A DNA stretch of 64,000 nucleotides, from NCBI GenBank assembly GCA_001803635.1, contig MHDU01000046.1, positions 1 through 64,000 on the forward strand, written 5' to 3'. Each line of letters opens with the position of its first letter. The first letter of the stretch is position 1. The notes beneath the pieces are model-generated. The model ran no database searches. It was not told the origin of the DNA and saw nothing but the letters and a program-made list of their open reading frames with translations. The DNA comes from Nitrospirae bacterium GWB2_47_37 (GTDB lineage: Bacteria > Nitrospirota > Thermodesulfovibrionia > Thermodesulfovibrionales > Dissulfurispiraceae). The translations under genes were made by a program, and so were the position numbers. Below, piece after piece: positions 1 to 64,000 of the stretch.

Positions 1-1
1 G

Positions 2-67
2 ATGGAAAAGCTGCTCGGAAGGAAACTGACAGCATTGCCGAAAGGAAGACCTCGCAAGACAAATTAA
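2..67 (+). CDS. C-terminal end of a transposase-like protein (cut by window edge)
   Basis: An open frame enters from the left edge and stops at 65-67. The visible residues end in GRPRKTN, a basic tail resembling the C-termini of IS200-like REP-associated tyrosine transposases. Just after the stop lies a GTCCCTATTTTT stretch of the kind often found at the ends of such elements. The rest of the gene is outside the window, so the family assignment rests on about 20 residues and is tentative. It does fit the accessory nature of the next 4.5 kb. Confidence 0.35.
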   Translation: MEKLLGRKLTALPKGRPRKTN

Positions 68-158
68 ATGGTCGCTGTCCCTATTTTTACAAAGCATAAT
101 CGCAAGCCTGACCCCTTTTTTTTCTACTATCAGCTTCTGTGGATGGAGGATAATTAAA

Positions 159-2948
159 ATGAGAACCGGAAAAATTGCAGGAATTTTTTGTGCAGTATTT
201 TTTTGCTTATCTCTACTATTTTCTCACTCAGCATTTGGGCAAAAGCAGGCTCTTGATGAAGCTAAGCAGCTTCACCAGAAAGGAAATGAACTTTATAAAG
301 CAGGGAAGTATAATGAGGCTATACCGTACGCAAAGCAAGTGCTGGAGATATACGAGAAAATCCTCGGCAAAGACCATCCTAATGTGGCAACAAGCCTTAA
401 TAATCTGGCAGGACTTTACAAAGTCATTGGCAGATATTCGGAGGCAGAGCCATTGTATAAAAGGTCGCTTGAGATAAGGGAGAAAGCATTTGGAAGGGAA
501 CATCCTTCTGTGGCACAAAGCCTATACAATCTGGCAGGGCTTTATGCCTTCATCGGCGGCAGGTATGCAGAGGCCGAGCCATTGCATAAAAGGGCACTTG
601 AGATATACGAGAAAGCACTTGGCAGGGAACATCCTTCTGTGGCACAAAGCCTAATCAGCCTGGCAGGGCTTTATGAATCCACCGGCAGGTATGCAGACGC
701 AGAGCCATTGTATAAAAGGGCACTTGAGATAAGAGAGAAAATCCGTGGCAGTGAACATCCTGATACTGCAATAGTTCTTCGCGTGCTGGCAGAGCTTTAC
801 AGAGTCACCGGCAGGTATGCAGAGGCCGAGCCATTATTTAAAAGGTCACTTGCGATAGTTGAGAGAGCACTTGGTAAAGACCATTTTTCTGTAGCAGCAA
901 GTCTTAACAAGCTGGCAGTGCTTTATGAATCCACCGGCAGGTATGCAGACGCCGAGCTATTGCATAAAAGGGCACTTGAGATAATGGAAAAAGCACTTGG
1001 CAGGGAACATCTTGCTACAGCAATAATCATAGACACTCTGGCAGAGATTTACAGAGTCACAGGCAGGCATGCAGAGGCCGAGCCATTGTATAAAAGGGCA
1101 CTTGAGATAAGAGAGAAGGCATATGGGAAAAAACATCCTGCTGTAGCACTAATTCTTAAAAATCTGGCGTTTCTTTATGCCGCAACAGAGAGACATCCTG
1201 AAAGCCAAAATCTTTTTAAAAGAGGTATTTCTATAGATGACTTAATGAGAGAGAATGTATTTTTGCTCTTTAATGAAAAACAGAAAATTAGCTATATGAA
1301 TCAGAAGGAAGGCTCTATCCATGCCTTTATGTCCCATACAGTTAAATACATGCAATCATCCTCTCAATCAATAGCCGATACCTTCAACGCATGGCTCAAG
1401 TGGAAAGGAGCCGTTGCAGAAGCACAGGGTAGATACATGGATGCGGCAATGCAATCCGGCGACCCTGAGATAAAAAAGAAGTTTGAAGCGCTCAACAACA
1501 TCCGCAGGGAAATAGCAAAGATGCAGTTATCAAAACCAGATAAGGGGAGTTTTGAAGATTACAGAAACAGGATTGCCGAACTGCAAAAGCAAAAAGAGAC
1601 ACTTGAAGCCGAGTTAAGCAGACTGAGCAAGGATTTTGCCCTTGAAAAGACAATCGGCAAAGCTGATGTAAAGAACATATCAGAAATACTGCCAAAGGAT
1701 TCAGTCTATATAGACTTTGCAAGGATTAAGTTTTATGACTTCAAGACAAATAAATTTGATAAACCAAAATACCTTGCATTTGTCCTGATACCGCAGAAAG
1801 AACCGGAAGTGAAACTAATCGAAATATCAGACGCCGAGGATACAGAAAAGCATATTAAGACATACATTCAGGAGATGAACAGAATAAAGACAATAGGCAA
1901 AACCCCTGATAAAGCAGCCTTGGACAAAGCCGCCCGTGCCGTATATGATCTTGCGATTAAACCATTGGAGAAATATATAAAAGGCAGGAAGCAAGTATTC
2001 ATAAGCCCTGATGGTAATCTCAACCTGATACCCTTTGAAGCGCTGGTAACACCTTTAAATAAATACCTTATGGAAGAATATACGATCAGCTACATATCAG
2101 CAGGAAGGGACATAATCAGGTTTACCGATACAAACATCGCAAAAGGTGACGCCCTTATAATCGCAGACCCAGACTATGACATGGGATTAATGGAAAGGGA
2201 TAAAATGACAAAGGAAATGAAAGTGGCGAAGACGATAAGGGGAGGGTTATCAAAAGATGTCTTAAATATAAGCTTTGACAGGCTTCCAGATACAAAACAG
2301 GAGGCAGACGCCATAGAGAAGGTCTTGACTCACAAAAAGAAAATTAAGGTAAAGAACTATCAGAACACAAAAGCGATTGAAGAAGTGATATTCTCCGCAG
2401 AGACACCTAAAATACTCCATCTTGCAACTCACGGATATTTTCTTAATGACGAAGAACTCAAAGGAAGCAGTGAGACGAGAGGAATCACCATAAAACTGAA
2501 GGAAGATTTTCTGGCAAAAGATGAGGCAGTAAATATTGAAAACCCGATGCTCCGTTCCGGGATAGTGTTTTCGGGAGTAAATGCCTCACTCAAAGCAGGA
2601 AGGGACGAAGGCATGATGAGCGCAGAAAAAATACTCGGACTGAACTTGAAAGGGACCGACCTTGTGGTGCTGTCAGCATGTGAGACTGGTGTCGGAGATG
2701 TGAAAAACGGTGAAGGGGTATTCGGGCTTAAGAGGGCATTTATACTCTCAGGCGCAAAGACACTGGTGATGAGTTTATGGAGCGTTCCAAGCGCAGAGAC
2801 AACGGAGCTTATGACAGATTTTTATACATTGATGTCCACAGGGAAGTCAAAAGCAGATGCATTAAGACAGGCTAAACTAAATATGATGAAGAAGAAATCG
2901 AACCCATTTTACTGGGGCGCATTTGTGATGACAGGAAAGCCGGAGTAG
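159..2948 (+). CDS. Secreted TPR-CHAT protein (caspase-like peptidase domain)
   Basis: The 929-residue protein starts with a hydrophobic signal peptide (about residues 5-27), so it is probably exported. Residues ~35-370 hold about eight 42-residue kinesin-light-chain-type tetratricopeptide repeats, with conserved YAEAEPLYKRALEI cores; the DNA of these repeats is nearly identical, suggesting recent expansion. A helical linker follows, then a C-terminal CHAT domain. The caspase-like dyad is intact: His758 in HLATHGYF and Cys841 in LSACETG. CHAT domains are clan CD peptidases; some act with repeat domains in stress or death responses. The ATG has a good GGAGGA site at 145-150. No CRISPR genes are nearby, so a Craspase-type role is not supported. 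Substrate unknown. Confidence 0.9.
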   Translation: MRTGKIAGIFCAVFFCLSLLFSHSAFGQKQALDEAKQLHQKGNELYKAGKYNEAIPYAKQVLEIYEKILGKDHPNVATSLNNLAGLYKVIGRYSEAEPLYKRSLEIREKAFGREHPSVAQSLYNLAGLYAFIGGRYAEAEPLHKRALEIYEKALGREHPSVAQSLISLAGLYESTGRYADAEPLYKRALEIREKIRGSEHPDTAIVLRVLAELYRVTGRYAEAEPLFKRSLAIVERALGKDHFSVAASLNKLAVLYESTGRYADAELLHKRALEIMEKALGREHLATAIIIDTLAEIYRVTGRHAEAEPLYKRALEIREKAYGKKHPAVALILKNLAFLYAATERHPESQNLFKRGISIDDLMRENVFLLFNEKQKISYMNQKEGSIHAFMSHTVKYMQSSSQSIADTFNAWLKWKGAVAEAQGRYMDAAMQSGDPEIKKKFEALNNIRREIAKMQLSKPDKGSFEDYRNRIAELQKQKETLEAELSRLSKDFALEKTIGKADVKNISEILPKDSVYIDFARIKFYDFKTNKFDKPKYLAFVLIPQKEPEVKLIEISDAEDTEKHIKTYIQEMNRIKTIGKTPDKAALDKAARAVYDLAIKPLEKYIKGRKQVFISPDGNLNLIPFEALVTPLNKYLMEEYTISYISAGRDIIRFTDTNIAKGDALIIADPDYDMGLMERDKMTKEMKVAKTIRGGLSKDVLNISFDRLPDTKQEADAIEKVLTHKKKIKVKNYQNTKAIEEVIFSAETPKILHLATHGYFLNDEELKGSSETRGITIKLKEDFLAKDEAVNIENPMLRSGIVFSGVNASLKAGRDEGMMSAEKILGLNLKGTDLVVLSACETGVGDVKNGEGVFGLKRAFILSGAKTLVMSLWSVPSAETTELMTDFYTLMSTGKSKADALRQAKLNMMKKKSNPFYWGAFVMTGKPE

Positions 2949-3081
2949 AGCAATTACGGGGACGGTTCCAGTTATTTGTAAATTGGCTCTGCTCAAGTCT
3001 TTGAGGGGGACAGGTCCGGCAGCTACTTTAGTTTAGCGATGAAATCCTCGGCAAGTTTTAACGCGCCCTTGACCGCATCGG
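2949..3081. repeat. Direct repeat copy 1 (~133 bp)
   Basis: This segment is about 92% identical to 3710-3841 in the same orientation. The copies begin with AGCAATTACGGGGAC and end with GACCGCATCGG. They lie on either side of hicAB. Read on the minus strand, the repeat contains the last ~18 codons of a small reading frame, so it may be the duplicated 3' end of an older gene. The GGGGAC motif resembles the ends of small transposable elements. Confidence 0.85.
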
Positions 3082-3166
3082 TTGAATGCAAAAATCCCCT
3101 GTAATAGACCGCGATATGAAGCTCATTATCCCTGTCCACTGCGGCAGTCTTAGCCAGCCCGGCCAT
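3023..3166 (-). CDS. Hypothetical 47-residue protein, perhaps a gene fragment
   Basis: A minus-strand frame runs from ATG (3164-3166) to a stop at 3023-3025. It encodes a well-formed peptide with a segment like ELHIAVYYRGFLHSTDA followed by a helical tail ending FIAKLK. The 3' third lies inside direct repeat 1. The second repeat copy retains a related tail (DAVKGASKLDKDFIAKLK) but not the upstream part. It is probably the surviving C-terminus of a longer gene that was truncated. No family was recognised. Confidence 0.3.
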   Translation of the reverse strand: MAGLAKTAAVDRDNELHIAVYYRGFLHSTDAVKGALKLAEDFIAKLK

Positions 3167-3204
3167 GCGAACAGTTGGGGGTTGAGAAAGCACATATTTG
3201 AAAT

Positions 3205-3232
3205 TTGTAACTGCGTTTGATTTTGTTATAAT
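3205..3232 (+). promoter_or_regulatory. Putative sigma-70 promoter of hicAB
   Basis: TTGTAA at 3205-3210 and a consensus TATAAT at 3227-3232 are separated by 16 bases. The hicA start codon lies 29 bases downstream of the -10 box, preceded by GAGAGGAG. The pair is between the two direct repeats, so the TA module carries its own promoter. Confidence 0.55.
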
Positions 3233-3260
3233 AAGCCTTTAAAAAGAGAGGAGAAAAGTT

Positions 3261-3494
3261 TTGAGCAAGGCCGAAAAGCTGATAGAGAAAATAAAAGAAA
3301 ATCCTAAGCATGTCCATTTTGATGATCTGGTCAAGGCATTGAAAGCAATGGGCTATGATATAATAAATGTAAAAGGCAGCCATTATTCGTTTTCTAATGG
3401 TGAAACAACAATGACAATTATCAAGCCGCACGGAGGCAGCAAATTTTGCCATGCGCTTGATGTAAAGGAGGTTATAAGACGATGCTTACAATAG
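3261..3494 (+). CDS. hicA: HicA-type mRNA interferase toxin
   Basis: This 77-residue protein matches the small dsRBD-like HicA fold: an N-terminal helix, then ALKAMGYDIINVKGSHYSF with the catalytic histidine in the GSH motif, and a C-terminal PHGGSKFCHALDVKEV segment. HicA toxins cleave mRNA and are neutralised by HicB. The start is TTG with GAGAGGAG upstream; a weak start is common for toxins. It overlaps hicB by 13 bases, so the genes are co-transcribed. The module is bracketed by direct repeats. Confidence 0.9.
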   Translation: MSKAEKLIEKIKENPKHVHFDDLVKALKAMGYDIINVKGSHYSFSNGETTMTIIKPHGGSKFCHALDVKEVIRRCLQ

Positions 3495-3706
3495 AAGATT
3501 ATGAAATTGTAATAGTGCCGTCTCACGAAAAAGATGAGCATTGGCTTCATATTCGTTTTCCGGACATTCCTGAAATTCTTACCGGAGGCAGTTCTATTGA
3601 CGAAGCGATAAAGAATGCAAAAGAGGCATTCGATTGCCATAGGGAAGCCCTTCTGAAACAGGGAAAAGAACTGCCTGAGCCAAAGAAATCATATGCCTTC
3701 GCGTAA
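3482..3706 (+). CDS. hicB: HicB-type antitoxin
   Basis: The 74-residue product has the partial RNase H-like HicB fold: a strand pair ending in WLHIRFPDIPEILTGG, then SIDEAIKNAKEAFDCH, and a proline-rich end. This is the short antitoxin form without an obvious C-terminal DNA-binding domain, so autoregulation by this subunit alone is unclear. AAAGGAGG lies upstream of the ATG, inside the hicA coding region. Direct repeat copy 2 starts four bases after the stop. Confidence 0.9.
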   Translation: MLTIEDYEIVIVPSHEKDEHWLHIRFPDIPEILTGGSSIDEAIKNAKEAFDCHREALLKQGKELPEPKKSYAFA

Positions 3707-3709
3707 AAT

Positions 3710-3841
3710 AGCAATTACGGGGACTGTTCCCGTTATTTGTAAATTGACTCCACTCAAGTCTTTGAGGGGACAGGTACGGCAGCTACTTTAGTTTAGCGAT
3801 GAAATCCTTGTCAAGTTTTGATGCGCCCTTGACCGCATCGG
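3710..3841. repeat. Direct repeat copy 2 (~132 bp)
   Basis: This is the partner of 2949-3081 in the same orientation, with about 11 differences including one deleted G. Unlike copy 1, the small minus-strand reading frame that crosses it is not continued upstream. The segment after it leads directly into the PIN-domain gene. The arrangement suggests hicAB arrived by insertion with target duplication, or that a longer region was tandemly duplicated and trimmed. Confidence 0.85.
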
Positions 3842-3878
3842 ATCGAGGGGGAGGGCATAAGCAGGGAACAGTTTTTCA

Positions 3879-4307
3879 CTATAAGGAACTCAGAAACATG
3901 GACGGCGTTTGAACGATTATCCCATAGGTGTATTCATAACTCTCTTTATCTGATGTTTGAGCATTCATGTACGATCCGAAATGGACGAGGTCGCCTGTTA
4001 TTAGGTGCGACGCTCCGCAGGCATGGGCGGCATGGAAAATAGGCCGGTCTTTTTCATTCAGACCGGTAGGATAAAGCTCGTCAGGGGATTCGGGAACTAC
4101 GGTCATCGCTGAAATGAATTCATTGAATATTTTTTGTGAGGAAGGATACTTCACAGCGAGATTGCGCCGTGCTTCTTCAACGGCAAAGCCGCTGGTATAA
4201 ACCTCCCACGCCCCTTTAATGCCGAGAGAGATAATCAAATACGCCTTGCCGTCCGGGTTGTGCGCCGCGGTAAAAAGCACGTTGGCGTCAAGGAACAATC
4301 GCTTCAC
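3879..4307 (-). CDS. PIN-domain ribonuclease, VapC-like toxin
   Basis: The 142-residue protein opens with MKRLFLDANVLF, the first acidic motif of PIN nucleases. It has a conserved glutamate in the AVEEARRN region, and later DRPIFHAAHACGASHLITGD supplies the remaining acidic residues. PIN toxins cleave RNA using Mg2+ bound by these acids. The gene overlaps its AbrB-type partner by 4 bases (stop of the antitoxin over ATG of the toxin), the classic antitoxin-first arrangement. The RNA target cannot be told from sequence. Confidence 0.8.
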   Translation of the reverse strand: MKRLFLDANVLFTAAHNPDGKAYLIISLGIKGAWEVYTSGFAVEEARRNLAVKYPSSQKIFNEFISAMTVVPESPDELYPTGLNEKDRPIFHAAHACGASHLITGDLVHFGSYMNAQTSDKESYEYTYGIIVQTPSMFLSSL

Positions 4308-4555
4308 TGTTTTGTTTTAACTTTTTTAAGGGCAGCGCTTTTTTCGGTTGTCGTAAGCCGGTCGGCGTCATCCCATCCGGCGATCTGCCTGTCGGAATAC
4401 ATCTCGATCTCTAGCACTGCGGCAGGCTTGAGCACCAACTCGTTCCCGCGGTACTCGATAATTACCATGCTGCCTTCTTTTATGCCTGTGCGTTTTCGCA
4501 ATGCCGCCGGTAAAGTAACCTGCCCCCTGCTGCTGACAACAAGTGTTTCTTTCAT
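4304..4555 (-). CDS. AbrB/MazE-type swapped-hairpin antitoxin
   Basis: The 83-residue product begins MKETLVVSSRGQVTLPAALR, the SpoVT/AbrB DNA-binding hairpin signature. The C-terminus is charged and likely wraps the PIN toxin. A longer frame extends to 4636, but the ATG at 4553-4555 is chosen because AAGGAGGGAA sits immediately upstream and the homologous domain starts there. It probably represses its own operon. Confidence 0.85.
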   Translation of the reverse strand: MKETLVVSSRGQVTLPAALRKRTGIKEGSMVIIEYRGNELVLKPAAVLEIEMYSDRQIAGWDDADRLTTTEKSAALKKVKTKQ

Positions 4556-4649
4556 AATGTTTCCCTCCTTATTATCAGCATAGCAGAATTTCTGAATTTC
4601 CGCAATATAAAGATGCCGTAATCCGTAGTCAAACATTGAAACGGCGCTT

Positions 4650-4674
4650 GTAAAGGCTTTGAAGCCGTGCCTTT
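4650..4674. repeat. Solo end of a dispersed inverted-repeat element
   Basis: The stretch contains TAAAGGCTTTGAAGCCGTG, nearly identical to the inverse of the left end of the element at 32315-32481. No second arm is visible here, so it looks like a remnant or solo end. It lies between the AbrB gene and the promoter of the response regulator. Confidence 0.45.
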
Positions 4675-4699
4675 CATGCCTTGATTACTGATTATGGTC

Positions 4700-4727
4700 T
4701 TGACAAATAAAACTGTTACATTATAGA
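4700..4727 (+). promoter_or_regulatory. Putative sigma-70 promoter for the response regulator-valS operon
   Basis: A consensus TTGACA at 4700-4705 and TATAGA at 4722-4727 are separated by 16 bases. The predicted transcript start is near 4734, about 40 bases before the response regulator ATG. No other strong promoter was seen between here and valS, so the two may be co-transcribed. Confidence 0.6.
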
Positions 4728-4775
4728 GTTATAGCATCTTTAATATTGTTATGTATGACTATATAACGAGGTAAT

Positions 4776-5723
4776 ATGCCCTACAAATTATTGCTTGCCG
4801 ATGACAGCCTTACCATCCAGAAGGTTGTCGAACTTGTCCTTACGCCGGAAGGTTTTGAAATAAGGGCCTTCGGCGACGGAGAGCAGGCCCTCCGGTCGAT
4901 TGAATCTTTTGCTCCGGATATCATACTCGCGGATATAGAGATGCCGAAACTCAACGGCTATCAGCTCTGCGAAAAGATCAAAAATGACATGGCTACAGCC
5001 CAAATCCCGGTAATCCTTCTTGCGGGCGCGTTTGAACCGTTTGATGAGGAATACGCAAAGTCCGTTTTTGCGGACGATTTTATCATCAAGCCCTTTGAAT
5101 CTCAGGAATTGATAAGTAAAGTAAAGGCATTGCTTGTTGGGTTTGAGCCGTCAAAAGAGGAAGAAAGCGAAGAAATATACGAAGAGGAGCAGGCGTCTGC
5201 CGTGGAAGTTCCGGAGACCGTCGTGGAAGCCGTTGCCGAATCTCCGGTTGCCGCAGAGGAAGTAAAGTGGGATGAAGAGATACCGGCGGCTGAGGAAAAA
5301 AACGAAGAACAGGCTGTAGCTGATGAGGAATATGAGGCAAAAACCGCCTTGTCTCCTGAATCATTTGAGGGGGAACTCGCGGAGGCGATGAAGAAGGAGG
5401 AAGAGCCTTCGCAGGAACCGGCGGGTAGTCCTTTGGAGATGGCTCAACCGGAAGAAATCATCGTTATGCCGGAGCCTGAGATAGAGGAAAAGATAAGCGG
5501 CGAACCGGTTCCGGATGTTTCATCGGCGATAAGGAATTCCGTTGAGGCCTCATTGTCGACCATAGCCCCTGAGATCATAGAGAATGTGACACGGGAGCTT
5601 GTTACGGATATGCTTCAGTCATTGAGGGGCGAGATCGACGCCGCGATTAAGAGAATCGTTCCGGAGATTGCGGAAACTATTATAAAGAAAGAGATAGAAA
5701 AAATTACCTCAGAATTAGGTTAG
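4776..5723 (+). CDS. Response regulator with CheY domain, long acidic linker and helical tail
   Basis: Residues 1-120 form a CheY-like receiver: paired acids Asp9/Asp10, phospho-acceptor Asp53 in LADIEMPKLNG, and the lysine in FIIKPFE. Residues ~125-240 are very rich in Glu, Ala and Pro, a flexible acidic linker. The last ~70 residues (IRNSVEASLSTIAPEIIENV onward) form amphipathic helices likely to self-associate. There is no DNA-binding or enzymatic output domain. This architecture resembles polarity or motility-type regulators of the FrzS class, but that is only an analogy. No sensor kinase is adjacent. It ends 39 bases before valS. Confidence 0.8.
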   Translation: MPYKLLLADDSLTIQKVVELVLTPEGFEIRAFGDGEQALRSIESFAPDIILADIEMPKLNGYQLCEKIKNDMATAQIPVILLAGAFEPFDEEYAKSVFADDFIIKPFESQELISKVKALLVGFEPSKEEESEEIYEEEQASAVEVPETVVEAVAESPVAAEEVKWDEEIPAAEEKNEEQAVADEEYEAKTALSPESFEGELAEAMKKEEEPSQEPAGSPLEMAQPEEIIVMPEPEIEEKISGEPVPDVSSAIRNSVEASLSTIAPEIIENVTRELVTDMLQSLRGEIDAAIKRIVPEIAETIIKKEIEKITSELG

Positions 5724-5762
5724 GGGTCTCAGTCTTAACCTCAGCTTTAACCTTTCTAAATT

Positions 5763-8585
5763 ATGATCGAACTTAAGAAGAGCTATAGTCCGGAAGACAT
5801 AGAGGACAAATGGTATGTCGTTTGGGAGAAGGGCGGACATTTCAAGCCCGACCCTAACGCAGCCGGAGAGCCTTTCTGCATAGTCATACCTCCGCCGAAT
5901 GTTACGGGTTCCCTGCATATGGGACACGCGCTCAACGCCGCAATTCAGGATATCCTTTCACGATGGAAAAGAATGTCGGGCTATAAGGTTTTATGGCTGC
6001 CGGGAACGGATCACGCCGGCATCGCTACTCAAAATGTGGTGGAGAGGGAACTCGCTAAAGAGGGAATCGACAGGCATAAACTCGGCAGGGACGCGTTCAT
6101 AGAAAAGGTCTGGAAATGGAAGGCCGAATACGGCGGCAGGATAATACACCAGCTTAAGAAATTAGGCTCGTCATGCGACTGGTCGAGGGAAAGATTTACG
6201 CTAGATGAAGGCTTATCAAAGGCGGTAAGAGAGGTCTTTGTACGGCTTTTTGAGGAAGGACTGATTTACAGGGATAACCGGCTGATCAACTGGTGTCCGA
6301 GATGTCATACGGCGCTGTCGGACCTTGAAGTTGAATACGAGGAAATAGAAGGCAAGCTCTATCACATGAAATATCCTTTGAAGGACGGCAGCGGTTATAT
6401 TACCGTAGCCACCACAAGGCCGGAAACCATGCTCGGCGACACCGCGGTTGCGGTCCATCCGGAAGACGACAGATATAAAAACCTTATCGGCAAGGCCCTC
6501 TCTCTGCCCCTGACAGGCAGGGAGATACCGGTTATTGCCGACGACGCGGTGGACCCCGCCTTTGGAACGGGCGCGGTTAAAGTAACCCCGGCGCACGATT
6601 TCAATGACGAGGCGATAGGCAAGCGTCACAATCTCAGATCCGTCGGCGTTATTTCGGAAGACGGCCGCATGTCCGCAGATGCGGGCGAGCGTTACAGCGG
6701 TCTTGACAGGTATCGTTGCAGGAAAAAAATAATAGATGATCTGAATGAACGCGGCTTAATGGAAGGCGATGAGAAGCATAAGCATTCTGTCGGGCATTGC
6801 TACAGGTGTAAAACCATTATCGAGCCTCTGCTTACTATTCAATGGTACGTGAAGATAGAGCCTCTCGCATCGGAAGCGGTTAAGGCAGTGCAGGACAAAA
6901 GGATAAGATTAATACCCGACTCGTGGGAAAACAACTATTTCGCGTGGATGAGAGACATAAAGGATTGGTGCATCTCCCGTCAGATATGGTGGGGGCACAG
7001 GATTCCGGTATGGTACTGTCCCGATTGCAAGGGCGAGAACGGCACTCCGCCTCAGGGTGAATTGATAGAACACATATTCCTTCAGCCTGTAAGGCTTAAT
7101 GACGGCAGGGAGATTACCGGAGGGGTATATTCGGAACTGAGAACGGCAGGATTGAGTCATGAAGATATAATCGGGAATTCAAAGATAATAAGGATAGCGA
7201 AGAGGGTCAAGCCTATTTGCCTGAGGGATGATTTAAAGGAATGCCCTGAGTGCGGCAGCAAAAATATAATAAGGGATCCCGATGTGCTCGACACATGGTT
7301 TTCATCGGCGTTATGGCCGTTTTCTACCCTCGGATGGCCTGCTGAAGGTTCCGATGATTTAAAGACATTTTATCCTACAAGCGTTCTCGTTACCGGATTC
7401 GACATACTCTTTTTCTGGGTCGCCCGCATGATCATGATGGGGCTTAAGTTTATGGATGAAGTGCCTTTCAGGGATGTTTATATTCACGCCCTTGTTAGAG
7501 ATTCAAGGGGGCAGAAGATGAGCAAGTCCAAGGGTAATGTTATAGATCCCCTATTGATGATAGACAAATACGGCGCGGATGCGTTCAGGTTCACCCTTGC
7601 GGCTTTCGCCGCGCAGGGAAGGGACGTGAGATTTTCGGAGGAAAGGGTAGAAGGCTACAGGCATTTTATAAATAAGCTTTGGAACGCGACGAAATTCATA
7701 GTATCTCAGGGCCGTCAGCCGTCGGCCGTAAACATTCAGCCGTCAACCTTACCCGAAAGATGGATATTGAGCAGGCTCGCCTTTGCCGCCGATGAGGTAA
7801 ACAGGAATCTTGAAAATTACAGGTTCAACGATGCTGCAAACTGCATATATCATTTCGTATGGCATGAATTCTGCGATTGGTATATAGAATTTACAAAACC
7901 GGTGTTGTATCATGGAGACGATAAGGAAAAGGCGGAGGTTATAGACTGTTTATTTTTTGTCCTCGAAAAGACGATCCGGATTCTTCATCCGTTTATCCCT
8001 CATGTCACTGAGGAATTGTGGAGCAGCGTATTCGGCCATGACGAAAGCATTATGATATCTCAATATCCTTCGGAACTTCCTAAATATCCGGACGCCGAAG
8101 AAAAAATGGATTATATAATAAACGCGGTCACAGGCATAAGGAGCATACGCGGTGAATTGAATATCGCCCCGTCCCTCGAAATTAAAGCCGACATAAAAAC
8201 ATTATCAGAGGACGTGGAGGATATTCTGAAAGGCAATCTGACCGCTATAATGAAACTGACGCGCTGCAAGGATATAAATATAGGAGCCGGCGTCAAAAGG
8301 CTGAAAGGTTCCGCGGTTTCCGTCGAGGATAAGATGGAGATATATGTCCCTATCGAAGGCTTGCTCGATGTAAAAGCCGAAATAGAAAGGCTTCGGAAAG
8401 AGGAATCGAAGATAAACGACGGGGTGGCAATGCTCAATAAAAAACTCTCGAATGAGGATTTTTTGAAAAACGCTCCTAAGGCTATTGTTGAAAAAGAAAG
8501 GGCTAAGTACGACGATCTTGCTCATAAAAAGGAGAAAATAGAGGAGAATATAAAAATATTAAACGCGGTGATGAACAGCGCATAA
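5763..8585 (+). CDS. valS: Valyl-tRNA synthetase
   Basis: This 940-residue class I synthetase charges tRNA-Val in the cytoplasm. The nucleotide-binding HIGH motif is HMGH at residues 52-55 (after PPNVTGSL), and the KMSKS loop is at 585-589. The editing (CP1) domain lies between, with the ATTRPETMLGDTAVAVHP signature. The anticodon-binding domain and a C-terminal coiled coil (about 870-940) complete the normal length for the family. No clear ribosome binding site precedes the ATG. A small in-frame GC-rich insertion (QPSAVNIQPS near residue 655) is unusual. Confidence 0.97.
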   Translation: MIELKKSYSPEDIEDKWYVVWEKGGHFKPDPNAAGEPFCIVIPPPNVTGSLHMGHALNAAIQDILSRWKRMSGYKVLWLPGTDHAGIATQNVVERELAKEGIDRHKLGRDAFIEKVWKWKAEYGGRIIHQLKKLGSSCDWSRERFTLDEGLSKAVREVFVRLFEEGLIYRDNRLINWCPRCHTALSDLEVEYEEIEGKLYHMKYPLKDGSGYITVATTRPETMLGDTAVAVHPEDDRYKNLIGKALSLPLTGREIPVIADDAVDPAFGTGAVKVTPAHDFNDEAIGKRHNLRSVGVISEDGRMSADAGERYSGLDRYRCRKKIIDDLNERGLMEGDEKHKHSVGHCYRCKTIIEPLLTIQWYVKIEPLASEAVKAVQDKRIRLIPDSWENNYFAWMRDIKDWCISRQIWWGHRIPVWYCPDCKGENGTPPQGELIEHIFLQPVRLNDGREITGGVYSELRTAGLSHEDIIGNSKIIRIAKRVKPICLRDDLKECPECGSKNIIRDPDVLDTWFSSALWPFSTLGWPAEGSDDLKTFYPTSVLVTGFDILFFWVARMIMMGLKFMDEVPFRDVYIHALVRDSRGQKMSKSKGNVIDPLLMIDKYGADAFRFTLAAFAAQGRDVRFSEERVEGYRHFINKLWNATKFIVSQGRQPSAVNIQPSTLPERWILSRLAFAADEVNRNLENYRFNDAANCIYHFVWHEFCDWYIEFTKPVLYHGDDKEKAEVIDCLFFVLEKTIRILHPFIPHVTEELWSSVFGHDESIMISQYPSELPKYPDAEEKMDYIINAVTGIRSIRGELNIAPSLEIKADIKTLSEDVEDILKGNLTAIMKLTRCKDINIGAGVKRLKGSAVSVEDKMEIYVPIEGLLDVKAEIERLRKEESKINDGVAMLNKKLSNEDFLKNAPKAIVEKERAKYDDLAHKKEKIEENIKILNAVMNSA

Positions 8586-8618
8586 CGCGCATTGTTAATC
8601 ACGGAGGGGGTAAGACAT

Positions 8619-9101
8619 ATGGAAAAGGAAGTTATAGAGATCGAAGGCAAAGACATCGATATGGTCGAGGCCGAGTTCATGAACATAAGGCAGAGCACCA
8701 TCAGGTCTGCGGAGGGCGGTCATATAGAGTTGCAGCAGGTAGGCGCGCTGAGCATCGACGGCGAACGCATCGAGGTTACGCAGGGGGCAGCCGTTTTAAT
8801 GAGAGGAGCAAACATTTCTTTGAATCAGAGCGTCGCTATTCTTGCGGCAGGGAACACCACAAACCTGAACTTTTCGTGTTCTCCGGTCTCCGTGTCAGCC
8901 GATGAAACGGTCGTCAATAAAAGCGCTGTAGGGGTCATGGCGGCGCGCGAAATAAATTCCAATAACAGCACGGCGATACTGATGATAGGCAGGAACGTAA
9001 ACGGCAATGTGACGACTCTTCTCGACTGGCGTTCGGCGCTTGCGCTCGGAGCCGTAGCAGGGGGAGTGCTGGGACTGTTCTCTATTTTCAGAAAAAGGTA
9101 A
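8619..9101 (+). CDS. Hypothetical membrane-anchored repeat protein
   Basis: The 160-residue product is not recognised. It shows an irregular repeat of short beta-strand-like units (for example EFMNIRQSTIRSAEGGHIEL, then VGALSIDGERIEVTQGAAVL) ending in a single hydrophobic segment, ALALGAVAGGVLGLF, and a basic tail IFRKR. This pattern suggests a small beta-solenoid fixed to the membrane by its C-terminus. The ATG at 8619 is preferred over an earlier frame start at 8592 because GGAGGGGG lies 7 bases upstream. It sits between valS and nadC, 11 bases before the latter. Confidence 0.7.
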   Translation: MEKEVIEIEGKDIDMVEAEFMNIRQSTIRSAEGGHIELQQVGALSIDGERIEVTQGAAVLMRGANISLNQSVAILAAGNTTNLNFSCSPVSVSADETVVNKSAVGVMAAREINSNNSTAILMIGRNVNGNVTTLLDWRSALALGAVAGGVLGLFSIFRKR

Positions 9102-9112
9102 CAGGTTATACG

Positions 9113-9940
9113 ATGACCAATGAGCTGTTAAAAGAGACCATTCGCCTTGCAATGCTTGAGGACATCGGGCACGGCGATATAACGTCGCTTTTAACGGTTC
9201 CCGAAGATTCGGAGGCGAAGGCACGGATTACCGCAAAGGAAGATTTTGTCCTTGCAGGCATGCCGTTTGTAAAAGAAGTTTTCGATGCGATAGATACATC
9301 CGTTGCCGTGCGCGTATCGGTTCAAGAGGGGGCTGCCGTTAAAAAAGGAGAGGTTATAGCTGAAATCTCCGGCAATGCGAGAAGCCTTCTCGCTGGAGAG
9401 AGAATTTCGTTGAACATTCTTCAGAGGATATCCGGAATTGCGACAATGACAAGGGCTTATGTGGAGAAGGTTTCCGGCCTGCCCGTTAAGATTGCCGATA
9501 CGAGAAAAACGACTCCGGGCATGCGTTTTATGGAGAAATACGGCGTAAAGATCGGCGGAGGCGTTAATCACAGGTTCGGGCTTTACGACGGCATTCTGAT
9601 CAAGGATAACCATATAAAGATAGCCGGAGGCGTGGGGAAGGCGGTTGGACTTACAAAAAATGCCCGTCATCTTTTGAAGATAGAAGTGGAAGTGAAAAAT
9701 TTCGATGAGTTAAGAGAAGCGCTGAATGCCGGAGCGGATGTGATTATGCTCGATAACATGTCGGTCGATGAGATGAAGGAGGCTGTAACCATCGCAAAAG
9801 GCAGGGCTGTTATCGAGGCATCCGGGAATGTTAATCTTGAAAATATCAGGGGCATTGCCGAGACGGGAACGGATATCATATCGATCGGAGCGCTGACGCA
9901 TTCCGCGAGGGCAGTGGATATAAGCATGAAAATAATATAG
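9113..9940 (+). CDS. nadC: Nicotinate-nucleotide pyrophosphorylase (carboxylating)
   Basis: NadC converts quinolinate and PRPP to nicotinate mononucleotide, CO2 and pyrophosphate in de novo NAD synthesis. The 275 residues carry family signatures: [12 protein letters not shown]-like N-terminus, the [15 protein letters not shown] motif, [10 protein letters not shown] and [16 protein letters not shown] around the active site, and [10 protein letters not shown] and DNMSVDEM in the barrel. Length is normal. It is followed 7 bases later by purM. No nadA or nadB is in the window. Confidence 0.96.
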
Positions 9941-9947
9941 AGGAAAT

Positions 9948-10982
9948 ATGGAAGAACTGACATATAAAAAAGCAGGAGTAGACATAGATGAAGGCGACAG
10001 GTTTGTAAGCCTCATTTCTCCGATGGCAAAAAGAACCTTCAGGCCTGAGGTAATGATGGACATCGGCTCGTTCGGAGCGTTGTTCAAGCTCGATATCGAG
10101 AAATATAAAGAACCTGTGCTCGTAAGCGGAACCGACGGCGTGGGTACCAAGCTGAAGATAGCATTTATGACCGGCAGGCACGACACGGTCGGTATAGACC
10201 TTGTGGCAATGTGCGTTAACGATATCCTTACCCTCGGCGCCGAGCCGCTTTTTTTCCTCGATTATTTCGCAACAGGCAAACTCGATGCCGAAAAACACAG
10301 TAATGTAGTAAAAGGCATAGCGGAAGGATGTAAAGATGCCGGATGCGCACTCATAGGCGGTGAGACGGCGGAGATGCCCGGTTTTTATAAGGAAGACGAA
10401 TACGACATGGCGGGATTTGCCGTGGGGGTAGTGGATAAAAACGAAATAGTTAGCGGTTCGAAAATAAAAGAGGGAGACGCCGTTATAGGCATAGCGTCCA
10501 GCGGCCTGCACAGCAATGGTTATTCGCTTGTGAGAAAGGTTTTTTTCGATGCCGCATCATTCACCCTTGACAAATATCTTCCTGAACTGGATACTACCCT
10601 TGGGGAAGAGCTCCTCAAGCCAACCAGAATATATGTAAAGGCGTTAAATGCCTTAAGGGGAAAGGCAGTCATCAACGGCATGGCGCATATAACGGGCGGC
10701 GGTATTACGGGCAATCTGCCGAGGGTCATTCAGGACGGGCTGGCGGCGATAATCGGCAAAAACTCATGGCCTGTGCCCCCTGTGTTCGGACTGATCCAAA
10801 AACTGGGCAATGTCCCCGATGAAGACATGAAAAAAACCTTCAATATGGGCATAGGATATGTTATAGTATTACCTGAAAAAGACGCAGACTTTTCCATCTC
10901 CGTTTTGAAACAATGCGGTCTTGACGCATACCGTATTGGGTTTATAGAGAAAGGAGGCAAAGAAAAGATACGCTATGTATAA
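9948..10982 (+). CDS. purM: Phosphoribosylformylglycinamidine cyclo-ligase (AIR synthetase)
   Basis: PurM makes aminoimidazole ribonucleotide from FGAM and ATP in purine synthesis. The start [15 protein letters not shown] and the signatures [43 protein letters not shown] and [12 protein letters not shown] match the family over a normal 344 residues. AGGAA precedes the ATG. It overlaps the following M23 peptidase gene by 8 bases. The other purine gene in the window, purN, is 50 kb away. Confidence 0.97.
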
Positions 10983-11832
10983 GATCAAGAGATTTATCAA
11001 AAAGCTTTTTACCCCCGTCACCATAATGATGATCCCCCATGACAGCAAGCGGACAATAAATATAAAACTTCCCTCCATAGGCGTGTTTGCTTCCGCTTTA
11101 TTATGGCTTGTAGGTTCCGTTTATGTCGTTTCCATAGCCATAGATACGGTCGAATACTACAGCATGAAGAGCAAGGTGAATTTTTATACGAGGGAATTCG
11201 TAGAGTTGAAGTCCACAATATCTACTCTTAAAAAAGCGGAAGCCGAGTTTAAAAGGCTTTTATCTTTCGGCAGCAAGGATAAAATACTCGAAAACGTCGA
11301 TAATAAAGCAGGCTTACATGACGCAGGCTCTCTTGACATGGACATATTAAAGGATCAGATAAAGAATACGATCGAGAAGGTAACGGTCATTAAAGATTTT
11401 TTGAGGGACCAGAAAGACGTCTACATGGCTACGCCGAAGGGATGGCCTGTCATGGGGAGAATAACTTCGGATTTCGGCGATAGGCAGAACCCCAGAACGG
11501 GCATCTTTGAGTTTCATTCGGCGCTCGATATCGCGGTTTCTCCGGGAACTCCCATTAAGGCCACCGCGGACGGTATCGTGAGTTTTTCCGGGTGGAGCGC
11601 CGGCAACGGGAATTTAGTCGTTATCGAGCACGGCTTCGGGTATTCCACATTCTATGCCCACAACAGTTCCAATGCCGTAAACGTTGGACAGAGGGTAAAG
11701 AGGGGCAGTGTTATCGCACATAGCGGATCTACCGGCAACAGCACCGGTCCTCATGTTCACTATGAAGTATGGCACCACGGCAAGCCTGTAAATCCTATTG
11801 CCTTTGTAAAAAATATAAAAGAAAAAAGTTGA
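10975..11832 (+). CDS. Membrane-anchored M23 family metallopeptidase
   Basis: The 285-residue protein has an N-terminal transmembrane segment (about residues 33-55), a coiled-coil stretch (~70-130) and a C-terminal LytM/M23 domain. Zinc ligands are present: His181 and Asp185 in HSALDIA, and the HxH pair His260-Val-His262. It is therefore likely an active peptidoglycan endopeptidase in the periplasm. The gene lies 25 bases upstream of a bactofilin gene; the M23-bactofilin pairing is known in other bacteria (for example Proteus and Helicobacter CcmA loci), where it affects cell shape. Confidence 0.92.
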
Positions 11833-11857
11833 GAAGGGTTTCATAAGGAGGGAGTAA

Positions 11858-12238
11858 ATGTTTCTGAATAAGAATAATAAACTTGAAGCATTGGTAGGTC
11901 CTAATACGGAGTTTAAGGGAGACATAACCGCTAAGGGAACCCTTCGTATAGACGGAAAAATAATCGGCAATATAGTTGCCGATTCGGTCATTCTCGGTGA
12001 AACAGCGGCGGTTGCCGGAGATATAAATGCCCGGTGTATTGTAATAGGCGGCAGGCTCGACGGCAATATTACGTCCGATGAACTTGTCGAGATAAAACCG
12101 ACAGGTAAATTGTACGGAGATATACACACAAGGAAACTGGCCGTTGCCGAAGGCGGGGTCTTTGAAGGACGTTCTCTTGTGCATAAGGATGAGACTAAGG
12201 TAATAGACTTCCCCAACAAAGAGGCTGTAGTAAAATAG
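11858..12238 (+). CDS. Bactofilin (polymer-forming cytoskeletal protein)
   Basis: The 126-residue protein has the bactofilin beta-helix core: GPNTEFKGDITAKGTLRIDG, then regular repeats ending in GKLYGDIHTRKLAVAEGGVF. Short N- and C-terminal tails flank the core. Bactofilins polymerise without nucleotide and recruit cell-wall enzymes. A strong AAGGAGGGAG site precedes the ATG. It is probably co-transcribed with the upstream M23 peptidase and may position it. Confidence 0.93.
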   Translation: MFLNKNNKLEALVGPNTEFKGDITAKGTLRIDGKIIGNIVADSVILGETAAVAGDINARCIVIGGRLDGNITSDELVEIKPTGKLYGDIHTRKLAVAEGGVFEGRSLVHKDETKVIDFPNKEAVVK

Positions 12239-12333
12239 CCGTCAATCCTTTAGGCATAGTTAAACTATCTTTTAACTGATTTATTCATAATCTTTTCAGA
12301 TAATAAACATCCGATTCGTCATCCATTTTAATC

Positions 12334-12362
12334 TTGACAATATTTTTTCATACGGTTATTAT
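12334..12362 (+). promoter_or_regulatory. Putative sigma-70 promoter of the formate dehydrogenase operon
   Basis: A perfect TTGACA at 12334-12339 and TATTAT at 12357-12362 have the ideal 17-base spacing. The start codon of the alpha subunit is about 45 bases downstream, after a TAGGAGG site. The region between the bactofilin stop and this promoter is AT-rich with no other gene. Confidence 0.65.
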
Positions 12363-12407
12363 TCTTGCATTAATGCATTGATAAAAAAAACTAATAGGAG
12401 GTTTGTC

Positions 12408-15400
12408 ATGGGGGTATCAAGGAGGGACTTTCTAAAAATTTCCGGGGGAACGCTTCTTGTAGGCTCTCTCGGTGTAAATCTCGATCCGGTTAAGGCTTAC
12501 GCGCAGACTCTCAGGATCAAGAGCGCTAAAGAGACTCAGACCATCTGTCCTTACTGCGCAGTCGGATGCGGTATCATAGCTCATACATCGGGGGGCAAGG
12601 TAATAAACACCGAAGGCGATACCGATCATCCCATAAGCGAGGGGACGCTGTGCTCGAAGGGGCAAAGCCTTTACCAGATAGTGAATAATCCTATGAGACT
12701 TACCAAACCTAAATACCGCGCAGCCGGTGCGACCGAATGGAAAGAGGTGGAATGGGGTTGGGCCCTCGATGAGATCGCAAAAAGGATAAAACAGACCCGC
12801 GATAAAACCTTCAAGCTTACCTCAAAGTCAAAGATAAAAGAGAAACAGCCCGACGGCACGGAGAAAGAAGTTGAAAAAGAATTCGTCGTCAACAGGACGG
12901 ACGGGATCTCGCACGTCGGAAGCGCCGCCCTCGATAACGAAGAGTGCTACATGCTCCAGAAAATGCTCCGTTCATGGGGACTTGTTTATATAGAACATCA
13001 GGCGCGAATATGACACTCCGCAACTGTAGCGGCTCTGGCAGAGTCGTTTGGTCGCGGCGCGATGACAAACCACTGGGTTGATGTAAAGAATGCCGATGTA
13101 GTTCTCGTGATGGGAGCAAACCCCGCCGAAAACCACCCGATAGCCATGAAATGGGTGATGCGTGCAAGGGAGAAGGGCGCAAAGTTTATAGTCGTAGATC
13201 CGCGCTTTACAAGGACCGCTGCAAAGGCGGACATATACGCCTCCATGCGTTCCGGTACGGATATAGCGTTTCTCGGCGGCATGATAAAATACATACTCGA
13301 CAATAATCTCTATTTCAGGGATTATGTTGCAAACTATACCAATGCGACATTTCTTATAAATCCCGAATTCAAAGGCCCCGGAGAACTCGACGGCGTTTTC
13401 TCCGGTTACGATGAAAAAACGAGGAAGTACGATAAGAAGACATGGTCGATCCAGATGGATGATAAGGGCATACCTAAAAAAGATATGACCCTCAAAGACC
13501 CCAACTGTGTTTTCCAGCTTCTGAGAAAGCACTATTCGCGTTATACCCTCGAGAAGGTTTCGAGCATTACCGGAACGCCTAAGGAAAAACTTATAGAAGT
13601 CTATAAGACCTACGCATCCACCGGAAAACCCAACCGGGTAGGCACCGAGCTTTACGCGATGGGCTGGACGCAGCATACGGTTGGAACACAGAATATCAGG
13701 GCAATGACAATAATCCAGCTTCTGCTCGGCAATATCGGACTCGCCGGAGGCGGTGTAAACGCAATGCGAGGCGAATCGAATGTACAGGGTTCGACAGACT
13801 ACGGGATTTTGTTCCATATACTGCCCGGGTACCTGCCGGTTCCTTCAGCATCGGTTGTTGACCTTAAAACGTATATCGAAAAGTTCACGCCAAAAACCAA
13901 AGATCCCAAAAGCGTAAACTGGTGGGGAAACAGGCCGAAGTATATAACGAGCTATCTGAAGGCCATATACGGAGACAACGCGACTAAGGATAACGATTTC
14001 GGTTATGCGTGGCTGCCGAAGCTCGATGAGGGTCAGAACGGCTCATGGCTTATGCTCTTTGATCAGATGTTCAACGGCAAATTCGAAGGGTTCTTTGCGT
14101 GGGGGCAAAATCCGGCCTGTTCGGGCGCAAATGCCGGCAAGGTAAGAAAAGCCCTTGCGAAGTTGAAATGGATGGTTAACGTGAACCTCTTCGACAACGA
14201 GACGGGTTCTTTCTGGAAAGGGCCTGACATGAACCCGAAGGATATAAAAACAGAGGTCTTCATGCTGCCGTGCGCTTCCTCGGTAGAAAAAGAAGGGAGC
14301 ATCACAAATTCAAGCAGGCTCGGCCAATGGAGATATAAGGCTGTCGAGCCCATCGGAGAATCGAAGCCCGACTCCGAGATAATGAACGAACTCTATTTCA
14401 GGGTGAAAAGGCTTTATCAGAAACAGGGCGGAAAATTTCCGGATCCTATAGTGAACCTCACATGGAATTACGGAGAAAAGGACGCGTCCGGCAAGATTAA
14501 AAAAGTGGATACGCACAGCGTGGCGAAAGAGATAAACGGCTACTATCTTGAGGATTTGAAAGTAGGCAAGAAAGGACATCTCGCCGTAAATTTTGTCTCT
14601 TTACAGGCGGACGGCACAACATCCTGCGGTAACTGGTTATACAGCGGAAGTTATACCGAAAAAGACGACAAGGTTGTGAATATGATGGCAAGAAGAGGAA
14701 AGAAAGACATAGGAAATCTCGGCATGCATCCTGAATGGGCATGGTGTTGGCCTTTAAACAGAAGGATAATTTATAACCGTGCATCCGTTGATCCGCAAGG
14801 AAGGCCGTGGGATCCGAAGCGTGCCGTTATCAAATGGAATCCCGATAAATTGGATCCGAAGACAAAAAAGACCGCTCCCGGATGGGACGGGGATGTGCCT
14901 GACGGTCCCGCGCCCCCGATGGCCGATGAGAAGGCCGGTAAATATCCGTTCATTATGAGGGCTGACGGCATGGGAGCGATATTCGGTCCCGGTCTTGCGG
15001 ACGGCCCGTTCCCGGAGCATTATGAACCGCTTGAATGCCCGGTTCAGGAAAATCCGATGTCTAAAAAGCACAGGATAAATCCTACTGTGAAGTTGTTTTA
15101 CGGGGTTACGGGTCCGCATGACAAGCCCGTAAAGGACGGCGGCCGGCCCGAAGACATATTCCTGACTTGTGATATACGTTACCCCTATGTAGCAACTACA
15201 TACAGGGTTTCGGAGCACTGGCAGACAGGGCTGTTGACGAGGCATCTGCCGTGGCAGTTGGAAATGCAGCCCCAGCAGTTCGTAGAAATAAGCAAGGAGC
15301 TCGCGGATGAAAAGGGGATAAAGAACGGCAGCAAGGTTACAGTGTCTTCCGCCCGCGGCAAGGTATGGGCGATAGCGGTGGTTACCGACAGGTTCAAGCC

Positions 15401-15578
15401 CTTCAAGGTTATGGATACCACGATACATCAAGTGGGGCTGCCGTGGTGTTTCGGTTGGCAGCATCCGGAGGACGGAAGCGGCGGCGACAGTGCAAACCTG
15501 CTTACTCCGACCGTCGGCGATGCTAATACAATGATTCCAGAAACAAAGGCCTTTATGGTCAATGTTGAGAAGGCATAG
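12408..15578 (+). CDS. fdnG: Formate dehydrogenase alpha subunit, selenocysteine-containing (UGA at 13011-13013)
   Basis: This is the catalytic Mo/W-bis-MGD subunit that oxidises formate to CO2. One frame of 1,056 residues results if the in-frame TGA at codon 202 is read as selenocysteine. The context is the family's active site: HQARI-U-HSATVAALAESFGRGAMTNHW. The N-terminus has a twin-arginine signal (SRRDFLKISGG), so the enzyme faces the periplasm. One 4Fe-4S cluster is bound by Cys47, Cys50, Cys54 and Cys82. The C-terminal molybdopterin-binding domain is complete. The ATG at 12408 is chosen for its TAGGAGG site; an upstream ATG lacks one. Beta and gamma subunits follow directly. An automatic caller would split this gene at the UGA. 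Confidence 0.95.
13014..13050 (+). promoter_or_regulatory. Candidate bacterial SECIS element for the alpha subunit
   Basis: Bases 13028-13048, just after the UGA, can form a nine-pair stem (two G-U pairs) closed by a GGC triloop at 13037-13039. An alternative fold puts the GCUCU at 13032-13036 where E. coli fdhF has its GGUCU loop, 18 bases after the UGA. Position and size fit a bacterial SECIS that binds SelB, but which fold forms was only judged by eye. Confidence 0.5.
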
Positions 15579-15589
15579 GGGGTGATGAT

Positions 15590-16348
15590 ATGGCAAGAAA
15601 GGCGTTATTAATATCTCCGGAGTTGTGTATAGGATGCAGGGGCTGCCAGACGGCGTGCAAGTCATGGAATCAGCTTCCCGCGACAAAGACCGTAAACGAG
15701 GGGAGCATTGAGAATCCTCCTGATCTCACCCCGAATTTATACAACAAGATAAGGTATGTCGAGATGCCTTCCAACAGCAACATGGTCCGGTGGCTTTTTG
15801 TGAGTCAGCGGTGCATGCATTGCGACGATGCGGGCTGTATCAAGATATGTCCGGCTCCCGGCGCCCTCTTTAAGACAAAGGAAGGAGCGGTCGGTTTTGA
15901 CAAGGACAAATGCATCGGGTGCAAGCTTTGTGTCGCGGGATGCCCGTTCGATGTGCCGAGATATGATGAAAAAGACAAGGTATCTAAATGTCATCTCTGC
16001 TCCGACAGGATAGCGGAGGGGCTTGAACCCGCGTGCTCCAAGACCTGTCCCACAGGCGCCATCAGATACGGCGACAGGGACAATATAATCGGCAAGGCGC
16101 AAAAGGCCGGTTATGAAAAACTTTACGGTCAGGTCGATCTCGGGGGTCTCGGCGTGCTTTATGCATTTAAAGACTCTCCGAAGATCTACGGAATGGACGA
16201 GCGTCCTCAGATACCGGAAACAGTCGTCTTCTGGCACAAGGTTTTGAAACCCCTCGCGTATTGGGGGCTTGGAGGCGCGGCAGCAGTGTCGCTTCTGCAT
16301 TATCTTGTGATAGGGCCTAAGAAAGACGAGGGGGGTGACCAGCTATGA
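15590..16348 (+). CDS. fdnH: Formate dehydrogenase beta subunit, 4Fe-4S ferredoxin type
   Basis: The 252-residue electron-transfer subunit has four cysteine sets for 4Fe-4S clusters: CIGCRGCQTAC, CMHCDDAGCIKIC, CIGCKLCVAGC and CHLCSDR with a later CSKTC. It carries electrons from the selenocysteine subunit to cytochrome b. A C-terminal hydrophobic helix (GLGGAAAVSLLHYLVIG) would anchor it in the membrane, as in E. coli FdnH. It starts 11 bases after the alpha subunit and overlaps the gamma gene by 4 bases. Confidence 0.95.
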   Translation: MARKALLISPELCIGCRGCQTACKSWNQLPATKTVNEGSIENPPDLTPNLYNKIRYVEMPSNSNMVRWLFVSQRCMHCDDAGCIKICPAPGALFKTKEGAVGFDKDKCIGCKLCVAGCPFDVPRYDEKDKVSKCHLCSDRIAEGLEPACSKTCPTGAIRYGDRDNIIGKAQKAGYEKLYGQVDLGGLGVLYAFKDSPKIYGMDERPQIPETVVFWHKVLKPLAYWGLGGAAAVSLLHYLVIGPKKDEGGDQL

Positions 16349-16953
16349 CGGTTATAAGAAAGGCAAGCGCGTTTGAGATATTGAATCACTGGGTTTTGGC
16401 CGTAAGTTTTTTAATACTTGCGATAAGCGGGTTCGGGTTTCTCTTCCAACTCGAACAGTTGAACGCCGTATTCGGAAACTTCAACGCTATGAAAAACATT
16501 CACAATTATGCCGGCATCGTATTTACCGCGTCCCTTATCCTCACGATATTTCACTACCTTCCGGTTTCTCTTAAATTCGGCGCCGACGACATAGCATGGT
16601 TTTTAAATGGCGGCGGCTATTTATCGAAGAAGTCGAAAGTGCCTCCTCAGGACGAGCTGAACGCGGGACAGAAACTCTATTATATCGTGATACTCCTGTC
16701 GGGATTGGCGATTGCCGCTTCGGGCTTTGCAATCTGGCTCCGGCCGCAGGTGCCCGACATAAGAAAACTGGTTGTGCTGTCTCACCTTGTGCACAACATC
16801 GCCTTCGATTTGATGATCATAGCCGTTCCTCTTCACATCTATCTCGCTACACTCGCAAACCCCGGTACGCTGAGGATAATGATCACCGGCACAGTGCCTT
16901 TGGAATGGGCGAGGAAGAGGCACGCAAAATGGGTCAGGAAGATGGGATATTAG
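16345..16953 (+). CDS. fdnI: Formate dehydrogenase gamma subunit, cytochrome b556
   Basis: The 202-residue membrane protein has four predicted helices with histidines suited to two b hemes: NHW near the start, the HNYAG region, and SHLVHN and PLHIYL in the last helices. It should pass electrons to the quinone pool. The ATG lies within the 3' end of the beta gene (overlap ATGA), showing tight coupling. The C-terminus is basic (ARKRHAKWVRK), as expected on the cytoplasmic side. Confidence 0.93.
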   Translation: MTVIRKASAFEILNHWVLAVSFLILAISGFGFLFQLEQLNAVFGNFNAMKNIHNYAGIVFTASLILTIFHYLPVSLKFGADDIAWFLNGGGYLSKKSKVPPQDELNAGQKLYYIVILLSGLAIAASGFAIWLRPQVPDIRKLVVLSHLVHNIAFDLMIIAVPLHIYLATLANPGTLRIMITGTVPLEWARKRHAKWVRKMGY

Positions 16954-16977
16954 GATACCCGGTAAGGCGCGACATAT

Positions 16978-17568
16978 ATGAGCAAACCGGTTTTATTGCT
17001 GCTCTTCTTTTTTCTGACTGCGGTATCTTTCGCGGAAGAGAGAAGATATGTTGTGCCTATCGAGGATTCGCCTGTCTACGGCCCGCAGGGCGCTCAGGTT
17101 ACCATAATCGAGTTCCTCGATTACCAATGACCTCATTGCGCCGGGGTCGGTCCGACCGTCCATAGATTGATGAAGGAGTATGACGGCAGGTTAAGGCTCG
17201 TGATAAAGCACTACCCGTACAAATACAGGGATTTTTCGCATATGGCATCGGAGGCCGCGATGGCAGCCCGTGAGCAGGGGAAGTTCTGGGAGATGCACCG
17301 CACTCTGCTGAAAAAATCCCCGAAGCTCGACAGGAACAGCCTTATAAAGTATGCCGGGGAATTGGGCCTTGACTTAAAAAGGTTCACCGATTCGGTAGAC
17401 GGCAGGAAATATTCAAAGCTCATAGAGCGCGACAAGAAACTTGCTGTTGATCTCGATGTGTATAACACGCCGACTTTTTTCATCAACGGCAGAAAGGTAA
17501 TAGGCAACAGGCCGTACGAGTATCTGAAAATGATCATCGAAGAGGAGCTTAAGGGTGTCAAAAAATAA
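16978..17568 (+). CDS. DsbA-like thioredoxin-fold selenoprotein (UGA at 17128-17130)
   Basis: From ATG 16978 one frame runs to 17568 with a single in-frame TGA at codon 51. The product (196 residues) has a signal peptide (VLLLLFFFLTAVSFA), then VTIIEFLDYQ-U-PHC. The TGA falls exactly at the first cysteine of the DsbA-type CPHC motif, giving a UxxC active site (Sec51, Cys54). The rest is a normal DsbA/DSBA-like oxidoreductase with a helical insert and the cis-proline in YNTPTFFINGRKVIG (Pro165). A SECIS-like hairpin follows the UGA. The neighbouring formate dehydrogenase already requires Sec decoding. A caller that stops at UGA would report only the last 133 residues. It probably performs thiol or selenothiol redox chemistry in the periplasm; the partner is unknown, perhaps the peroxidase next to it. 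Confidence 0.88.
17131..17160 (+). promoter_or_regulatory. Candidate bacterial SECIS element in the DsbA-like gene
   Basis: Bases 17145-17148 (GGUC) pair with 17154-17157 (GACC) around a GGUCC loop at 17149-17153. The loop begins 18 bases after the UGA, the same spacing and almost the same loop (GGUCU) as the E. coli fdhF SECIS recognised by SelB. This supports true selenocysteine insertion rather than a nonsense mutation. Confidence 0.6.
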
Positions 17569-18625
17569 CAAGCCGGTGCTGCTTTTAATTCCGTTAGTTT
17601 GTATAGCGTTTTTTTCATTGAATGTTTATGCCGGGCATCTCGAACCTTTCAGATCGGTTCCTGTCCCGAAGCATAATCCTCAAACGCCTGAAAAGATCGA
17701 ACTCGGCAAGAAATTATTTTTCGACAGGAGGCTTTCGGGCGACGGCACAATGAGCTGCGCCACGTGCCATAATCCCGAGCAGGCATTTACGGACGGTCAG
17801 GACATCTCGCTGAGCTATCCCACGACCATGAACTGGAGGAATGCTCCTACTCTCATCAACACAGCCTTTCAGAAATTCCTCTTTCACGACGGCAGGGTCA
17901 AATCTCTTGAAGACCAGGCGCTTTTCCCGTTGATGTCGGCCTTTGAGATGAACCAGAATCTCGATTTTGTTGAAGAGGAACTGAGGGTTGTGCCGGAATA
18001 TGTCGAGGCCTTTAAAAAGGTCTTCGGCGGCGATGTAACGCGCGAGAGGATCGCTATGGCTATCGCGGCATTCGAGCGGACGCTTGTTTCCGTGAACTCT
18101 CCTCTCGACAAGCATTTGAAAGGCGATAAAAGCGCGTTATCCGAAGACGCTAAAAAAGGCCTGGAGATATTCGAAGGCAAAGGGAAATGCGCCGATTGCC
18201 ATTACGGCGTAAATTTATCGGATAATAGATTCCATGCGTTGAATGTCCCGGAAAATCCCGCGCTTCTTAATGAGCCGAGGGTTATCGCTACAATGAGATT
18301 TACGGCAAAGGTATATCACTATGAGGATTATAAAAATCTCAGGGAAGATCCCGGCAGATACCTGATTACGAAAAACAAAAAAGACCGGAAGGCTTTCAGG
18401 ACGCCGTCATTAAGGGAAATATCCAAGACGGCCCCGTACATGCACAACGGGGTATTTAAGACTCTGGATGAAGTGCTGGATTTTTTAAATAAGGGCGGAG
18501 GGCCCGGTAATAAGGCGTTGAAGCCTTTAGGATTGACCGGCGAAGAGAAGAGATACCTGAAGGCGTTCCTTACGGAAGCGCCGGCCGGAGAAGATATTGC
18601 TATAAAATACCCGGAGGTGCCGTAA
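17555..18625 (+). CDS. Di-heme cytochrome c peroxidase, MauG/CcpA family
   Basis: The 356-residue protein has a signal peptide (LLLIPLVCIAFFSLNVYA) and two c-type heme sites, CATCH at 68-72 and CADCH at 212-216. The signature ELGKKLFFDRRLSGDGTMSC and the later FRTPSLREISKTAPYMHNG identify the bacterial peroxidase family, which reduces H2O2 in the periplasm. It starts at GTG 17555 inside the end of the DsbA-like gene. The linkage suggests protection of the oxygen-sensitive formate dehydrogenase, which is an inference. Heme attachment needs a cytochrome c maturation system elsewhere. Confidence 0.92.
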   Translation: MSKNNKPVLLLIPLVCIAFFSLNVYAGHLEPFRSVPVPKHNPQTPEKIELGKKLFFDRRLSGDGTMSCATCHNPEQAFTDGQDISLSYPTTMNWRNAPTLINTAFQKFLFHDGRVKSLEDQALFPLMSAFEMNQNLDFVEEELRVVPEYVEAFKKVFGGDVTRERIAMAIAAFERTLVSVNSPLDKHLKGDKSALSEDAKKGLEIFEGKGKCADCHYGVNLSDNRFHALNVPENPALLNEPRVIATMRFTAKVYHYEDYKNLREDPGRYLITKNKKDRKAFRTPSLREISKTAPYMHNGVFKTLDEVLDFLNKGGGPGNKALKPLGLTGEEKRYLKAFLTEAPAGEDIAIKYPEVP

Positions 18626-18630
18626 ATAAA

Positions 18631-19380
18631 ATGGCTGATATTAACGACATCATAACAAAAAAAGCGCATCTGAAGGATACGTTGAGGCTTTACGAAAAGA
18701 CGGTTGAGTTTAACAATATAGTACAAGGCCTCGGGAATAACGACATCCTCGAAGGCATGGCCTATGCCGCTGATTTTGTGGAGCCTGTTTTTAAGGCGTT
18801 TTCATCGATTTTCGACCTGCCTGAGGAGAATCTCGTCCCGTTAAAGGAAGCGATGAGATTCGGTCAAATAGATTTCACGAGACTCCCCATGAACGAACTG
18901 CCCTCTTTTTCCCTTCCGTATCACGAGGATGAATTGATGACGATCCTTTTTCTGATAGGGAAGCCGTATTTTATTCGTTTAAGGAATTCTTTTAAGAACG
19001 AGAGCGATTTATGGGAAGACGGCAAATGCCCTGTCTGCAACGCTAAACCGTCTCTCGGATCCATAGACGAAGAGAACAAGAGAAAATTGTTCTGCTCGTT
19101 TTGCGGGTCATCCGGTTATTATAGGCGCATAGGGTGTCCCGTATGCCGCAGTTCGGATACATCCAAACTTAATATCATCACTCTCGAGGATGAAAAGGGC
19201 TTCAGGATCGATACCTGCGATTCGTGCGATTCTTATGTAAAGACCGTTGAAAGCGGATTAATGAACGAACTGAATCCCGACGTGGCGGATCTTGTAAGCC
19301 TGCCCCTTGATATTATCGCTCAGGGCAAGAATTATAAGAGGCATTCTCCGAATCCTATCGGGATGATGCGGATGGCGTGA
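18631..19380 (+). CDS. fdhE: FdhE-type formate dehydrogenase accessory protein
   Basis: The 249-residue protein has an N-terminal helical domain and a C-terminal part with rubredoxin-like CxxC pairs: CPVCNAKPS, CSFCGSSGYYRR, CPVCRSS and CDSCDSY. FdhE acts on the exported formate dehydrogenase before assembly and binds iron through these cysteines. The neighbouring genes confirm the role. It is five bases after the peroxidase stop, within the same operon. It ends with an ordinary TGA stop, showing that UGA is not globally reassigned. Confidence 0.9.
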   Translation: MADINDIITKKAHLKDTLRLYEKTVEFNNIVQGLGNNDILEGMAYAADFVEPVFKAFSSIFDLPEENLVPLKEAMRFGQIDFTRLPMNELPSFSLPYHEDELMTILFLIGKPYFIRLRNSFKNESDLWEDGKCPVCNAKPSLGSIDEENKRKLFCSFCGSSGYYRRIGCPVCRSSDTSKLNIITLEDEKGFRIDTCDSCDSYVKTVESGLMNELNPDVADLVSLPLDIIAQGKNYKRHSPNPIGMMRMA

Positions 19381-19388
19381 ACCTTGCG

Positions 19389-19418
19389 TTGAATAATAGA
19401 TGAAAGGTTATTTATCAT
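19389..19418 (+). promoter_or_regulatory. Putative promoter close to the moeA start
   Basis: TTGAAT at 19389-19394 and TATCAT at 19413-19418 are 18 bases apart. The start codon lies only six bases after the -10 box and has no ribosome binding site, so a transcript from here would be leaderless. It may give moeA expression independent of the formate dehydrogenase operon. Confidence 0.4.
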
Positions 19419-19424
19419 AGAATC

Positions 19425-21380
19425 ATGAAACAGGTATTTCTCGATACGCTTTCACTCGAAGACGCGCGCAGGCTATTGTTCAGCCGCCTTAATTCGATAG
19501 ATTTAAGCCTTCCTTCCGAAAAGGTAGATGTAAGAAATTCGGCAGGACGGATTACGGCCGAAGCCGTATTTGCCAGATATTCCTCTCCCTTTTATCATTC
19601 GGCTGCGATGGACGGTTACGCGGTGAGATTCTCCGATACGTTTACCGCATCTGAGACGTCCCCTTCCTTGCTTAGAATAGGTTACGACGCAGTTTATGTG
19701 GACACGGGCGATCCCATGCCGGAAGGATTCAATGCCGTCGTAATGGTGGAAGATATAAATATAATCAGGCGAGAGGGGATGGGCGATGGGCAGGAGGATG
19801 AATGCATAGAGATTTACGAGCCTGTCACGCCGTATCAGCATGTGAGGACAATCGGAGAAGATATTGTCGCGACCGAATTGATAATACCCGAAAATCATGA
19901 AATAAGAGCTATAGACGCGGGGGCAATGCTTGCAAGCGGGCACACCGAAATATCGGTAAGAAAGATGCCTAAGATCGCGATCATTCCTACAGGCACCGAG
20001 ATCGTAGAACCCGATGTCGTAAAAAATCGTCCTCCCGCTCCCCCGGAAATCATAGAGTACAACTCTTCGGTCCTTTCAGGGTTGGCGCATGAATCGGGAG
20101 CCGAGACCGTACGGTTTAACATTGTTAGAGACGACATGGAGGATATTAAAAAGGCGATAGATGAGGCGTCCAAAACCTGCGACATTGTGCTTGTCAACGC
20201 GGGATCCGGAAGAGGCTCCGAAGACTATACATTGGCGGCCGTAAAGGAACTCGGCGAGGTAATTATAAACGGCGTCTCCATAAAACCGGGCAAGCCCTTT
20301 ATCGCCGGGTTTGTTAATAATAGACCTGTATTCGGGATTCCGGGCTATCCCGTCTCCGCGTATCTTACATTTCAATTGTTCGTGAAGCCTGTAATTTCAA
20401 GGATTCTTGGAGTCGCATTAAAAGAAAAAGAAAAGATAAAGGCTGTAATATCGAGGCAGATAGCCTCTCCTATGGGCGTGGATGAATTTATCAGGGTCAA
20501 GGTCGGAGTTGTTAACGATAAATACATCGCCACTCCCGCGGGAAGGGGCGCCGGTTTATTAATGTCCCTTGTGAGGGCGGACGGAATAATAAGGATTCCT
20601 GCCGATACCGAGGCATTAAGCGCGGGCACGGAAGTAGAGGTAGAGTTGATCAGAGATAAAAACGAGATTAAAAATACCATCGTCTGCATAGGAAGCCATG
20701 ACAATACCATGGACATATTGGCAAACGCCGTAAAAAAGAAATACCCTCAATTCTCTTTGTCGTCGGCGCATGTGGGATCGATGGGCGGTTTGACTGCATT
20801 GAAAAGAGGCGAGGCGCATTTTGCGGGGACACATCTTTTAGATGAGCAATCGGGGGAGTACAATATCCCGTTTATAAAGAGATTGCTTGCCGATAGAAAA
20901 ATAGTCCTTGTGAATCTTGTTTATAGGCAGCAGGGTTTTCTGGTGAAAAAGGGCAATCCAAAAAACATAAAGGGTTTTGAAGACCTGATGAGGGATGATG
21001 TGATTTTCATAAACAGGCAGGGAGGCTCCGGCACGAGGCTTCTTTTGGATAAGCACCTGAGAGAACTCGGCATCAATCCTTATATGATCAAGGGATACGA
21101 CAGGGAGGAATATACCCATATGGCTGTCGCGTCTGCGGTGCTTACCGGCCTCGCGGATACGGGCATTGCGGTTTATTCTTCGGCCGTCGCCCTCGGCCTC
21201 GATTTTATTCCGGTCGCGAATGAACGGTACGACCTCGCCATTCCCTCCGAATTCATGGATATGGAGATGATAAAGATTCTACTTGAAATCATCAGGGAGG
21301 ATAAGGAATTCAGGGCTACTGTCGAGGCCCTCGGAGGATACGATACGAGGGATATGGGGAAAGCGGTTTTTGAGGGGTAA
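19425..21380 (+). CDS. moeA: Molybdopterin molybdenumtransferase MoeA fused to a periplasmic-binding-like domain
   Basis: Residues ~1-400 are MoeA, which inserts molybdate (or tungstate) into adenylylated molybdopterin. Signatures include the AMDGYAV motif, TGDPMPEGFNAVVMVED, IPTGTEI and KPGKPFIAGFVNNRPVFGIPGYPVS. Residues ~420-651 form a PBP-like domain (IVCIGSHDNTMDILA, then FINRQGGSGTRLLLDK) related to LysR-effector and molybdate-binding folds. This fusion occurs in several anaerobes; the extra domain may sense or deliver the oxyanion. It is one base from the convergent livF gene. Placement after fdhE fits supply of cofactor to the formate dehydrogenase. Confidence 0.93.
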   Translation: MKQVFLDTLSLEDARRLLFSRLNSIDLSLPSEKVDVRNSAGRITAEAVFARYSSPFYHSAAMDGYAVRFSDTFTASETSPSLLRIGYDAVYVDTGDPMPEGFNAVVMVEDINIIRREGMGDGQEDECIEIYEPVTPYQHVRTIGEDIVATELIIPENHEIRAIDAGAMLASGHTEISVRKMPKIAIIPTGTEIVEPDVVKNRPPAPPEIIEYNSSVLSGLAHESGAETVRFNIVRDDMEDIKKAIDEASKTCDIVLVNAGSGRGSEDYTLAAVKELGEVIINGVSIKPGKPFIAGFVNNRPVFGIPGYPVSAYLTFQLFVKPVISRILGVALKEKEKIKAVISRQIASPMGVDEFIRVKVGVVNDKYIATPAGRGAGLLMSLVRADGIIRIPADTEALSAGTEVEVELIRDKNEIKNTIVCIGSHDNTMDILANAVKKKYPQFSLSSAHVGSMGGLTALKRGEAHFAGTHLLDEQSGEYNIPFIKRLLADRKIVLVNLVYRQQGFLVKKGNPKNIKGFEDLMRDDVIFINRQGGSGTRLLLDKHLRELGINPYMIKGYDREEYTHMAVASAVLTGLADTGIAVYSSAVALGLDFIPVANERYDLAIPSEFMDMEMIKILLEIIREDKEFRATVEALGGYDTRDMGKAVFEG

Positions 21381-21381
21381 C

Positions 21382-22095
21382 TTAATCTCCCAAGTACGCC
21401 TTTTTTACATTCTCATTATGCAATAAGTCTTCGCCTCTGCCTGACAGCTTTATCACGCCGTTTTCGAGAACATAGCCGCGATGCGAAAGCCTTAATGCCG
21501 CCTTTGCGTTTTGCTCCACGAGGAGAATCGTAACCCCTTCTTCGTTTATCTCTTTTATAGTCTTGAAAATTTTGCTTACCATTATAGGCGCAAGGCCGAG
21601 AGAAGGTTCGTCAAGGAGAAGGAGCTTCGGGTTTGCCATCAATGCCCTGCCTATGGCGAGCATCTGCTGCTCTCCTCCGCTCAAAGTGCCTCCCATCTGT
21701 TTTGTACGCTCTTTCAATACAGGGAATAAATTAAAAACTTTTTCCATATTATACTGTTTGCCTTTTGTCTTTTGCCTTTTGCCGATCGAATACGCGCCCA
21801 TTTCAAGGTTTTCCGATACCGTGAGCCTCGGGAAAATCCTTCTTCCTTCGGGAACCTGACAGATGCCTTTGTTTACGACATTGTGAGGCGCCATATTCTT
21901 TAAAGATTCGCCTTCAAATATCATATCTCCGGAATCAGGCTTAAGTATGCCGGAGATTGTGAGGAGGGTTGTCGTCTTCCCCGCGCCGTTGCTGCCTATG
22001 AGGCAGACTATCTCGCCCTTGGCGATTTCGATGTCGATATCCTTCAATGCCTTTATATGGCCGTATGATGTATGTATCGATAGTAACTTCAGCAT
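21382..22095 (-). CDS. livF: LIV-type branched-chain amino acid ABC transporter ATPase
   Basis: The 237-residue ATPase has Walker A (GSNGAGKTT), the LSGGEQQMLAIGRAL signature and Walker B (LLLLDEPSLGL). It matches LivF, which couples ATP hydrolysis to uptake of leucine-type or related amino-acid-like ligands. It directly follows livG with no gap. A short basic insert (KRQKTKGKQYN near residue 100) comes from an AT-rich stretch and is unusual for the family. Confidence 0.93.
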   Translation of the reverse strand: MLKLLSIHTSYGHIKALKDIDIEIAKGEIVCLIGSNGAGKTTTLLTISGILKPDSGDMIFEGESLKNMAPHNVVNKGICQVPEGRRIFPRLTVSENLEMGAYSIGKRQKTKGKQYNMEKVFNLFPVLKERTKQMGGTLSGGEQQMLAIGRALMANPKLLLLDEPSLGLAPIMVSKIFKTIKEINEEGVTILLVEQNAKAALRLSHRGYVLENGVIKLSGRGEDLLHNENVKKAYLGD

Positions 22096-22863
22096 TTAAT
22101 GATTCGTCTCTTTTCCGAGATATGCCTCGATAACCATAGGATTGTTTTTGACATCCTCCGGCAGTCCTTCCGCTATTTTTACTCCGTGGTCGAGAACGAT
22201 AATCCGGTCGGATACGCCCATCACCAGCCTCATATCGTGCTCGATGAGGATTATTGTCTTGCCGAGTTCCTGAATTTTTTTTATCAAAGCCATTACCTCG
22301 GATGTTTCTATCGGGTTCATGCCTGCTGTAGGTTCGTCGAGGAGTATGATATGCGCTTCGGTTGCAAGCGCCCGCGCTATCTCAAGCCTCCTCCGGCTGC
22401 CGTAGGACAGGCTGTCGGCCTGCGTATCGGCGTAATCCTCGATGCCGACGAACTCAAGATATTCAAATGCCTTTTCTTTTATTGACCGCTCTTTTGTTTT
22501 GAAACCGCCGCTCCGCACTATGGCGCTCAGAAAGTCGTATCTTACCCGCGTATGCTGTGAAACCATAACATTTTCGATTGTCGTCATTTCAGAGAAAAGT
22601 CGTATATTTTGGAACGTCCTTGCAATGCCGAGTTCGGCAATCCTGTGAGAAGGGAGTTTTGATATTTCGGTTTCTTTGAAGCGGATGCTGCCCTTTGTGG
22701 ATCTTGTTGTTCCCGTAAGACAGTTGAAGAGAGTGGTTTTTCCGGCTCCGTTAGGCCCGATAATGCTTACGATACGGCCGCCTTTTATCTTAAAGCTTAT
22801 ATCTTCTATCGCCCTTATTCCGCCGAAGTGTTTTGTCAGTTCCCTAACGTCTAAAATGTACAC
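22096..22863 (-). CDS. livG: LIV-type branched-chain amino acid ABC transporter ATPase
   Basis: The 255-residue ATPase carries Walker [10 protein letters not shown], the LivG-typical [12 protein letters not shown] motif, a [14 protein letters not shown] signature and Walker [11 protein letters not shown]. It pairs with LivF as the nucleotide-binding dimer. It overlaps livM by 20 bases. Gene order H-M-G-F is the usual one. Confidence 0.93.
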
Positions 22864-23974
22864 TCTTAAAACCCCCTAAAATTCCCTGCGGCCTGAAAAG
22901 CATGAGCAGCACCAGAGCTATGCCTAAAATCAACATTCTGTATGACTGCACCTCGCGCAGTAACTCGGGCAATAACACAAGAATAAACGCCCCCGCGATT
23001 GCGCCGAAGGTATTTCCGAGACCCCCGACAATGACCATGCTCAAGATCAAAACGGATTCCATGAATGTAAAACTTTCGGGAGAAACGAACTGCATCTTTG
23101 AGGCAAAAAGTATTCCGGCTATTCCGGCCCATACCGTACCGAAGCCGAAGGCATAGAGCTTGTACTTTGTAGTATTGATTCCGAGCGATGATGCCGCTAT
23201 CTCATTTTCCTTGATTGAGATCCATGCCCTGCCTATGCGGGAGCATTCTACCCGTCTTATGATTATCACCGCTATAGCGACAAATATAAACACAAGATAG
23301 TAATACGTATTCAGTTTGTCGAGGGATGCGCCGAAAAGCGAAGGCCGCGCTATTCCAGTGATACCGTTCGGGCCGTTGGTAAGGCTGTCCCAGTTGTTCA
23401 GGACAAGGCGGGCGATCTCTCCGAATCCGAGAGTTACAATGGCAAGGTAATCTCCCCTGAGCCTCAGCGCCGGGATTGCGAGCACTATCCCGCTTAAGGC
23501 GGTAATGCCGGCGGACAACGGAACGGATACCCAAAAATCAAGGCCTAATTTTGTATTAACAACGGCATAGGTATACGCGCCTATGGCGTAAAAAGCGGCA
23601 AATCCGAGATTCAAAAGACCCGTGAATCCCACGATTATATTCAATCCGAGGGCAAGGAGCATGTAAATACCCGACATGATAAGCACATCGAGATAATAGT
23701 CGTTCAGGTAAAACGGTAATAAGATGAAAACCATAATGACCGAGGGCACGGAGGCTGCACGAAGAAAGTGAGGGGGAGCCCATCGGATTTTCGGCAAGGC
23801 GGGCAAGATTTGCGATTTTTTAATCAGAAGAACTGCGGAAATAAATATAAACATTATTGCAAACAGGATAGTCGATGATTTTATATCTTTAAACGGGAGA
23901 AAGAGGATTGCCGCAAAAAGCGAGATTAAAAGAGATTTGAGAACCGGATGCTTTTTGATGGTTTCATAATTCAT
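22844..23974 (-). CDS. livM: LIV-type ABC transporter permease
   Basis: The 376-residue membrane protein has the LivM core: YMLLALGLNIIVGFTGLLNLGFAAFYAIGAYT-like region, followed by the cytoplasmic EAA-type loop with GDYLAIVTLGFGEI, and several helices to the C-terminus. About ten membrane segments are predicted. The N-terminus has three extra helices relative to short LivM proteins. It overlaps livH by 4 bases. Confidence 0.92.
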   Translation of the reverse strand: MNYETIKKHPVLKSLLISLFAAILFLPFKDIKSSTILFAIMFIFISAVLLIKKSQILPALPKIRWAPPHFLRAASVPSVIMVFILLPFYLNDYYLDVLIMSGIYMLLALGLNIIVGFTGLLNLGFAAFYAIGAYTYAVVNTKLGLDFWVSVPLSAGITALSGIVLAIPALRLRGDYLAIVTLGFGEIARLVLNNWDSLTNGPNGITGIARPSLFGASLDKLNTYYYLVFIFVAIAVIIIRRVECSRIGRAWISIKENEIAASSLGINTTKYKLYAFGFGTVWAGIAGILFASKMQFVSPESFTFMESVLILSMVIVGGLGNTFGAIAGAFILVLLPELLREVQSYRMLILGIALVLLMLFRPQGILGGFKSVHFRR

Positions 23975-24873
23975 ACTTTTTCTTCCGTATTTTTTCCTAA
24001 GATGCCGGCCGGTTTTATGAGAAGGATAACGATAAGAATGATAAACGCGTAGGCATCCTTATATTCGCTCGATATATAAGCCGCTCCGGCGCTCTCTACA
24101 AGTCCGAGGATTATTCCTCCGACCATTGCTCCGGGGATATTGCCGATGCCGCCGAGGACAGCGGCGGTGAATGCCTTTATTCCCGCGATATAGCCGATAT
24201 AATAATTCACAAGCCCGTAATATGAGGCGACCATGATTCCGGCCATGGCCGCAAGTCCCGCGCCTATTATGAATGTTACGGATATGATGCCGTTCACATT
24301 TATTCCCGCAAGCGCGGCCATTGTTTTATCCTGCGCGACAGCCCTCATCGCTTTTCCCATCCTCGTTTTTTGAATGAACAGATGAAGCGAGAGCATTAAG
24401 AGGCCCGAAACAATAATTATCAACGCCTGAAGATATGTCATACTTACGTTCAGAAACTGCAGTCCGGAATCCCCGAAACGCTGTGGGAAGACCTGATCCG
24501 TGGCTCCCTGTGTGAGCATCACGTAATTTTGAAGGAAGATGGAGATGCCTATAGCGCTTATCAACGGGCTTAATCTGGGGGCATTACGCAGAGGTTTATA
24601 TGCGACTTTCTCCATAGCGAAACCGTAAGCCGAGCATACAACAATGGTAAGGAGGACGGTAAAAAATAAAGCAAGCGGGAGGCTGACCGATGTAAGACCT
24701 ATAACCGTAAAAAGGCCTAAAAAGATAATTCCAAGATATGCGCCGAGCATGTAAATCTCGCCGTGCGCGAAGTTTATGAGTTCAAGGATTCCATAGACCA
24801 TTGTGTAGCCTAATGCAATAAGCGCGTAGACCCCGCCGAGGGTGAGTCCGTTTATTAATTGTTGAAGCAGCAT
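23971..24873 (-). CDS. livH: LIV-type ABC transporter permease
   Basis: The 300-residue permease starts at MLLQQLINGLTLGGVYALIA, a typical LivH N-terminus; an upstream extension in the same frame lacks family similarity and is rejected. Later motifs such as INFAHGEIYMLGAY and GGIGNIPGAMVGG match the family. It is the first gene of a four-gene operon that contains no periplasmic binding protein; the binding protein must be elsewhere, so the substrate (amino acid, amide or urea) cannot be settled. Confidence 0.92.
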   Translation of the reverse strand: MLLQQLINGLTLGGVYALIALGYTMVYGILELINFAHGEIYMLGAYLGIIFLGLFTVIGLTSVSLPLALFFTVLLTIVVCSAYGFAMEKVAYKPLRNAPRLSPLISAIGISIFLQNYVMLTQGATDQVFPQRFGDSGLQFLNVSMTYLQALIIIVSGLLMLSLHLFIQKTRMGKAMRAVAQDKTMAALAGINVNGIISVTFIIGAGLAAMAGIMVASYYGLVNYYIGYIAGIKAFTAAVLGGIGNIPGAMVGGIILGLVESAGAAYISSEYKDAYAFIILIVILLIKPAGILGKNTEEKV

Positions 24874-24909
24874 GGCAGGAAATTTTAGCAGAAATGTTAA
24901 TATATTGTC

Positions 24910-25095
24910 ATGGATACAAAGAGTTCCGGCATGCATAATAAGAAATACCCTTGTCCTGATTGCGATTTCTGTCAATTTTGCAGCGAAACAAGGTGCAATA
25001 TGTGCAGGCCCTCTGTTTCAAAAAAACATAAAAAGAATAAAAATGCGGCAGCGAAGTGTGTATGTTCGATAATGCCGGAAGGTAAAAAGGATTAA
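24910..25095 (+). CDS. Small cysteine-rich protein
   Basis: The 61-residue frame holds a dense cysteine cluster, CPDCDFCQFCSETRCNMC (six cysteines in regular pairs), followed by a lysine-rich tail. This looks like a small metal- or iron-sulfur-binding protein. It ends two bases before the namZ start and may be translationally coupled to it. A TAATAT box ends six bases before the ATG, and there is no ribosome binding site. No family name is offered. The regular spacing and adjacency argue that it is real. Confidence 0.55.
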   Translation: MDTKSSGMHNKKYPCPDCDFCQFCSETRCNMCRPSVSKKHKKNKNAAAKCVCSIMPEGKKD

Positions 25096-25096
25096 C

Positions 25097-26272
25097 GTGG
25101 CGGTACTGACAGGTTTGGATAGGATAGAAAAGGAATGGCCTAAGCAGTTAAAGAGCGTAAGGGCAGGGCTTTTGGCGCATCCCGCATCCGTGAACGGAAG
25201 ACTTGAACATGCCGCTGATATTGTCCTGAAATCTAAGAAGTTTAAGCTCAATGCATTCCTCGGCCCCCAGCACGGCATAAGGGGCGAGACTCAGGACAAT
25301 ATGATCGAGTGGGAGGGATTTAAAGATAAAAAAACAGGGCTCCCTGTTTACAGCCTTTACGGGAATGTAAGAAAACCTGCTCCTGAAATGCTCAAGAATA
25401 TTGATGTCATGGTGATAGACATGCAGGATGTGGGCTCTCGATATTATACATTCATCTGGACAATGGAACTCTGCATGCGGGCGTGTTTCGAAAACAACAA
25501 ATCAATTGTCATTCTCGACAGGCCTAATCCGATCGGCGGAAATATTACTGAAGGGCCTGTGTTTAACGCCGGCTATGACTCATTCGTTGGCCGGAGGCCT
25601 CTTCCTGTAAGGCACGGCATGACTATCGGAGAGATCGGAAGTTATTTGAAAAACGAATTTTATCCGGCGCTCGATTTTTATATTATTAAAATGAAGGGAT
25701 GGAAAAGGAAGATGTTTTTCGATGAAACGAAGCTCCCGTGGGTTATGCCTTCTCCGAATATGCCTGCGCTCGATACTGCCGTAGTCTATCCGGGAATGTG
25801 TCTTCTTGAGGGAACAATGCTCAGCGAGGGAAGGGGAACGACAAGGCCTTTTGAGATATTCGGAGCGCCGTTTATAGAGCCTGAAAAACTTATTAAGAGG
25901 CTTAATGAATTCAAATTATCGGGAGTTATTTTCAGGCCGATGTATTTTCAACCTACATTTCAGAAACATGCCGGAAAACTTTGCGGAGGCGCGCAAATAC
26001 ATGTAACAAACAGGGATAAATTCAAGCCCTTTAAAACAGCGGTTGCAATTATGAAAGCAGTTCACGATCTTTATCCAAAAGACTTCCAATGGAAACAGCC
26101 GCCTTACGAATACGAGACGGTGAAGATGCCGATAGACATCCTCGCAGGAACGGACAAATTGAGAAAGGATATAGAAAAAGGCGAAAGGCTTGAGAGGATG
26201 GAAGATTGGTGGAGCGAGCAGTGTTTGAGCTTCAATAAGACAGTACGAAAAAAATATCTGCTTTACGAATGA
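25097..26272 (+). CDS. namZ: NamZ-type exo-beta-N-acetylmuramidase (DUF1343)
   Basis: DUF1343 proteins such as Bacillus NamZ cleave MurNAc from the non-reducing ends of peptidoglycan fragments. The 391-residue product has the family landmarks: GLLAHPASVNGRLEHAADI, FLGPQHGIRGE, VMVIDMQDVGSRYYTFIWTM, LDRPNPIGG and SEGRGTTRPFEIFGAPF. The start is GTG after AAAAAGGA. No signal peptide is visible, unlike the exported form, so it may act on cytoplasmic fragments brought in by AmpG. A MurU-AmgK-type fusion lies 1.4 kb downstream, which supports a role in MurNAc recycling. Confidence 0.9.
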   Translation: MAVLTGLDRIEKEWPKQLKSVRAGLLAHPASVNGRLEHAADIVLKSKKFKLNAFLGPQHGIRGETQDNMIEWEGFKDKKTGLPVYSLYGNVRKPAPEMLKNIDVMVIDMQDVGSRYYTFIWTMELCMRACFENNKSIVILDRPNPIGGNITEGPVFNAGYDSFVGRRPLPVRHGMTIGEIGSYLKNEFYPALDFYIIKMKGWKRKMFFDETKLPWVMPSPNMPALDTAVVYPGMCLLEGTMLSEGRGTTRPFEIFGAPFIEPEKLIKRLNEFKLSGVIFRPMYFQPTFQKHAGKLCGGAQIHVTNRDKFKPFKTAVAIMKAVHDLYPKDFQWKQPPYEYETVKMPIDILAGTDKLRKDIEKGERLERMEDWWSEQCLSFNKTVRKKYLLYE

Positions 26273-26332
26273 GTGCAGATGTCTATGACAGCAAGATATG
26301 ATTATGTTTTAGGAAATTTTCCTTGGTTGCCT

Positions 26333-26677
26333 CTAAAAACCATCTAAAGCTTTTAATCTATGTTCACAGTCCTTTGATAGTTTTTTTAGAAATTCTTTGT
26401 CTTCGGTATAAGCAATAAATTTTCTGATTGTAAACAAGTCAAACCCATTGTGATTATTGAAAGGCTGATCAGTTTTTTTACGGTGTCTATAAAGCGCCAT
26501 CCATACATTATATAAACCAGCATTTACAAAATCCTTTTTAGTAGGGTTTTTCTCAAGGTCGAACTTTAACTTTTCTGCGATTTTTTCAGCCTCTTTAATT
26601 CTGTCTGTCCCTTTCCATTTTTTGTATTTCATTTCAAATTGTAACCTAATTTGTAACCAAAGTGTAATGCCCTGCAT
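26333..26677 (-). CDS. Hypothetical 114-residue protein
   Basis: The frame is supported by AGGAAG upstream of the ATG and by a plausible, mostly helical and basic product (KYKKWKGTDRIKEAEKIAE, then WMALYRHRKKTDQPFNNHNG). A second possible start lies 15 codons in. No family was recognised. It lies in an AT-rich accessory patch (26.3-27.6 kb) with different composition from the flanking genes, suggesting recent acquisition. Confidence 0.5.
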   Translation of the reverse strand: MQGITLWLQIRLQFEMKYKKWKGTDRIKEAEKIAEKLKFDLEKNPTKKDFVNAGLYNVWMALYRHRKKTDQPFNNHNGFDLFTIRKFIAYTEDKEFLKKLSKDCEHRLKALDGF

Positions 26678-26780
26678 TTATCTTCCTGATTTGTAAGCTT
26701 TTTATTTTTATATTTAGGGGTTACCTGTAAAAGTATTATTTATATATGCAGGAGCAAACATCCGGCAGAACATGAAATAA

Positions 26781-27161
26781 ATGATAGGTATTATTTATGT
26801 GTACGATATGAAAACAAAAAAAATAATAATGCAATACTTAAAAACATATTTCAGACATTTTTTGAAGTCGAAGGTGGATAGCCTGCAATCAAAAGATTTA
26901 AGCGATGTAAAGCTATCGGCCAAAATAAAAAAGATAAAAGCTGAGACGCAAGGAATAAAATTGAATAATCATCGTAAATGTATAAGGTTATTGTTTGAGT
27001 GTTTTTTGATAGTATTTTTGCTGCCATGTTTTATAATATATGCAAATTCGGCAAATTATAGCATCTCTGCCATCATAGAATTTATCTTTAGACTTCTCTG
27101 GAAGATTATTATAAAAGCCTATGCTTTCAAAGTGGCCTGTTTGCTAAAGTTTTTAATATAA
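26781..27161 (+). CDS. Hypothetical small membrane protein
   Basis: The 126-residue frame has a basic helical N-terminus (residues ~10-65) and two hydrophobic segments, LLFECFLIVFLLPCFIIYA and the final AIIEFIFRLLWKIIIKAYAF. Codon use is very AT-rich and there is no clear ribosome binding site; an internal ATG at 26808 is an alternative start. It could be a chance frame in AT-rich DNA. Confidence 0.3.
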   Translation: MIGIIYVYDMKTKKIIMQYLKTYFRHFLKSKVDSLQSKDLSDVKLSAKIKKIKAETQGIKLNNHRKCIRLLFECFLIVFLLPCFIIYANSANYSISAIIEFIFRLLWKIIIKAYAFKVACLLKFLI

Positions 27162-27318
27162 TTAAGCCCAAAACTCCTCTTTTTTCAGCATGGGATAATG
27201 TTTTTTATTTGCCGTCCATAATGCGCAATTGCTGAGACGCGCAACGGCAGCGGTCATTGCGTCAGCCATAGTAACATCGCAGGAGCCATATAATAATGTC
27301 GGAATCAATGACAATCAT
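27162..27318 (-). pseudogene. Remnant of a PIN-domain (VapC) toxin with an internal deletion
   Basis: The ATG at 27316-27318 overlaps the stop of the upstream antitoxin (ATGA), as in intact VapBC pairs. It encodes MIVIDSDIIIWLL, a PIN N-terminus, then breaks. In another frame the typical PIN C-terminus follows at once: ADAMTAAVARLSNCALWTAN and KKHYPMLKKEEFWA. About 80 central codons, including catalytic residues, are missing. The toxin is therefore dead while its antitoxin remains. Confidence 0.75.
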
Positions 27319-27548
27319 AATGTCCTGTCTTTCCGCAGATTTCTTATATGAGCTTCGACATCGAATTCCCTGTCTTTCCATATGCCCAGTATCTCATCGG
27401 TTGCCTTGAGCATGTTTTGAACCTTCCTCTTTATACGATCATTTATGCTCTCGCGGATTACCTCTGAAATGGTAACATGGCGGGTCTCGCTCTCCTTTTT
27501 TAAATAACCGTAAGTCTGATCGCCAAAATATATCTGCGTTCTTCTCAC
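27315..27548 (-). CDS. Ribbon-helix-helix (CopG-type) antitoxin
   Basis: The 77-residue product has the RHH layout: a beta strand RRTQIYFGDQTYGYL followed by helices HVTISEVIRESINDRIKRK. The C-terminal part (DEILGIWKDREFDVEAHIRN) is the usual toxin-binding tail. The start is GTG at 27548, with a strong GAGGAGG site upstream; a longer frame to 27704 lacks support. Its toxin partner downstream is deleted to a remnant, so this is a stranded antitoxin. Confidence 0.75.
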   Translation of the reverse strand: MRRTQIYFGDQTYGYLKKESETRHVTISEVIRESINDRIKRKVQNMLKATDEILGIWKDREFDVEAHIRNLRKDRTL

Positions 27549-27623
27549 AGAAACCCTCCTCGTTTTACAATGTATATATACATTATAGCAAAAAATGTTC
27601 TGGTCTTTGTAATATATATTTCT

Positions 27624-29513
27624 ATGCAAAATCATAAAAACAGACTTACCATTTTTCTCCCTGCCGCCGGCCTCGGCGAGAGGTTGAGGCCGATTACATA
27701 TCACAAGCCAAAACCTTTGCTTCCGATACTCGGCAAGCCGTTAATAGAGAGCATTATCGAAAAATTCTCTTTGGTATCATCGGGCAATATAGGCATAAAC
27801 CTCCACTATAAAGCCGATATGCTGAGAGAGTGGGGGAAGAGTTCGATATTTTCAGAGCGCATAGAATTTTTTTACGAAGACCCTATCCTCGGCACAGGCG
27901 GGGCTTTGAAGAATGCGGAGAAATTTCTCTTCGACGGGCATTTTATTGTGCATAACTCAGACATTGTATCTGATATTGATTTTTCCATTCTAATAGAGAC
28001 ACATCTTGCAGAGGGCAATATCGCAACCCTTGCAATGCACGACTATCCCAAATATAACAATGTTGTTTTGAATGATAAAGGATATGTCATAGACGTCGAA
28101 AATGCCGGGACCTCTATGCCGAATCCCGATACCGGCGGGAAGAAATCGGCATACACCGGAATTGCGATCTACTCTCCGGAGATTTTGAAGTTTTTGCCTC
28201 AAGGCGTTTCTCATGCCACAGTCGCGTGGCTTGCGGCAGCCAAGGCAGGACATAAGGTAAAGGCCCTCGATTTCACCGGATGCTGTTGGAATGACATTGG
28301 AACGCCGCAGGCGTATGCGTCAGCTATAATCGATGCCTTAAGGGCTGACGGCGAGACAATATATATACATCAATCGGTGAAGGATTGCTCTAATATTGAG
28401 ATGGATGGATATATTGCGATAGAGAAAGGCTGTGTGCTGGATAAGAAGCCGTCCCTAAGAAACTGCATAGCGCTTGAGGGCAGCCGGATTGAATCTAAGA
28501 TATATGAAAACCGTATAATCGGCCCGGACTTTGAAATACCGTTAAGCGAAGCGGAAATGCTCGGAGTGGATAATGATAACGGGTTAATACTCATCGGCAC
28601 GGGAGGTTCCGACAGGAGATATTACAGGACAAAAAAGGGCAATGAAAATGCAGTGCTTGTAAAATATGCAAAAGACGATCCTGATTTTAAACGTCATATA
28701 GAATACACAAGATTTTTTAAAAAATACGGCATACCGGTTCCTGAATTGATAAGCGTAGATGTGCAGAATATGACTGCAATGTTTGAAGACCTCGGCGATC
28801 TTTCTTTATATTCACGGCTTGGATGCGGCAGGGAATCCGGACAGATAGAGGATATATACCGGAAGGCAATAGACATCGCAGTATCTATTCATACGGATGT
28901 TTTTCGGAACATTTCGGAATGCCCTCTGCTTAGGGAAAGGATTTTTGATTATGAGCATTTCAGATGGGAGACCGAATATTTTATCGAGAGATTTGTTAAG
29001 GGGATAAAAGGAATAGATGTTAGAGACAATGCGGCATTACAAAATGAGTTTCATATGCTCGCATTAAAGGCTGATTCTTTTCCAAAAACCGTAATGCACC
29101 GCGATTTTCAGTCGCAGAATATAATGCTTAAAAATGGCTCTCCGCGCCTGATCGATTATCAGGGCGCGCGCATAGGTCCTCCGGCTTATGATATAGCCTC
29201 GATGCTGTGGGATCCTTATCACAGGCTCGATGATAATACGAGGGTAAAACTTGTGCATTATTACATGGATAGAATAGAAGAAATTCGGAACGCTGAATTC
29301 AATGCGGATGAATTTCTTGAATCGCTTTCTGTTTGCCGTCTCCAGAGGCACATGCAGGCGCTCGGAGCGTATGGATTTCTTTCTTCCGTTAAAAGCAAAA
29401 AATATTTTCTGAAACATATTCCTGAATGCATACGACTATTAAAAGAGGATATAACACCTTTAAAATCCGAATATCCGGCGTTATACGAATTGGTAATGTT
29501 AAAACTAAGTTGA
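27624..29513 (+). CDS. Sugar-1-phosphate nucleotidyltransferase fused to an aminoglycoside-phosphotransferase-type sugar kinase (MurU-AmgK-like)
   Basis: Residues ~1-240 form a nucleotidyltransferase with LPAAGLGERLRPIT and KPKPLLPILGKPLIE, like MurU or RmlA. A short linker leads to a kinase domain (residues ~320-629) with MHRDFQSQNIML (His492-Arg-Asp494) and LIDYQGARIGPPAYDIASML, the phosphotransferase catalytic and metal motifs. In Pseudomonas AmgK phosphorylates MurNAc and MurU makes UDP-MurNAc; here both activities appear in one chain in the order MurU-AmgK. NamZ, NagA, a DUF1460 amidase and AmpG nearby support cell-wall recycling. The start at MQNHKN is preferred; there is no ribosome binding site. 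Other sugars (for example mannose) remain possible. Confidence 0.85.
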   Translation: MQNHKNRLTIFLPAAGLGERLRPITYHKPKPLLPILGKPLIESIIEKFSLVSSGNIGINLHYKADMLREWGKSSIFSERIEFFYEDPILGTGGALKNAEKFLFDGHFIVHNSDIVSDIDFSILIETHLAEGNIATLAMHDYPKYNNVVLNDKGYVIDVENAGTSMPNPDTGGKKSAYTGIAIYSPEILKFLPQGVSHATVAWLAAAKAGHKVKALDFTGCCWNDIGTPQAYASAIIDALRADGETIYIHQSVKDCSNIEMDGYIAIEKGCVLDKKPSLRNCIALEGSRIESKIYENRIIGPDFEIPLSEAEMLGVDNDNGLILIGTGGSDRRYYRTKKGNENAVLVKYAKDDPDFKRHIEYTRFFKKYGIPVPELISVDVQNMTAMFEDLGDLSLYSRLGCGRESGQIEDIYRKAIDIAVSIHTDVFRNISECPLLRERIFDYEHFRWETEYFIERFVKGIKGIDVRDNAALQNEFHMLALKADSFPKTVMHRDFQSQNIMLKNGSPRLIDYQGARIGPPAYDIASMLWDPYHRLDDNTRVKLVHYYMDRIEEIRNAEFNADEFLESLSVCRLQRHMQALGAYGFLSSVKSKKYFLKHIPECIRLLKEDITPLKSEYPALYELVMLKLS

Positions 29514-29519
29514 GCCGTT

Positions 29520-29688
29520 TATATATGGCAGGCATGCTTTCAAAGCCTTTATAAGTGCTGTTTGCAGTGTTAACGAAAGATGATAAATGTTTAGCTCAAG
29601 TAGCGGCCACCGATGCGGATGACGGGAAAGCGTATGCTGATTTGAAGTTCTTGAGATAAAGTCTTTGAAAACACACCTGCCATATATA
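29520..29688. repeat. MITE-like element with 33-bp terminal inverted repeats
   Basis: The left end 29520-29552 and the inverse of 29656-29688 match at 29 of 33 bases, beginning TATATATGGCAGG. The ~100-bp interior has no gene. It fills the gap between the MurU-AmgK gene and rnhA. Ends with the same core (TCAAAGNCTTTAT) occur elsewhere in the window, so this belongs to a dispersed family. Confidence 0.75.
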
Positions 29689-29729
29689 TCATGGTGTGGT
29701 AATCGTTCGGTTTAGGTTACAATAAAAAT

Positions 29730-30194
29730 ATGACCGATAAAGAAAAAACTTTTGTCGAGATATATGCGGATGGCGCGTGCAGCGGTAATCCCGGCGTAGG
29801 CGGCTTCGGCGCGATACTTAGAGCAGACGGAAAAGAGAAGGAGATTTCCGGGTGCGAAGATATGACCACCAATAATCGCATGGAGCTTATGGGCGTGATC
29901 ACTGCGCTTGAAGCCCTAAAAAAGCCTTGCAGGGTAAAAATAACGACAGACTCCAATTATATAGTGAAGGGCATGAACGAATGGATCAAGGGATGGATAA
30001 AGAACAACTGGAAAAACTCTCAAAAAAAGGATGTCCTTAACAGAGATTTATGGGAGAGGCTCCTTAAGGCTTCAAAGCCTCATGATATAAAGTGGCTCTG
30101 GATAAAAGGCCACAACGGGCATGTCGAGAACGAGCGGTGCGATGAGCTTGCGAGGGAAGAGATAAAAAAATGTAAAAAGCGGATGCAAAAATGA
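29730..30194 (+). CDS. rnhA: Ribonuclease HI
   Basis: RNase HI degrades the RNA strand of RNA-DNA hybrids. The 154-residue protein has the DEDD catalytic set: Asp in [11 protein letters not shown], Glu in [11 protein letters not shown], Asp in [11 protein letters not shown], and the C-terminal Asp in ERCDELARE. The basic handle region ([14 protein letters not shown]-like) is present. A TACAAT box ends six bases before the ATG with no ribosome binding site, suggesting a leaderless message. It overlaps the U32 gene by 4 bases. Confidence 0.95.
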
Positions 30195-31423
30195 AAAGAC
30201 CCGAACTCCTCGCCCCTGCCGGAGATTTTGAAAAACTCACAACTGCTGTCCATTACGGCTCCGATGCCGTTTATCTGGGCGATTCTCGTTTTAGTCTCAG
30301 AGGCAAGGCAGGTAATTTCGATTCGGTTGAATTGAAGGCCGCCATAGATTATGCACATATGAAAGGCATCAAGGCTTATGTGACCGTCAATATTTTCCCT
30401 CACAACAGGGACCTGCCGCATATAGAAAGACATATCGAACTGCTGAAAGATATTAAGCCTGATGCCGTTATACTTTCTGATCCCGGAGTATTCTCAATGT
30501 TCAAGGAGAAGGCGCCGGAGATAGACATTCATATCAGCACTCAGGCAAATATCACAAATGCCGGATCCGCGCTTTTCTGGGAAGGTCTCGGCGCGAAGAG
30601 GCTCGTTCTTTCGAGAGAGTTGACGATTGACGAGATCAGAGAGATAAGGGATAAAACAAAAGTCGAACTCGAAGTCTTCGTGCACGGCTCGATCTGCATA
30701 TCTTATTCGGGCAGGTGTTATATGAGCAGTTTTCTTGCATCGAGAAGCGCCAACATGGGAGAATGCACGAATTCATGCAGGTGGAACTACGCGCTTATGG
30801 AAGAGAAGCGTCCCGGAGAATATTTTCCGGTATTTGAAGATGAGAGGGGGACATATATTATGAGTTCCAAAGACCTCTGCATGATAGAGCATCTGAACCT
30901 GCTTGCGGAGGCAGGGATAGACAGTTTTAAGATAGAGGGCAGGATGAAGGGAATAAATTATGTCGCGGGCGTGGTAAAGACCTACCGAGAAGCCGTGGAT
31001 TCCATTGCGGAAGGAAAGCCGTACATCGTCAACAAACGGTGGTTCAGGGAACTCTCGATGTTCAGCAGCAGGGGATACACTACGGGAATGTTCTTAGGCA
31101 GGCAGCCGGATGAGGACTATAATTTCGACGGAGAGGCTTACAGGATGAGCCATGAATTAGTCGGCAAGGTTCTTAGGATTGACGGAGACGCTGCCAAAGT
31201 TGCGCTGAGGAATAAGCTGGATGCTGGAGATTCCGTCGAGTTTCTTTCCCCCGGTCTCGAAGAAAAACTTTTTGAGATAACTTCAATGAGGGACGAAAAT
31301 TATATGGAAATTACTTCGGCTAAAAATGAGGATATAGTCTTCATTAAGGTTCCCGAAGGAGTCAGGGAGAACGACATAGTCAGGAGAATAAAGAGCTTCA
31401 GGCAGTCGCCTTCATTTTCGTAG
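30191..31423 (+). CDS. U32 family peptidase-like protein (TrhP/YegQ-type tRNA hydroxylation)
   Basis: The 410-residue protein starts [19 protein letters not shown] and contains [19 protein letters not shown] and [11 protein letters not shown], the cysteine-containing U32 signature. Members such as TrhP install 5-hydroxyuridine at tRNA position 34 using prephenate, and RlhA modifies 23S rRNA; peptidase activity is doubtful for most. The C-terminal beta-barrel domain is present. The start overlaps the end of rnhA (ATGA). It converges with nagA, sharing 12 bases. Confidence 0.88.
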
Positions 31424-32293
31424 ATATCTTTCAGGATTTTCCGCAACGGATTTTATTACGAGTGTTTCATCGAACCCCATTTCTATAAGCCTCTCTGCCG
31501 ATTCGGCAATTGTCATGCATCCGCCTAAAAGGTTTCCGTACTTATCGGTAATGCCCCAGCTCTTAGCGGACGGAATTGCTTCTTTCACAGAATCGGAAAC
31601 AATAATTATCTTATCCGGATTTTTTGCCTTGAATATAAGTTCGAGGGTTTGGGGATGCAGATGATACGGGTCTGCGATGACCTCGATATAGATATCCGGA
31701 TTTGTCAGCCCGAAGCCCGCGATGCCCGGTTCCCTGTGATGAAAAGAGCGCATTGCGTTGAATATATGAGTTATCCCCTTTGCGCCCGCGTGGAAGCCTT
31801 TTTCCGCCTCGAGATATGTCGCGTCCGAATGTCCCATGCTGACTATTATTCCCATGTCGGTTATAGTTTTTATAACGGCGGCTGCACCTTCGAGTTCGGG
31901 CGATATGGTGAGTATCTTCACTACATCTTCAAAACCCTCAAGGAGTTTTTTTAGATTATCTTCCGTCGGATCGATAAATGTTATAGCGTTTAATGCCCCG
32001 CATTTGATCGGATTCAGGAACGGCCCTTCGAGGTGAACGCCGATTATTTTTGCAGTTTGTAGGTTCTGAGCCTGGAGTTCGGAGTTGTTTGCTTTTTGAA
32101 ATTCCATCGCTTCTTTTATAACTGCCATATTCTCCCGCATTATCTTTACGGTAGCGGGGTATATGGTAGGGACGATTTCGGATACGCCTTGCTCTCCATG
32201 TATTTGGGCTATTTTGAGGATATGTTCCGCAACCGTCGTCCGCGTGTCGTAGCCGCCGATGCCATGGGTATGAATATCTATAACTTTTCTCAT
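31412..32293 (-). CDS. nagA: N-acetylglucosamine-6-phosphate deacetylase
   Basis: NagA removes acetate from GlcNAc-6-phosphate. The 293-residue protein has the amidohydrolase set: DIHTHGIGG metal site, GVHLEGPFLNP, SMGHSDATYLEAEKG, THIFNAMRSFHHREPG and the catalytic Asp in IIVSDSVKE. It is shorter than E. coli NagA (382) because the small N-terminal beta domain is missing. The ATG at 32293 is preferred, with AGAAGG 14 bases upstream. The neighbouring recycling genes suggest it handles amino sugars from murein. Confidence 0.9.
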   Translation of the reverse strand: MRKVIDIHTHGIGGYDTRTTVAEHILKIAQIHGEQGVSEIVPTIYPATVKIMRENMAVIKEAMEFQKANNSELQAQNLQTAKIIGVHLEGPFLNPIKCGALNAITFIDPTEDNLKKLLEGFEDVVKILTISPELEGAAAVIKTITDMGIIVSMGHSDATYLEAEKGFHAGAKGITHIFNAMRSFHHREPGIAGFGLTNPDIYIEVIADPYHLHPQTLELIFKAKNPDKIIIVSDSVKEAIPSAKSWGITDKYGNLLGGCMTIAESAERLIEMGFDETLVIKSVAENPERYLRK

Positions 32294-32314
32294 AATCGTA
32301 CTTAACCTTCTTAG

Positions 32315-32481
32315 AAACAAAACAGTCACGGCTTCAAAGCCTTTATCAATGCGATGAGATTATTAAATGCCTGTTTATACTGCTTAATGTAAAGGTGATG
32401 CCTAAGTTGCCCTTAAACAGCGCGAGGGATCGGCTCTAAGGTATCGCTGATAAAGGCTTTTCATCCATGCCTGTTTTGTTT
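32315..32481. repeat. MITE-like element with 34-bp terminal inverted repeats
   Basis: The left end 32315-32348 and the inverse of 32448-32481 match at 29 of 34 bases, from AAACAAAACAG to AAAGCCTTTATCA. The interior has no gene. The core AAAGCCTTTAT is shared with the element at 29520-29688. It separates nagA from the DUF1460 gene and supplies part of the promoter region of the latter. Confidence 0.75.
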
Positions 32482-32507
32482 AATTGCTTTCTGATATTAT
32501 AGCATTT

Positions 32508-33332
32508 ATGGAATCCGTCATTTTAGATAAATGGACAGAGGAAAGATTGAATGATGTCTTACGTGAAGCGGCGAAAATGCAGGATGCCGGTGAGAGGATA
32601 GCCTTTATTTCAGGACAATTCGCAGGCGCTGCGTATAAGGGAAAAACCTTAATAGGAGATGTTAATACCCCTGAGGTCTTTGTTATAAACCTTTCCGGAG
32701 TGGATTGTTTTACCTTTATTGATTATGTCGAGGCAATGAGATTGTCGGCTTCATTTCAAAAAATCAAAAATAATTTGAAGAGATTGCGGTATAAATCCGG
32801 CAAGGTTGCTTTTGAAAACAGAAATCATTTTTTTACGGACTGGATAGAGTTTAATCCGGAGCTTGTCGTTGATGTTACGGAAGAAATCGGCGGCAGGCAT
32901 GCCGTGAAAATCAGGAAGGTCTTGAATCTGAAAGAGGCAGGCGCTTATTATTTGCCGGGGATGGAGACAAGAGAGCGGGAGATAAAATATATCCCGTCGG
33001 ATGCCGTTGACAATTCTATGATCGATAAATTGAAGACAGGCGATTATGCCGGTATATATTCGGATAAGGCAGGACTCGATGTGTCTCATGTCGGCATTAT
33101 CATAAAGAATGAAAACTCAGAACTGATTTTAAGACATGCTTCGTCCGTAAAGGGGAAGGTAGTGGATGAGGATTTTAAGGAATACATGATTGATAAGCCG
33201 GGATTGATAGTATTGAGAGCGCGAACAATCCGCCCATGCCTCTCTATTTCCAAATGCCTTATTTTAGCTTTTCTATCTCGCTTCTCATCCGCCACAATAG
33301 CCACAATCCCGGCAGGGCGGCGAGGGCGGTGA
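32508..33332 (+). CDS. DUF1460 papain-like amidase (N-acetylmuramoyl-L-alanine amidase-like)
   Basis: The 274-residue protein has the DUF1460 landmarks: RIAFISGQFAGAAYKGKTL, the catalytic-cysteine segment LSGVDCFTFIDYVEAMRL, a NRNHFFTDWI segment, and SHVGIIIKNENSELILRHAS with the histidine. Structurally studied members are NlpC/P60-type amidases acting between MurNAc and L-Ala. No signal peptide is visible. A TATTAT box lies seven bases before the ATG and there is no ribosome binding site. The last ~30 residues are translated from DNA antisense to ampG and look like read-through past a lost stop. Confidence 0.82.
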   Translation: MESVILDKWTEERLNDVLREAAKMQDAGERIAFISGQFAGAAYKGKTLIGDVNTPEVFVINLSGVDCFTFIDYVEAMRLSASFQKIKNNLKRLRYKSGKVAFENRNHFFTDWIEFNPELVVDVTEEIGGRHAVKIRKVLNLKEAGAYYLPGMETREREIKYIPSDAVDNSMIDKLKTGDYAGIYSDKAGLDVSHVGIIIKNENSELILRHASSVKGKVVDEDFKEYMIDKPGLIVLRARTIRPCLSISKCLILAFLSRFSSATIATIPAGRRGR

Positions 33333-34503
33333 TGAAAAAGAATTGCGCCCATCCGAGCGATACTACGATGAACCCCGACGTGGGGGCGATAAAAATCCTT
33401 CCGAGGGAAGCGAGTGACGATAGAAGCGCATATTGCGTTGCGCTGTATCTCTGATTGCATATAGTCATGAGCAGCGCAACGAAGGCAGCAGTGCCCATGC
33501 CTCCGCTTAAATTTTCAAACGCCACCGCGAAGATAAGCATGCCGTAGCTCTTGCCGAGCCACGCCAGAACCATAAACGAAAGGTTGGATATGGCCTGTAA
33601 TACTCCAAAAAATAAAAGGGAGCGGAAAAGGCCGAGCCGCGCCATCAACGCGCCGCCGAACACAGCCCCGACGATCAGGGAAATAAGTCCGAGCCCCTTG
33701 TTGATCGTTCCAACGTCCGTAGGCGTGAAGCCCATGCCTTTTATAAGAAACGCCGTGGTTAAGGTTCCGGCATAGGCGTCTCCGAGTTTGTAAAGGATTA
33801 TCAAAAGCAGCAGCATTACAGCGCCTCGCCTCGAAAAATAATCCTTCAACGGCCCCCATATAGCCTCTTGAAGATTTTTTGGGGGGATGATTTTTTGTTC
33901 GGGTTCGGGGCTTAAAAGAGTGGAAATCACACCTATGCCCATTATTCCGGCCATGATAAGGTAAGTGTTTCGCCAGCCTATATGGTCGGACATAATGAGC
34001 GCCAGCGCGCCTGAAACGAGCATAGCTATACGGTAGCCCATTACGAATACGGCAGCGCCTGAGCCGCGCTCTTTCTCGCGAAGCACGTCCGTCCTGTAAG
34101 CGTCAATTACAATATCCTGAGACGCGGAAGAAAAGGCCGTTATAAGGGCAAAGGCCGCTATGAGCAGGGGGGCTTGTTTGGGCGAATTAAAGGCCATTGC
34201 GGCAATGCCGAGCATTAGCGCTATTTGCGTTATAAGGATCCAGCCCCTTCTTCTTCCAAGATGCTTTCCTAACTTAGGCACGAACCTGTCCATGAACGGA
34301 GACCAGAGGAATTTAAGAGTGTAGGGCAGGCCGACAAGGGCAAAAATTCCTATGGTCCTTATATCCACGCTCTCTACCGCCATCCATGCCTGAAGCGTGC
34401 CGCTCGTTAATGCAAGCGGTAGACCGGACGCAAAGCCGAGAAGGGTTACGGCGGCAATCCGCCTGCTTGTGAAGACCTGAAGATAAGGTGTTAATTTGTT
34501 CAA
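33259..34503 (-). CDS. ampG: AmpG family muropeptide permease
   Basis: The 414-residue MFS transporter begins with LLGFASGLPLALTSGTLQAWM and contains FLWSPFMDR, LGRRRGWI and SQDIVIDAYRTD, all typical of AmpG, which imports anhydro-muropeptides into the cytoplasm. About twelve membrane segments are present. With NamZ, the MurU-AmgK-type fusion, NagA and the DUF1460 amidase it completes a plausible murein-recycling route. It converges with the DUF1460 gene and overlaps it by 74 bases. Confidence 0.93.
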   Translation of the reverse strand: MNKLTPYLQVFTSRRIAAVTLLGFASGLPLALTSGTLQAWMAVESVDIRTIGIFALVGLPYTLKFLWSPFMDRFVPKLGKHLGRRRGWILITQIALMLGIAAMAFNSPKQAPLLIAAFALITAFSSASQDIVIDAYRTDVLREKERGSGAAVFVMGYRIAMLVSGALALIMSDHIGWRNTYLIMAGIMGIGVISTLLSPEPEQKIIPPKNLQEAIWGPLKDYFSRRGAVMLLLLIILYKLGDAYAGTLTTAFLIKGMGFTPTDVGTINKGLGLISLIVGAVFGGALMARLGLFRSLLFFGVLQAISNLSFMVLAWLGKSYGMLIFAVAFENLSGGMGTAAFVALLMTICNQRYSATQYALLSSLASLGRIFIAPTSGFIVVSLGWAQFFFITALAALPGLWLLWRMRSEIEKLK

Positions 34504-34674
34504 TGCCGTCCTTTGTTAGAGATAAGGTATATCTTGTCGTGTTTTACGAAGTCCATATTACCACAAAATGCGAAATTGCGGGAATAGTTCATGGTTGATT
34601 TTATGGCATTTTTCTATTCAAAAAAACATTTTGACTGTGCTATAGTTTAATCAGATTTAGGAAAATATGACAGT

Positions 34675-34694
34675 TCGTATAGTAATTGTTATAC
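34675..34694 (+). promoter_or_regulatory. Palindromic operator-like site before the 34.7-kb gene
   Basis: CGTATA at 34675-34680 is mirrored by TATACG at 34689-34694, with partial extension inward. It lies just before GGAGAA and the ATG at 34708. A possible promoter upstream is TTCAAA (34617-34622), 17 bases, TATAGT (34640-34645). The site would lie in the 5' leader and could act as an operator or hairpin. Confidence 0.4.
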
Positions 34695-34707
34695 GGGAGA
34701 ATAAAAG

Positions 34708-35121
34708 ATGAATACAGCAAAAGGCACTCGACTCGTCAGTGATTTTGTCCGAACATTAAATGAACAGACCGGCGTAACGGTCAATCGTACCGCTATCTCA
34801 CGAAATATATTTGAATTTAACGGCAAGAAAAACTGTTTGCTTTATGTCAAAGGTAGAGCAGAAAAACCCTATCGGTGGGGCATTACTGCCAATGTTATTG
34901 ACAGACTACAATCCCAACAAAAAAAGTGGCATGTCGTTTTCCTATTTGAGTCTTCTGAACAGGGGTATCTGCTATCTTCAAAAGACACAGAATATTATAT
35001 TCAGGATGTCTGGCCACTGGGGGCTGACGGAGATTATAAACCAGCAACCGGCACATATTTATCAAGAAACACAGCAATAACTTCAATAAAAGATTTCAAG
35101 AATATAATTGAAAACGTATAA
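34708..35121 (+). CDS. Hypothetical 137-residue protein
   Basis: The product is mixed alpha/beta (FVRTLNEQTGVTVNRTAI, then FEFNGKKNCLLYVKGRAEK and WHVVFLFESSEQGYLLSS). The pattern loosely recalls restriction-endonuclease-like folds, but no catalytic motif can be claimed. GGGAGAA precedes the ATG. Its stop codon falls inside an attC-like site, the usual layout of an integron gene cassette. No family was recognised. Confidence 0.7.
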   Translation: MNTAKGTRLVSDFVRTLNEQTGVTVNRTAISRNIFEFNGKKNCLLYVKGRAEKPYRWGITANVIDRLQSQQKKWHVVFLFESSEQGYLLSSKDTEYYIQDVWPLGADGDYKPATGTYLSRNTAITSIKDFKNIIENV

Positions 35122-35175
35122 CAACCTCATCCACGGGATCGCGTTTCACGCTCCCCGTGATTCGTAGCGTTAAGC
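35116..35175 (+). other. attC-like recombination site 1
   Basis: The outer boxes are GTATAAC (35116-35122) and GTTAAGC (35169-35175); the latter fits the GTTRRRY consensus. Between them CACGGG pairs with CCCGTG and an inner GCGT-TTC-ACGC forms the tip of an imperfect hairpin. Folded single-stranded sites of this form are recombined by integron integrases. The overlap with the preceding stop codon is typical. The left box deviates at one position. Confidence 0.45.
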
Positions 35176-35197
35176 GTAATATAAAAACTTGCAGCAA

Positions 35198-35226
35198 TTG
35201 TTAAACTTGGCGGCTCACGTTATAAT
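35198..35226 (+). promoter_or_regulatory. Putative promoter of brnTA
   Basis: TTGTTA at 35198-35203 and TATAAT at 35221-35226 are separated by 17 bases. The brnT ATG is 14 bases after the -10 box. The promoter is between the two attC-like sites, so the TA cassette is self-expressed, as is usual for toxin-antitoxin cassettes. Confidence 0.6.
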
Positions 35227-35240
35227 AGATACAACAAGAT

Positions 35241-35537
35241 ATGCTCCTATTTGAATGGAATAAGAACAAGGCAAAAAAGAATTTTAAGATTCATGGAATT
35301 TCTTTTGATGAGGCATGTTCAGCTTTCAAGGATACCTTGTCGTTGACGATTTATGACCCTCTGCACTCCGACGATGAGGATAGATTTATCGTGATTGGGA
35401 ACTCCGTTGACAACCGTCTTTTGGTAGTTGTCCATACGGCAAGGAGAGATAAAATCAGAATAATAAGCGCAAGAAAAGCGACAAAACATGAAAGGAAACA
35501 ATATGAAGAAAATGCAAAAAGATCCAGACATGCTTGA
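35241..35537 (+). CDS. brnT: BrnT-type ribonuclease toxin
   Basis: The 98-residue toxin has the BrnT signature: FEWNKNKAKKNFKIHGISFDEA, then DRFIVIGNSVDNRLLVVVH and RIISARKATKHERKQYEE. BrnT has a RelE-like fold and cleaves RNA under stress; BrnA neutralises it. It overlaps brnA by 35 bases. The toxin-first order is normal for this family. Confidence 0.93.
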   Translation: MLLFEWNKNKAKKNFKIHGISFDEACSAFKDTLSLTIYDPLHSDDEDRFIVIGNSVDNRLLVVVHTARRDKIRIISARKATKHERKQYEENAKRSRHA

Positions 35538-35736
35538 AGAATACGATTTCAGTAAAGGCGTTCAGGGGAAATATGCAAAAAAATACAGCGAAGGCACAAA
35601 TGTCGTAGTAATTGACCCCGATGTCTCCAAATTTTTCCCGGACCACGACTCCGTAAATCAAGCCTTAAGATCATTAACTGAAATCATTAAAAAGCAAAAG
35701 AGACCGCTTAACGAATCGCTCCAGCGGACGCGGTGA
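35503..35736 (+). CDS. brnA: BrnA-type antitoxin
   Basis: The 77-residue antitoxin contains YDFSKGVQGKYAKKYSEG and VVVIDPDVSKFFPDHDSVNQ, both diagnostic for BrnA. The ATG at 35503, inside brnT, follows AAAGGA and is preferred over an upstream in-frame ATG. A ribbon-helix-helix-type C-terminus would repress the operon. The 3' end runs into the second attC-like site. Confidence 0.93.
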   Translation: MKKMQKDPDMLEEYDFSKGVQGKYAKKYSEGTNVVVIDPDVSKFFPDHDSVNQALRSLTEIIKKQKRPLNESLQRTR

Positions 35737-35774
35737 GACTGCGCCGCTGCGCGCCGCCTGGCAATGAGTTAGAG
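35706..35774 (+). other. attC-like recombination site 2
   Basis: The left box GCTTAAC (35706-35712) fits RYYYAAC exactly; the right box GTTAGAG (35768-35774) misses only the last base of GTTRRRY. Between them TCGCTCCAGCGGACGCG pairs with the inverse of CGCGCCGCCTGGCAATGA with unpaired bases, as in integron sites. It covers the last codons of brnA. No integrase gene is in the window. Confidence 0.5.
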
Positions 35775-35843
35775 AAGGTTTTAGATTTAAATATAATAAA
35801 TAAATTAATGGTAAAATATAAAAAAAGTAAGGAGGTGTAAGCC

Positions 35844-36041
35844 ATGAAAAAAATATCGGCAACAGACGCCCTTGACTTGTCCATTCCTGAGAGGATCCAA
35901 CTTGTAGAAGATATTTGGGATACGATAGCCGTAGAAGCTGAAGCTATAGAATTAACTGAAGATGAGAAGAGAATAATTGATGAACGATTGGATGCTTATC
36001 ATAAAAACTCTGATTTAGGCTCTCCTGCTGTCAATATCTAA
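35844..36041 (+). CDS. Addiction-module antitoxin (TIGR02574-type), toxin partner absent
   Basis: The 65-residue protein (LDLSIPERIQLVEDIWDTIA, then ELTEDEKRIIDERLDAYHKN) matches the short helical antitoxins usually followed by a RelE/ParE toxin. A clear AAGGAGGTG precedes the ATG. Downstream is hypD, 25 bases away, so no toxin is present. It may be a stranded antitoxin or act in trans. It follows the cassette-like stretch. Confidence 0.85.
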   Translation: MKKISATDALDLSIPERIQLVEDIWDTIAVEAEAIELTEDEKRIIDERLDAYHKNSDLGSPAVNI

Positions 36042-36065
36042 ACTGTTTTTGATATACTTCAGATA

Positions 36066-37112
36066 ATGATTGCTCTGATTAACAATCTCTATAATAAAAT
36101 CAACCGTCCCGTAAACCTCATGGAAGTATGCGGGACGCATACCGTGGCCATATTCAAGCACGGCATAAGAAGCCTTTTGCCGGAAGGACTCAGGCTTTTG
36201 AGCGGGCCGGGATGCCCGGTATGTGTTACTTCGATTAAAGATATAGACAAAGCAATCGCAATCTCGATGCAGCCGGATGTGATATTTACAACCTTCGGCG
36301 ACATGATGCGCGTTCCGGGCGCTAAGAAATCACTCTCAGAGGCAAAGGCGGAGGGCGCGGATATACGTGTAGTCTATTCTCCGCTCGACTGTCTGAAGAT
36401 AGCTGAGGAGAATAAAGATAAAAAAATAGTGTTTTTTTCAGCGGGGTTTGAAACGACTACCCCGTCCGTGGCAGGCACTATCTTTGAAGCGGAGCGGCGG
36501 CAGATAAATAATTTTTTGATATATTCCGTGAACAAGCTCGTGCCTCCGGCGCTCGATGTCTTGCTCCAATCGGATGACGTGAGGATAGACGGTTTTATAA
36601 TGCCGGGGCATGTGAGCACCATAATCGGCAGTAAGCCGTATGACTTTATCGCTTCAAAATACGCGACGCCGTGCGTTATAACGGGTTTCGGCGCGGATGA
36701 TATATTGGCAGGCATAACCATGCTGCTCAAGCAGATCGCAGAGGGAAGGGCGGCTGTCGAAATCCAGTATAAAAGCGTTGTTACGGAGACCGGCAATAAA
36801 AAGGCTGTTGAGTTTATCAATAAGTATTTCGAGCCGTGCGACAGCCATTGGAGAGGCATAGGGGTATTGCCGAACAGCGGCCTGAGACTGCGGAATGAAT
36901 ACAAACACAGGGACGCGGAAGTCGTTTTTAATATAGAAGTGCCTGAATTGCAGGAGCCGAAGGGATGCCAGTGCGGATTGGTGTTGAGGGGCGTTAAAAT
37001 ACCTTCGGAATGCCCTCTTTTCGGAAAGGCATGCACGCCGGAGAAACCTATAGGCGCGTGCATGGTAAGCATGGAAGGAAGCTGCGCAGCGTATTATAAA
37101 TACAATATTTGA
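36066..37112 (+). CDS. hypD: Hydrogenase maturation factor HypD
   Basis: HypD carries the Fe(CN)2CO group with HypC during [NiFe]-hydrogenase assembly. The 348-residue protein has LMEVCGTHTVAIFKHGIRSLLP, SGPGCPVCVTSIKDID, FTTFGDMMRVPG, FFSAGFETTTP and PGHVSTIIG, plus the C-terminal cysteines CQCGLVLRG, CPLFGKACTPEKPIGACM for the 4Fe-4S cluster. The other hyp genes and hydrogenase subunits are not in this window. A TATACT box lies seven bases before the ATG and no ribosome binding site is visible. Confidence 0.96.
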   Translation: MIALINNLYNKINRPVNLMEVCGTHTVAIFKHGIRSLLPEGLRLLSGPGCPVCVTSIKDIDKAIAISMQPDVIFTTFGDMMRVPGAKKSLSEAKAEGADIRVVYSPLDCLKIAEENKDKKIVFFSAGFETTTPSVAGTIFEAERRQINNFLIYSVNKLVPPALDVLLQSDDVRIDGFIMPGHVSTIIGSKPYDFIASKYATPCVITGFGADDILAGITMLLKQIAEGRAAVEIQYKSVVTETGNKKAVEFINKYFEPCDSHWRGIGVLPNSGLRLRNEYKHRDAEVVFNIEVPELQEPKGCQCGLVLRGVKIPSECPLFGKACTPEKPIGACMVSMEGSCAAYYKYNI

Positions 37113-37130
37113 CCGCAATTGCCTAATGTT

Positions 37131-37177
37131 ATAATGTCAGTCATGCTTCAAAGACTTTTCGGCATACCTGCCATTAT
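37131..37177. repeat. Short member of the dispersed inverted-repeat family
   Basis: This 47-bp imperfect palindrome runs from ATAATGTCAGTCATGC to GGCATACCTGCCATTAT. Its two arms match at 17 of 23 bases and each resembles one end of the elements at 29520-29688. It looks like two element ends joined without an interior. Confidence 0.6.
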
Positions 37178-37178
37178 C

Positions 37179-37197
37179 TGCAAATATGATATTTGCA
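37179..37197 (+). promoter_or_regulatory. Perfect palindrome upstream of ettA
   Basis: TGCAAATAT and ATATTTGCA form perfect 9-bp arms around one central G. The site is about 30 bases before the ettA start codon. It could be a repressor operator; no binding protein can be named. Confidence 0.4.
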
Positions 37198-37227
37198 CAA
37201 TTCCATAAAGAAAGGATTTGAATTACG

Positions 37228-38913
37228 ATGAGCAATGAACTGAACAAGGTTATTTACTCCATGATAGGGGTAAGCAAGTATTACGACAAAAAGCCGGTAT
37301 TGAAAGATATTTATCTTTCGTATTTTTACGGGGCGAAGATCGGAGTAATCGGCCTTAACGGGTCGGGTAAAAGTTCTCTTCTCCGCATCCTTGCCGGGAC
37401 GGATAAGGAATTCAACGGCGAAACGGTTCTCTCTCCAGGCCACACCGTAGGTTTTCTCGAACAGGAACCGGCGCTTGATGACGGTAAGACCGTACGGGAG
37501 ATAGTACAGGAAGGGGTGCAGGAGACAGTAGACGCCCTGAATGAATACAACGCTATTAATGAAAAATTCGCAGAGCCTATATCTGATGACGAGATGAATA
37601 AGCTGATAGAGCGTCAGGGCAAGGTGCAGGAGAAGCTGGAAGCTCTGGACGCATGGGATCTGGATTCTCGTTTGGAGATGGCAATGGACGCCCTGCGCTG
37701 CCCTTCGGGAGATACGCCGGTAAAAGTGCTTTCAGGAGGCGAAAAGCGCCGCGTGGCCCTGTGCAGGCTGCTCCTTCAGAAGCCTGATATACTTCTCCTT
37801 GACGAGCCTACGAACCATCTCGACGCCGAGACTGTAGCATGGCTTGAGCACCATCTTCAGAGCTATGCGGGTACGATCATCGCTGTAACGCATGACCGCT
37901 ATTTTCTCGATAACGTAGCCGGATGGATTCTTGAGCTTGACAAGGGAGAAGGTATTCCGTGGAAAGGCAATTATTCCTCATGGCTGGAGCAGAAGAAGAA
38001 CCGCCTTCAGCAGGAGGAGAAGTCCGAGAGCGAAAGGCAGAAGACTTTGCAGCGAGAGCTTGAGTGGATAAGGATGTCCCCTAAGGGACGCCATGCGAAA
38101 TCAAAGGCGCGTATAAATTCGTATGAGGCGCTTATCAGTCAGGATGCAGAAAAGAGGGCAAAGGATCTCGAAATATATATCCCGCCCGGTCCACGTCTCG
38201 GCGATATAGTCATTAATGCCGATAATGTGAGCAAGGCTTACGGCGACAATATTCTTATGGAGGGGATGACCTTTTCTCTGCCGCCGGGAGGTATTATAGG
38301 AATAATAGGCCCTAACGGGGCAGGAAAGACAACTCTTTTCAGGATGATAACAGGACAGGAAAAGCCTGACGCCGGAACCTTTAAAATCGGAGAGACGGTT
38401 AAGCTCTCTTATGTTGACCAGAGCCGCAGTGTTCTCGATTCGAATAAGACTATATGGGAAGTCATTTCCGGAGGCGATGATGTGATCCAGATCGGAAAGC
38501 GCGAAGTCAACTCGCGTGCGTATGTGGCGCGTTTTAACTTCTCCGGAAGCGACCAGCAGAAAAAGGTTTCCATGATTTCAGGCGGCGAGCGTAACCGTGT
38601 GCATCTCGCCCGCATGCTGAAGGAAACGGCGAATGTACTTCTGCTCGACGAGCCTACAAATGACCTCGATGTAAATACCATGCGCGCCTTGGAAGAGGCA
38701 TTGGAGAATTTCGCGGGCTGCGCCGTAATTATCAGCCACGACCGGTGGTTCCTCGACCGTATCGCTACGCATATTCTTGCGTTTGAAGGAGACAGCGCGG
38801 TGGTCTGGTTTGAAGGAAACTATTCCGAATACGAGGCCGATAGAAAGGCGCGTCTCGGCGCTGCCGCGGATCAGCCGCATAGGATTAAATACAGGCATTT
38901 GACCAGAGGGTAA
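37228..38913 (+). CDS. ettA: Energy-dependent translational throttle ABC-F protein
   Basis: The 561-residue protein has two ABC domains with Walker A motifs GLNGSGKSS and GPNGAGKTT, and signatures LSGGEKRRVALCRLL and ISGGERNRVHLARML. The EttA-type arm and tRNA-interaction linker (GKGIPWKGNYSSWLEQKK-like, then GRHAKSKARINSYEAL) lie between. It has no membrane segments. EttA binds the ribosomal E site and gates elongation by energy state. AAAGGA precedes the ATG. Confidence 0.95.
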   Translation: MSNELNKVIYSMIGVSKYYDKKPVLKDIYLSYFYGAKIGVIGLNGSGKSSLLRILAGTDKEFNGETVLSPGHTVGFLEQEPALDDGKTVREIVQEGVQETVDALNEYNAINEKFAEPISDDEMNKLIERQGKVQEKLEALDAWDLDSRLEMAMDALRCPSGDTPVKVLSGGEKRRVALCRLLLQKPDILLLDEPTNHLDAETVAWLEHHLQSYAGTIIAVTHDRYFLDNVAGWILELDKGEGIPWKGNYSSWLEQKKNRLQQEEKSESERQKTLQRELEWIRMSPKGRHAKSKARINSYEALISQDAEKRAKDLEIYIPPGPRLGDIVINADNVSKAYGDNILMEGMTFSLPPGGIIGIIGPNGAGKTTLFRMITGQEKPDAGTFKIGETVKLSYVDQSRSVLDSNKTIWEVISGGDDVIQIGKREVNSRAYVARFNFSGSDQQKKVSMISGGERNRVHLARMLKETANVLLLDEPTNDLDVNTMRALEEALENFAGCAVIISHDRWFLDRIATHILAFEGDSAVVWFEGNYSEYEADRKARLGAAADQPHRIKYRHLTRG

Positions 38914-38934
38914 GGCGCTAAGACGTTATGAACG

Positions 38935-40212
38935 TTACGGACGGCTCTTGGGAGGTCTTTTTCTATCGGGGCGGCGAAGCCCGGCATGAGGTGTTTTTTC
39001 TTTCGGGCGCATTTTTCGAGGCTCTTGCGAACGCATAACCCTCTTTACGGGACGCCCCCTGCGGTATCCGGTGACGATCATCTCTTCAGTAATCGGCATG
39101 ACCGGTATCTTCAGCCTGATGTAGGCCTCTATTTCAGGCAGGGAATGGACGTATTCCTCGCAAACGAGATTTATCGCTCTGCCCCCGGCTCCGGCCCGGG
39201 CTGTCCTGCCTATACGGTGCACATAGTCTTCAGGGTTTTGCGGGAGGTCGTAGTTTATTACATGCGTTACCCCGTCGATATGAAGTCCCCGGCTTGCCAC
39301 ATCCGTGGCTATAAGGATAGGTAACGTGCCGTCCTTAAAACTGGAGAGCACCTTCATCCGTTTTTTCTGATCTATGTCCCCTGTGATAGCGGCGGCTGCG
39401 AGACCGTTGGCGTTCAGAAGGGCGTCAAGCCGTTCGACCGCGTGTTTGGTATTACAGAAAATGAGATAGCGGCCGGCAGGCTCGCGTTTGAGTATTCCGA
39501 GGAGCAATCCGTTCTTCTCCGACATGCCCACATGATATACCTCTTGCTCTATCCGCTCCACCGTTACCTTCTCCGGCGTCACCGAGAACTGCAAAGGCAG
39601 GTTCATGTGTTCATAGCACAACTCAAGCACGCGGTTGGAAAGCGTAGCTGAAAAAAGCATGGATTGGCGTTTATCGTAAGGTGACATTCTCTTGAGCAGG
39701 AAGCGGAGATCGTTGATGAAGCCCATGTCGAAGAGCCGGTCGGCCTCGTCGATAATGAGGAACTGGGTTTTTTTCAGGCTGTAGACCTTCTGCTTGAGAT
39801 AATCTATGAGTCTGCCGGGCGTGCCTATGAGTATATCAACGCCTCTTGCTATATCCTCGCGCTGCTTCAGGTAGTCGACGCCGCCGAAAACAGGCAGCGT
39901 TTTGAAACCTGCCGGGCCGCCGAGCAGTTTCGCTTCTGCGTCTATCTGGACGACAAGCTCGCGGGTCGGCGCAATGATGAGCACCCGCGGGGAAGATCCC
40001 CGTTCCGGCGAGGGTGTAGAAAGCATGCGCGAAAATACCGCTATAAGAAAGGCCGCTGTCTTGCCGGTGCCTGTCTGTGCCTGCGCCGCAATATCCTTGC
40101 CCCTCAGGGCCTCGGGCAGCGTCTGCGCCTGCACCGGTGTGCATTCGGTAAATCCGGCAGTCCTGATTCCCTCAAGCACCTTTTCAGGGATATTAAGTTC
40201 TTCGAATCTCAT
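38935..40212 (-). CDS. DEAD-box ATP-dependent RNA helicase, RhlE-like
   Basis: The 425-residue helicase has the Q motif (GFTECTPVQAQTLP), motif I AQTGTGKTAAF, PTRELVVQ, motif II DEAD, SAT, and motifs V and VI (ATDVASRGLHID, HRIGRTARAG). The C-terminal tail is basic and arginine-rich, suited to RNA binding. It probably remodels structured RNA or ribosome intermediates. It converges with ettA. Confidence 0.93.
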   Translation of the reverse strand: MRFEELNIPEKVLEGIRTAGFTECTPVQAQTLPEALRGKDIAAQAQTGTGKTAAFLIAVFSRMLSTPSPERGSSPRVLIIAPTRELVVQIDAEAKLLGGPAGFKTLPVFGGVDYLKQREDIARGVDILIGTPGRLIDYLKQKVYSLKKTQFLIIDEADRLFDMGFINDLRFLLKRMSPYDKRQSMLFSATLSNRVLELCYEHMNLPLQFSVTPEKVTVERIEQEVYHVGMSEKNGLLLGILKREPAGRYLIFCNTKHAVERLDALLNANGLAAAAITGDIDQKKRMKVLSSFKDGTLPILIATDVASRGLHIDGVTHVINYDLPQNPEDYVHRIGRTARAGAGGRAINLVCEEYVHSLPEIEAYIRLKIPVMPITEEMIVTGYRRGRPVKRVMRSQEPRKMRPKEKTPHAGLRRPDRKRPPKSRP

Positions 40213-40242
40213 TCCCTTTACTATACTTTAAATGGAGCAAAA

Positions 40243-41430
40243 CTATAAAGTGGAGGGAACGGAGTCTTTGTTTTTTTTGCTTCCAGCGTACAATTCATAT
40301 TCAAGAAGCCTGCATTCTATGCCGCCGTTAAAGAATTGAACCCTGCGTTTTGCCCTCAACCCTACCTTTTTTGCGAGCTCAAGATTTCCGGTAAAGATAT
40401 ATCCCGTATATCCGCCGCATTTCTGCTTGAAGAAATCGCCTATGCCCTTGTACACGTCCTCAAGTTCCCGGATCTTTCCCATTCTCTCACCGTATTCGGG
40501 GTTTAGTATTACTATCCCTCCTCCATCCGGAATCGGGGTTTCGGAATAATCGCATACAGAGAATTCGATCATATGCTCTACACCCGCGGTAGCGGCATTT
40601 TTCCTTGCGGCCTCAACCGCCTCTTTTCTGATATCGGTAGCGATAATTCTGCGATTCAGAGTCTTTCCCGCATCCTTCTTCGCCTGTGCGCGCAGCTCTT
40701 TCCACAGGGATTCGTTAAATCCCTTCAGATGCATGAACCCGAAGTTGTCCCTTAAAAGTCCGGGAGCCCTGTTCAGTCCCATAAATGCAGCCTCTATGGC
40801 GAGAGTGCCGCTGCCGCACATCGGGTTTATGAACCGGCCGCTGCCGTTCCATTTTGAGGCCATAATAACCGCAGCCGCGAGTGTCTCCTGCATGGGCGCC
40901 TTCATGGGAATTTTTCTGTACCCGCGCTTTGACAGGGACTCACCGGAGGTGTCGAAATACAGGGCGCATTTATCTCCCCTCCAGTAAAGGTTTATCACGG
41001 TTCTGTCCTGAGCCGGACCCGAATCAGGACGCTGTCCGCGCTTTTCTTTGATCCGGTCCACAATGGCGTCCTTGCACCGCATATTCGCATAGCGGGAGTC
41101 CCTGATTGTCGGATTGTCCACACTGGATGTTACACAGACATAGCCGTCCTCGGATATGTGTTCCTCCCATGCTATCTCCGATACCGAGCGATAGAGGTCA
41201 TCGGCGTCAGACGCGGAGAATTTCCTGAGGAGAAAGAGGACGCGATGTCCTGTGCGGAGCATGAGGTTAAGTCTTAGGGTATCTTCCATAGTCCCCTCTG
41301 TTTCTATGCCTGCGATGGTTTCGGACAGCACCGGGAATCCGAGTGCGAGGAGTTCTTCGCTCAAAAATGGCGGTATCCCTTTTGCGCAGGTGATCAGGAT
41401 TCTGCTTTTCCCTCCCGGCACTATTTTCAT
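40243..41430 (-). CDS. THUMP-domain class I RNA methyltransferase (RlmL/YpsC-like)
   Basis: The 395-residue protein has an N-terminal ferredoxin-like/THUMP region (about residues 1-160) and a Rossmann methyltransferase domain with NPMCGSGTLAIEAA (SAM site) and ATDIRKEAVEAARKNA. Motif IV reads NPEYGER where most relatives have NPPYGER, an unusual Pro-to-Glu change at the catalytic loop. The likely job is N2-methylguanosine formation in 23S rRNA. It overlaps the following small gene by 4 bases. Confidence 0.88.
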   Translation of the reverse strand: MKIVPGGKSRILITCAKGIPPFLSEELLALGFPVLSETIAGIETEGTMEDTLRLNLMLRTGHRVLFLLRKFSASDADDLYRSVSEIAWEEHISEDGYVCVTSSVDNPTIRDSRYANMRCKDAIVDRIKEKRGQRPDSGPAQDRTVINLYWRGDKCALYFDTSGESLSKRGYRKIPMKAPMQETLAAAVIMASKWNGSGRFINPMCGSGTLAIEAAFMGLNRAPGLLRDNFGFMHLKGFNESLWKELRAQAKKDAGKTLNRRIIATDIRKEAVEAARKNAATAGVEHMIEFSVCDYSETPIPDGGGIVILNPEYGERMGKIRELEDVYKGIGDFFKQKCGGYTGYIFTGNLELAKKVGLRAKRRVQFFNGGIECRLLEYELYAGSKKNKDSVPSTL

Positions 41431-41624
41431 TTCTTGCCTGAGGGGTCTTTACGCTCTGTGACGGTGATAATGAAATTCTCCGGTTTCAGTCCGGAGTCTT
41501 TCTCAAGCTCCTCGACAAATACTGTGATAGCCTTTTTCATGAAATGCGCGAATTTTACACTCCTGGGCAATGCAAGTATCCTCTGCCGAAGATCTTCTTC
41601 AATTGGGGCGGTGTACTTTGCCAT
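41427..41624 (-). CDS. Hypothetical 65-residue protein
   Basis: The small helical product (APIEEDLRQRILALPRSVKF, then KAITVFVEELEKDSGLKPEN) starts within the end of the YgiQ gene and overlaps the methyltransferase gene at its 3' end (4 bases). This tight packing, with AAAGGAGAGA before the ATG, argues that it is a real operon member. Sequence resembles small ribbon-helix-helix or ribosome-associated proteins, but no family is claimed. Confidence 0.6.
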   Translation of the reverse strand: MAKYTAPIEEDLRQRILALPRSVKFAHFMKKAITVFVEELEKDSGLKPENFIITVTERKDPSGKK

Positions 41625-43326
41625 AATCTCTCCTTTTGCTTTGACTGTCGGTTATTATCTCTTTCTGGCGCTCCTTTTTCTGCATATCTTTTTCCACGAA
41701 GAGTCTTTCTCCAGTGAAAGGGTCTATGCCGGTATAATACATCAGCGTAGAATAAGTAGATGGGGTCGGAGTAAAGACCTGCACCTGCTCGGGATTTATT
41801 TTTAATTCCCGCACGGTAAATTCTTTGAGTTTTCTCATGGCCTGCTCGTCACATCCGGGGTGCGCCGCGATAAGATAATAGGTCAGGAACTGTTTTTTGC
41901 CGAGCCTTTTATTCATAGAATCGAATGCCTCTTTGAATGCCTGCAAATACTTGCTTCCCGGCTTCCCCATTCTTTTCAGGACGGTATCTTCAGTATGCTC
42001 AGGCGCTATCTTTAGCTGCCCTGACACATGATGTTCGACAACATCTCTTAGATATGCCGCGCCGCATATTGTATCGTCCATTATCATATCGTATCTAAGC
42101 CCTGATGCGATAAACGCCTTCTTAATTTCCGGAATATCCCTTATCTGTTTCAGAAGCTCTCTCTGCCGCGAATGGTCAACCTTCAGTTGCTTGCATCTTG
42201 CCGGATACAGGCAGCGCTTATCCTTGCAGCTTCCCTTTTTAAATTTCTTTTCGCATTCAATGCCGTACATATTGGCAGTGGGGCCTCCCACATCGGCTAT
42301 GTAGCCCTTGAAGCCGGACAACCGCGTAAGAGCCTTAATTTCCCGAATGATAGAGGCCGCGCTGCGAGAGCTTATAGTCCTGCCCTGATGCACTGCTATT
42401 GCGCAGAAGCTGCATTCTCCGTAGCAGCCCCGATGCGTGGTAATAGAGAATTTTATGGTATCCAGAGCCCGCACAACTCCCTGTTTTTTGTAATATGGAT
42501 GCACATCGCGCTCAAACGGCATATCGTAGATTTCATCCAACTCCTTTTCAGAAGGATAGGGGGAAGGCGGGTTTTGTATCAGATAACGGGTATCCTGCTT
42601 TTGGCAAAGTCCCTGCGCTGTGAGGGGATCATTGTTCTCGTAAAACAGGCGGAACATAGCGGTGAACTTTTCCTTATCCTCTTTTACCTCTTCGTAAGAC
42701 GGCAGCATGAGATAACCTTTTTCAGGCTCCTTTGCTATGTAACATATTCCGCGTATATCCTGAATATTTCCGCCCTGCGACAGGTTTTCGGCAATTTCGA
42801 GGATCGCCTTTTCTCCCATGCCGTAAACGAGAATATCCGCCTTCGCGTCGAAAAGCAGAGACCTTCTTATACTGTTTTCCCAATAGTCGTAATGCGCGAT
42901 CCTGCGGAGGCTCGCCTCTATCCCGCCAAAGACAAGAGGTTTTGTATTTTTGAAATGCCTTCGTATCAGATTGGCATAGGCGATTGTGGCGCGGTCAGGC
43001 CTACGGGTATTCTCTCCGCCGGGAGTGAAGTCATCGCTGCGACGTTTCTTTTTAAGAGCGGTATAATTGGCTACCATTGAATCAACGGAACCGGCAGTAA
43101 CTCCCCAAAACAGTTCAGGCTCTCCAAGCCTTGTGATGTCATCTCCGCTGTTTATATCAGGCTGGGCTATGATTCCTACCTTGTATCCGGCTTTTGCAAG
43201 CACATTGCCTATGACCGCAACTCCGATATGAGGGCTGTCTATATATGTATCGCCGGTTATCAGGATGATATCAAGGCCCTTCCAGCCTCTCTTCTTCATT
43301 TCTTCGCGGGTTGCAGGTAAAAACAT
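41599..43326 (-). CDS. YgiQ family radical SAM protein
   Basis: The 575-residue protein carries FSITTHRGCYGECSFCAIAVHQG, with the CxxxCxxC [4Fe-4S] site, and the family motifs LIRRHFKNTKPLVFGGIEASLRR and IAPEHTEDTVLKRMGKPG. YgiQ proteins have an N-terminal B12-binding-like region. Their substrate is not established. An in-frame extension to 43401 exists, but the ATG at 43326 (MFLPATREEMKK) is where homologues begin. It is the first gene of a three-gene minus-strand operon. Confidence 0.93.
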   Translation of the reverse strand: MFLPATREEMKKRGWKGLDIILITGDTYIDSPHIGVAVIGNVLAKAGYKVGIIAQPDINSGDDITRLGEPELFWGVTAGSVDSMVANYTALKKKRRSDDFTPGGENTRRPDRATIAYANLIRRHFKNTKPLVFGGIEASLRRIAHYDYWENSIRRSLLFDAKADILVYGMGEKAILEIAENLSQGGNIQDIRGICYIAKEPEKGYLMLPSYEEVKEDKEKFTAMFRLFYENNDPLTAQGLCQKQDTRYLIQNPPSPYPSEKELDEIYDMPFERDVHPYYKKQGVVRALDTIKFSITTHRGCYGECSFCAIAVHQGRTISSRSAASIIREIKALTRLSGFKGYIADVGGPTANMYGIECEKKFKKGSCKDKRCLYPARCKQLKVDHSRQRELLKQIRDIPEIKKAFIASGLRYDMIMDDTICGAAYLRDVVEHHVSGQLKIAPEHTEDTVLKRMGKPGSKYLQAFKEAFDSMNKRLGKKQFLTYYLIAAHPGCDEQAMRKLKEFTVRELKINPEQVQVFTPTPSTYSTLMYYTGIDPFTGERLFVEKDMQKKERQKEIITDSQSKRRDYGKVHRPN

Positions 43327-43407
43327 CCTTTTATTGTGATGTGCGGCAGGGGAATATTGCAAGAAGGGGGCTCTATCGAACCCGGCTTGTGATATAATCA
43401 AGGCATC

Positions 43408-43833
43408 ATGAATATGCAGGACGACATAAAGCGTATTACCGATTATTTTAAGGGCAGGGATGAGGTTTCCGCTCTCTATATTTTCGGCAGCGCCGCAAAC
43501 AACAAAGAAACATCAGAAAGCGACATTGATATTGCCGTGCTGATAAATGACCGTAAAAAGGGGAAAAAAACTTGCGAGTCGCTGAAAAAAACATATTACT
43601 CCGCCTCTCCAAGATTTTCTCTGCGTACCATAGATATTGTAGTGTTGAACACAGCCCCGACTTTTCTGAAGCACCGTATTATCAAGACCGGCAAGATAGT
43701 TTTTGATAGAAACAGGAGGCTGAGAGTAAGGTTTGTTGCTAATGCCATTATTGAATATTTAGACTATAAGCCGATAGAGGATATTTGCCTGAAGGCCGTG
43801 GCCGGACGATTCAGGAGGGCGAGAGTTGGTTGA
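43408..43833 (+). CDS. mntA: MntA-type nucleotidyltransferase antitoxin
   Basis: The 141-residue protein has the minimal nucleotidyltransferase motif: FGSAANNKETSESDIDIAVL with the GS and two-aspartate site. MntA AMPylates the HEPN toxin HepT and so blocks it. A TATAAT box at 43393-43398 lies nine bases before the ATG; no ribosome binding site is visible. It overlaps hepT by 8 bases. Confidence 0.9.
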   Translation: MNMQDDIKRITDYFKGRDEVSALYIFGSAANNKETSESDIDIAVLINDRKKGKKTCESLKKTYYSASPRFSLRTIDIVVLNTAPTFLKHRIIKTGKIVFDRNRRLRVRFVANAIIEYLDYKPIEDICLKAVAGRFRRARVG

Positions 43834-44245
43834 TAAGCTGCTGATTGCGAGAAAGCTCGAAAGGGCGGAGAGTTACCTGAAACAGGTAAGGCAGAAGAAA
43901 GACCCGGGCATATCGCTGTTTGTTAAGGATAACGATCTCCAGAGTATAATTTTGTTTAATCTCATTCAGGCAATTCAAATATGTATAGACATCGGTTCTC
44001 ACATAATAGGCGATTCAGAATGGGAAACGCCTTCAACTCAGGCGGATATATTTGAAATACTGGCGTCCAAAAAGGTTATCACCAATGCCCTTGCCAAAAA
44101 GATGATACAGATGGTCGGCTTTAGAAACAGGATAGTGCATGAATACGAAAAGACGGACATGAGAATCGTGCATGCCGTCTGGAAAAAGCATAGCAAGGAT
44201 ATAGAGAGATTTTGCAGGGCGGTAGCAGGGAAGTGTAAATTATGA
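43826..44245 (+). CDS. hepT: HepT-type HEPN ribonuclease toxin (DUF86)
   Basis: The 139-residue all-helical protein has the HEPN active motif RNRIVHEY (R-x4-H), the site of cleavage activity and, next to the tyrosine, of AMPylation by MntA. The start is TTG after AGGAGGGC, inside the mntA end. The antitoxin-first order with overlap is typical of this system. Confidence 0.9.
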   Translation: MVDKLLIARKLERAESYLKQVRQKKDPGISLFVKDNDLQSIILFNLIQAIQICIDIGSHIIGDSEWETPSTQADIFEILASKKVITNALAKKMIQMVGFRNRIVHEYEKTDMRIVHAVWKKHSKDIERFCRAVAGKCKL

Positions 44246-44286
44246 AATGCCGCGTTCGTTGCCCTTTATCGCCGAAAGGATTGAAT

Positions 44287-44935
44287 ATGTTTATTAGAGT
44301 TTTTGTACTTCTAATCGTAGGTTTTATATTAAGTGGTTGTGCTTCGGTAGATAATACTGTCTGGTTGCCTGAATCGATATCAAAAGCTTCGACATCAGCT
44401 TATGGAACAGTTTTTGGGTCAATAGGTATAGGAGAAAACAACAGATTAATAACATCACGAAGTTTGCATTATAGGGCAGTGGGACAAAAGGATAGTGGTC
44501 AATTTAGATTTAACAATGGCGGGTTGTTCAATAGTCCAGTAGACTTCTCAGAAGGAGCAATACTAAGGAAGCGTGTTTTCTGCACATCTACCACCGGGTG
44601 ACTATGAAATTTTTAATGTATCATTTTTTGAAAATCGCGGCTATTTTGGTACTACTACATTTTCCTCTAAACGAGATTTCTCTGCCCGTTTTACAGTAAA
44701 AGAGGGGCATGCTGTTTACCTTGGTGAATTTTTAAGCCATCCAGTGTTGGGTAAAATTTTTTTTGGGATGTCAGTTACAGCCGAAGGCTATTTTGTAGTA
44801 GCTAATAAACTTCATAGAGACTTAGCTGTTCTATCAGGCCGTGGTGAAAAGATTGCATCAGATAAAGTTACCATCATGGTTCCGACATTCCTGTTAATAG
44901 GAGTGCCGGTGTTTAGGGACAGTCGCGCTGAATGA
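44287..44935 (+). pseudogene. Lipoprotein gene broken by a frameshift near 44,570
   Basis: The ATG at 44287 follows AAAGGA and encodes a lipoprotein signal with lipobox LSGC (MFIRVFVLLIVGFILSGCAS). The frame ends at 44601. The reading continues without a break in another frame from about 44570 (FSAHLPPGDYEIFNVSFFEN) to 44935. Joining the two gives one ~215-residue protein. The site GGAGCAATACTAAGGAAG is where the shift must lie. DNA is AT-rich compared with neighbours, suggesting transfer. A sequencing error is possible. Confidence 0.65.
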
Positions 44936-44970
44936 TGCGTAACAATATGCTGCAGATATTACGATATAAT

Positions 44971-45420
44971 TCACACGGGCACTTTTATGACAATCTTTTT
45001 AACGGTTTCCAGTTTATTCGCATACTGAGCCTGCGGCATGTGCCCGTCATGCGGGAAAAATATCACGAACATGCCCGGCGTAAGGTTTATAAAACCGACC
45101 TCGCCGTGTAATTTCTGAAAATCTCTGTCCTCGATGTATGCCTCTTCAGCGCAATCTTTTTTGTTGCAGACCCCTATTTTTTCCCGTCCTGTTAATATCA
45201 TCTGTATATCAATGTATTTCCGGTGGCATTCTATAAAACATTGAGAAATCTCTTTTGTCTCATATTCACTGACAAGGGCAAAGACGCCGCTTTTGCCGAT
45301 GTCGTATTTTCCCGACGGCAGTTCGGCCAAATCCTGTCTGCCGATGAATCCTGCCGCATCTGTAAAATCCTGATGAATGCAGAGATAGTTGTTAAAGTTT
45401 TCCATAGAGTCGAATATCAT
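44971..45420 (-). CDS. YhcH/YjgK/YiaL family protein (DUF386 cupin)
   Basis: The 149-residue cupin has the family landmarks SGKYDIGKSGVFALVSEYETK, CHRKYIDIQMILTGREKIG and GMFVIFFPHDGHMPQ with metal-binding His and Glu residues. Members include EbgC and NanQ and act on free sugars such as sialic acid as anomerases or isomerases. No sugar operon is adjacent, so the substrate is unknown. Confidence 0.88.
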   Translation of the reverse strand: MIFDSMENFNNYLCIHQDFTDAAGFIGRQDLAELPSGKYDIGKSGVFALVSEYETKEISQCFIECHRKYIDIQMILTGREKIGVCNKKDCAEEAYIEDRDFQKLHGEVGFINLTPGMFVIFFPHDGHMPQAQYANKLETVKKIVIKVPV

Positions 45421-45479
45421 GCGGTTATTGTATCACAGACAGATTGCAAAACATTGCTAATCCGGAACATATCCCTATC

Positions 45480-45508
45480 TTGACAAATGTAACCATTCAG
45501 GTTACACT
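45480..45508 (+). promoter_or_regulatory. HigBA promoter with overlapping palindromic operator
   Basis: TTGACA at 45480-45485 and TACACT at 45503-45508 are exactly 17 bases apart. Within them TGTAACC-ATTCA-GGTTACA (45488-45506) forms a perfect 7-bp inverted repeat covering the spacer and part of the -10 box. This is where a HigA dimer would repress transcription. The higB GTG lies only seven bases after the -10 box. Confidence 0.75.
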
Positions 45509-45515
45509 TTAATAG

Positions 45516-45794
45516 GTGATTAAATCGTTTGCGCATAAAGGGCTTGAAAAGTTCTATCGCACCGGGATCACATCCGGCATTCAGGCCATACATACCAAAC
45601 GGCTAAGATTGATACTGACCCTGCTTGACGCGGCAGTCGTTGTTGAAGATATGAATGCCCCCGGTCTTAACCTGCACCGGCTAAAAGGCGGCAGGAAAGG
45701 CCTGTGGACAGTGACAGTGCAGGCTAACTGGCGGATGACATTCAAGTTTGAAGGCGGCAACGCCGAGATTATTAACTATGAAGATTACCATTAG
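45516..45794 (+). CDS. higB: HigB/RelE-type ribosome-dependent toxin
   Basis: The 92-residue protein (IKSFAHKGLEKFYRTG, then RLRLILTLLDAA, LHRLKGGRKGLWTVTVQANWRMTF) matches host-inhibition-of-growth B. HigB cleaves mRNA on the ribosome. The start is GTG, with the predicted transcript start at or next to it, so the message may be leaderless. The antitoxin gene follows 10 bases later, in the toxin-first order. Confidence 0.92.
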   Translation: MIKSFAHKGLEKFYRTGITSGIQAIHTKRLRLILTLLDAAVVVEDMNAPGLNLHRLKGGRKGLWTVTVQANWRMTFKFEGGNAEIINYEDYH

Positions 45795-45804
45795 GAGGTA
45801 TGCT

Positions 45805-46113
45805 ATGGGGATGCACAAACCGGAGCACCCCGGAGAGGTGCTGAAGGAATTGTGGCTTGAGCCACTTGGTCTGACTCTTACCGAGACGGCGAAACGGCTT
45901 GGCGTTACACGGAAGACGGTCTCCAAGATTATTAATGAACGGGGATCTGTAACTCCCGAGATGGCATTGAGGCTTGAGATTGTTTTTGGAACTTCGGCTC
46001 AGTCATGGATGAACATGCAGACTGCTTATGATTTATGGCAGGCATCGGCATTGCGTAAAACGCTGCTCAAGTCACTGCGTCAATCCAGCCGCGCCTCGTC
46101 TCTCGCGGCATAA
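45805..46113 (+). CDS. higA: HigA-type XRE antitoxin
   Basis: The 102-residue protein contains HPGEVLKELWLEPLGLTLTE and a helix-turn-helix AKRLGVTRKTVSKIINERGS, diagnostic for HigA. It binds HigB and the operator upstream. TAGGAGGTATGCT directly precedes the ATG at 45805; an in-frame ATG at 45748 inside higB is rejected. Confidence 0.93.
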   Translation: MGMHKPEHPGEVLKELWLEPLGLTLTETAKRLGVTRKTVSKIINERGSVTPEMALRLEIVFGTSAQSWMNMQTAYDLWQASALRKTLLKSLRQSSRASSLAA

Positions 46114-46141
46114 GCACAGTATCAGTGGAGTAATACAGACA

Positions 46142-46777
46142 ATGTTGGAATGGACGGGATACATAAAGATATTTACCACCTTGCTGGCGATAGTGAACCC
46201 GCTCGGCGTAATTCCTATTTTTGTCAGCCTTACAGGCGATTTAACGGACTATGAGCGCAGGCATATTGCCCGCACTACAAGCATAACGGTTGCCGTTGTG
46301 CTGATTACAGCTACATTGATAGGAAAGCCGCTCCTGAATTTTTTCGGCGTCAGCATAGCGTCGTTCAAAGTCGGAGGCGGAATTCTTTTAATGCTGATGG
46401 CAATCGCCATGATGCAGGCCAAACACACGGAAGGCAAGCAGACGCCGGAGGAGGCTGAAGAAGCCGAAGAGAAGGAGAGTATTGCCGTAGTGCCTATCGG
46501 CATGCCTTTATTGGCAGGGCCCGGCGCTATATCTACGGTGATAATCTACGCGGATGCGTCGTCTCAGCCTGCGCATATAGGCTTGATCATTGCCGGCAGC
46601 CTGATGGTAGCGCTATTGACATGGGGCTCTCTGAATATCGCCGGCCCCGTCAGTAAAATGCTGAGCAAGACCGGGATAAATATTGTAATCCGTCTCATGG
46701 GACTGCTGCTGGCCGCCATTGCAGCAGAATTCATTGCAGGCGGGCTGCTTCAACTGCTGCCGGGACTGGCTGCATAG
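46142..46777 (+). CDS. MarC family integral membrane protein (UPF0056)
   Basis: The 211-residue protein has six predicted membrane segments, with FTTLLAIVNPLGVIPIFVSLT at the start and IGMPLLAGPGAISTVIIYA in the middle, both MarC signatures. A charged loop (KQTPEEAEEAEEKES) separates the halves. The function of the family is unsettled. The start at MLEWTGYIKIF fits homologues. Confidence 0.9.
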   Translation: MLEWTGYIKIFTTLLAIVNPLGVIPIFVSLTGDLTDYERRHIARTTSITVAVVLITATLIGKPLLNFFGVSIASFKVGGGILLMLMAIAMMQAKHTEGKQTPEEAEEAEEKESIAVVPIGMPLLAGPGAISTVIIYADASSQPAHIGLIIAGSLMVALLTWGSLNIAGPVSKMLSKTGINIVIRLMGLLLAAIAAEFIAGGLLQLLPGLAA

Positions 46778-46805
46778 CAAGGGATAACCGATTGGAGGCC
46801 GATGT

Positions 46806-46994
46806 ATGGACGGTACGAGACGTTCCGATATAAGACCGGGGCTACGTGTTTCGATTGTATTGAAGAAAGATCAAAAGACCGGGAAATTGACGGAAGGGGT
46901 TGTAAAAGATATTTTAACCAATTCGTCTTTGCACCCGCACGGAATTAAAGTCCGGCTGGAAAGCGGAGATGTCGGACGGATAAAGAAGATATAA
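46806..46994 (+). CDS. YwbE family protein
   Basis: The 62-residue product (DIRPGLRVSIVLKKDQKTGK, then TEGVVKDILTNSSLHPHGIKVRLESG) matches the YwbE/DUF2196 family of small beta-rich proteins. The family's role is unknown; a nucleic-acid-binding OB- or SH3-like fold is plausible. It is six bases before greB and probably co-transcribed. Confidence 0.9.
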   Translation: MDGTRRSDIRPGLRVSIVLKKDQKTGKLTEGVVKDILTNSSLHPHGIKVRLESGDVGRIKKI

Positions 46995-47000
46995 GGAGAT

Positions 47001-47495
47001 ATGAGAAAGCCGTTACGCAATAGAATAAGCGTCTCGCCGTATATCACGCCTGAAGGGCAGAGACAATTGAGCGAAGAGCTATCGTATCTGTGGAAGGTTA
47101 AACGTCCGCAGGTTACTCAGGCTGTTGCAGAGGCTGCCGCCATGGGGGATCGTTCGGAGAACGCGGAGTATATTTACGGCAAAAAGCAATTAAGGCAGGT
47201 CGATTCCCGCGTTCGTTTTCTCTCAAAGAGGTTGAGCGAATTGATCGTAGTGGACAGGACGCCTGACGATGCTTCAAAGGTATTTTTCGGCGCATGGGTT
47301 GAGGTTGAGGACAGCGACGGTAACGTGTGCCGGTATCGCATTGTCGGTCCTGATGAATTTGATCCGGAGAAGGGTTTTATCAGCATCGATTCGCCTATGG
47401 CAAAAGCGTTGCTGCGCAGGACAGAGGGCGATGAGGTTGTTGTGAAAAGGCCTAACGGTACTGCTGTTTTCGTTGTGACATCCATCCGTTATTAA
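47001..47495 (+). CDS. greB: Transcription elongation factor GreB
   Basis: The 164-residue protein has the N-terminal coiled coil with YITPEGQRQLSEELSYLW and GDRSENAEYIYGKKQLRQVD; the acidic tip residues (Asp-Glu in the turn) are present. The C-terminal FKBP-like domain includes VEVEDSDG and PMAKALL. GreB rescues backtracked RNA polymerase. Start and length are normal. AAGGAGAT precedes the ATG. Confidence 0.95.
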   Translation: MRKPLRNRISVSPYITPEGQRQLSEELSYLWKVKRPQVTQAVAEAAAMGDRSENAEYIYGKKQLRQVDSRVRFLSKRLSELIVVDRTPDDASKVFFGAWVEVEDSDGNVCRYRIVGPDEFDPEKGFISIDSPMAKALLRRTEGDEVVVKRPNGTAVFVVTSIRY

Positions 47496-47525
47496 TTCAA
47501 AATAAATACTATGTTCAGTGATTTG

Positions 47526-47948
47526 TTATGCGATATCCGTTATTTTGTAACTGAAGTTTATCTTTGCAACTCCTTCAAGAGTCGCCTTTACCGAGCAGTA
47601 TTTCTCCATTGAAAGCTCCACAGCCCTTTTTATGGCCTCTTCCGACAAATCCTTACCGCTGACTGTGAATTCTATCTCTATCTCGGTAAATTTTTTAGGG
47701 TAGGTATCGGCCTTTTCGCCTTTTACGTTAATATCTATGCCTTTTAACTGTTGTTTCTTTTTTTGGAGTATCGATGCCACATCCATGCCGGAGCATCCTC
47801 CGAGGCCGATCAGGAGCAGTTCCATCGGCCTCATGCCCGTATCGTTTCCGCCGACCTCCGCGTCTCCGTCCATCACGATAGCGTGGCCTGTCCCCGACTC
47901 GCCTACGAATTGAAGCCCATCAACCCATTTAACCTTTGCGCTAAGCAT
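47526..47948 (-). CDS. OsmC family protein
   Basis: The 140-residue protein contains GMRPMELLLIGLGGCSGMDVASILQKKK, in which the Cys of GGCSGMD is the peroxidatic cysteine type of OsmC/Ohr, plus a second-half cysteine (SMEKYCSVKATL). OsmC proteins reduce organic hydroperoxides. The ATG at 47948 follows AGAGGAGGTC; a longer frame to 48032 is rejected. Confidence 0.93.
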   Translation of the reverse strand: MLSAKVKWVDGLQFVGESGTGHAIVMDGDAEVGGNDTGMRPMELLLIGLGGCSGMDVASILQKKKQQLKGIDINVKGEKADTYPKKFTEIEIEFTVSGKDLSEEAIKRAVELSMEKYCSVKATLEGVAKINFSYKITDIA

Positions 47949-48012
47949 AAAGACCTCCTCTAAGACTAAATTAAGTTTATAAAAAAGACAGGGAATAGTA
48001 TTGGAGCGACTT

Positions 48013-48053
48013 CGACAGCCCAAGCGTAACATGGATGTTTAAGCGGGCTGTCG
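48013..48053. repeat. Nested inverted repeat between osmC-like gene and ymdB
   Basis: CGACAGCCC at 48013-48021 is exactly mirrored by GGGCTGTCG at 48045-48053, and the loop contains a second palindrome AACAT-GG-ATGTT. A further small hairpin (GACAGG/CCTGTC) follows. It resembles dispersed intergenic palindromes; a terminator or processing role for the minus-strand transcript is also possible. Confidence 0.55.
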
Positions 48054-48123
48054 TAGCTTCGGAGACAGGGTGGATGCCTGTCGAGAATGAAGCGGAAATA
48101 CTGTTTTTTGTCTTTTTTATCAT

Positions 48124-48906
48124 CTATGGATTTGTTAATTGCAGCCTTTGTATCGCTGTTGCCTTGCCGCTTTTTTCGTCTATCTCTATAATCACACCCG
48201 ACAATATTCCCTTGCCTCCGGCAACGTCGTATTTCCTCGGCATGTGCGAGAGGAACCTCTCGACTATCTGCTCTTTTTCAATGCCGATAACCGAGTCTTG
48301 AGGTCCTGTCATGCCCGCGTCGGTGATATAGGCGGTTCCTCCGGATAGGATTTTTTCGTCGGCGGTCTGGACATGGGTATGGGTTCCTATTACGGCGCTT
48401 ACTATCCCGTCCATGTAATAACCGAAGGCTATTTTTTCGGATGTCGCCTCCGCATGGAAGTCTATGAATACTACGTTTGCGGCTTCCTTCAGTTTTTCGG
48501 CCTCGGCCTTGCCCGATCTGAACGGGCAGTCGAGTGTATTCATAAATACCCGTCCCGATATGTTCATTACGGCTATTTTTTCTTTGTTCGGGAGGGTATA
48601 TATTATGCTGCCGTATCCGGGGACGCCGGGGGGATAGTTGAGGGGCCTCAGGATTCTGTTTTCTTTCGATATGTAGTGAACGGCCTCTTTTTTATCCCAC
48701 ACATGGTTGCCTGTGGTTATGATGTGAACGCCGCAGTTGAAAAGCTCTTCCGCTGTTTTTTCCGTTATGCCGAAGCCGCCGGCGGCGTTTTCTCCATTGG
48801 CGATAACTGCGTCTATTTTGTACCGGCTTGCGAGGTTAGGCAGGAGGCTTTTCACCGCCTGCCGTCCTGTCTTGCCTACTATGTCGCCTATAAATAAGAC
48901 CTTCAT
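48124..48906 (-). CDS. ymdB: YmdB-type metallophosphoesterase (TIGR00282)
   Basis: The 260-residue protein has the metallophosphatase ligands: FIGDIVGKTGRQAV, ANGENAAGGFG, TTGNHVWDKKEA, FHAEATSEK and GTHTHVQTADE. Members are 2',3'-cyclic-nucleotide phosphodiesterases. The gene lies 3 bases after rny, an order conserved in many bacteria, pointing to a link with RNA turnover. Confidence 0.95.
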   Translation of the reverse strand: MKVLFIGDIVGKTGRQAVKSLLPNLASRYKIDAVIANGENAAGGFGITEKTAEELFNCGVHIITTGNHVWDKKEAVHYISKENRILRPLNYPPGVPGYGSIIYTLPNKEKIAVMNISGRVFMNTLDCPFRSGKAEAEKLKEAANVVFIDFHAEATSEKIAFGYYMDGIVSAVIGTHTHVQTADEKILSGGTAYITDAGMTGPQDSVIGIEKEQIVERFLSHMPRKYDVAGGKGILSGVIIEIDEKSGKATAIQRLQLTNP

Positions 48907-48909
48907 CGG

Positions 48910-50475
48910 CTATTTCGCGTAATCGACGTGTCTCGACTCGCGTATTACCGCGACTTTTATCTGTCCGGGATATGTCATTTCGGTCTCTATTTTCCGCGCA
49001 AGGTCTTTTGATATGACCGCGCACATATCGTCGTTCACATCATCCGGCTTTACGATGATCCTTATCTCTCTTCCGGCCTGAATCGCGTAACATTTGTCCA
49101 CGCCGTTGAACGACATGGCAAGCTCTTCAAGTTTTGTGAGCCGTTTCAGATAGTTTTCAATGCTTTCTCTTCTGACTCCAGGTCTTGCTGCAGATAGGGC
49201 ATCACCTGCCGCGACAAGGGCCGATTCCACGCATGAAGGGTCTACATCACCGTGATGCGCCATAATGGCGTTTATTACATAGTCGTTTTCCCCGTATTTT
49301 TTCGCGAGATTCGCTCCGATCTCCTGATGCGAGCCCTCGATCTCATGGTCTACGGCCTTGCCTATATCGTGCAGAAGTCCGGCTCTCTTTGCGAGTTTTA
49401 TATCGACGCCTAATTCTCCCGCCATCATTCCCGCGAGATAGGCTACTTCTTTAGAGTGCTGCAATATGTTCTGCCCGTAGGAAGTCCTGTATTTAAGCCT
49501 TCCTATGGTCTTTATAAGCTCCGGGTGTATGCCGGAAATGCCGAGGTCGAACACGGCCTTTTCGCCTTCTTCCCTGATAGTGCCGTCAACTTCCTTTTTT
49601 ACCTTTTCTACTACTTCCTCTATTCTTGTCGGATGGATTCTCCCATCGGCTACGAGCCTTTCAAGCGCTATGCGGGCAATTTCCCTTCTTACAGGGTCAT
49701 GCGCCGACAGCGTAACGAGTTCCGGAGTATCGTCAACAACGAGGTCAACGCCTGTGGCAGCTTCGAATGCCCTTATATTTCTTCCTTCCCTGCCTATAAT
49801 CCTTCCCTTCATATCGTCGCCCGGCAGGCTTACCGCGGATACGGTCGCATCGGCCACATAGTCGCTCGAATACCTTTGAATTGCGAAACTTATAACCTCT
49901 TTTGCCTTTTTCTCCGCGTTCTCTTTAGCCTCGTCCTCGATCTTCTTGGCAAGTTTGGCAGCCTCGAACTTTGTATCTTCGGCTACCCGCTTTAAGAGTT
50001 CCTGTTTCGCGTCTTCGGAGGTAATTCCGGAGATGCGTTCGAGCATAAGCGTCTGTTCTTTGATGAGATTGGAATACTGGTTTTCTTTTTCAGAAAGCGA
50101 GCGTTCCCGCGCATGATGTTCCCGTTCCCGTTTATTGTATTCGTGCTCTTTCCTTTCGAGCTGATCCGTTCTCTTTTCCAACTGCTCTTCCTTCTGCCTG
50201 AGTCTCTTGTCGAGTTGGTTAAGCTCTCTCGTCCTTTCCCTTATCTCTTTTTCAGCCTCGACCTTTGCCTGATATGCAAGGTCTTTCGCGTGAATAGCGG
50301 ATTCTTTTTTCATCGCTTCCGCCTCGCGTTTAGCGTCTTCCATTAACTGCTTTTTCTCTTTTTCGATGCTTTCCTTCTGTGATTTGAGGGTGTTCCTGTA
50401 AATCATGAAGAAGGCGAGGCCGGTTACGGCGCCGGCAGCAACGGCAATCAGTATCAACATAAAGCTATTGTCCAT
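48910..50475 (-). CDS. rny: Ribonuclease Y
   Basis: RNase Y is a membrane-tethered endoribonuclease that starts mRNA decay. The 521-residue protein has an N-terminal transmembrane helix ([20 protein letters not shown]), a long coiled coil (residues ~25-200), a KH domain ([20 protein letters not shown]) and an HD domain ([17 protein letters not shown]). GGAGGGGGA precedes the ATG. A 6S RNA gene lies upstream in the same direction. Confidence 0.97.
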
Positions 50476-50755
50476 ATGGGTTATCCCCCTCCTTGGCGAA
50501 TTTTAATTAAAAACAATCGGGCGCCGAAAAAACGGCACTCGAGAAGGATATGACTATGACGGATAGGCAATTAAGAGATAAAACCGGTGTGTGTTACAAC
50601 GATCTCAGAGTCGGGACATGACCATGCATTGTGTTTTTTATATGCAAATTGTCTTGAATATCATGCATGATGAAGCTTTTTAAATATGTTTTCTTCAAAG
50701 TCCTAACTCCTTTATTTTCACACGTTAATTGCAACTATCCAACTCGTCACATCAC
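50476..50755. other. Intergenic stretch between rny and the 6S RNA region
   Basis: No convincing gene is seen in these 280 bases. The minus strand must carry the leader and probably the promoter of rny. One 34-codon minus-strand frame (50594-50698, TTG start with AAGGAG upstream) is noted but not called, because its product shows no recognisable features. Confidence 0.4.
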
Positions 50756-50810
50756 AGCTCATAGTTCATGGCTTTTCCATGGATGAGGGATAAGCCATCA
50801 ACCATGAGCT
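50756..50810. repeat. Large hairpin-forming inverted repeat downstream of the 6S RNA
   Basis: AGCTCATAGTTCATGGCTT (50756-50774) and the inverse of 50792-50810 match at 16 of 19 bases around a 17-base loop. It directly adjoins the 3' end of the 6S RNA on the minus strand and could act in its termination or 3' processing. It may also be an intergenic palindromic repeat. Confidence 0.55.
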
Positions 50811-50813
50811 ATT

Positions 50814-50998
50814 AAGCCCACCCTGCCGTGTGGTGAAAAATTAGATCCCTGTGTCTACAGGTGGGCGCCTTGAAGATAACTTAGGCTTCCTCTCTTCCCT
50901 TGCGGGGGAGGCTTGCACACCGTGTACCTAACGCCGGCTCCCCAAAAATCTAATTTGCGGGATCAAACGCTTTCACCTAACCACAAACAGGGCAGGTA
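50814..50998 (-). ncRNA. ssrS: 6S RNA (SsrS)
   Basis: On the minus strand, ~185 bases fold as a long interrupted rod: the two ends pair (ACCUGCCCUGUUUGUGGU region with ACCACACGGCAGGGU), a central open bubble follows, and a terminal hairpin is at the middle. Conserved 6S blocks are visible: GGAAGCCUAAGUU (50879-50891) and GGCGCCCACCUG (50858-50869). 6S RNA binds sigma-70 RNA polymerase by mimicking an open promoter. Its place upstream of rny is a known arrangement in related phyla. Ends are estimated. Confidence 0.82.
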
Positions 50999-51014
50999 AT
51001 CAATCCCTTAGTTA

Positions 51015-51044
51015 GTTATAACAGAAAACGGGGTGTATAAGCAA
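51015..51044 (-). promoter_or_regulatory. Putative promoter of the 6S RNA
   Basis: Read on the minus strand, TTGCTT (51039-51044) and TATAAC (51015-51020) are 18 bases apart. The predicted transcript start, near 51008, falls a few bases before the estimated 5' end of the 6S RNA. Confidence 0.5.
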
Positions 51045-51172
51045 CTAAAATGTGGCCCGCCGATTCCCCCGTCAGCGCCGGAGACCGAATATCTTAAATG
51101 CGCGTTTCTCGAGCTATAAATGCAGGTTATCTATCTAAAATTTTAATTAATAGATAGTCTATGATTTTTTTC

Positions 51173-51201
51173 TTGACAGGCGATATTTTGTCTGCTATTC
51201 T
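51173..51201 (+). promoter_or_regulatory. Strong sigma-70 promoter with no gene downstream
   Basis: TTGACA at 51173-51178 and TATTCT at 51196-51201 are exactly 17 bases apart. No plus-strand gene follows; a terminator hairpin comes within 65 bases. The promoter therefore appears to serve a short RNA. Confidence 0.6.
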
Positions 51202-51207
51202 TAAATC

Positions 51208-51267
51208 AGAAGCGCCTCGTTACCTCCCCTAAGCTGCTGTCCGGTTTCCACGGGCAGCAGCACTTTT
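51208..51267 (+). ncRNA. Candidate small RNA (~60 nt) ending in an intrinsic terminator
   Basis: A transcript from the promoter at 51173-51201 would start near 51208 and end in the hairpin and U-run at 51233-51267. The unpaired 5' part holds UACCUCCCCU, a C-rich block complementary to Shine-Dalgarno sequences, as found in several small regulatory RNAs. No coding potential is seen. It is an inference from promoter plus terminator only. Confidence 0.45.
51233..51267 (+). terminator. Intrinsic terminator
   Basis: GCTGCTGTCCG (51233-51243) pairs with CGGGCAGCAGC (51251-51261), 11 pairs with one G-U, followed by ACTTTTA. On the plus strand this is a standard terminator. On the minus strand no U-run follows, so it does not clearly serve the 51.3-52.4 kb gene. 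Confidence 0.7.
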
Positions 51268-52387
51268 ATTGAAGTTCGATTAATTCGTATTCCCGTTTGC
51301 CGAGGCCGAGCCTTTCCGCCTCTTCTACTTGAATGATATAGTTTTTATGATGCAGTCCGAGCAGTATGTCTTCGCCCTGTTTTATCTTTTCATCCTCTGC
51401 AAGAGATGCCGGCAAAGGGACTGCCTTCAAAAGCATATCTATGGATGCCTGCTCTACGGCTACGATGTCGTCCGAGATTAAAATTCCTATATCCTGAATA
51501 ACAGGCACGTCAGCGGCGGGCATGCAGTCGCATTCAGGCTGTATTTCCGTGAGAAAATTCACGTAGATAACCTTATTAGGCTTGAATGTGCCGAGCACGG
51601 CCTTTGCGGCCTCGGAAAGGGATTTCATAAAGACATCGACATCTTCAGGCAAATGCAGGGAGCCTTCAGGACATACCCTCGCGCACCTTCCGCATCTCCA
51701 GCATCTCTCGTTCGTATAACTGAATTTATCATCCTTGAAACTGATGCAGTCCAGAGGGCATACTTCTTCGCATTGCCGGCATAAGGCGCATTGCTCGCTG
51801 TCCCATACGAGATCCCCTTCTCCTATCGTGTGCATCGAACCCCTTCCGCATTTCCAGCCGCAGTGCCTATGGCTTCCGCTTACGCCTCCCATCGCGATAT
51901 TTTTTATAGCCCCGGCATATCCGGCATTAATATGGCCTTTTACGTGGGAGCAAACTACCATTGCCGGCACGTCGTAAATCAGGGACGCCGTTGCTATCTC
52001 TCCGAGTATATCTCCGGCCTTTACCATGATGTTGTCGTTTCCGTAAAGGCCGTCGGCAAGGACGACAGGAGCGCCTACCGAAAGATGATTTATGCCGTTT
52101 TGGTTCGCGATTTCAAGGTAATCGAGCCCCTTGATCCTTACGGTATCCGTAATAAAAGGCTTTGTTCCCGCTGTTTTTAACGCATCGACCACTTTTCTTA
52201 AAAATATCGGTCTTACTATTCTATGCGCGCCTTCGGACCCGAAATGGGTCTTTACGGCTGCCCACTCGTTCTTTTCAAAATATTTTGAAAGGTCTACCTC
52301 TTTTAAGAGACGTTCGAGCTTTCCGGGCATGCTTTCGTCGTATTTCCATTTACTTACTCTCGCCGATGCAAAATAAACTGTAGACAT
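51266..52387 (-). CDS. DUF362 domain protein with 4Fe-4S clusters
   Basis: The 373-residue protein has a DUF362 domain (VKTHFGSEGAHRIVRP, CSHVKGHINAGYAGAIKNIAMG) with an inserted two-cluster ferredoxin: CALCRQCEEVCPLDCI and CWRCGRCARVCPEG. Such proteins are predicted iron-sulfur oxidoreductases or assembly factors with no proven reaction. The ATG at 52387 is chosen because GAGGTGA precedes it. Confidence 0.88.
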   Translation of the reverse strand: MSTVYFASARVSKWKYDESMPGKLERLLKEVDLSKYFEKNEWAAVKTHFGSEGAHRIVRPIFLRKVVDALKTAGTKPFITDTVRIKGLDYLEIANQNGINHLSVGAPVVLADGLYGNDNIMVKAGDILGEIATASLIYDVPAMVVCSHVKGHINAGYAGAIKNIAMGGVSGSHRHCGWKCGRGSMHTIGEGDLVWDSEQCALCRQCEEVCPLDCISFKDDKFSYTNERCWRCGRCARVCPEGSLHLPEDVDVFMKSLSEAAKAVLGTFKPNKVIYVNFLTEIQPECDCMPAADVPVIQDIGILISDDIVAVEQASIDMLLKAVPLPASLAEDEKIKQGEDILLGLHHKNYIIQVEEAERLGLGKREYELIELQ

Positions 52388-52589
52388 AGTTTCACCTCGA
52401 ATCATTAGTGGTCTATATAAGGCATATGACTCAATTCCTTTGCAAAAAAACTACCTCTATGCAAGCGCATATCATTATTTGACCATATTGCTTTTATCAT
52501 ATTGTTTCTCCCGGCTTCCGCTGTCGACTTCAGCAGGGTTGAAGTAAACCGTGCTTTTGCCGCAGAAATTGAGCCCTATGCCTTGTCTT

Positions 52590-52853
52590 CTAATCATCTG
52601 ATTTTTTGTTTGAGATCTTATTATATATCACCGCGATTAACCACGCGCTTACAAAGCCGTCGAGAAAGCCGTAAAAGAGTCCGAGGAGGCTTCCTACCGG
52701 AGATATGCTATACCCCGGATATATGGATTGCGCGAGAACTTCGAGAAACAGTTTTCCGTATCCGGTATAAAATGACAGCCACGTTGTTATAAACAGCAAT
52801 CCGCCCCATACCGAGCCGAGGGCAATCCCCAGAGCTAAAGGTTTAAGTTTCAT
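52590..52853 (-). CDS. Small membrane protein, holin-like
   Basis: The 87-residue product has two or three hydrophobic segments (LALGIALGSVWGGLLFITTW, GSLLGLFYGFLDGFVSAWLI) and a charged tail. It resembles small proteins often annotated as bacteriophage holin-like in environmental genomes, but no phage genes are near. AGAGGAGG lies upstream of the ATG. The 182 bases before it to the DUF362 gene hold no clear feature. Confidence 0.7.
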   Translation of the reverse strand: MKLKPLALGIALGSVWGGLLFITTWLSFYTGYGKLFLEVLAQSIYPGYSISPVGSLLGLFYGFLDGFVSAWLIAVIYNKISNKKSDD

Positions 52854-52968
52854 CTTTGCCTCCTCTGTAAAAACAACACTTATAAAGGCATAAAAGCAGA
52901 CTTATACCATATAATCGCTACGGTTATAATAAATTTTACTAAAATTAAACGCCATTGTATAATAAAAA

Positions 52969-55947
52969 ATGTTTTATCGGCTGTTAATAACAATCGTTTC
53001 CCTGTTTTTGCCCGCCTTTGCCGGTTCGGGACAAATGCCCGAATATAAGTTAGACGTCTCGTTCGATATTAATAATTCCAGGATTATCGGGCTTGCAAAG
53101 ATCGATGTAACTGCCGGCAGGGAGATTATACTGCATACGGGCCTGCTCGAAATTAACGATGTAAGCCTGAATAAGCAAAAGATCTCATTCGATGTCCGAA
53201 ACGGTACTCTGAAGATTTTGCCGGCTCAGAACGGCGTCGTATTTATTGAGTATGCCGGTGTTTTTAAAGGCGGCAATTCAGGTTATAGCGCCGATCCGGG
53301 AACGGTTCATAGCATTATAGATGAGAGGGGTATTTCTCTTACGGGAATATGGTATCCGCAACCGGATACTTTGCACAGGTATCGTCTCAGCGCATCCCTG
53401 CCGAAAGGATACGAGGCTGTTTCAGAGGCGGAAAGCATTATTAAAAGCACAAAGAACGGCAGCACGGAGTTTATCTTCGAATTTCTTTATCCTGTTGACG
53501 GTATAAATTTTATCGCCGCAAACAGGTACGAGACAATAAAAGACAATTTTAACGGCGTTGAAATCCATGCCCTTTTCTTCAAAGAGGACGTAGAACTCGC
53601 CAAAAAATATATAGAGTACACAAAGAAATATCTCAAGATGTATGAGGCGCTTTTAGGCAAATATCCTTACAAGAGATTTGCGATCGTCGAAAACTTCCTG
53701 CCGACCGGATACTCGATGCCCACGTATACGCTGCTCGGCCGGGATGTTGTAAGGCTTCCGTTTATCGTGGAGACGTCCCTCGGCCATGAAATCCTGCATC
53801 AGTGGTTCGGCAATCTCGTGTATATCGATTATGAGAAGGGCAACTGGGCGGAGGGACTTACCACGTATCTTGCGGATCATCTTTACGAGGAGCAGAAAGG
53901 GAAGGGCCGGCAATACAGAAAACAGGCGCTCATCGATTACGAAAGTCATGTGAACGAGAAGAATGAATTTTCTGTCGGAGAATTCGCGGGAAGAGTAGAT
54001 TTTTCATCGAAAGCGATAGGATACGGAAAAGCCGCCATGATATTCCATATGCTCAAAAACATTACAGGAGAAGAGATATTTTACCGGTCATTGAGGGACT
54101 TTATAAAAGAAAAGAGTTTTAAGAAGGCATCATGGGAAGATATAAGGGTAATATTCGGGAAGAATTACGGGAGAGATCTGCAATGGTTTTTCAGGCAGTG
54201 GCTTGATGAAAAGGGACTTCCGGATCTCAGGCTTGAAAATGTAAAGGTACGGCGAAGCGGCGTCAAATTCGAGGTTAATTTCAGCATAAGCCGGGGTGAG
54301 AAGATTTATGTAATGGACGTGCCTGTAACGCTGTATTCAGGCGATATGAGGATAAAAAAATCATTCAGAGCTGATAAAGATACGAACAGCTTCAGCATGC
54401 TCGTTGATAGAGAGCCCGAAAAGATAGTTATGGATGAGGATTATGATATTGCCCGCAGGCTCTCAAGCAAAGAATTCCCGCCCGTAATAGCGAGGCTGAT
54501 AGGCGATGAGAAAATTCTGACGGCGCTGCCTCCTTCGAATAGAGAATTTTACGGCAGCGCGATTTATATGCCTAAAGAAAAAACGGCATTGCAGAAAGAG
54601 GCCAAGGATATAAAAGATTCCGACATGAAGGCATCGTCCGTCATAATACTCGGAAATGACAATCCATTGGTCGAAAGGCTCTACGGAAAGCCCGAAATAA
54701 TCTATTCGGGCTTCAGTATTATTATTAAAAAAAATCCGTGGAATTCAAAGAAGATCGTTGCGATCATTAACGGAAAATCAAAGGAGGATGTAGATACGGC
54801 CTTCAGGAAGATATTCCATTACGGCAAATACAGCGCCCTTGCCTTTGATAAGGGAAGAAATATTTATAAAAGGATTGACGAATCAGGAAGGGGGATTCCC
54901 ATGAATATTACCGAGCAGGCAACGGCAATAGATGTCTCTGCATTAAAGACATTGGATGAGATCATAAATTCGGTCTCGAATAAAAAGATAATCTATGTCG
55001 GGGAAAGCCACGACCAATTCGCGCATCACGATGTCCAGCTTCGGGTTATAAAGGGAATTTATTCCAGAAATAAGAAAACAGCGATAGGCATGGAGATGTT
55101 TCAGCGGCCTTTTCAGAAAGTGCTGGACGATTATATAGCAGGCAGCATCGATGAAAGGGAGTTTCTGAAAAAGTCCGAATATTTCAAGAGATGGGGGTTC
55201 GATTACAATCTTTACAAGCCGATACTCGACTTCGCAAAGCAGGAAAAAATACCCGTGATCGCCCTTAATATCCGGCGCGAGATTATAGATAAGGTGTCAA
55301 AAAACGGCATCGATGCGCTTTCCGATGAGGAAAAGAGGGAAATTCCTTCGCAGATGGATTTATCCGACGATAAGTACAGGGAGAGGCTTAGAAATATCTT
55401 CGAGATGCATGTAAGGTCTAAGGAAAGGAACTTTGAATTTTTTTACCAATCCCAAATCCTCTGGGACGAAACCATGTCCATGTCCATAGACGAATTTATA
55501 AAGAAGAATCCAGAATATCAGGTGGTTGTTCTTGCCGGAAGCGGTCATCTGCAATACGGCTCGGGCATTCCTAAACGAACTTTCAGAAGGAACGGGCATG
55601 ATTATTCCGTTATTCTGAACGATGCAGAAACAGAAAAGGATATAGCGAATTATATAGTTTTTCCGAAGCCTGTTGCCGGCGTTTCCGCTCCGAAACTTAT
55701 GGTTTTGCTGAAAGAGGATAACGGGAAGGTCGTTATAGACGGATTTGCGGAGGACAGCGTTGCCGAAAAGGCCGGTCTTAGCGATGGAGATATATTAATC
55801 TCCATCGACGGCATTGAAGTAAGCAGCGTGGACGATATAAAACTCCATCTCTCTTTTAAAAAGAAGGGCGATAAGGTAAGGGTAAAGGCTTTAAGAAAGC
55901 GGTTTCTATTCGGAGACAAAGAGATGGAGTTCGACGTAACCCTTTAA
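52969..55947 (+). CDS. M1-type metallopeptidase fused to a ChaN-like heme-binding domain and a PDZ domain
   Basis: The 992-residue protein begins with a signal peptide (LLITIVSLFLPAFAGSG). Residues ~20-500 are an M1 aminopeptidase-like region with zinc motif HEILH (273-277) and Glu295 in WAEGLTTYL. Residues ~665-900 form a ChaN/DUF399 domain (IIYVGESHDQFAHHDVQLRV, GMEMFQRPFQKVLDDYIAGS, VVVLAGSGHLQYGSGIP), known for heme binding. The last ~80 residues are a PDZ domain (DSVAEKAGLSDGDILISIDG). The three are usually separate proteins. A TATAAT box ends five bases before the ATG, suggesting a leaderless message. It may capture heme and process peptides in the periplasm. Confidence 0.88.
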   Translation: MFYRLLITIVSLFLPAFAGSGQMPEYKLDVSFDINNSRIIGLAKIDVTAGREIILHTGLLEINDVSLNKQKISFDVRNGTLKILPAQNGVVFIEYAGVFKGGNSGYSADPGTVHSIIDERGISLTGIWYPQPDTLHRYRLSASLPKGYEAVSEAESIIKSTKNGSTEFIFEFLYPVDGINFIAANRYETIKDNFNGVEIHALFFKEDVELAKKYIEYTKKYLKMYEALLGKYPYKRFAIVENFLPTGYSMPTYTLLGRDVVRLPFIVETSLGHEILHQWFGNLVYIDYEKGNWAEGLTTYLADHLYEEQKGKGRQYRKQALIDYESHVNEKNEFSVGEFAGRVDFSSKAIGYGKAAMIFHMLKNITGEEIFYRSLRDFIKEKSFKKASWEDIRVIFGKNYGRDLQWFFRQWLDEKGLPDLRLENVKVRRSGVKFEVNFSISRGEKIYVMDVPVTLYSGDMRIKKSFRADKDTNSFSMLVDREPEKIVMDEDYDIARRLSSKEFPPVIARLIGDEKILTALPPSNREFYGSAIYMPKEKTALQKEAKDIKDSDMKASSVIILGNDNPLVERLYGKPEIIYSGFSIIIKKNPWNSKKIVAIINGKSKEDVDTAFRKIFHYGKYSALAFDKGRNIYKRIDESGRGIPMNITEQATAIDVSALKTLDEIINSVSNKKIIYVGESHDQFAHHDVQLRVIKGIYSRNKKTAIGMEMFQRPFQKVLDDYIAGSIDEREFLKKSEYFKRWGFDYNLYKPILDFAKQEKIPVIALNIRREIIDKVSKNGIDALSDEEKREIPSQMDLSDDKYRERLRNIFEMHVRSKERNFEFFYQSQILWDETMSMSIDEFIKKNPEYQVVVLAGSGHLQYGSGIPKRTFRRNGHDYSVILNDAETEKDIANYIVFPKPVAGVSAPKLMVLLKEDNGKVVIDGFAEDSVAEKAGLSDGDILISIDGIEVSSVDDIKLHLSFKKKGDKVRVKALRKRFLFGDKEMEFDVTL

Positions 55948-56198
55948 CGCCTTTCCTCGAAGTTTTTTATGAACTGCTCAATCTGCACTCCCAAATAGAC
56001 GCATTTGATATTGTTTATGCAGTCGTCCGCGTCTTTTTTCTCGATGTGCGTCGTAAGCTCGTTGGAGCCTTTTTTGAATTTTACGATCCATGCGTTCTTC
56101 CCTTCGTCGAAGCTGAGCCCGACCGATATGCCGTGTTTCGTTATCTCAGGATACATTTCGAGTATTTTTTCTTCCAGCCCGACCTGTGTGTAGCCCAT
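55944..56198 (-). CDS. Hypothetical 84-residue protein
   Basis: The small alpha/beta protein (LEEKILEMYPEITKHGISVG, then WIVKFKKGSNELTTHIEKKDADDCINNIKC) has a strong GAGGAGG site before the ATG. It converges with the M1-fusion gene, sharing 4 bases. No family was recognised, but the start signals and composition support a real gene. Confidence 0.7.
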   Translation of the reverse strand: MGYTQVGLEEKILEMYPEITKHGISVGLSFDEGKNAWIVKFKKGSNELTTHIEKKDADDCINNIKCVYLGVQIEQFIKNFEERR

Positions 56199-56281
56199 AA
56201 ACGCCTCCTCTACATCGATTTTAATAAAATTGTATCAGTTTGGTTTTTATTGTCAAGTTTTGATAAAATAACAATGGAGGC

Positions 56282-57913
56282 TTGAAAAAAATCGCAACCA
56301 TTTACGGAAATATATCAGGTTTAAAAAAGAGTGTCCTTTACTCCCTCGAAAAGATTTATCGCAGGAAGATCCCGGCAAATAAGCTTATAACGGTTGAGCT
56401 TGCGAGATACCTGACGGAACTTTCCTTTGAAATCGGCAAGCAGATAGGCATTATTGCAAATAGGGGCGGCGTTATAACTCACGTTGTCGTCGGCGATGCA
56501 AGGAGCGTTTTTATTCCCGGCCTCGACGATTTCCCTTTAGGCAGAAGCGCGTTACGGGGCTTGAGGTTTATCCATACTCATCTTACGGACGAACCCCTCA
56601 ATAGAGAAGACATTACGGACCTCTCGCTCTTGAGATTCGACATGATAGCCGCCGTAAGCGTGCGGGAAGGGCTTCCTTATAACATCTACGCGGCACATCT
56701 GATGCCTTACGGTTCGGATAAGAAGCATGAGACCATAACGTCCGATTTTTACAGGTTCGATCTCGACTTCAGGAGTTTTATCGCTTCGCTCGAAGACGAG
56801 ATGGACAGGCGCAGGGTTATCGACCGGAAGGACAAAAGGGAAAGGGCTATTCTTGTAAGCGCGTCAACAAAGCCGAAATACGAGATCGAAGATTCGATGG
56901 AGGAACTCAAGGAGCTTGCGGTATCGAGCGATGTGATCGTGCTCGACGCCGTTATTCAACGGTTAAAAAATATAAATCCGAAATATGTTTTAGGAGAAGG
57001 AAAGCTCAAAGATCTGGTTGTCAATTCTATGGATAAGGGCGCGACATTGCTTATATTCGATCAGGACCTTACGCCTTCGCAGATACGGGCGATTGCGGAG
57101 ACCGGCGAACTTAAGGTCATCGACCGCTCGCAATTGATACTCGATATTTTCGCCCGAAGGGCGCACAGCCGCGACGGCAAGGTGCAGGTGGAGCTTGCCC
57201 AGTTGAAATACATGCTTCCGAGGCTTACAGGCAAAGGGACCGCCATGTCGAGGCTTACCGGAGGCATCGGCGGAAGGGGTCCCGGCGAAATGAAACTCGA
57301 GATAGACAGGAGGCGCATACGCGAAAAAATAACCCGCCTCGAAAGAGAACTCGACACGCTGAGCGAGGCGCGGAAACAGAGGAAGCAGAGAAGGGTCGGC
57401 AAGGGAATTCCGATAGTCTCTATAATAGGTTATACGAATGCCGGTAAATCTACGCTTTTAAATACTCTCACAAAGAGCGCGACCATCGTAGAGGATAAGA
57501 TGTTTGCCACCCTCGACACGGCAAGCAGGAGATTGAGATTCCCGAAGGAGCGCGAGATCATAATAACCGATACTGTCGGATTTATCAGGGACCTGCCGAA
57601 AGACTTAATGGCCGCGTTTAAGGCGACCCTTGAAGAGCTTGAAGATGCCGATTTGCTGCTTCATCTCGTGGATTTATCGAATCCGAGGTTCGAGCAGCAG
57701 ATAGCCTCGGTCGAGAATATTCTAAGCGATCTTAAAATCAAGGATAAGCCGAGGCTTATGATCTTTAACAAGCTCGATAAAATTTCGGCAGTGGAGGCTG
57801 AAAACATAATATCACGATATGGCGCGATTGGAGTATCGGCAATCAAACCCGATACCCTTCAGCCGCTTTTGAACGCAATCGAGCAGCGAATCTGGAAATC
57901 ACAATATGAGTAA
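56282..57913 (+). CDS. hflX: GTPase HflX
   Basis: HflX binds ribosomes and splits stalled ones. The 543-residue protein has an extra N-terminal domain (about residues 1-190, with HTHLTDEPLNREDITDL), then the HflX N-terminal region (VLGEGKLKDL, LLIFDQDLTPSQ, VIDRSQLILDIFARRAHS), the glycine-rich GGIGGRGPGE and the G domain with GYTNAGKST, DTVGFIRDLP and NKLDK. The start is TTG after GGAGG. The long N-terminus marks the archaeal/clostridial-like longer form. Confidence 0.94.
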   Translation: MKKIATIYGNISGLKKSVLYSLEKIYRRKIPANKLITVELARYLTELSFEIGKQIGIIANRGGVITHVVVGDARSVFIPGLDDFPLGRSALRGLRFIHTHLTDEPLNREDITDLSLLRFDMIAAVSVREGLPYNIYAAHLMPYGSDKKHETITSDFYRFDLDFRSFIASLEDEMDRRRVIDRKDKRERAILVSASTKPKYEIEDSMEELKELAVSSDVIVLDAVIQRLKNINPKYVLGEGKLKDLVVNSMDKGATLLIFDQDLTPSQIRAIAETGELKVIDRSQLILDIFARRAHSRDGKVQVELAQLKYMLPRLTGKGTAMSRLTGGIGGRGPGEMKLEIDRRRIREKITRLERELDTLSEARKQRKQRRVGKGIPIVSIIGYTNAGKSTLLNTLTKSATIVEDKMFATLDTASRRLRFPKEREIIITDTVGFIRDLPKDLMAAFKATLEELEDADLLLHLVDLSNPRFEQQIASVENILSDLKIKDKPRLMIFNKLDKISAVEAENIISRYGAIGVSAIKPDTLQPLLNAIEQRIWKSQYE

Positions 57914-58022
57914 AGGCTTTTTCAGCACGCCTCACATCCCGTTAGAAGGGTTTTAAACATGATGCCTGCATTGCCGTACCTTCTTTGCTTCTGCGAAGTT
58001 TGGTAAGGTATAATAATCGTCT

Positions 58023-59105
58023 ATGGAATTTACGCCTAAATGGATAGCATGGGAAATAACACGGAGATGCAATCTTAAATGCGTTCATTGCCGCTCGTCG
58101 TCGGAGATGGAGGCAAAGGGGCATCCGGATTTGCCGTTAAAAGAGGCATTCAGGATACTGGATGACATCTCAAGTTACGCGAAGCCTGTAATCGTGCTTT
58201 CAGGCGGCGAACCGCTCATGCGCGGGGATGTCTTTGAAATTGCAAAATACGGTACTGAAAAAGGCCTTCGCATGTGCCTTGCCACGAACGGCTCTCTCGT
58301 TACGGATGATATATGCGAAAAAATAAAGGCATCCGGCATCAGGATTGTTTCTTTGAGCCTCGACGGCTCCACCGAAGATGTGCATGATAATTTCCGTAAT
58401 GAAAAAGGCGCGTTTAAGGGCATACTCAATGCTGCGCGGCTTTTTAAACGGCACGGTATCGAATTCATAATAAACTCGTCATTCACAAAGCGCAATCAGG
58501 AAGAGATACCTAAAATCTATAAGCTCGCAAAGGAACTCGGCGCGACTGCGTGGTATATGTTCATGATAGTCCCGACCGGCAGGGGCGAAGAGATAATGAA
58601 CGAGCTTATATCAAAGGAAGATTACGAAAAAATACTCGAATGGCACTACGATATGGAGAAGGACGAGAAGGATATGCTTGTCCGCCCGACCTGTGCGCCG
58701 CATTATTACCGCATAGTCTTGCAGAAATCAAAAGAAGAGGGCGAGAAGTTCGAACGCCGCACTCTGAAGTTTTCCACCGGAGGGTCAAAGGGATGTCTTG
58801 CAGGACAGCTTATTTGTCTCATCAATGTTGACGGAGATGTGCTTCCGTGCAGCTATTTTCCCAAGTCCGCAGGAAATATCAGAAAGCAGTCGTTTAAGGA
58901 TATATGGGAGAACTCGGAGTTGTTCAAAGACATGAGGGATTTTAAAAAATATAAGGGCAGATGCGGCGCGTGCGAATTCGTCAACGTATGCGGCGGGTGC
59001 AGGGCGCGAGCCTATGCGATGGAAGGCGATTACCTTGAAGAAGAGCCGTTTTGCGGTTATGTACCGATGAGAATAAAGAGAAAAACCGAGGTGGAGGTTC
59101 GATGA
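58023..59105 (+). CDS. Radical SAM/SPASM protein of the AhbC/AhbD/NirJ heme-synthesis group
   Basis: The 360-residue protein opens [20 protein letters not shown], with Cys16, Cys20 and Cys23 for the radical-SAM cluster. A C-terminal SPASM region binds extra clusters: [23 protein letters not shown] and [18 protein letters not shown]. This layout and the overlap with hemE point to AhbD (Fe-coproporphyrin III decarboxylase) or AhbC. The exact step cannot be fixed from sequence. TATAAT at 58009-58014 lies eight bases before the ATG, with TTGCTT 18 bases further up. Confidence 0.83.
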
Positions 59106-60121
59106 ACGATACGTTTCTCAAGGCATGTAGAGGCGAAAAGACCGACTACACACCTGTGTGGCTTATGAGGCAGGCCGGAAGATACCTTCCCGAATATCAA
59201 AAGGTGCGGTCAAAAGTAGATTTTCTTACTCTTTGCAAGACCCCGGAGCTTGCGGCAGAGGTGACAATTCAGCCTGTCGATATTCTCAAGGTCGATGTCG
59301 CAATACTTTTTTCCGATATTCTTGTCCCGATAGAGCCGATGGGCATGAAGCTCGAATTTTCTGAATCAAAGGGGCCGATTTTATACGATCCGATAAGAAA
59401 CGATATAGCCGTTTCAAAGTTAAGAAAAATAAAATCCGAGGAAGACGTTCCGTTTGTCATGGAGGCGATAAAAATTCTGGTTAAAAAGCTGAATGTGCCG
59501 TTAATCGGTTTTTCGGGCGCTCCCTTCACACTCGCGACTTATATGATAGAGGGCGGCAGCTCAAAGAATTTTATTAATACCAAAAAGATGATGTTTCAGA
59601 CGCCCGACCTTTACGCAAAACTCATGGATAAGATTACCGATACGGTCATAAATTATCTTCAGGCGCAAATAGATGCCGGAGTCCATGCGATTCAAGTCTT
59701 TGATTCATGGGCCGGCATACTTTCCCCATACGATTTTGAAAGGTATGCCCTGCCTTATGTTCAAAGGATAGTCTCCACATTCAAAGGCAAGGTGCCCGTT
59801 ATTTATTTTGCCTTTAACGGAAGCGCAATGCTTAAGAAGGTCAAACAGTCAGGCGCGGACGTACTCGGCATTGACTGGAGGATCGATATTTCAGACGCCG
59901 TCAACTCGCTCGGCAACGATGTCGTTGTTCAGGGAAACCTCGATCCGTGCGTTTTATTCGGCACAAAGGATTTGATAAGGGAAGGCGTATCACAAATCCT
60001 TCAAGGCGCAAAGGGCGCAAAGGGGCATATCTTCAACTTAGGCCACGGCATATTGCCTGAAACGCCGGTTGAAAATGCAATCGCAATGGTAGAAGCCGTG
60101 CATGAACTAAGCGCAAAATAA
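59102..60121 (+). CDS. hemE: Uroporphyrinogen decarboxylase
   Basis: HemE converts uroporphyrinogen III to coproporphyrinogen III. The 339 residues include the N-terminal [16 protein letters not shown] signature, [43 protein letters not shown] and [11 protein letters not shown]. The ATG at 59102 overlaps the radical SAM stop (ATGA) and follows GGTGGAGG; an upstream ATG at 59051 is inside the previous gene and rejected. The pairing implies a heme route through coproporphyrin. Confidence 0.96.
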
Positions 60122-60131
60122 TTAAAGGTAT

Positions 60132-60168
60132 GTAAAAGGCGAGAGCTAATCCTAATCCCGCCTTTTAC
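60132..60168 (+). terminator. Putative intrinsic terminator after hemE
   Basis: GTAAAAGGCG and CGCCTTTTAC form a perfect 10-bp inverted repeat around an 18-base loop. The right arm itself supplies the U-rich end. The long loop makes it an imperfect terminator. The rest of the gap up to the VapB gene holds no clear feature beyond a duplicated CCTGCTCTTCG. Confidence 0.5.
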
Positions 60169-60325
60169 CATTTACCATTTGCTGCGGCTTTTCCTGCTCT
60201 TCGCCAAATCTGCCGACGAACCTGCTCTTCGTCTTGCCTCTAAACTCATCCGCGCAGTAAGCCGATAAGCTTCGCCTTATTTTCCGGTTTTGTGGTAAAA
60301 TTGAACCTGAAAGGAGTGCAGGCAT

Positions 60326-60547
60326 ATGATTAAGACCGAAAAGATCAAAAAAGAAATAGATATTCTTCCGAAAGACATGCTTGAAGAAGTGGAGAGATTT
60401 ATCAAGAATCTAAAGGGTCGGAAGAAAAGAGCAATAGGAAAATCATCACTTCTGTCGGAATTGGCAGAGGTCTCAACCGACATTGATATGCCGGTTGATT
60501 TCTCAAAGCAACATGACCATTATCTTTATGGCATTCCGAATAAATGA
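60326..60547 (+). CDS. VapB-type antitoxin (DUF2281-like)
   Basis: The 73-residue protein (KIKKEIDILPKDMLEEVERF, IKNLKGRKKRA) resembles the small helical DUF2281/VapB antitoxins. GAAAGGAG precedes the ATG by 10 bases. It overlaps the PIN gene by 4 bases (ATGA). The C-terminal DMPVDFSKQHDHYLYG is the likely toxin-binding tail. Confidence 0.85.
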   Translation: MIKTEKIKKEIDILPKDMLEEVERFIKNLKGRKKRAIGKSSLLSELAEVSTDIDMPVDFSKQHDHYLYGIPNK

Positions 60548-60945
60548 GCGGAATGTTTCTCGATACCGGTTATCTGATAGCCTTGGTTAATAAAAGAGAC
60601 AATCTGCATAATAGTGCCATAGCAGCATCCCAAGAATTTTACGGCCCATTTTTTACTACTGAACTTATTCTTGTTGAACTTGCAAATAGTCTTTGTTTAT
60701 CTTCACAAAGGCAACTTGCGGTTAGAATAATCGAAAAAATACAGGCTGATCCATTGACGACCATTATTCCTTTCCCTGCTGAAAAATTTAAGGAAACCTT
60801 TGCTTTTTACAAAAGACGGCCTGATAAATCATGGGGAATGATTGACTGTTTTTCTTTCCTTGTAATGGATGAATTTGGTATAAAACAGGCGCTTACATTT
60901 GATGAACATTTTAGGCAGGCTGGATATAAAACGCCTTTATTATAG
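60544..60945 (+). CDS. PIN-domain ribonuclease toxin (VapC-like)
   Basis: The 133-residue protein has the PIN acids: Asp in MFLDTGYLIALVN, Glu in TTELILVELANSL, and Asp residues in MIDCFSFLVM and LTFDEHF. This set is complete, so the toxin should be active. Its ATG overlaps the antitoxin stop. It ends eight bases before purN. Confidence 0.9.
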   Translation: MSGMFLDTGYLIALVNKRDNLHNSAIAASQEFYGPFFTTELILVELANSLCLSSQRQLAVRIIEKIQADPLTTIIPFPAEKFKETFAFYKRRPDKSWGMIDCFSFLVMDEFGIKQALTFDEHFRQAGYKTPLL

Positions 60946-60953
60946 GAGTAAAA

Positions 60954-61607
60954 ATGCTTAATCTCGGAATTCTTGCATCGGGGCGAGGTTCTAATTTTCA
61001 GTCAATTATAGATGAGATTGAAGCCGGCAAGATCAATGCGACAATTAAAGTGCTCGTAGTTGATAATCCCGATGCCTATGCCGTAGAGCGGGCAAAGAAA
61101 CATTCGATAGAATATCTCTATATCAATCCGAAGGAATTTAAATCGAAAGACGATTTTTTCACAAAGATCGCTGACGAACTGAAGGCAAGAGGCGTTGAAC
61201 TCGTTGTCCTTGCGGGATTCATGAGGATAGTGAGAAAGCCTTTGATAGATGCCTTCCCGAATAAGATCATGAATATCCATCCCGCTCTTTTGCCTTCGTT
61301 TCCGGGCCTCCATGGGCATAAGCAGGCTGTAGATTATGGAGTTCGCATCAGTGGATGCACGGTGCATTTTGTCGATGAGGGAATGGATACAGGGCCTGTT
61401 ATAATTCAGGCTGCCGTGCCTGTGTCTCCTGATGATACGGAGGATACGCTCTCGGCAAGGATATTAAAGCTTGAGCATAAGATATTTCCTGAAGCGATAA
61501 GGCTTTATGCCGAAGGCAGGCTGAAAGTAGAGGGCAGGGTTGTGAAGATTAAGGGCTACGAATTAGAGGACGAATATATTATAAATCCGCCGTTGAGGTT
61601 AAAATGA
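60954..61607 (+). CDS. purN: Phosphoribosylglycinamide formyltransferase
   Basis: PurN transfers a formyl group from 10-formyl-THF to GAR in purine synthesis. The 217-residue protein has LGILASGRGSNFQSIID, LVVLAGFMRIVRKPL, NIHPALLPSFPGLHGHKQAV with the catalytic His, and VHFVDEGMDTGPVIIQ. TAGGAG precedes the ATG. Length is normal. Confidence 0.96.
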   Translation: MLNLGILASGRGSNFQSIIDEIEAGKINATIKVLVVDNPDAYAVERAKKHSIEYLYINPKEFKSKDDFFTKIADELKARGVELVVLAGFMRIVRKPLIDAFPNKIMNIHPALLPSFPGLHGHKQAVDYGVRISGCTVHFVDEGMDTGPVIIQAAVPVSPDDTEDTLSARILKLEHKIFPEAIRLYAEGRLKVEGRVVKIKGYELEDEYIINPPLRLK

Positions 61608-61658
61608 CAGGGCATAGCATTTTGTTTTATTAAAAGTCGTAAATATTTGAGGTGATTT

Positions 61659-62258
61659 ATGGAACAATGGCCGACTTTGGAAGAACAGATTAAGGAATCG
61701 GGCATATATTATCCGAGGAAGTATGACATTACTTACAGGGTGGGATATGTGCTTCAGACTATCGGCGCTATTGGATTTGCCGTACTTTATGGTCTGCAAT
61801 CCAAATTGCAGGTAATCCCGTTTATAATATTCAACGCAGGAATAGCCTTGTCGTCAATGTATCTGCTTGTCTGGAAGGCCGAGATAAAGCGGTTTATACT
61901 CAGGATGACCTTTGCGGGCATAGCGCTTCAGATCAGCAGTATATTCATACAGCCTCTAAATGCATTTTATGCCGGAAAAATGTTTTTCCTCGGACTCGGC
62001 CTTACCCTTGCGGGCGGCGCGGGTCTTGTCGGCAAAGAGGCTTATTGCTTCAGGTTTAACGAGGGGTGGTTTCTTTTAATGGTCTATCCATGGGCGGTTA
62101 TCCCCAATCTTTTCGGATTTGGAAGTTACAACTATAATCTTATCGTTTCATCGGTTATTGCGCTCTTGCAGCTTTCTTTCTTGAGAAGAAAATTAAACCA
62201 GCCTTTATTAAAGCATTGCGAGAACAATGTCTGTGGATTACCGGGAAATAAGACCTAA
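61659..62258 (+). CDS. DUF2301-like integral membrane protein
   Basis: The 199-residue product has about six membrane segments and the motifs GKEAYCFRFNEGW and AVIPNLFGFG that recall DUF2301 membrane proteins known from cyanobacteria and others. The N-terminus is soluble (EEQIKESGIYYPRKYDITYR). Function is unknown. GAGGTGA lies before the ATG. A terminator-like hairpin follows. Confidence 0.75.
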   Translation: MEQWPTLEEQIKESGIYYPRKYDITYRVGYVLQTIGAIGFAVLYGLQSKLQVIPFIIFNAGIALSSMYLLVWKAEIKRFILRMTFAGIALQISSIFIQPLNAFYAGKMFFLGLGLTLAGGAGLVGKEAYCFRFNEGWFLLMVYPWAVIPNLFGFGSYNYNLIVSSVIALLQLSFLRRKLNQPLLKHCENNVCGLPGNKT

Positions 62259-62270
62259 ACAAGCGATTTT

Positions 62271-62320
62271 ATATGTCAGGCACTGCTCAAAGACGCCTCT
62301 TTTCGCAGTACCTGACATAT
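62271..62320 (+). terminator. Hairpin with T-run; also fits the dispersed inverted-repeat family
   Basis: ATATGTCAGGCACTGC (62271-62286) and GCAGTACCTGACATAT (62305-62320) match at 15 of 16 positions and are followed by ATTTTTG. The shape is that of a terminator. The arm also resembles the ends of the MITE-like elements at 29.5 and 37.1 kb, so a mobile repeat may have been adopted as terminator. Confidence 0.6.
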
Positions 62321-62358
62321 ATTTTTGTATTAGAATCGTTCAATTCAGGTAAGAATAA

Positions 62359-62931
62359 ATGAGAATATCCGGCGGCGCTGCAAAGGGAAGAAAGGTCGGC
62401 ATTAAGAAGGCATTTGCTCAAAAAGGCGAGGGCGACGAACTCAGGCCGACCTCCGCGAAAGTAAGACAGGCGATCTTTAATATTTTAGGAGAAAGAATAA
62501 TCGATGCCGTATTTTTAGACCTTTACGCGGGAACCGGCGCGGTCGGTATAGAGGCATTGAGCAGAGGCGCGGGCAAGGCGGTTTTTATCGATGACAATCC
62601 CCTGAGAATTCAGATTATAAAAGAAGTCGCTGAAAAGTTCGGTTTTGGAGACAGGGCAAATGTTATTAAAAACGATGCCGAACATTTTTTGAGAAAAATA
62701 ACTCCAAACTCATTTGATATTATCTTTATCGATCCCCCGTACGCCTCCGGAGAAATAGATATAATCCTGCCTCTGATTGACGAAAGAGCCGTTTTAAGGG
62801 ATAATGGAGTGGTTATAGCAGAGCATTCTTCTAAAAAGGCATTGGCTCATGAAATAGGGAGTCTAAAACTTATGAAGACATATAAATACGGCGATACATC
62901 ATTAACTCTTTACAGGAAGGAGCGGGCATGA
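62359..62931 (+). CDS. rsmD: 16S rRNA (guanine966-N2)-methyltransferase
   Basis: The 190-residue RsmD has [11 protein letters not shown] at the start, [33 protein letters not shown] (SAM site) and [12 protein letters not shown] (the DPPY catalytic loop). The order rsmD-coaD, here with a 4-base overlap, is widely conserved. It begins at ATG 62359 with weak ribosome binding signals. Confidence 0.95.
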
Positions 62932-63425
62932 AATTAGGCATCTATCCCGGAACATTCGATCCCATAACAAACGGACATCTCGACCTCATTGAAAGGGGAT
63001 TGAGGATATTTGACGAACTGATAATAGCCGTTGCTCCGAGCCCCAAAAAGCAGCCGCTTTTTACGCTTGAGGAACGGCTTGGACTCATAAGGCAATCGGT
63101 CAGGGATTGCCGGAATGTAAGGGTGGAAGCGTTTAACGGCCTGCTTGTCAGTTATGCGAGGGATAAGGGCGGCGTAGCTATTATAAGAGGGCTGAGGGCA
63201 GTTTCCGACTTTGAATACGAACTCCAGATGGCATTGATGAACAGGAGGCTCGATATGCAGGTAGAGACGGTTTTCATGATGCCTTCGGAAGAGTTTTCAT
63301 TTATTACATCGACAATCGTCAAAGAGGTTTCCTCTTTCGGAGGCTCCGTAAAGGGGCTTGTGCCCGATGTCGTCGAAACGGCGCTGAAAGAGAAGTTTAA
63401 AATCATAGAAGATATTGCCGAATAA
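62928..63425 (+). CDS. coaD: Phosphopantetheine adenylyltransferase
   Basis: CoaD makes dephospho-CoA from 4'-phosphopantetheine and ATP. The 165 residues carry [21 protein letters not shown], with the TNGH nucleotide motif, [20 protein letters not shown] and [19 protein letters not shown]. Length is normal. The start overlaps the rsmD stop. Confidence 0.96.
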
Positions 63426-63432
63426 GGATTGT

Positions 63433-63642
63433 CTAAAATTCCTCGATCTTATAGACCTCCGGTTTTCCGCCCGCGCCGCAATAGCCTGCCATGATATCCG
63501 AAGGCGCATCTTCTTTCAGCATCAATAGATCCGGATTGGCCCATCTCCATAAAGGGCATTCGGATGCCGAGCATTTTTTTTGCGTCTCGCCGGATTGATA
63601 AGGGCATATCCTCTTTTCCGCCTGTCTGACCGTCATTATCAT
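63433..63642 (-). CDS. Hypothetical cysteine-containing small protein
   Basis: The 69-residue product has cysteines in ICPYQSGETQKKCSASECPLW and a later GYCGAGG, hinting at metal binding. CGGAGG lies before the ATG. It is 20 bases downstream of rarA on the same strand and converges with coaD. No family was recognised. Confidence 0.6.
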   Translation of the reverse strand: MIMTVRQAEKRICPYQSGETQKKCSASECPLWRWANPDLLMLKEDAPSDIMAGYCGAGGKPEVYKIEEF

Positions 63643-63662
63643 AGCAAACCTCCGTATTTGGT

Positions 63663-64000
63663 TTAAGGATTATAATATTTTTTCTTCTCCGGAATATACT
63701 CCTGCTCCACCTGTCCGCCGTAATCATGGGGATATTTATAACCCTTGCCGTGTCCCAGTTTTTTTGCTCCGGAATAATGGCTGTCTTTTAAATGTTCAGG
63801 GACTTCCATTGTCTGCTCATTTTTAATATCCTCCAATGCCGCCTCTATAGCCTTGTAGCAGGCATTGCTTTTGGGCGCATTCGCAATATATATCGCCGCC
63901 TGGGCGAGTGGAATCCGCGCCTCGGGCATGCCTATAAACTCCACGGCCCTTAACGCTGAGGTAGCGATGACAAGCGCCGTGGGGTCCGCATTGCCTACGT
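63663..64000 (-). CDS. rarA: Replication-associated recombination protein A (3' part; gene continues past window)
   Basis: The visible ~110 residues match the C-terminal domain of the RarA/MgsA AAA+ ATPase: SALRAVEFIGMPEARIPLAQ, APKSNACYKAIEAALEDIKN, VPEHLKDSHYSGAKKLGHGK and YKYPHDYGGQVEQEYIP. RarA acts at stalled forks as a clamp-loader-like tetramer. The N-terminal ATPase motifs are outside the window. Confidence 0.93.
   Translation of the reverse strand, partial: VGNADPTALVIATSALRAVEFIGMPEARIPLAQAAIYIANAPKSNACYKAIEAALEDIKNEQTMEVPEHLKDSHYSGAKKLGHGKGYKYPHDYGGQVEQEYIPEKKKYYNP

Follow-up and report, generated by a model that had tools for sequence, protein, structure and literature searches.

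The stretch of DNA analysed here, called the window below, comprises positions 1 to 64,000 of contig MHDU01000046.1 of Nitrospirae bacterium GWB2_47_37 and carries, on its forward strand, a row of genes around a dsbA-like gene at 16978-17568. Upstream of this gene lie three formate dehydrogenase (FDH) genes, of which the initial annotation had counted two: the alpha subunit of FDH-N (12378-15578; TIGR01553, 1399 bits), the Fe-S beta subunit (15590-16348; TIGR01582, 235 bits) and the cytochrome b gamma subunit (16345-16953; TIGR01583, 134 bits, above the cut-off). As had been proposed, the first of them also depends on selenocysteine (Sec): Sec212 of FDH alpha is encoded by TGA 13011-13013 in the context RIUHSATVA, and its SECIS element (13008-13066) was matched by Rfam SECIS_3 with 31.5 bits (E 3.3e-4; the curated cut-off of 63 is not reached). 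Downstream, the expected peroxidase was found, a two-haem enzyme of the CCP/MauG type (17555-18625; Pfam CCP_MauG, 183 bits; two CxxCH motifs), followed by an FdhE-like FDH assembly protein (18631-19380; Pfam FdhE_C, 42 bits, and FdhE_central, 29 bits) and a MoeA-PBP fusion of molybdenum cofactor metabolism (19425-21380; PRK14498, 762 bits). Since the intergenic gaps are short or negative throughout, from FDH over dsbA, the peroxidase and FdhE to MoeA, these genes probably form one operon. Elsewhere in the window, a 6S RNA was found at 50811-51001 on the reverse strand (81 bits).

The dsbA-like frame begins at ATG 16978 and ends at TAA 17566-17568. Reading of the sequence bore out that it encodes a signal peptide and is interrupted only by TGA 17128-17130, at the position of the first Cys of the DsbA CPHC motif. 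With this codon (codon 51) read as Sec, the product has 196 residues, MSKPVLLLLFFFLTAVSFAEERRYVVPIEDSP...TIIEFLDYQ-U-PHCAGVG...NTPTFFINGRKVIG...VKK, with a signal peptide at about residues 1-19 (MSKPVLLLLFFFLTAVSFA, followed by EE). In the U51-P-H-C54 motif of this protein, hereafter Sec-DsbA, U51 aligns with the first Cys of CPHC; apart from Sec51 and Cys54, the protein contains no Sec or Cys. Pfam profiles identified it as Thioredoxin_4 (PF13462; 101 bits against a cut-off of 23.2) and DSBA (PF01323; 71 against 25.6), while NF008198, the model for DsbA sensu stricto of the E. coli type, gave 22.8 bits and did not reach its cut-off of 279. The AlphaFold model (pLDDT 93) has a thioredoxin fold with a helical insert, and the nearest solved structures, at TM-scores of 0.7-0.8, are those of DsbA-like proteins, BdbD and ScsC. 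Among the invariant positions of the alignment are U/C51, C54 and, in the cis-Pro loop, T164-P165, where a cis geometry may be expected from the family. Thus, the product is almost certainly an exported thiol/selenol oxidoreductase with a single domain of the DsbA fold. BdbD, ScsC and alpha-DsbA2 (3eu3, 6nen, 6eez, 3gyk) are its closest relatives of solved structure in both fold and sequence, but they share only 22-30% identity with it and stand in different gene contexts; in these proteins Cys stands in the place of Sec.

The source genome was searched as a whole for the Sec machinery. Profiles detected selB (391 bits), selA (625 bits) and selD (323 bits), the last with an in-frame TGA of its own, and a tRNA-Sec (selC) with the anticodon tca (UCA) was found with 71 bits; the absence of selB or selC, which the initial annotation had named as a reason to abandon the proposal, was thus not encountered. 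In one other genome, G019, a Sec-DsbA gene is present and selB gave no match at the limit used; its assembly is a draft of 150 contigs, and the missing gene is probably an assembly gap.

Alignment of homologues at codon 51, a check suggested at the outset, placed Sec in all orthologues and Cys in the nearest Cys-type homologues. All clear orthologues of the family (54-67% identical) carry TGA at the same codon. In 176 genomes of the order, 64 orthologous places, taken at E below 1e-76, were found in 62 genomes; every one of the 64 contains a single in-frame TGA, Cys at codon 51 was met in none, and three of the matches run on into a normal TAG or TAA end. In a maximum-likelihood tree, the 45 distinct Sec sequences form one clade with a support of 100/100 and no Cys member; its neighbours are Cys-type homologues from Myxococcota, Nitrospirota and others, and separate Sec sequences occur within the Myxococcota branch. 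Coding conservation was found on both sides of the UGA, and pairwise dN/dS values downstream of it, mostly 0.03-0.2 in closer pairs, point to purifying selection. The decay of the locus in close relatives, against which the initial annotation had warned, is therefore not seen. Many selB-bearing relatives possess no orthologue.

Behind the Sec codon, the SECIS hairpin occupies 17144-17158, with the stem 17145-17148/17154-17157 and the loop GGUCC at 17149-17153. When the T of TGA is numbered 1, the stem pairs positions 18-21 with 27-30, often with the additional pair 17/31, around a loop at 22-26; an alternative pairing gives 5 bp and a loop GUC. The hairpin was said to start 18 bases after the TGA, which is correct for the GGUCC loop, but the stem begins earlier, at nt 17 or 18. 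The likeness of this spacing to that of the E. coli fdhF SECIS was confirmed on the verified fdhF sequence: GGUC is found at nt 22-25 from the UGA in both. Unlike in fdhF, the dsbA stem is shorter and a lower stem is not evident.

The loop is exactly GGUCC in 42 of 45 orthologues, and paired changes were observed at 20/28 (U-A, C-G) and at 18/30 (G-C, U-A, A-U, C-G). In total, 15 cells were changed on both sides, and the covariation score was equalled in none of 500 shuffles, which ignore relatedness; it was also best in the true register (slide 0), above every slide. As the hairpin falls in codons for Val/Ala-Gly-Pro-x, 300 control sets were drawn in which codons were replaced by synonymous ones according to each gene's own usage. 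The four pairs and the loop were intact in 71% of the 45 orthologues, against a mean of 2.8% (maximum 13%) after resampling, which rules out that the hairpin is a by-product of conserved Val/Ala-Gly-Pro codons. A covariance model (R1) made from the Sec-DsbA orthologue sequences was run against homologous loci with a total length of about 1 Mb. It retrieved the window gene, all five in-frame TGA codons of Myxococcota and, from the source genome, that of a DsbC-like gene; the next match, with a lower score, was in a Cys-type gene. Sec-type genes thus have the hairpin behind their TGA, and Cys-type genes lack it behind the Cys codon.

In the published bSECIS consensus, an apical loop of 3-9 nt with G in the first two positions tops an upper stem of 4-16 bp, 16-37 nt from the UGA, and the model requires a minimum free energy of -7.5 kcal/mol or lower (PMC13188914, Fig. 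2A). The dsbA hairpin has this shape (loop GGUCC, 4-5 bp, 18 nt from the UGA) but misses the energy limit: the 15-nt hairpin has -6.5 kcal/mol, a stretch of 32 nt reaches -7.3 and the consensus -6.41. Also against the hairpin, folding of the single sequence over 38 nt gave a minimum in which GACCUC pairs with the GGGGUC region and not the SECIS hairpin (z +0.26). Thermodynamic folding of one sequence was set aside as uninformative. In the Rfam search, only the FDH hairpin was matched, and the dsbA hairpin gave no match even at E 5.

On these grounds, we hold it as virtually certain that 16978-17568 is a genuine selenoprotein gene. Standard gene callers would split it, which would suit a pseudogene or a sequencing error, and in the automatic annotation of the order such genes are probably truncated or missing. 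A genuine stop or a wrong base at the TGA is nevertheless ruled out for practical purposes by its presence in 64 orthologous places and by the purifying selection downstream, and is further opposed by the Sec system and the covarying hairpin. Alternatively, the UGA might be reassigned or translated by read-through without Sec, giving for example Trp. The open frame is the only point in favour of such a reading, which we consider extremely improbable in view of tRNA-Sec, selA, selB and selD in the genome, of Cys at codon 51 in the Cys-type homologues and of a hairpin tied to the TGA of Sec-type genes and absent from Cys-type genes.

The existence of DsbA-like selenoproteins, which the initial annotation had mentioned, is documented. 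DsbA-like UxxC sequences were reported from the Sargasso Sea in 2005 (PMC1088965; nine sequences) and from a bacterial survey in 2006 (PMC1794560; four sequences), and a 2026 review lists a "DsbA-like protein form 1" with PF01323 and the example NIP15863.1 (PMC13188914). Sec-DsbA shares with them the DsbA/thioredoxin fold, Sec in the first position of UxxC, a bSECIS downstream and the lack of an assigned function. It differs from the 2005 and 2006 sets in that the parts of these reports consulted contain no Nitrospirota case and mention no link to a haem peroxidase. By PF01323 and UxxC, Sec-DsbA would be assigned to form 1, with which it was compared by description, so that NIP15863.1 and the present subfamily may overlap. 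The top NCBIfam model for Sec-DsbA is NF041057 (87.4 bits, residues 32-189), the Rcas_1661 family of thioredoxin-like (seleno)lipoproteins, which the review enters as DsbG-like (PMC13188914). UxxC and the fold are common to both, but Sec-DsbA by no means attains the curated cut-off, 190 bits, and its signal peptide has no lipobox Cys. This cut-off is passed by a Sec array of Myxococcota (L076), and Sec-DsbA is set apart from the Myxococcota sequences by its separate 100/100 clade. In the open-access literature, no paper was found on the Sec-DsbA subfamily or its pairing with a peroxidase, nor one joining a selenoprotein DsbA, formate dehydrogenase and cytochrome c peroxidase. The kind of protein is thus already known; within it, Sec-DsbA forms a well-supported and apparently new subfamily, spread through a Nitrospirota order and with a near-constant gene partner. 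Sec-containing DsbA-like proteins have stood in catalogues for some twenty years with no function assigned to them; an orthologous group that is large, exclusively of the Sec type and joined to a single such partner makes function testable.

This partner is the peroxidase: of 30 orthologous loci taken as representatives, 29 have it directly behind dsbA. Of the 34 representative loci examined, five have no adjacent peroxidase: four hold distant dsbA paralogues, and the fifth, G011, is a true exception, with tandem Sec-DsbA genes and no peroxidase. In G011 (L170:7031-8290), TGA is present in both genes, and the second encodes UTHC in place of UPHC. Among the 31 genomes of the family, ten have both dsbA and the peroxidase, one has dsbA alone and one the peroxidase alone. 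In the window, the GTG start of the peroxidase lies inside dsbA with an overlap of 14 nt. Such an overlap, of 11, 14 or 17 nt, was found in 21 of 29 loci, a few of them from identical or near-identical genomes; in the overlap loci, the ribosome site of the peroxidase is formed by Glu codons of dsbA (GAGGAG, Glu-Glu), and 14 of these 21 loci offer no other start codon between the overlap and the homologous region. The peroxidase itself has the CCP_MauG domain and the two CxxCH haem motifs of the CcP, MauG and MbnH two-haem enzymes, but reaches the curated cut-off of neither the MauG nor the MbnH model. In nearly all orthologues, it contains four Cys past the signal peptide, all within the two CxxCH motifs, so that any thiol exchange with Sec-DsbA would concern haem-binding Cys.

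FDH is found upstream of dsbA in most loci. It is absent there in L040, L041, L157, L158 and L174, of which L157 has only a distant FDH homologue, downstream, and in the genomes of family f10 no FDH operon precedes dsbA. FDH was therefore downgraded as the main partner, several loci having retained dsbA and the peroxidase without it. Of the initial suggestion of a tie to FDH or the peroxidase, the second part stands, and the first describes a usual but not constant neighbour. A functional link between Sec-DsbA and the peroxidase appears likely.

Profile searches of the source genome for CcdA, VKOR and DsbB found CcdA, no VKOR, and for DsbB, with a single profile, only a frame of 72 residues; CcdA is the sole well-supported Dsb membrane partner among the three. 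The DsbB-like frame (L182, contig C1, about 34747-34863) ends soon past its CPLC motif and may be truncated or frameshifted. This combination weakly favours a reductive or isomerase role of Sec-DsbA, supplied by CcdA, over that of an oxidase. Both Thioredoxin_4 matches in the genome are selenoproteins. The second is a DsbC/DsbG-like protein, predicted to be exported (L183:5922-6692, contig C74), with the motif D-U-P-H-C; its TGA lies at L183:6363 and is followed by a long hairpin.

Comparison shows that UGA 51 is recoded, that the product adopts a DsbA fold and that a haem peroxidase is its regular gene partner. The explanation that best unites these points, leading from Sec decoding through an exported redox protein to the peroxidase, is in our view highly probable as a whole. 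As the comparative evidence shows, SelB and tRNA-Sec decode UGA 51 as Sec, guided by the hairpin 14-27 nt downstream. After export to the periplasm, Sec51 and Cys54 would cycle between a selenenyl-sulphide and a selenol-thiol pair in exchange with Cys of a client, as the fold and UPHC suggest. The likeliest client or beneficiary would be the co-translated two-haem peroxidase, whose CxxCH Cys Sec-DsbA might keep reduced or unscrambled for haem attachment; Sec might let it go on functioning under the peroxide met by the peroxidase, and the upstream FDH would feed electrons from formate into the same respiratory chain. Such a reductive action on the haem-binding Cys is put forward tentatively. 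As the 3' end of dsbA contains the ribosome site and start codon of the peroxidase, ribosomes failing at UGA 51 would miss them, and production of the haem peroxidase could then keep pace with the successful insertion of Sec. That selenium supply gates the peroxidase in this way, with Sec-DsbA as its dedicated maturation factor, seems quite unlikely.

Two other roles were considered. Instead of maturing the haem peroxidase, Sec-DsbA could work beside it as a periplasmic thiol/selenol peroxidase or an enzyme repairing peroxide damage; the two proteins would then shield periplasmic enzymes that are sensitive to oxygen, among them FDH with its Sec and molybdenum. The near-constant pairing, the replacement of the attacking Cys by Sec and the presence of a second selenoprotein, FDH alpha, in the same operon agree with this role. 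It is made rather improbable by the UPHC thioredoxin motif and the invariant cis-Pro loop, which are typical of disulphide exchange and not of Prx/GPx, and by the Pfam and NCBIfam profile searches, in which no peroxidase family matched. The protein could also serve general oxidative folding, as DsbA proper does, or FDH assembly, the neighbourhood of the peroxidase being regulatory only. Here the motif is of the CPHC type, as in oxidising DsbA, FdhA and FdhB are rich in Cys, and the order FdhABC-dsbA-peroxidase is kept in most loci, with FdhE next in many. Against this, the five loci named above keep dsbA and the peroxidase without an upstream FDH, the genome has no VKOR and a short DsbB frame, and many selB-bearing relatives do without an orthologue, unlike what would be expected of a general folding factor; we regard this role, too, as doubtful. 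A link to the peroxidase remains the preferred reading.

Further Sec-DsbA lineages were noticed in the order. The distant DsbA-like genes at L162:6635-7132, L171:6148-6663, L172:5125-5637 and L173:6189-6764 have TGA at the same place, and their hairpin loops differ, e.g. GGCUUGAGCC. In Myxococcota, DsbA-like genes were found at L052:6702-9164, L076:7386-8510 and L088:2688-3203, some in tandem arrays. In the L052 array, Sec copies adjoin Cys copies, and a GGUCC hairpin lies behind each Sec codon of the Myxococcota genes, in which Cys and Sec have apparently been exchanged repeatedly.
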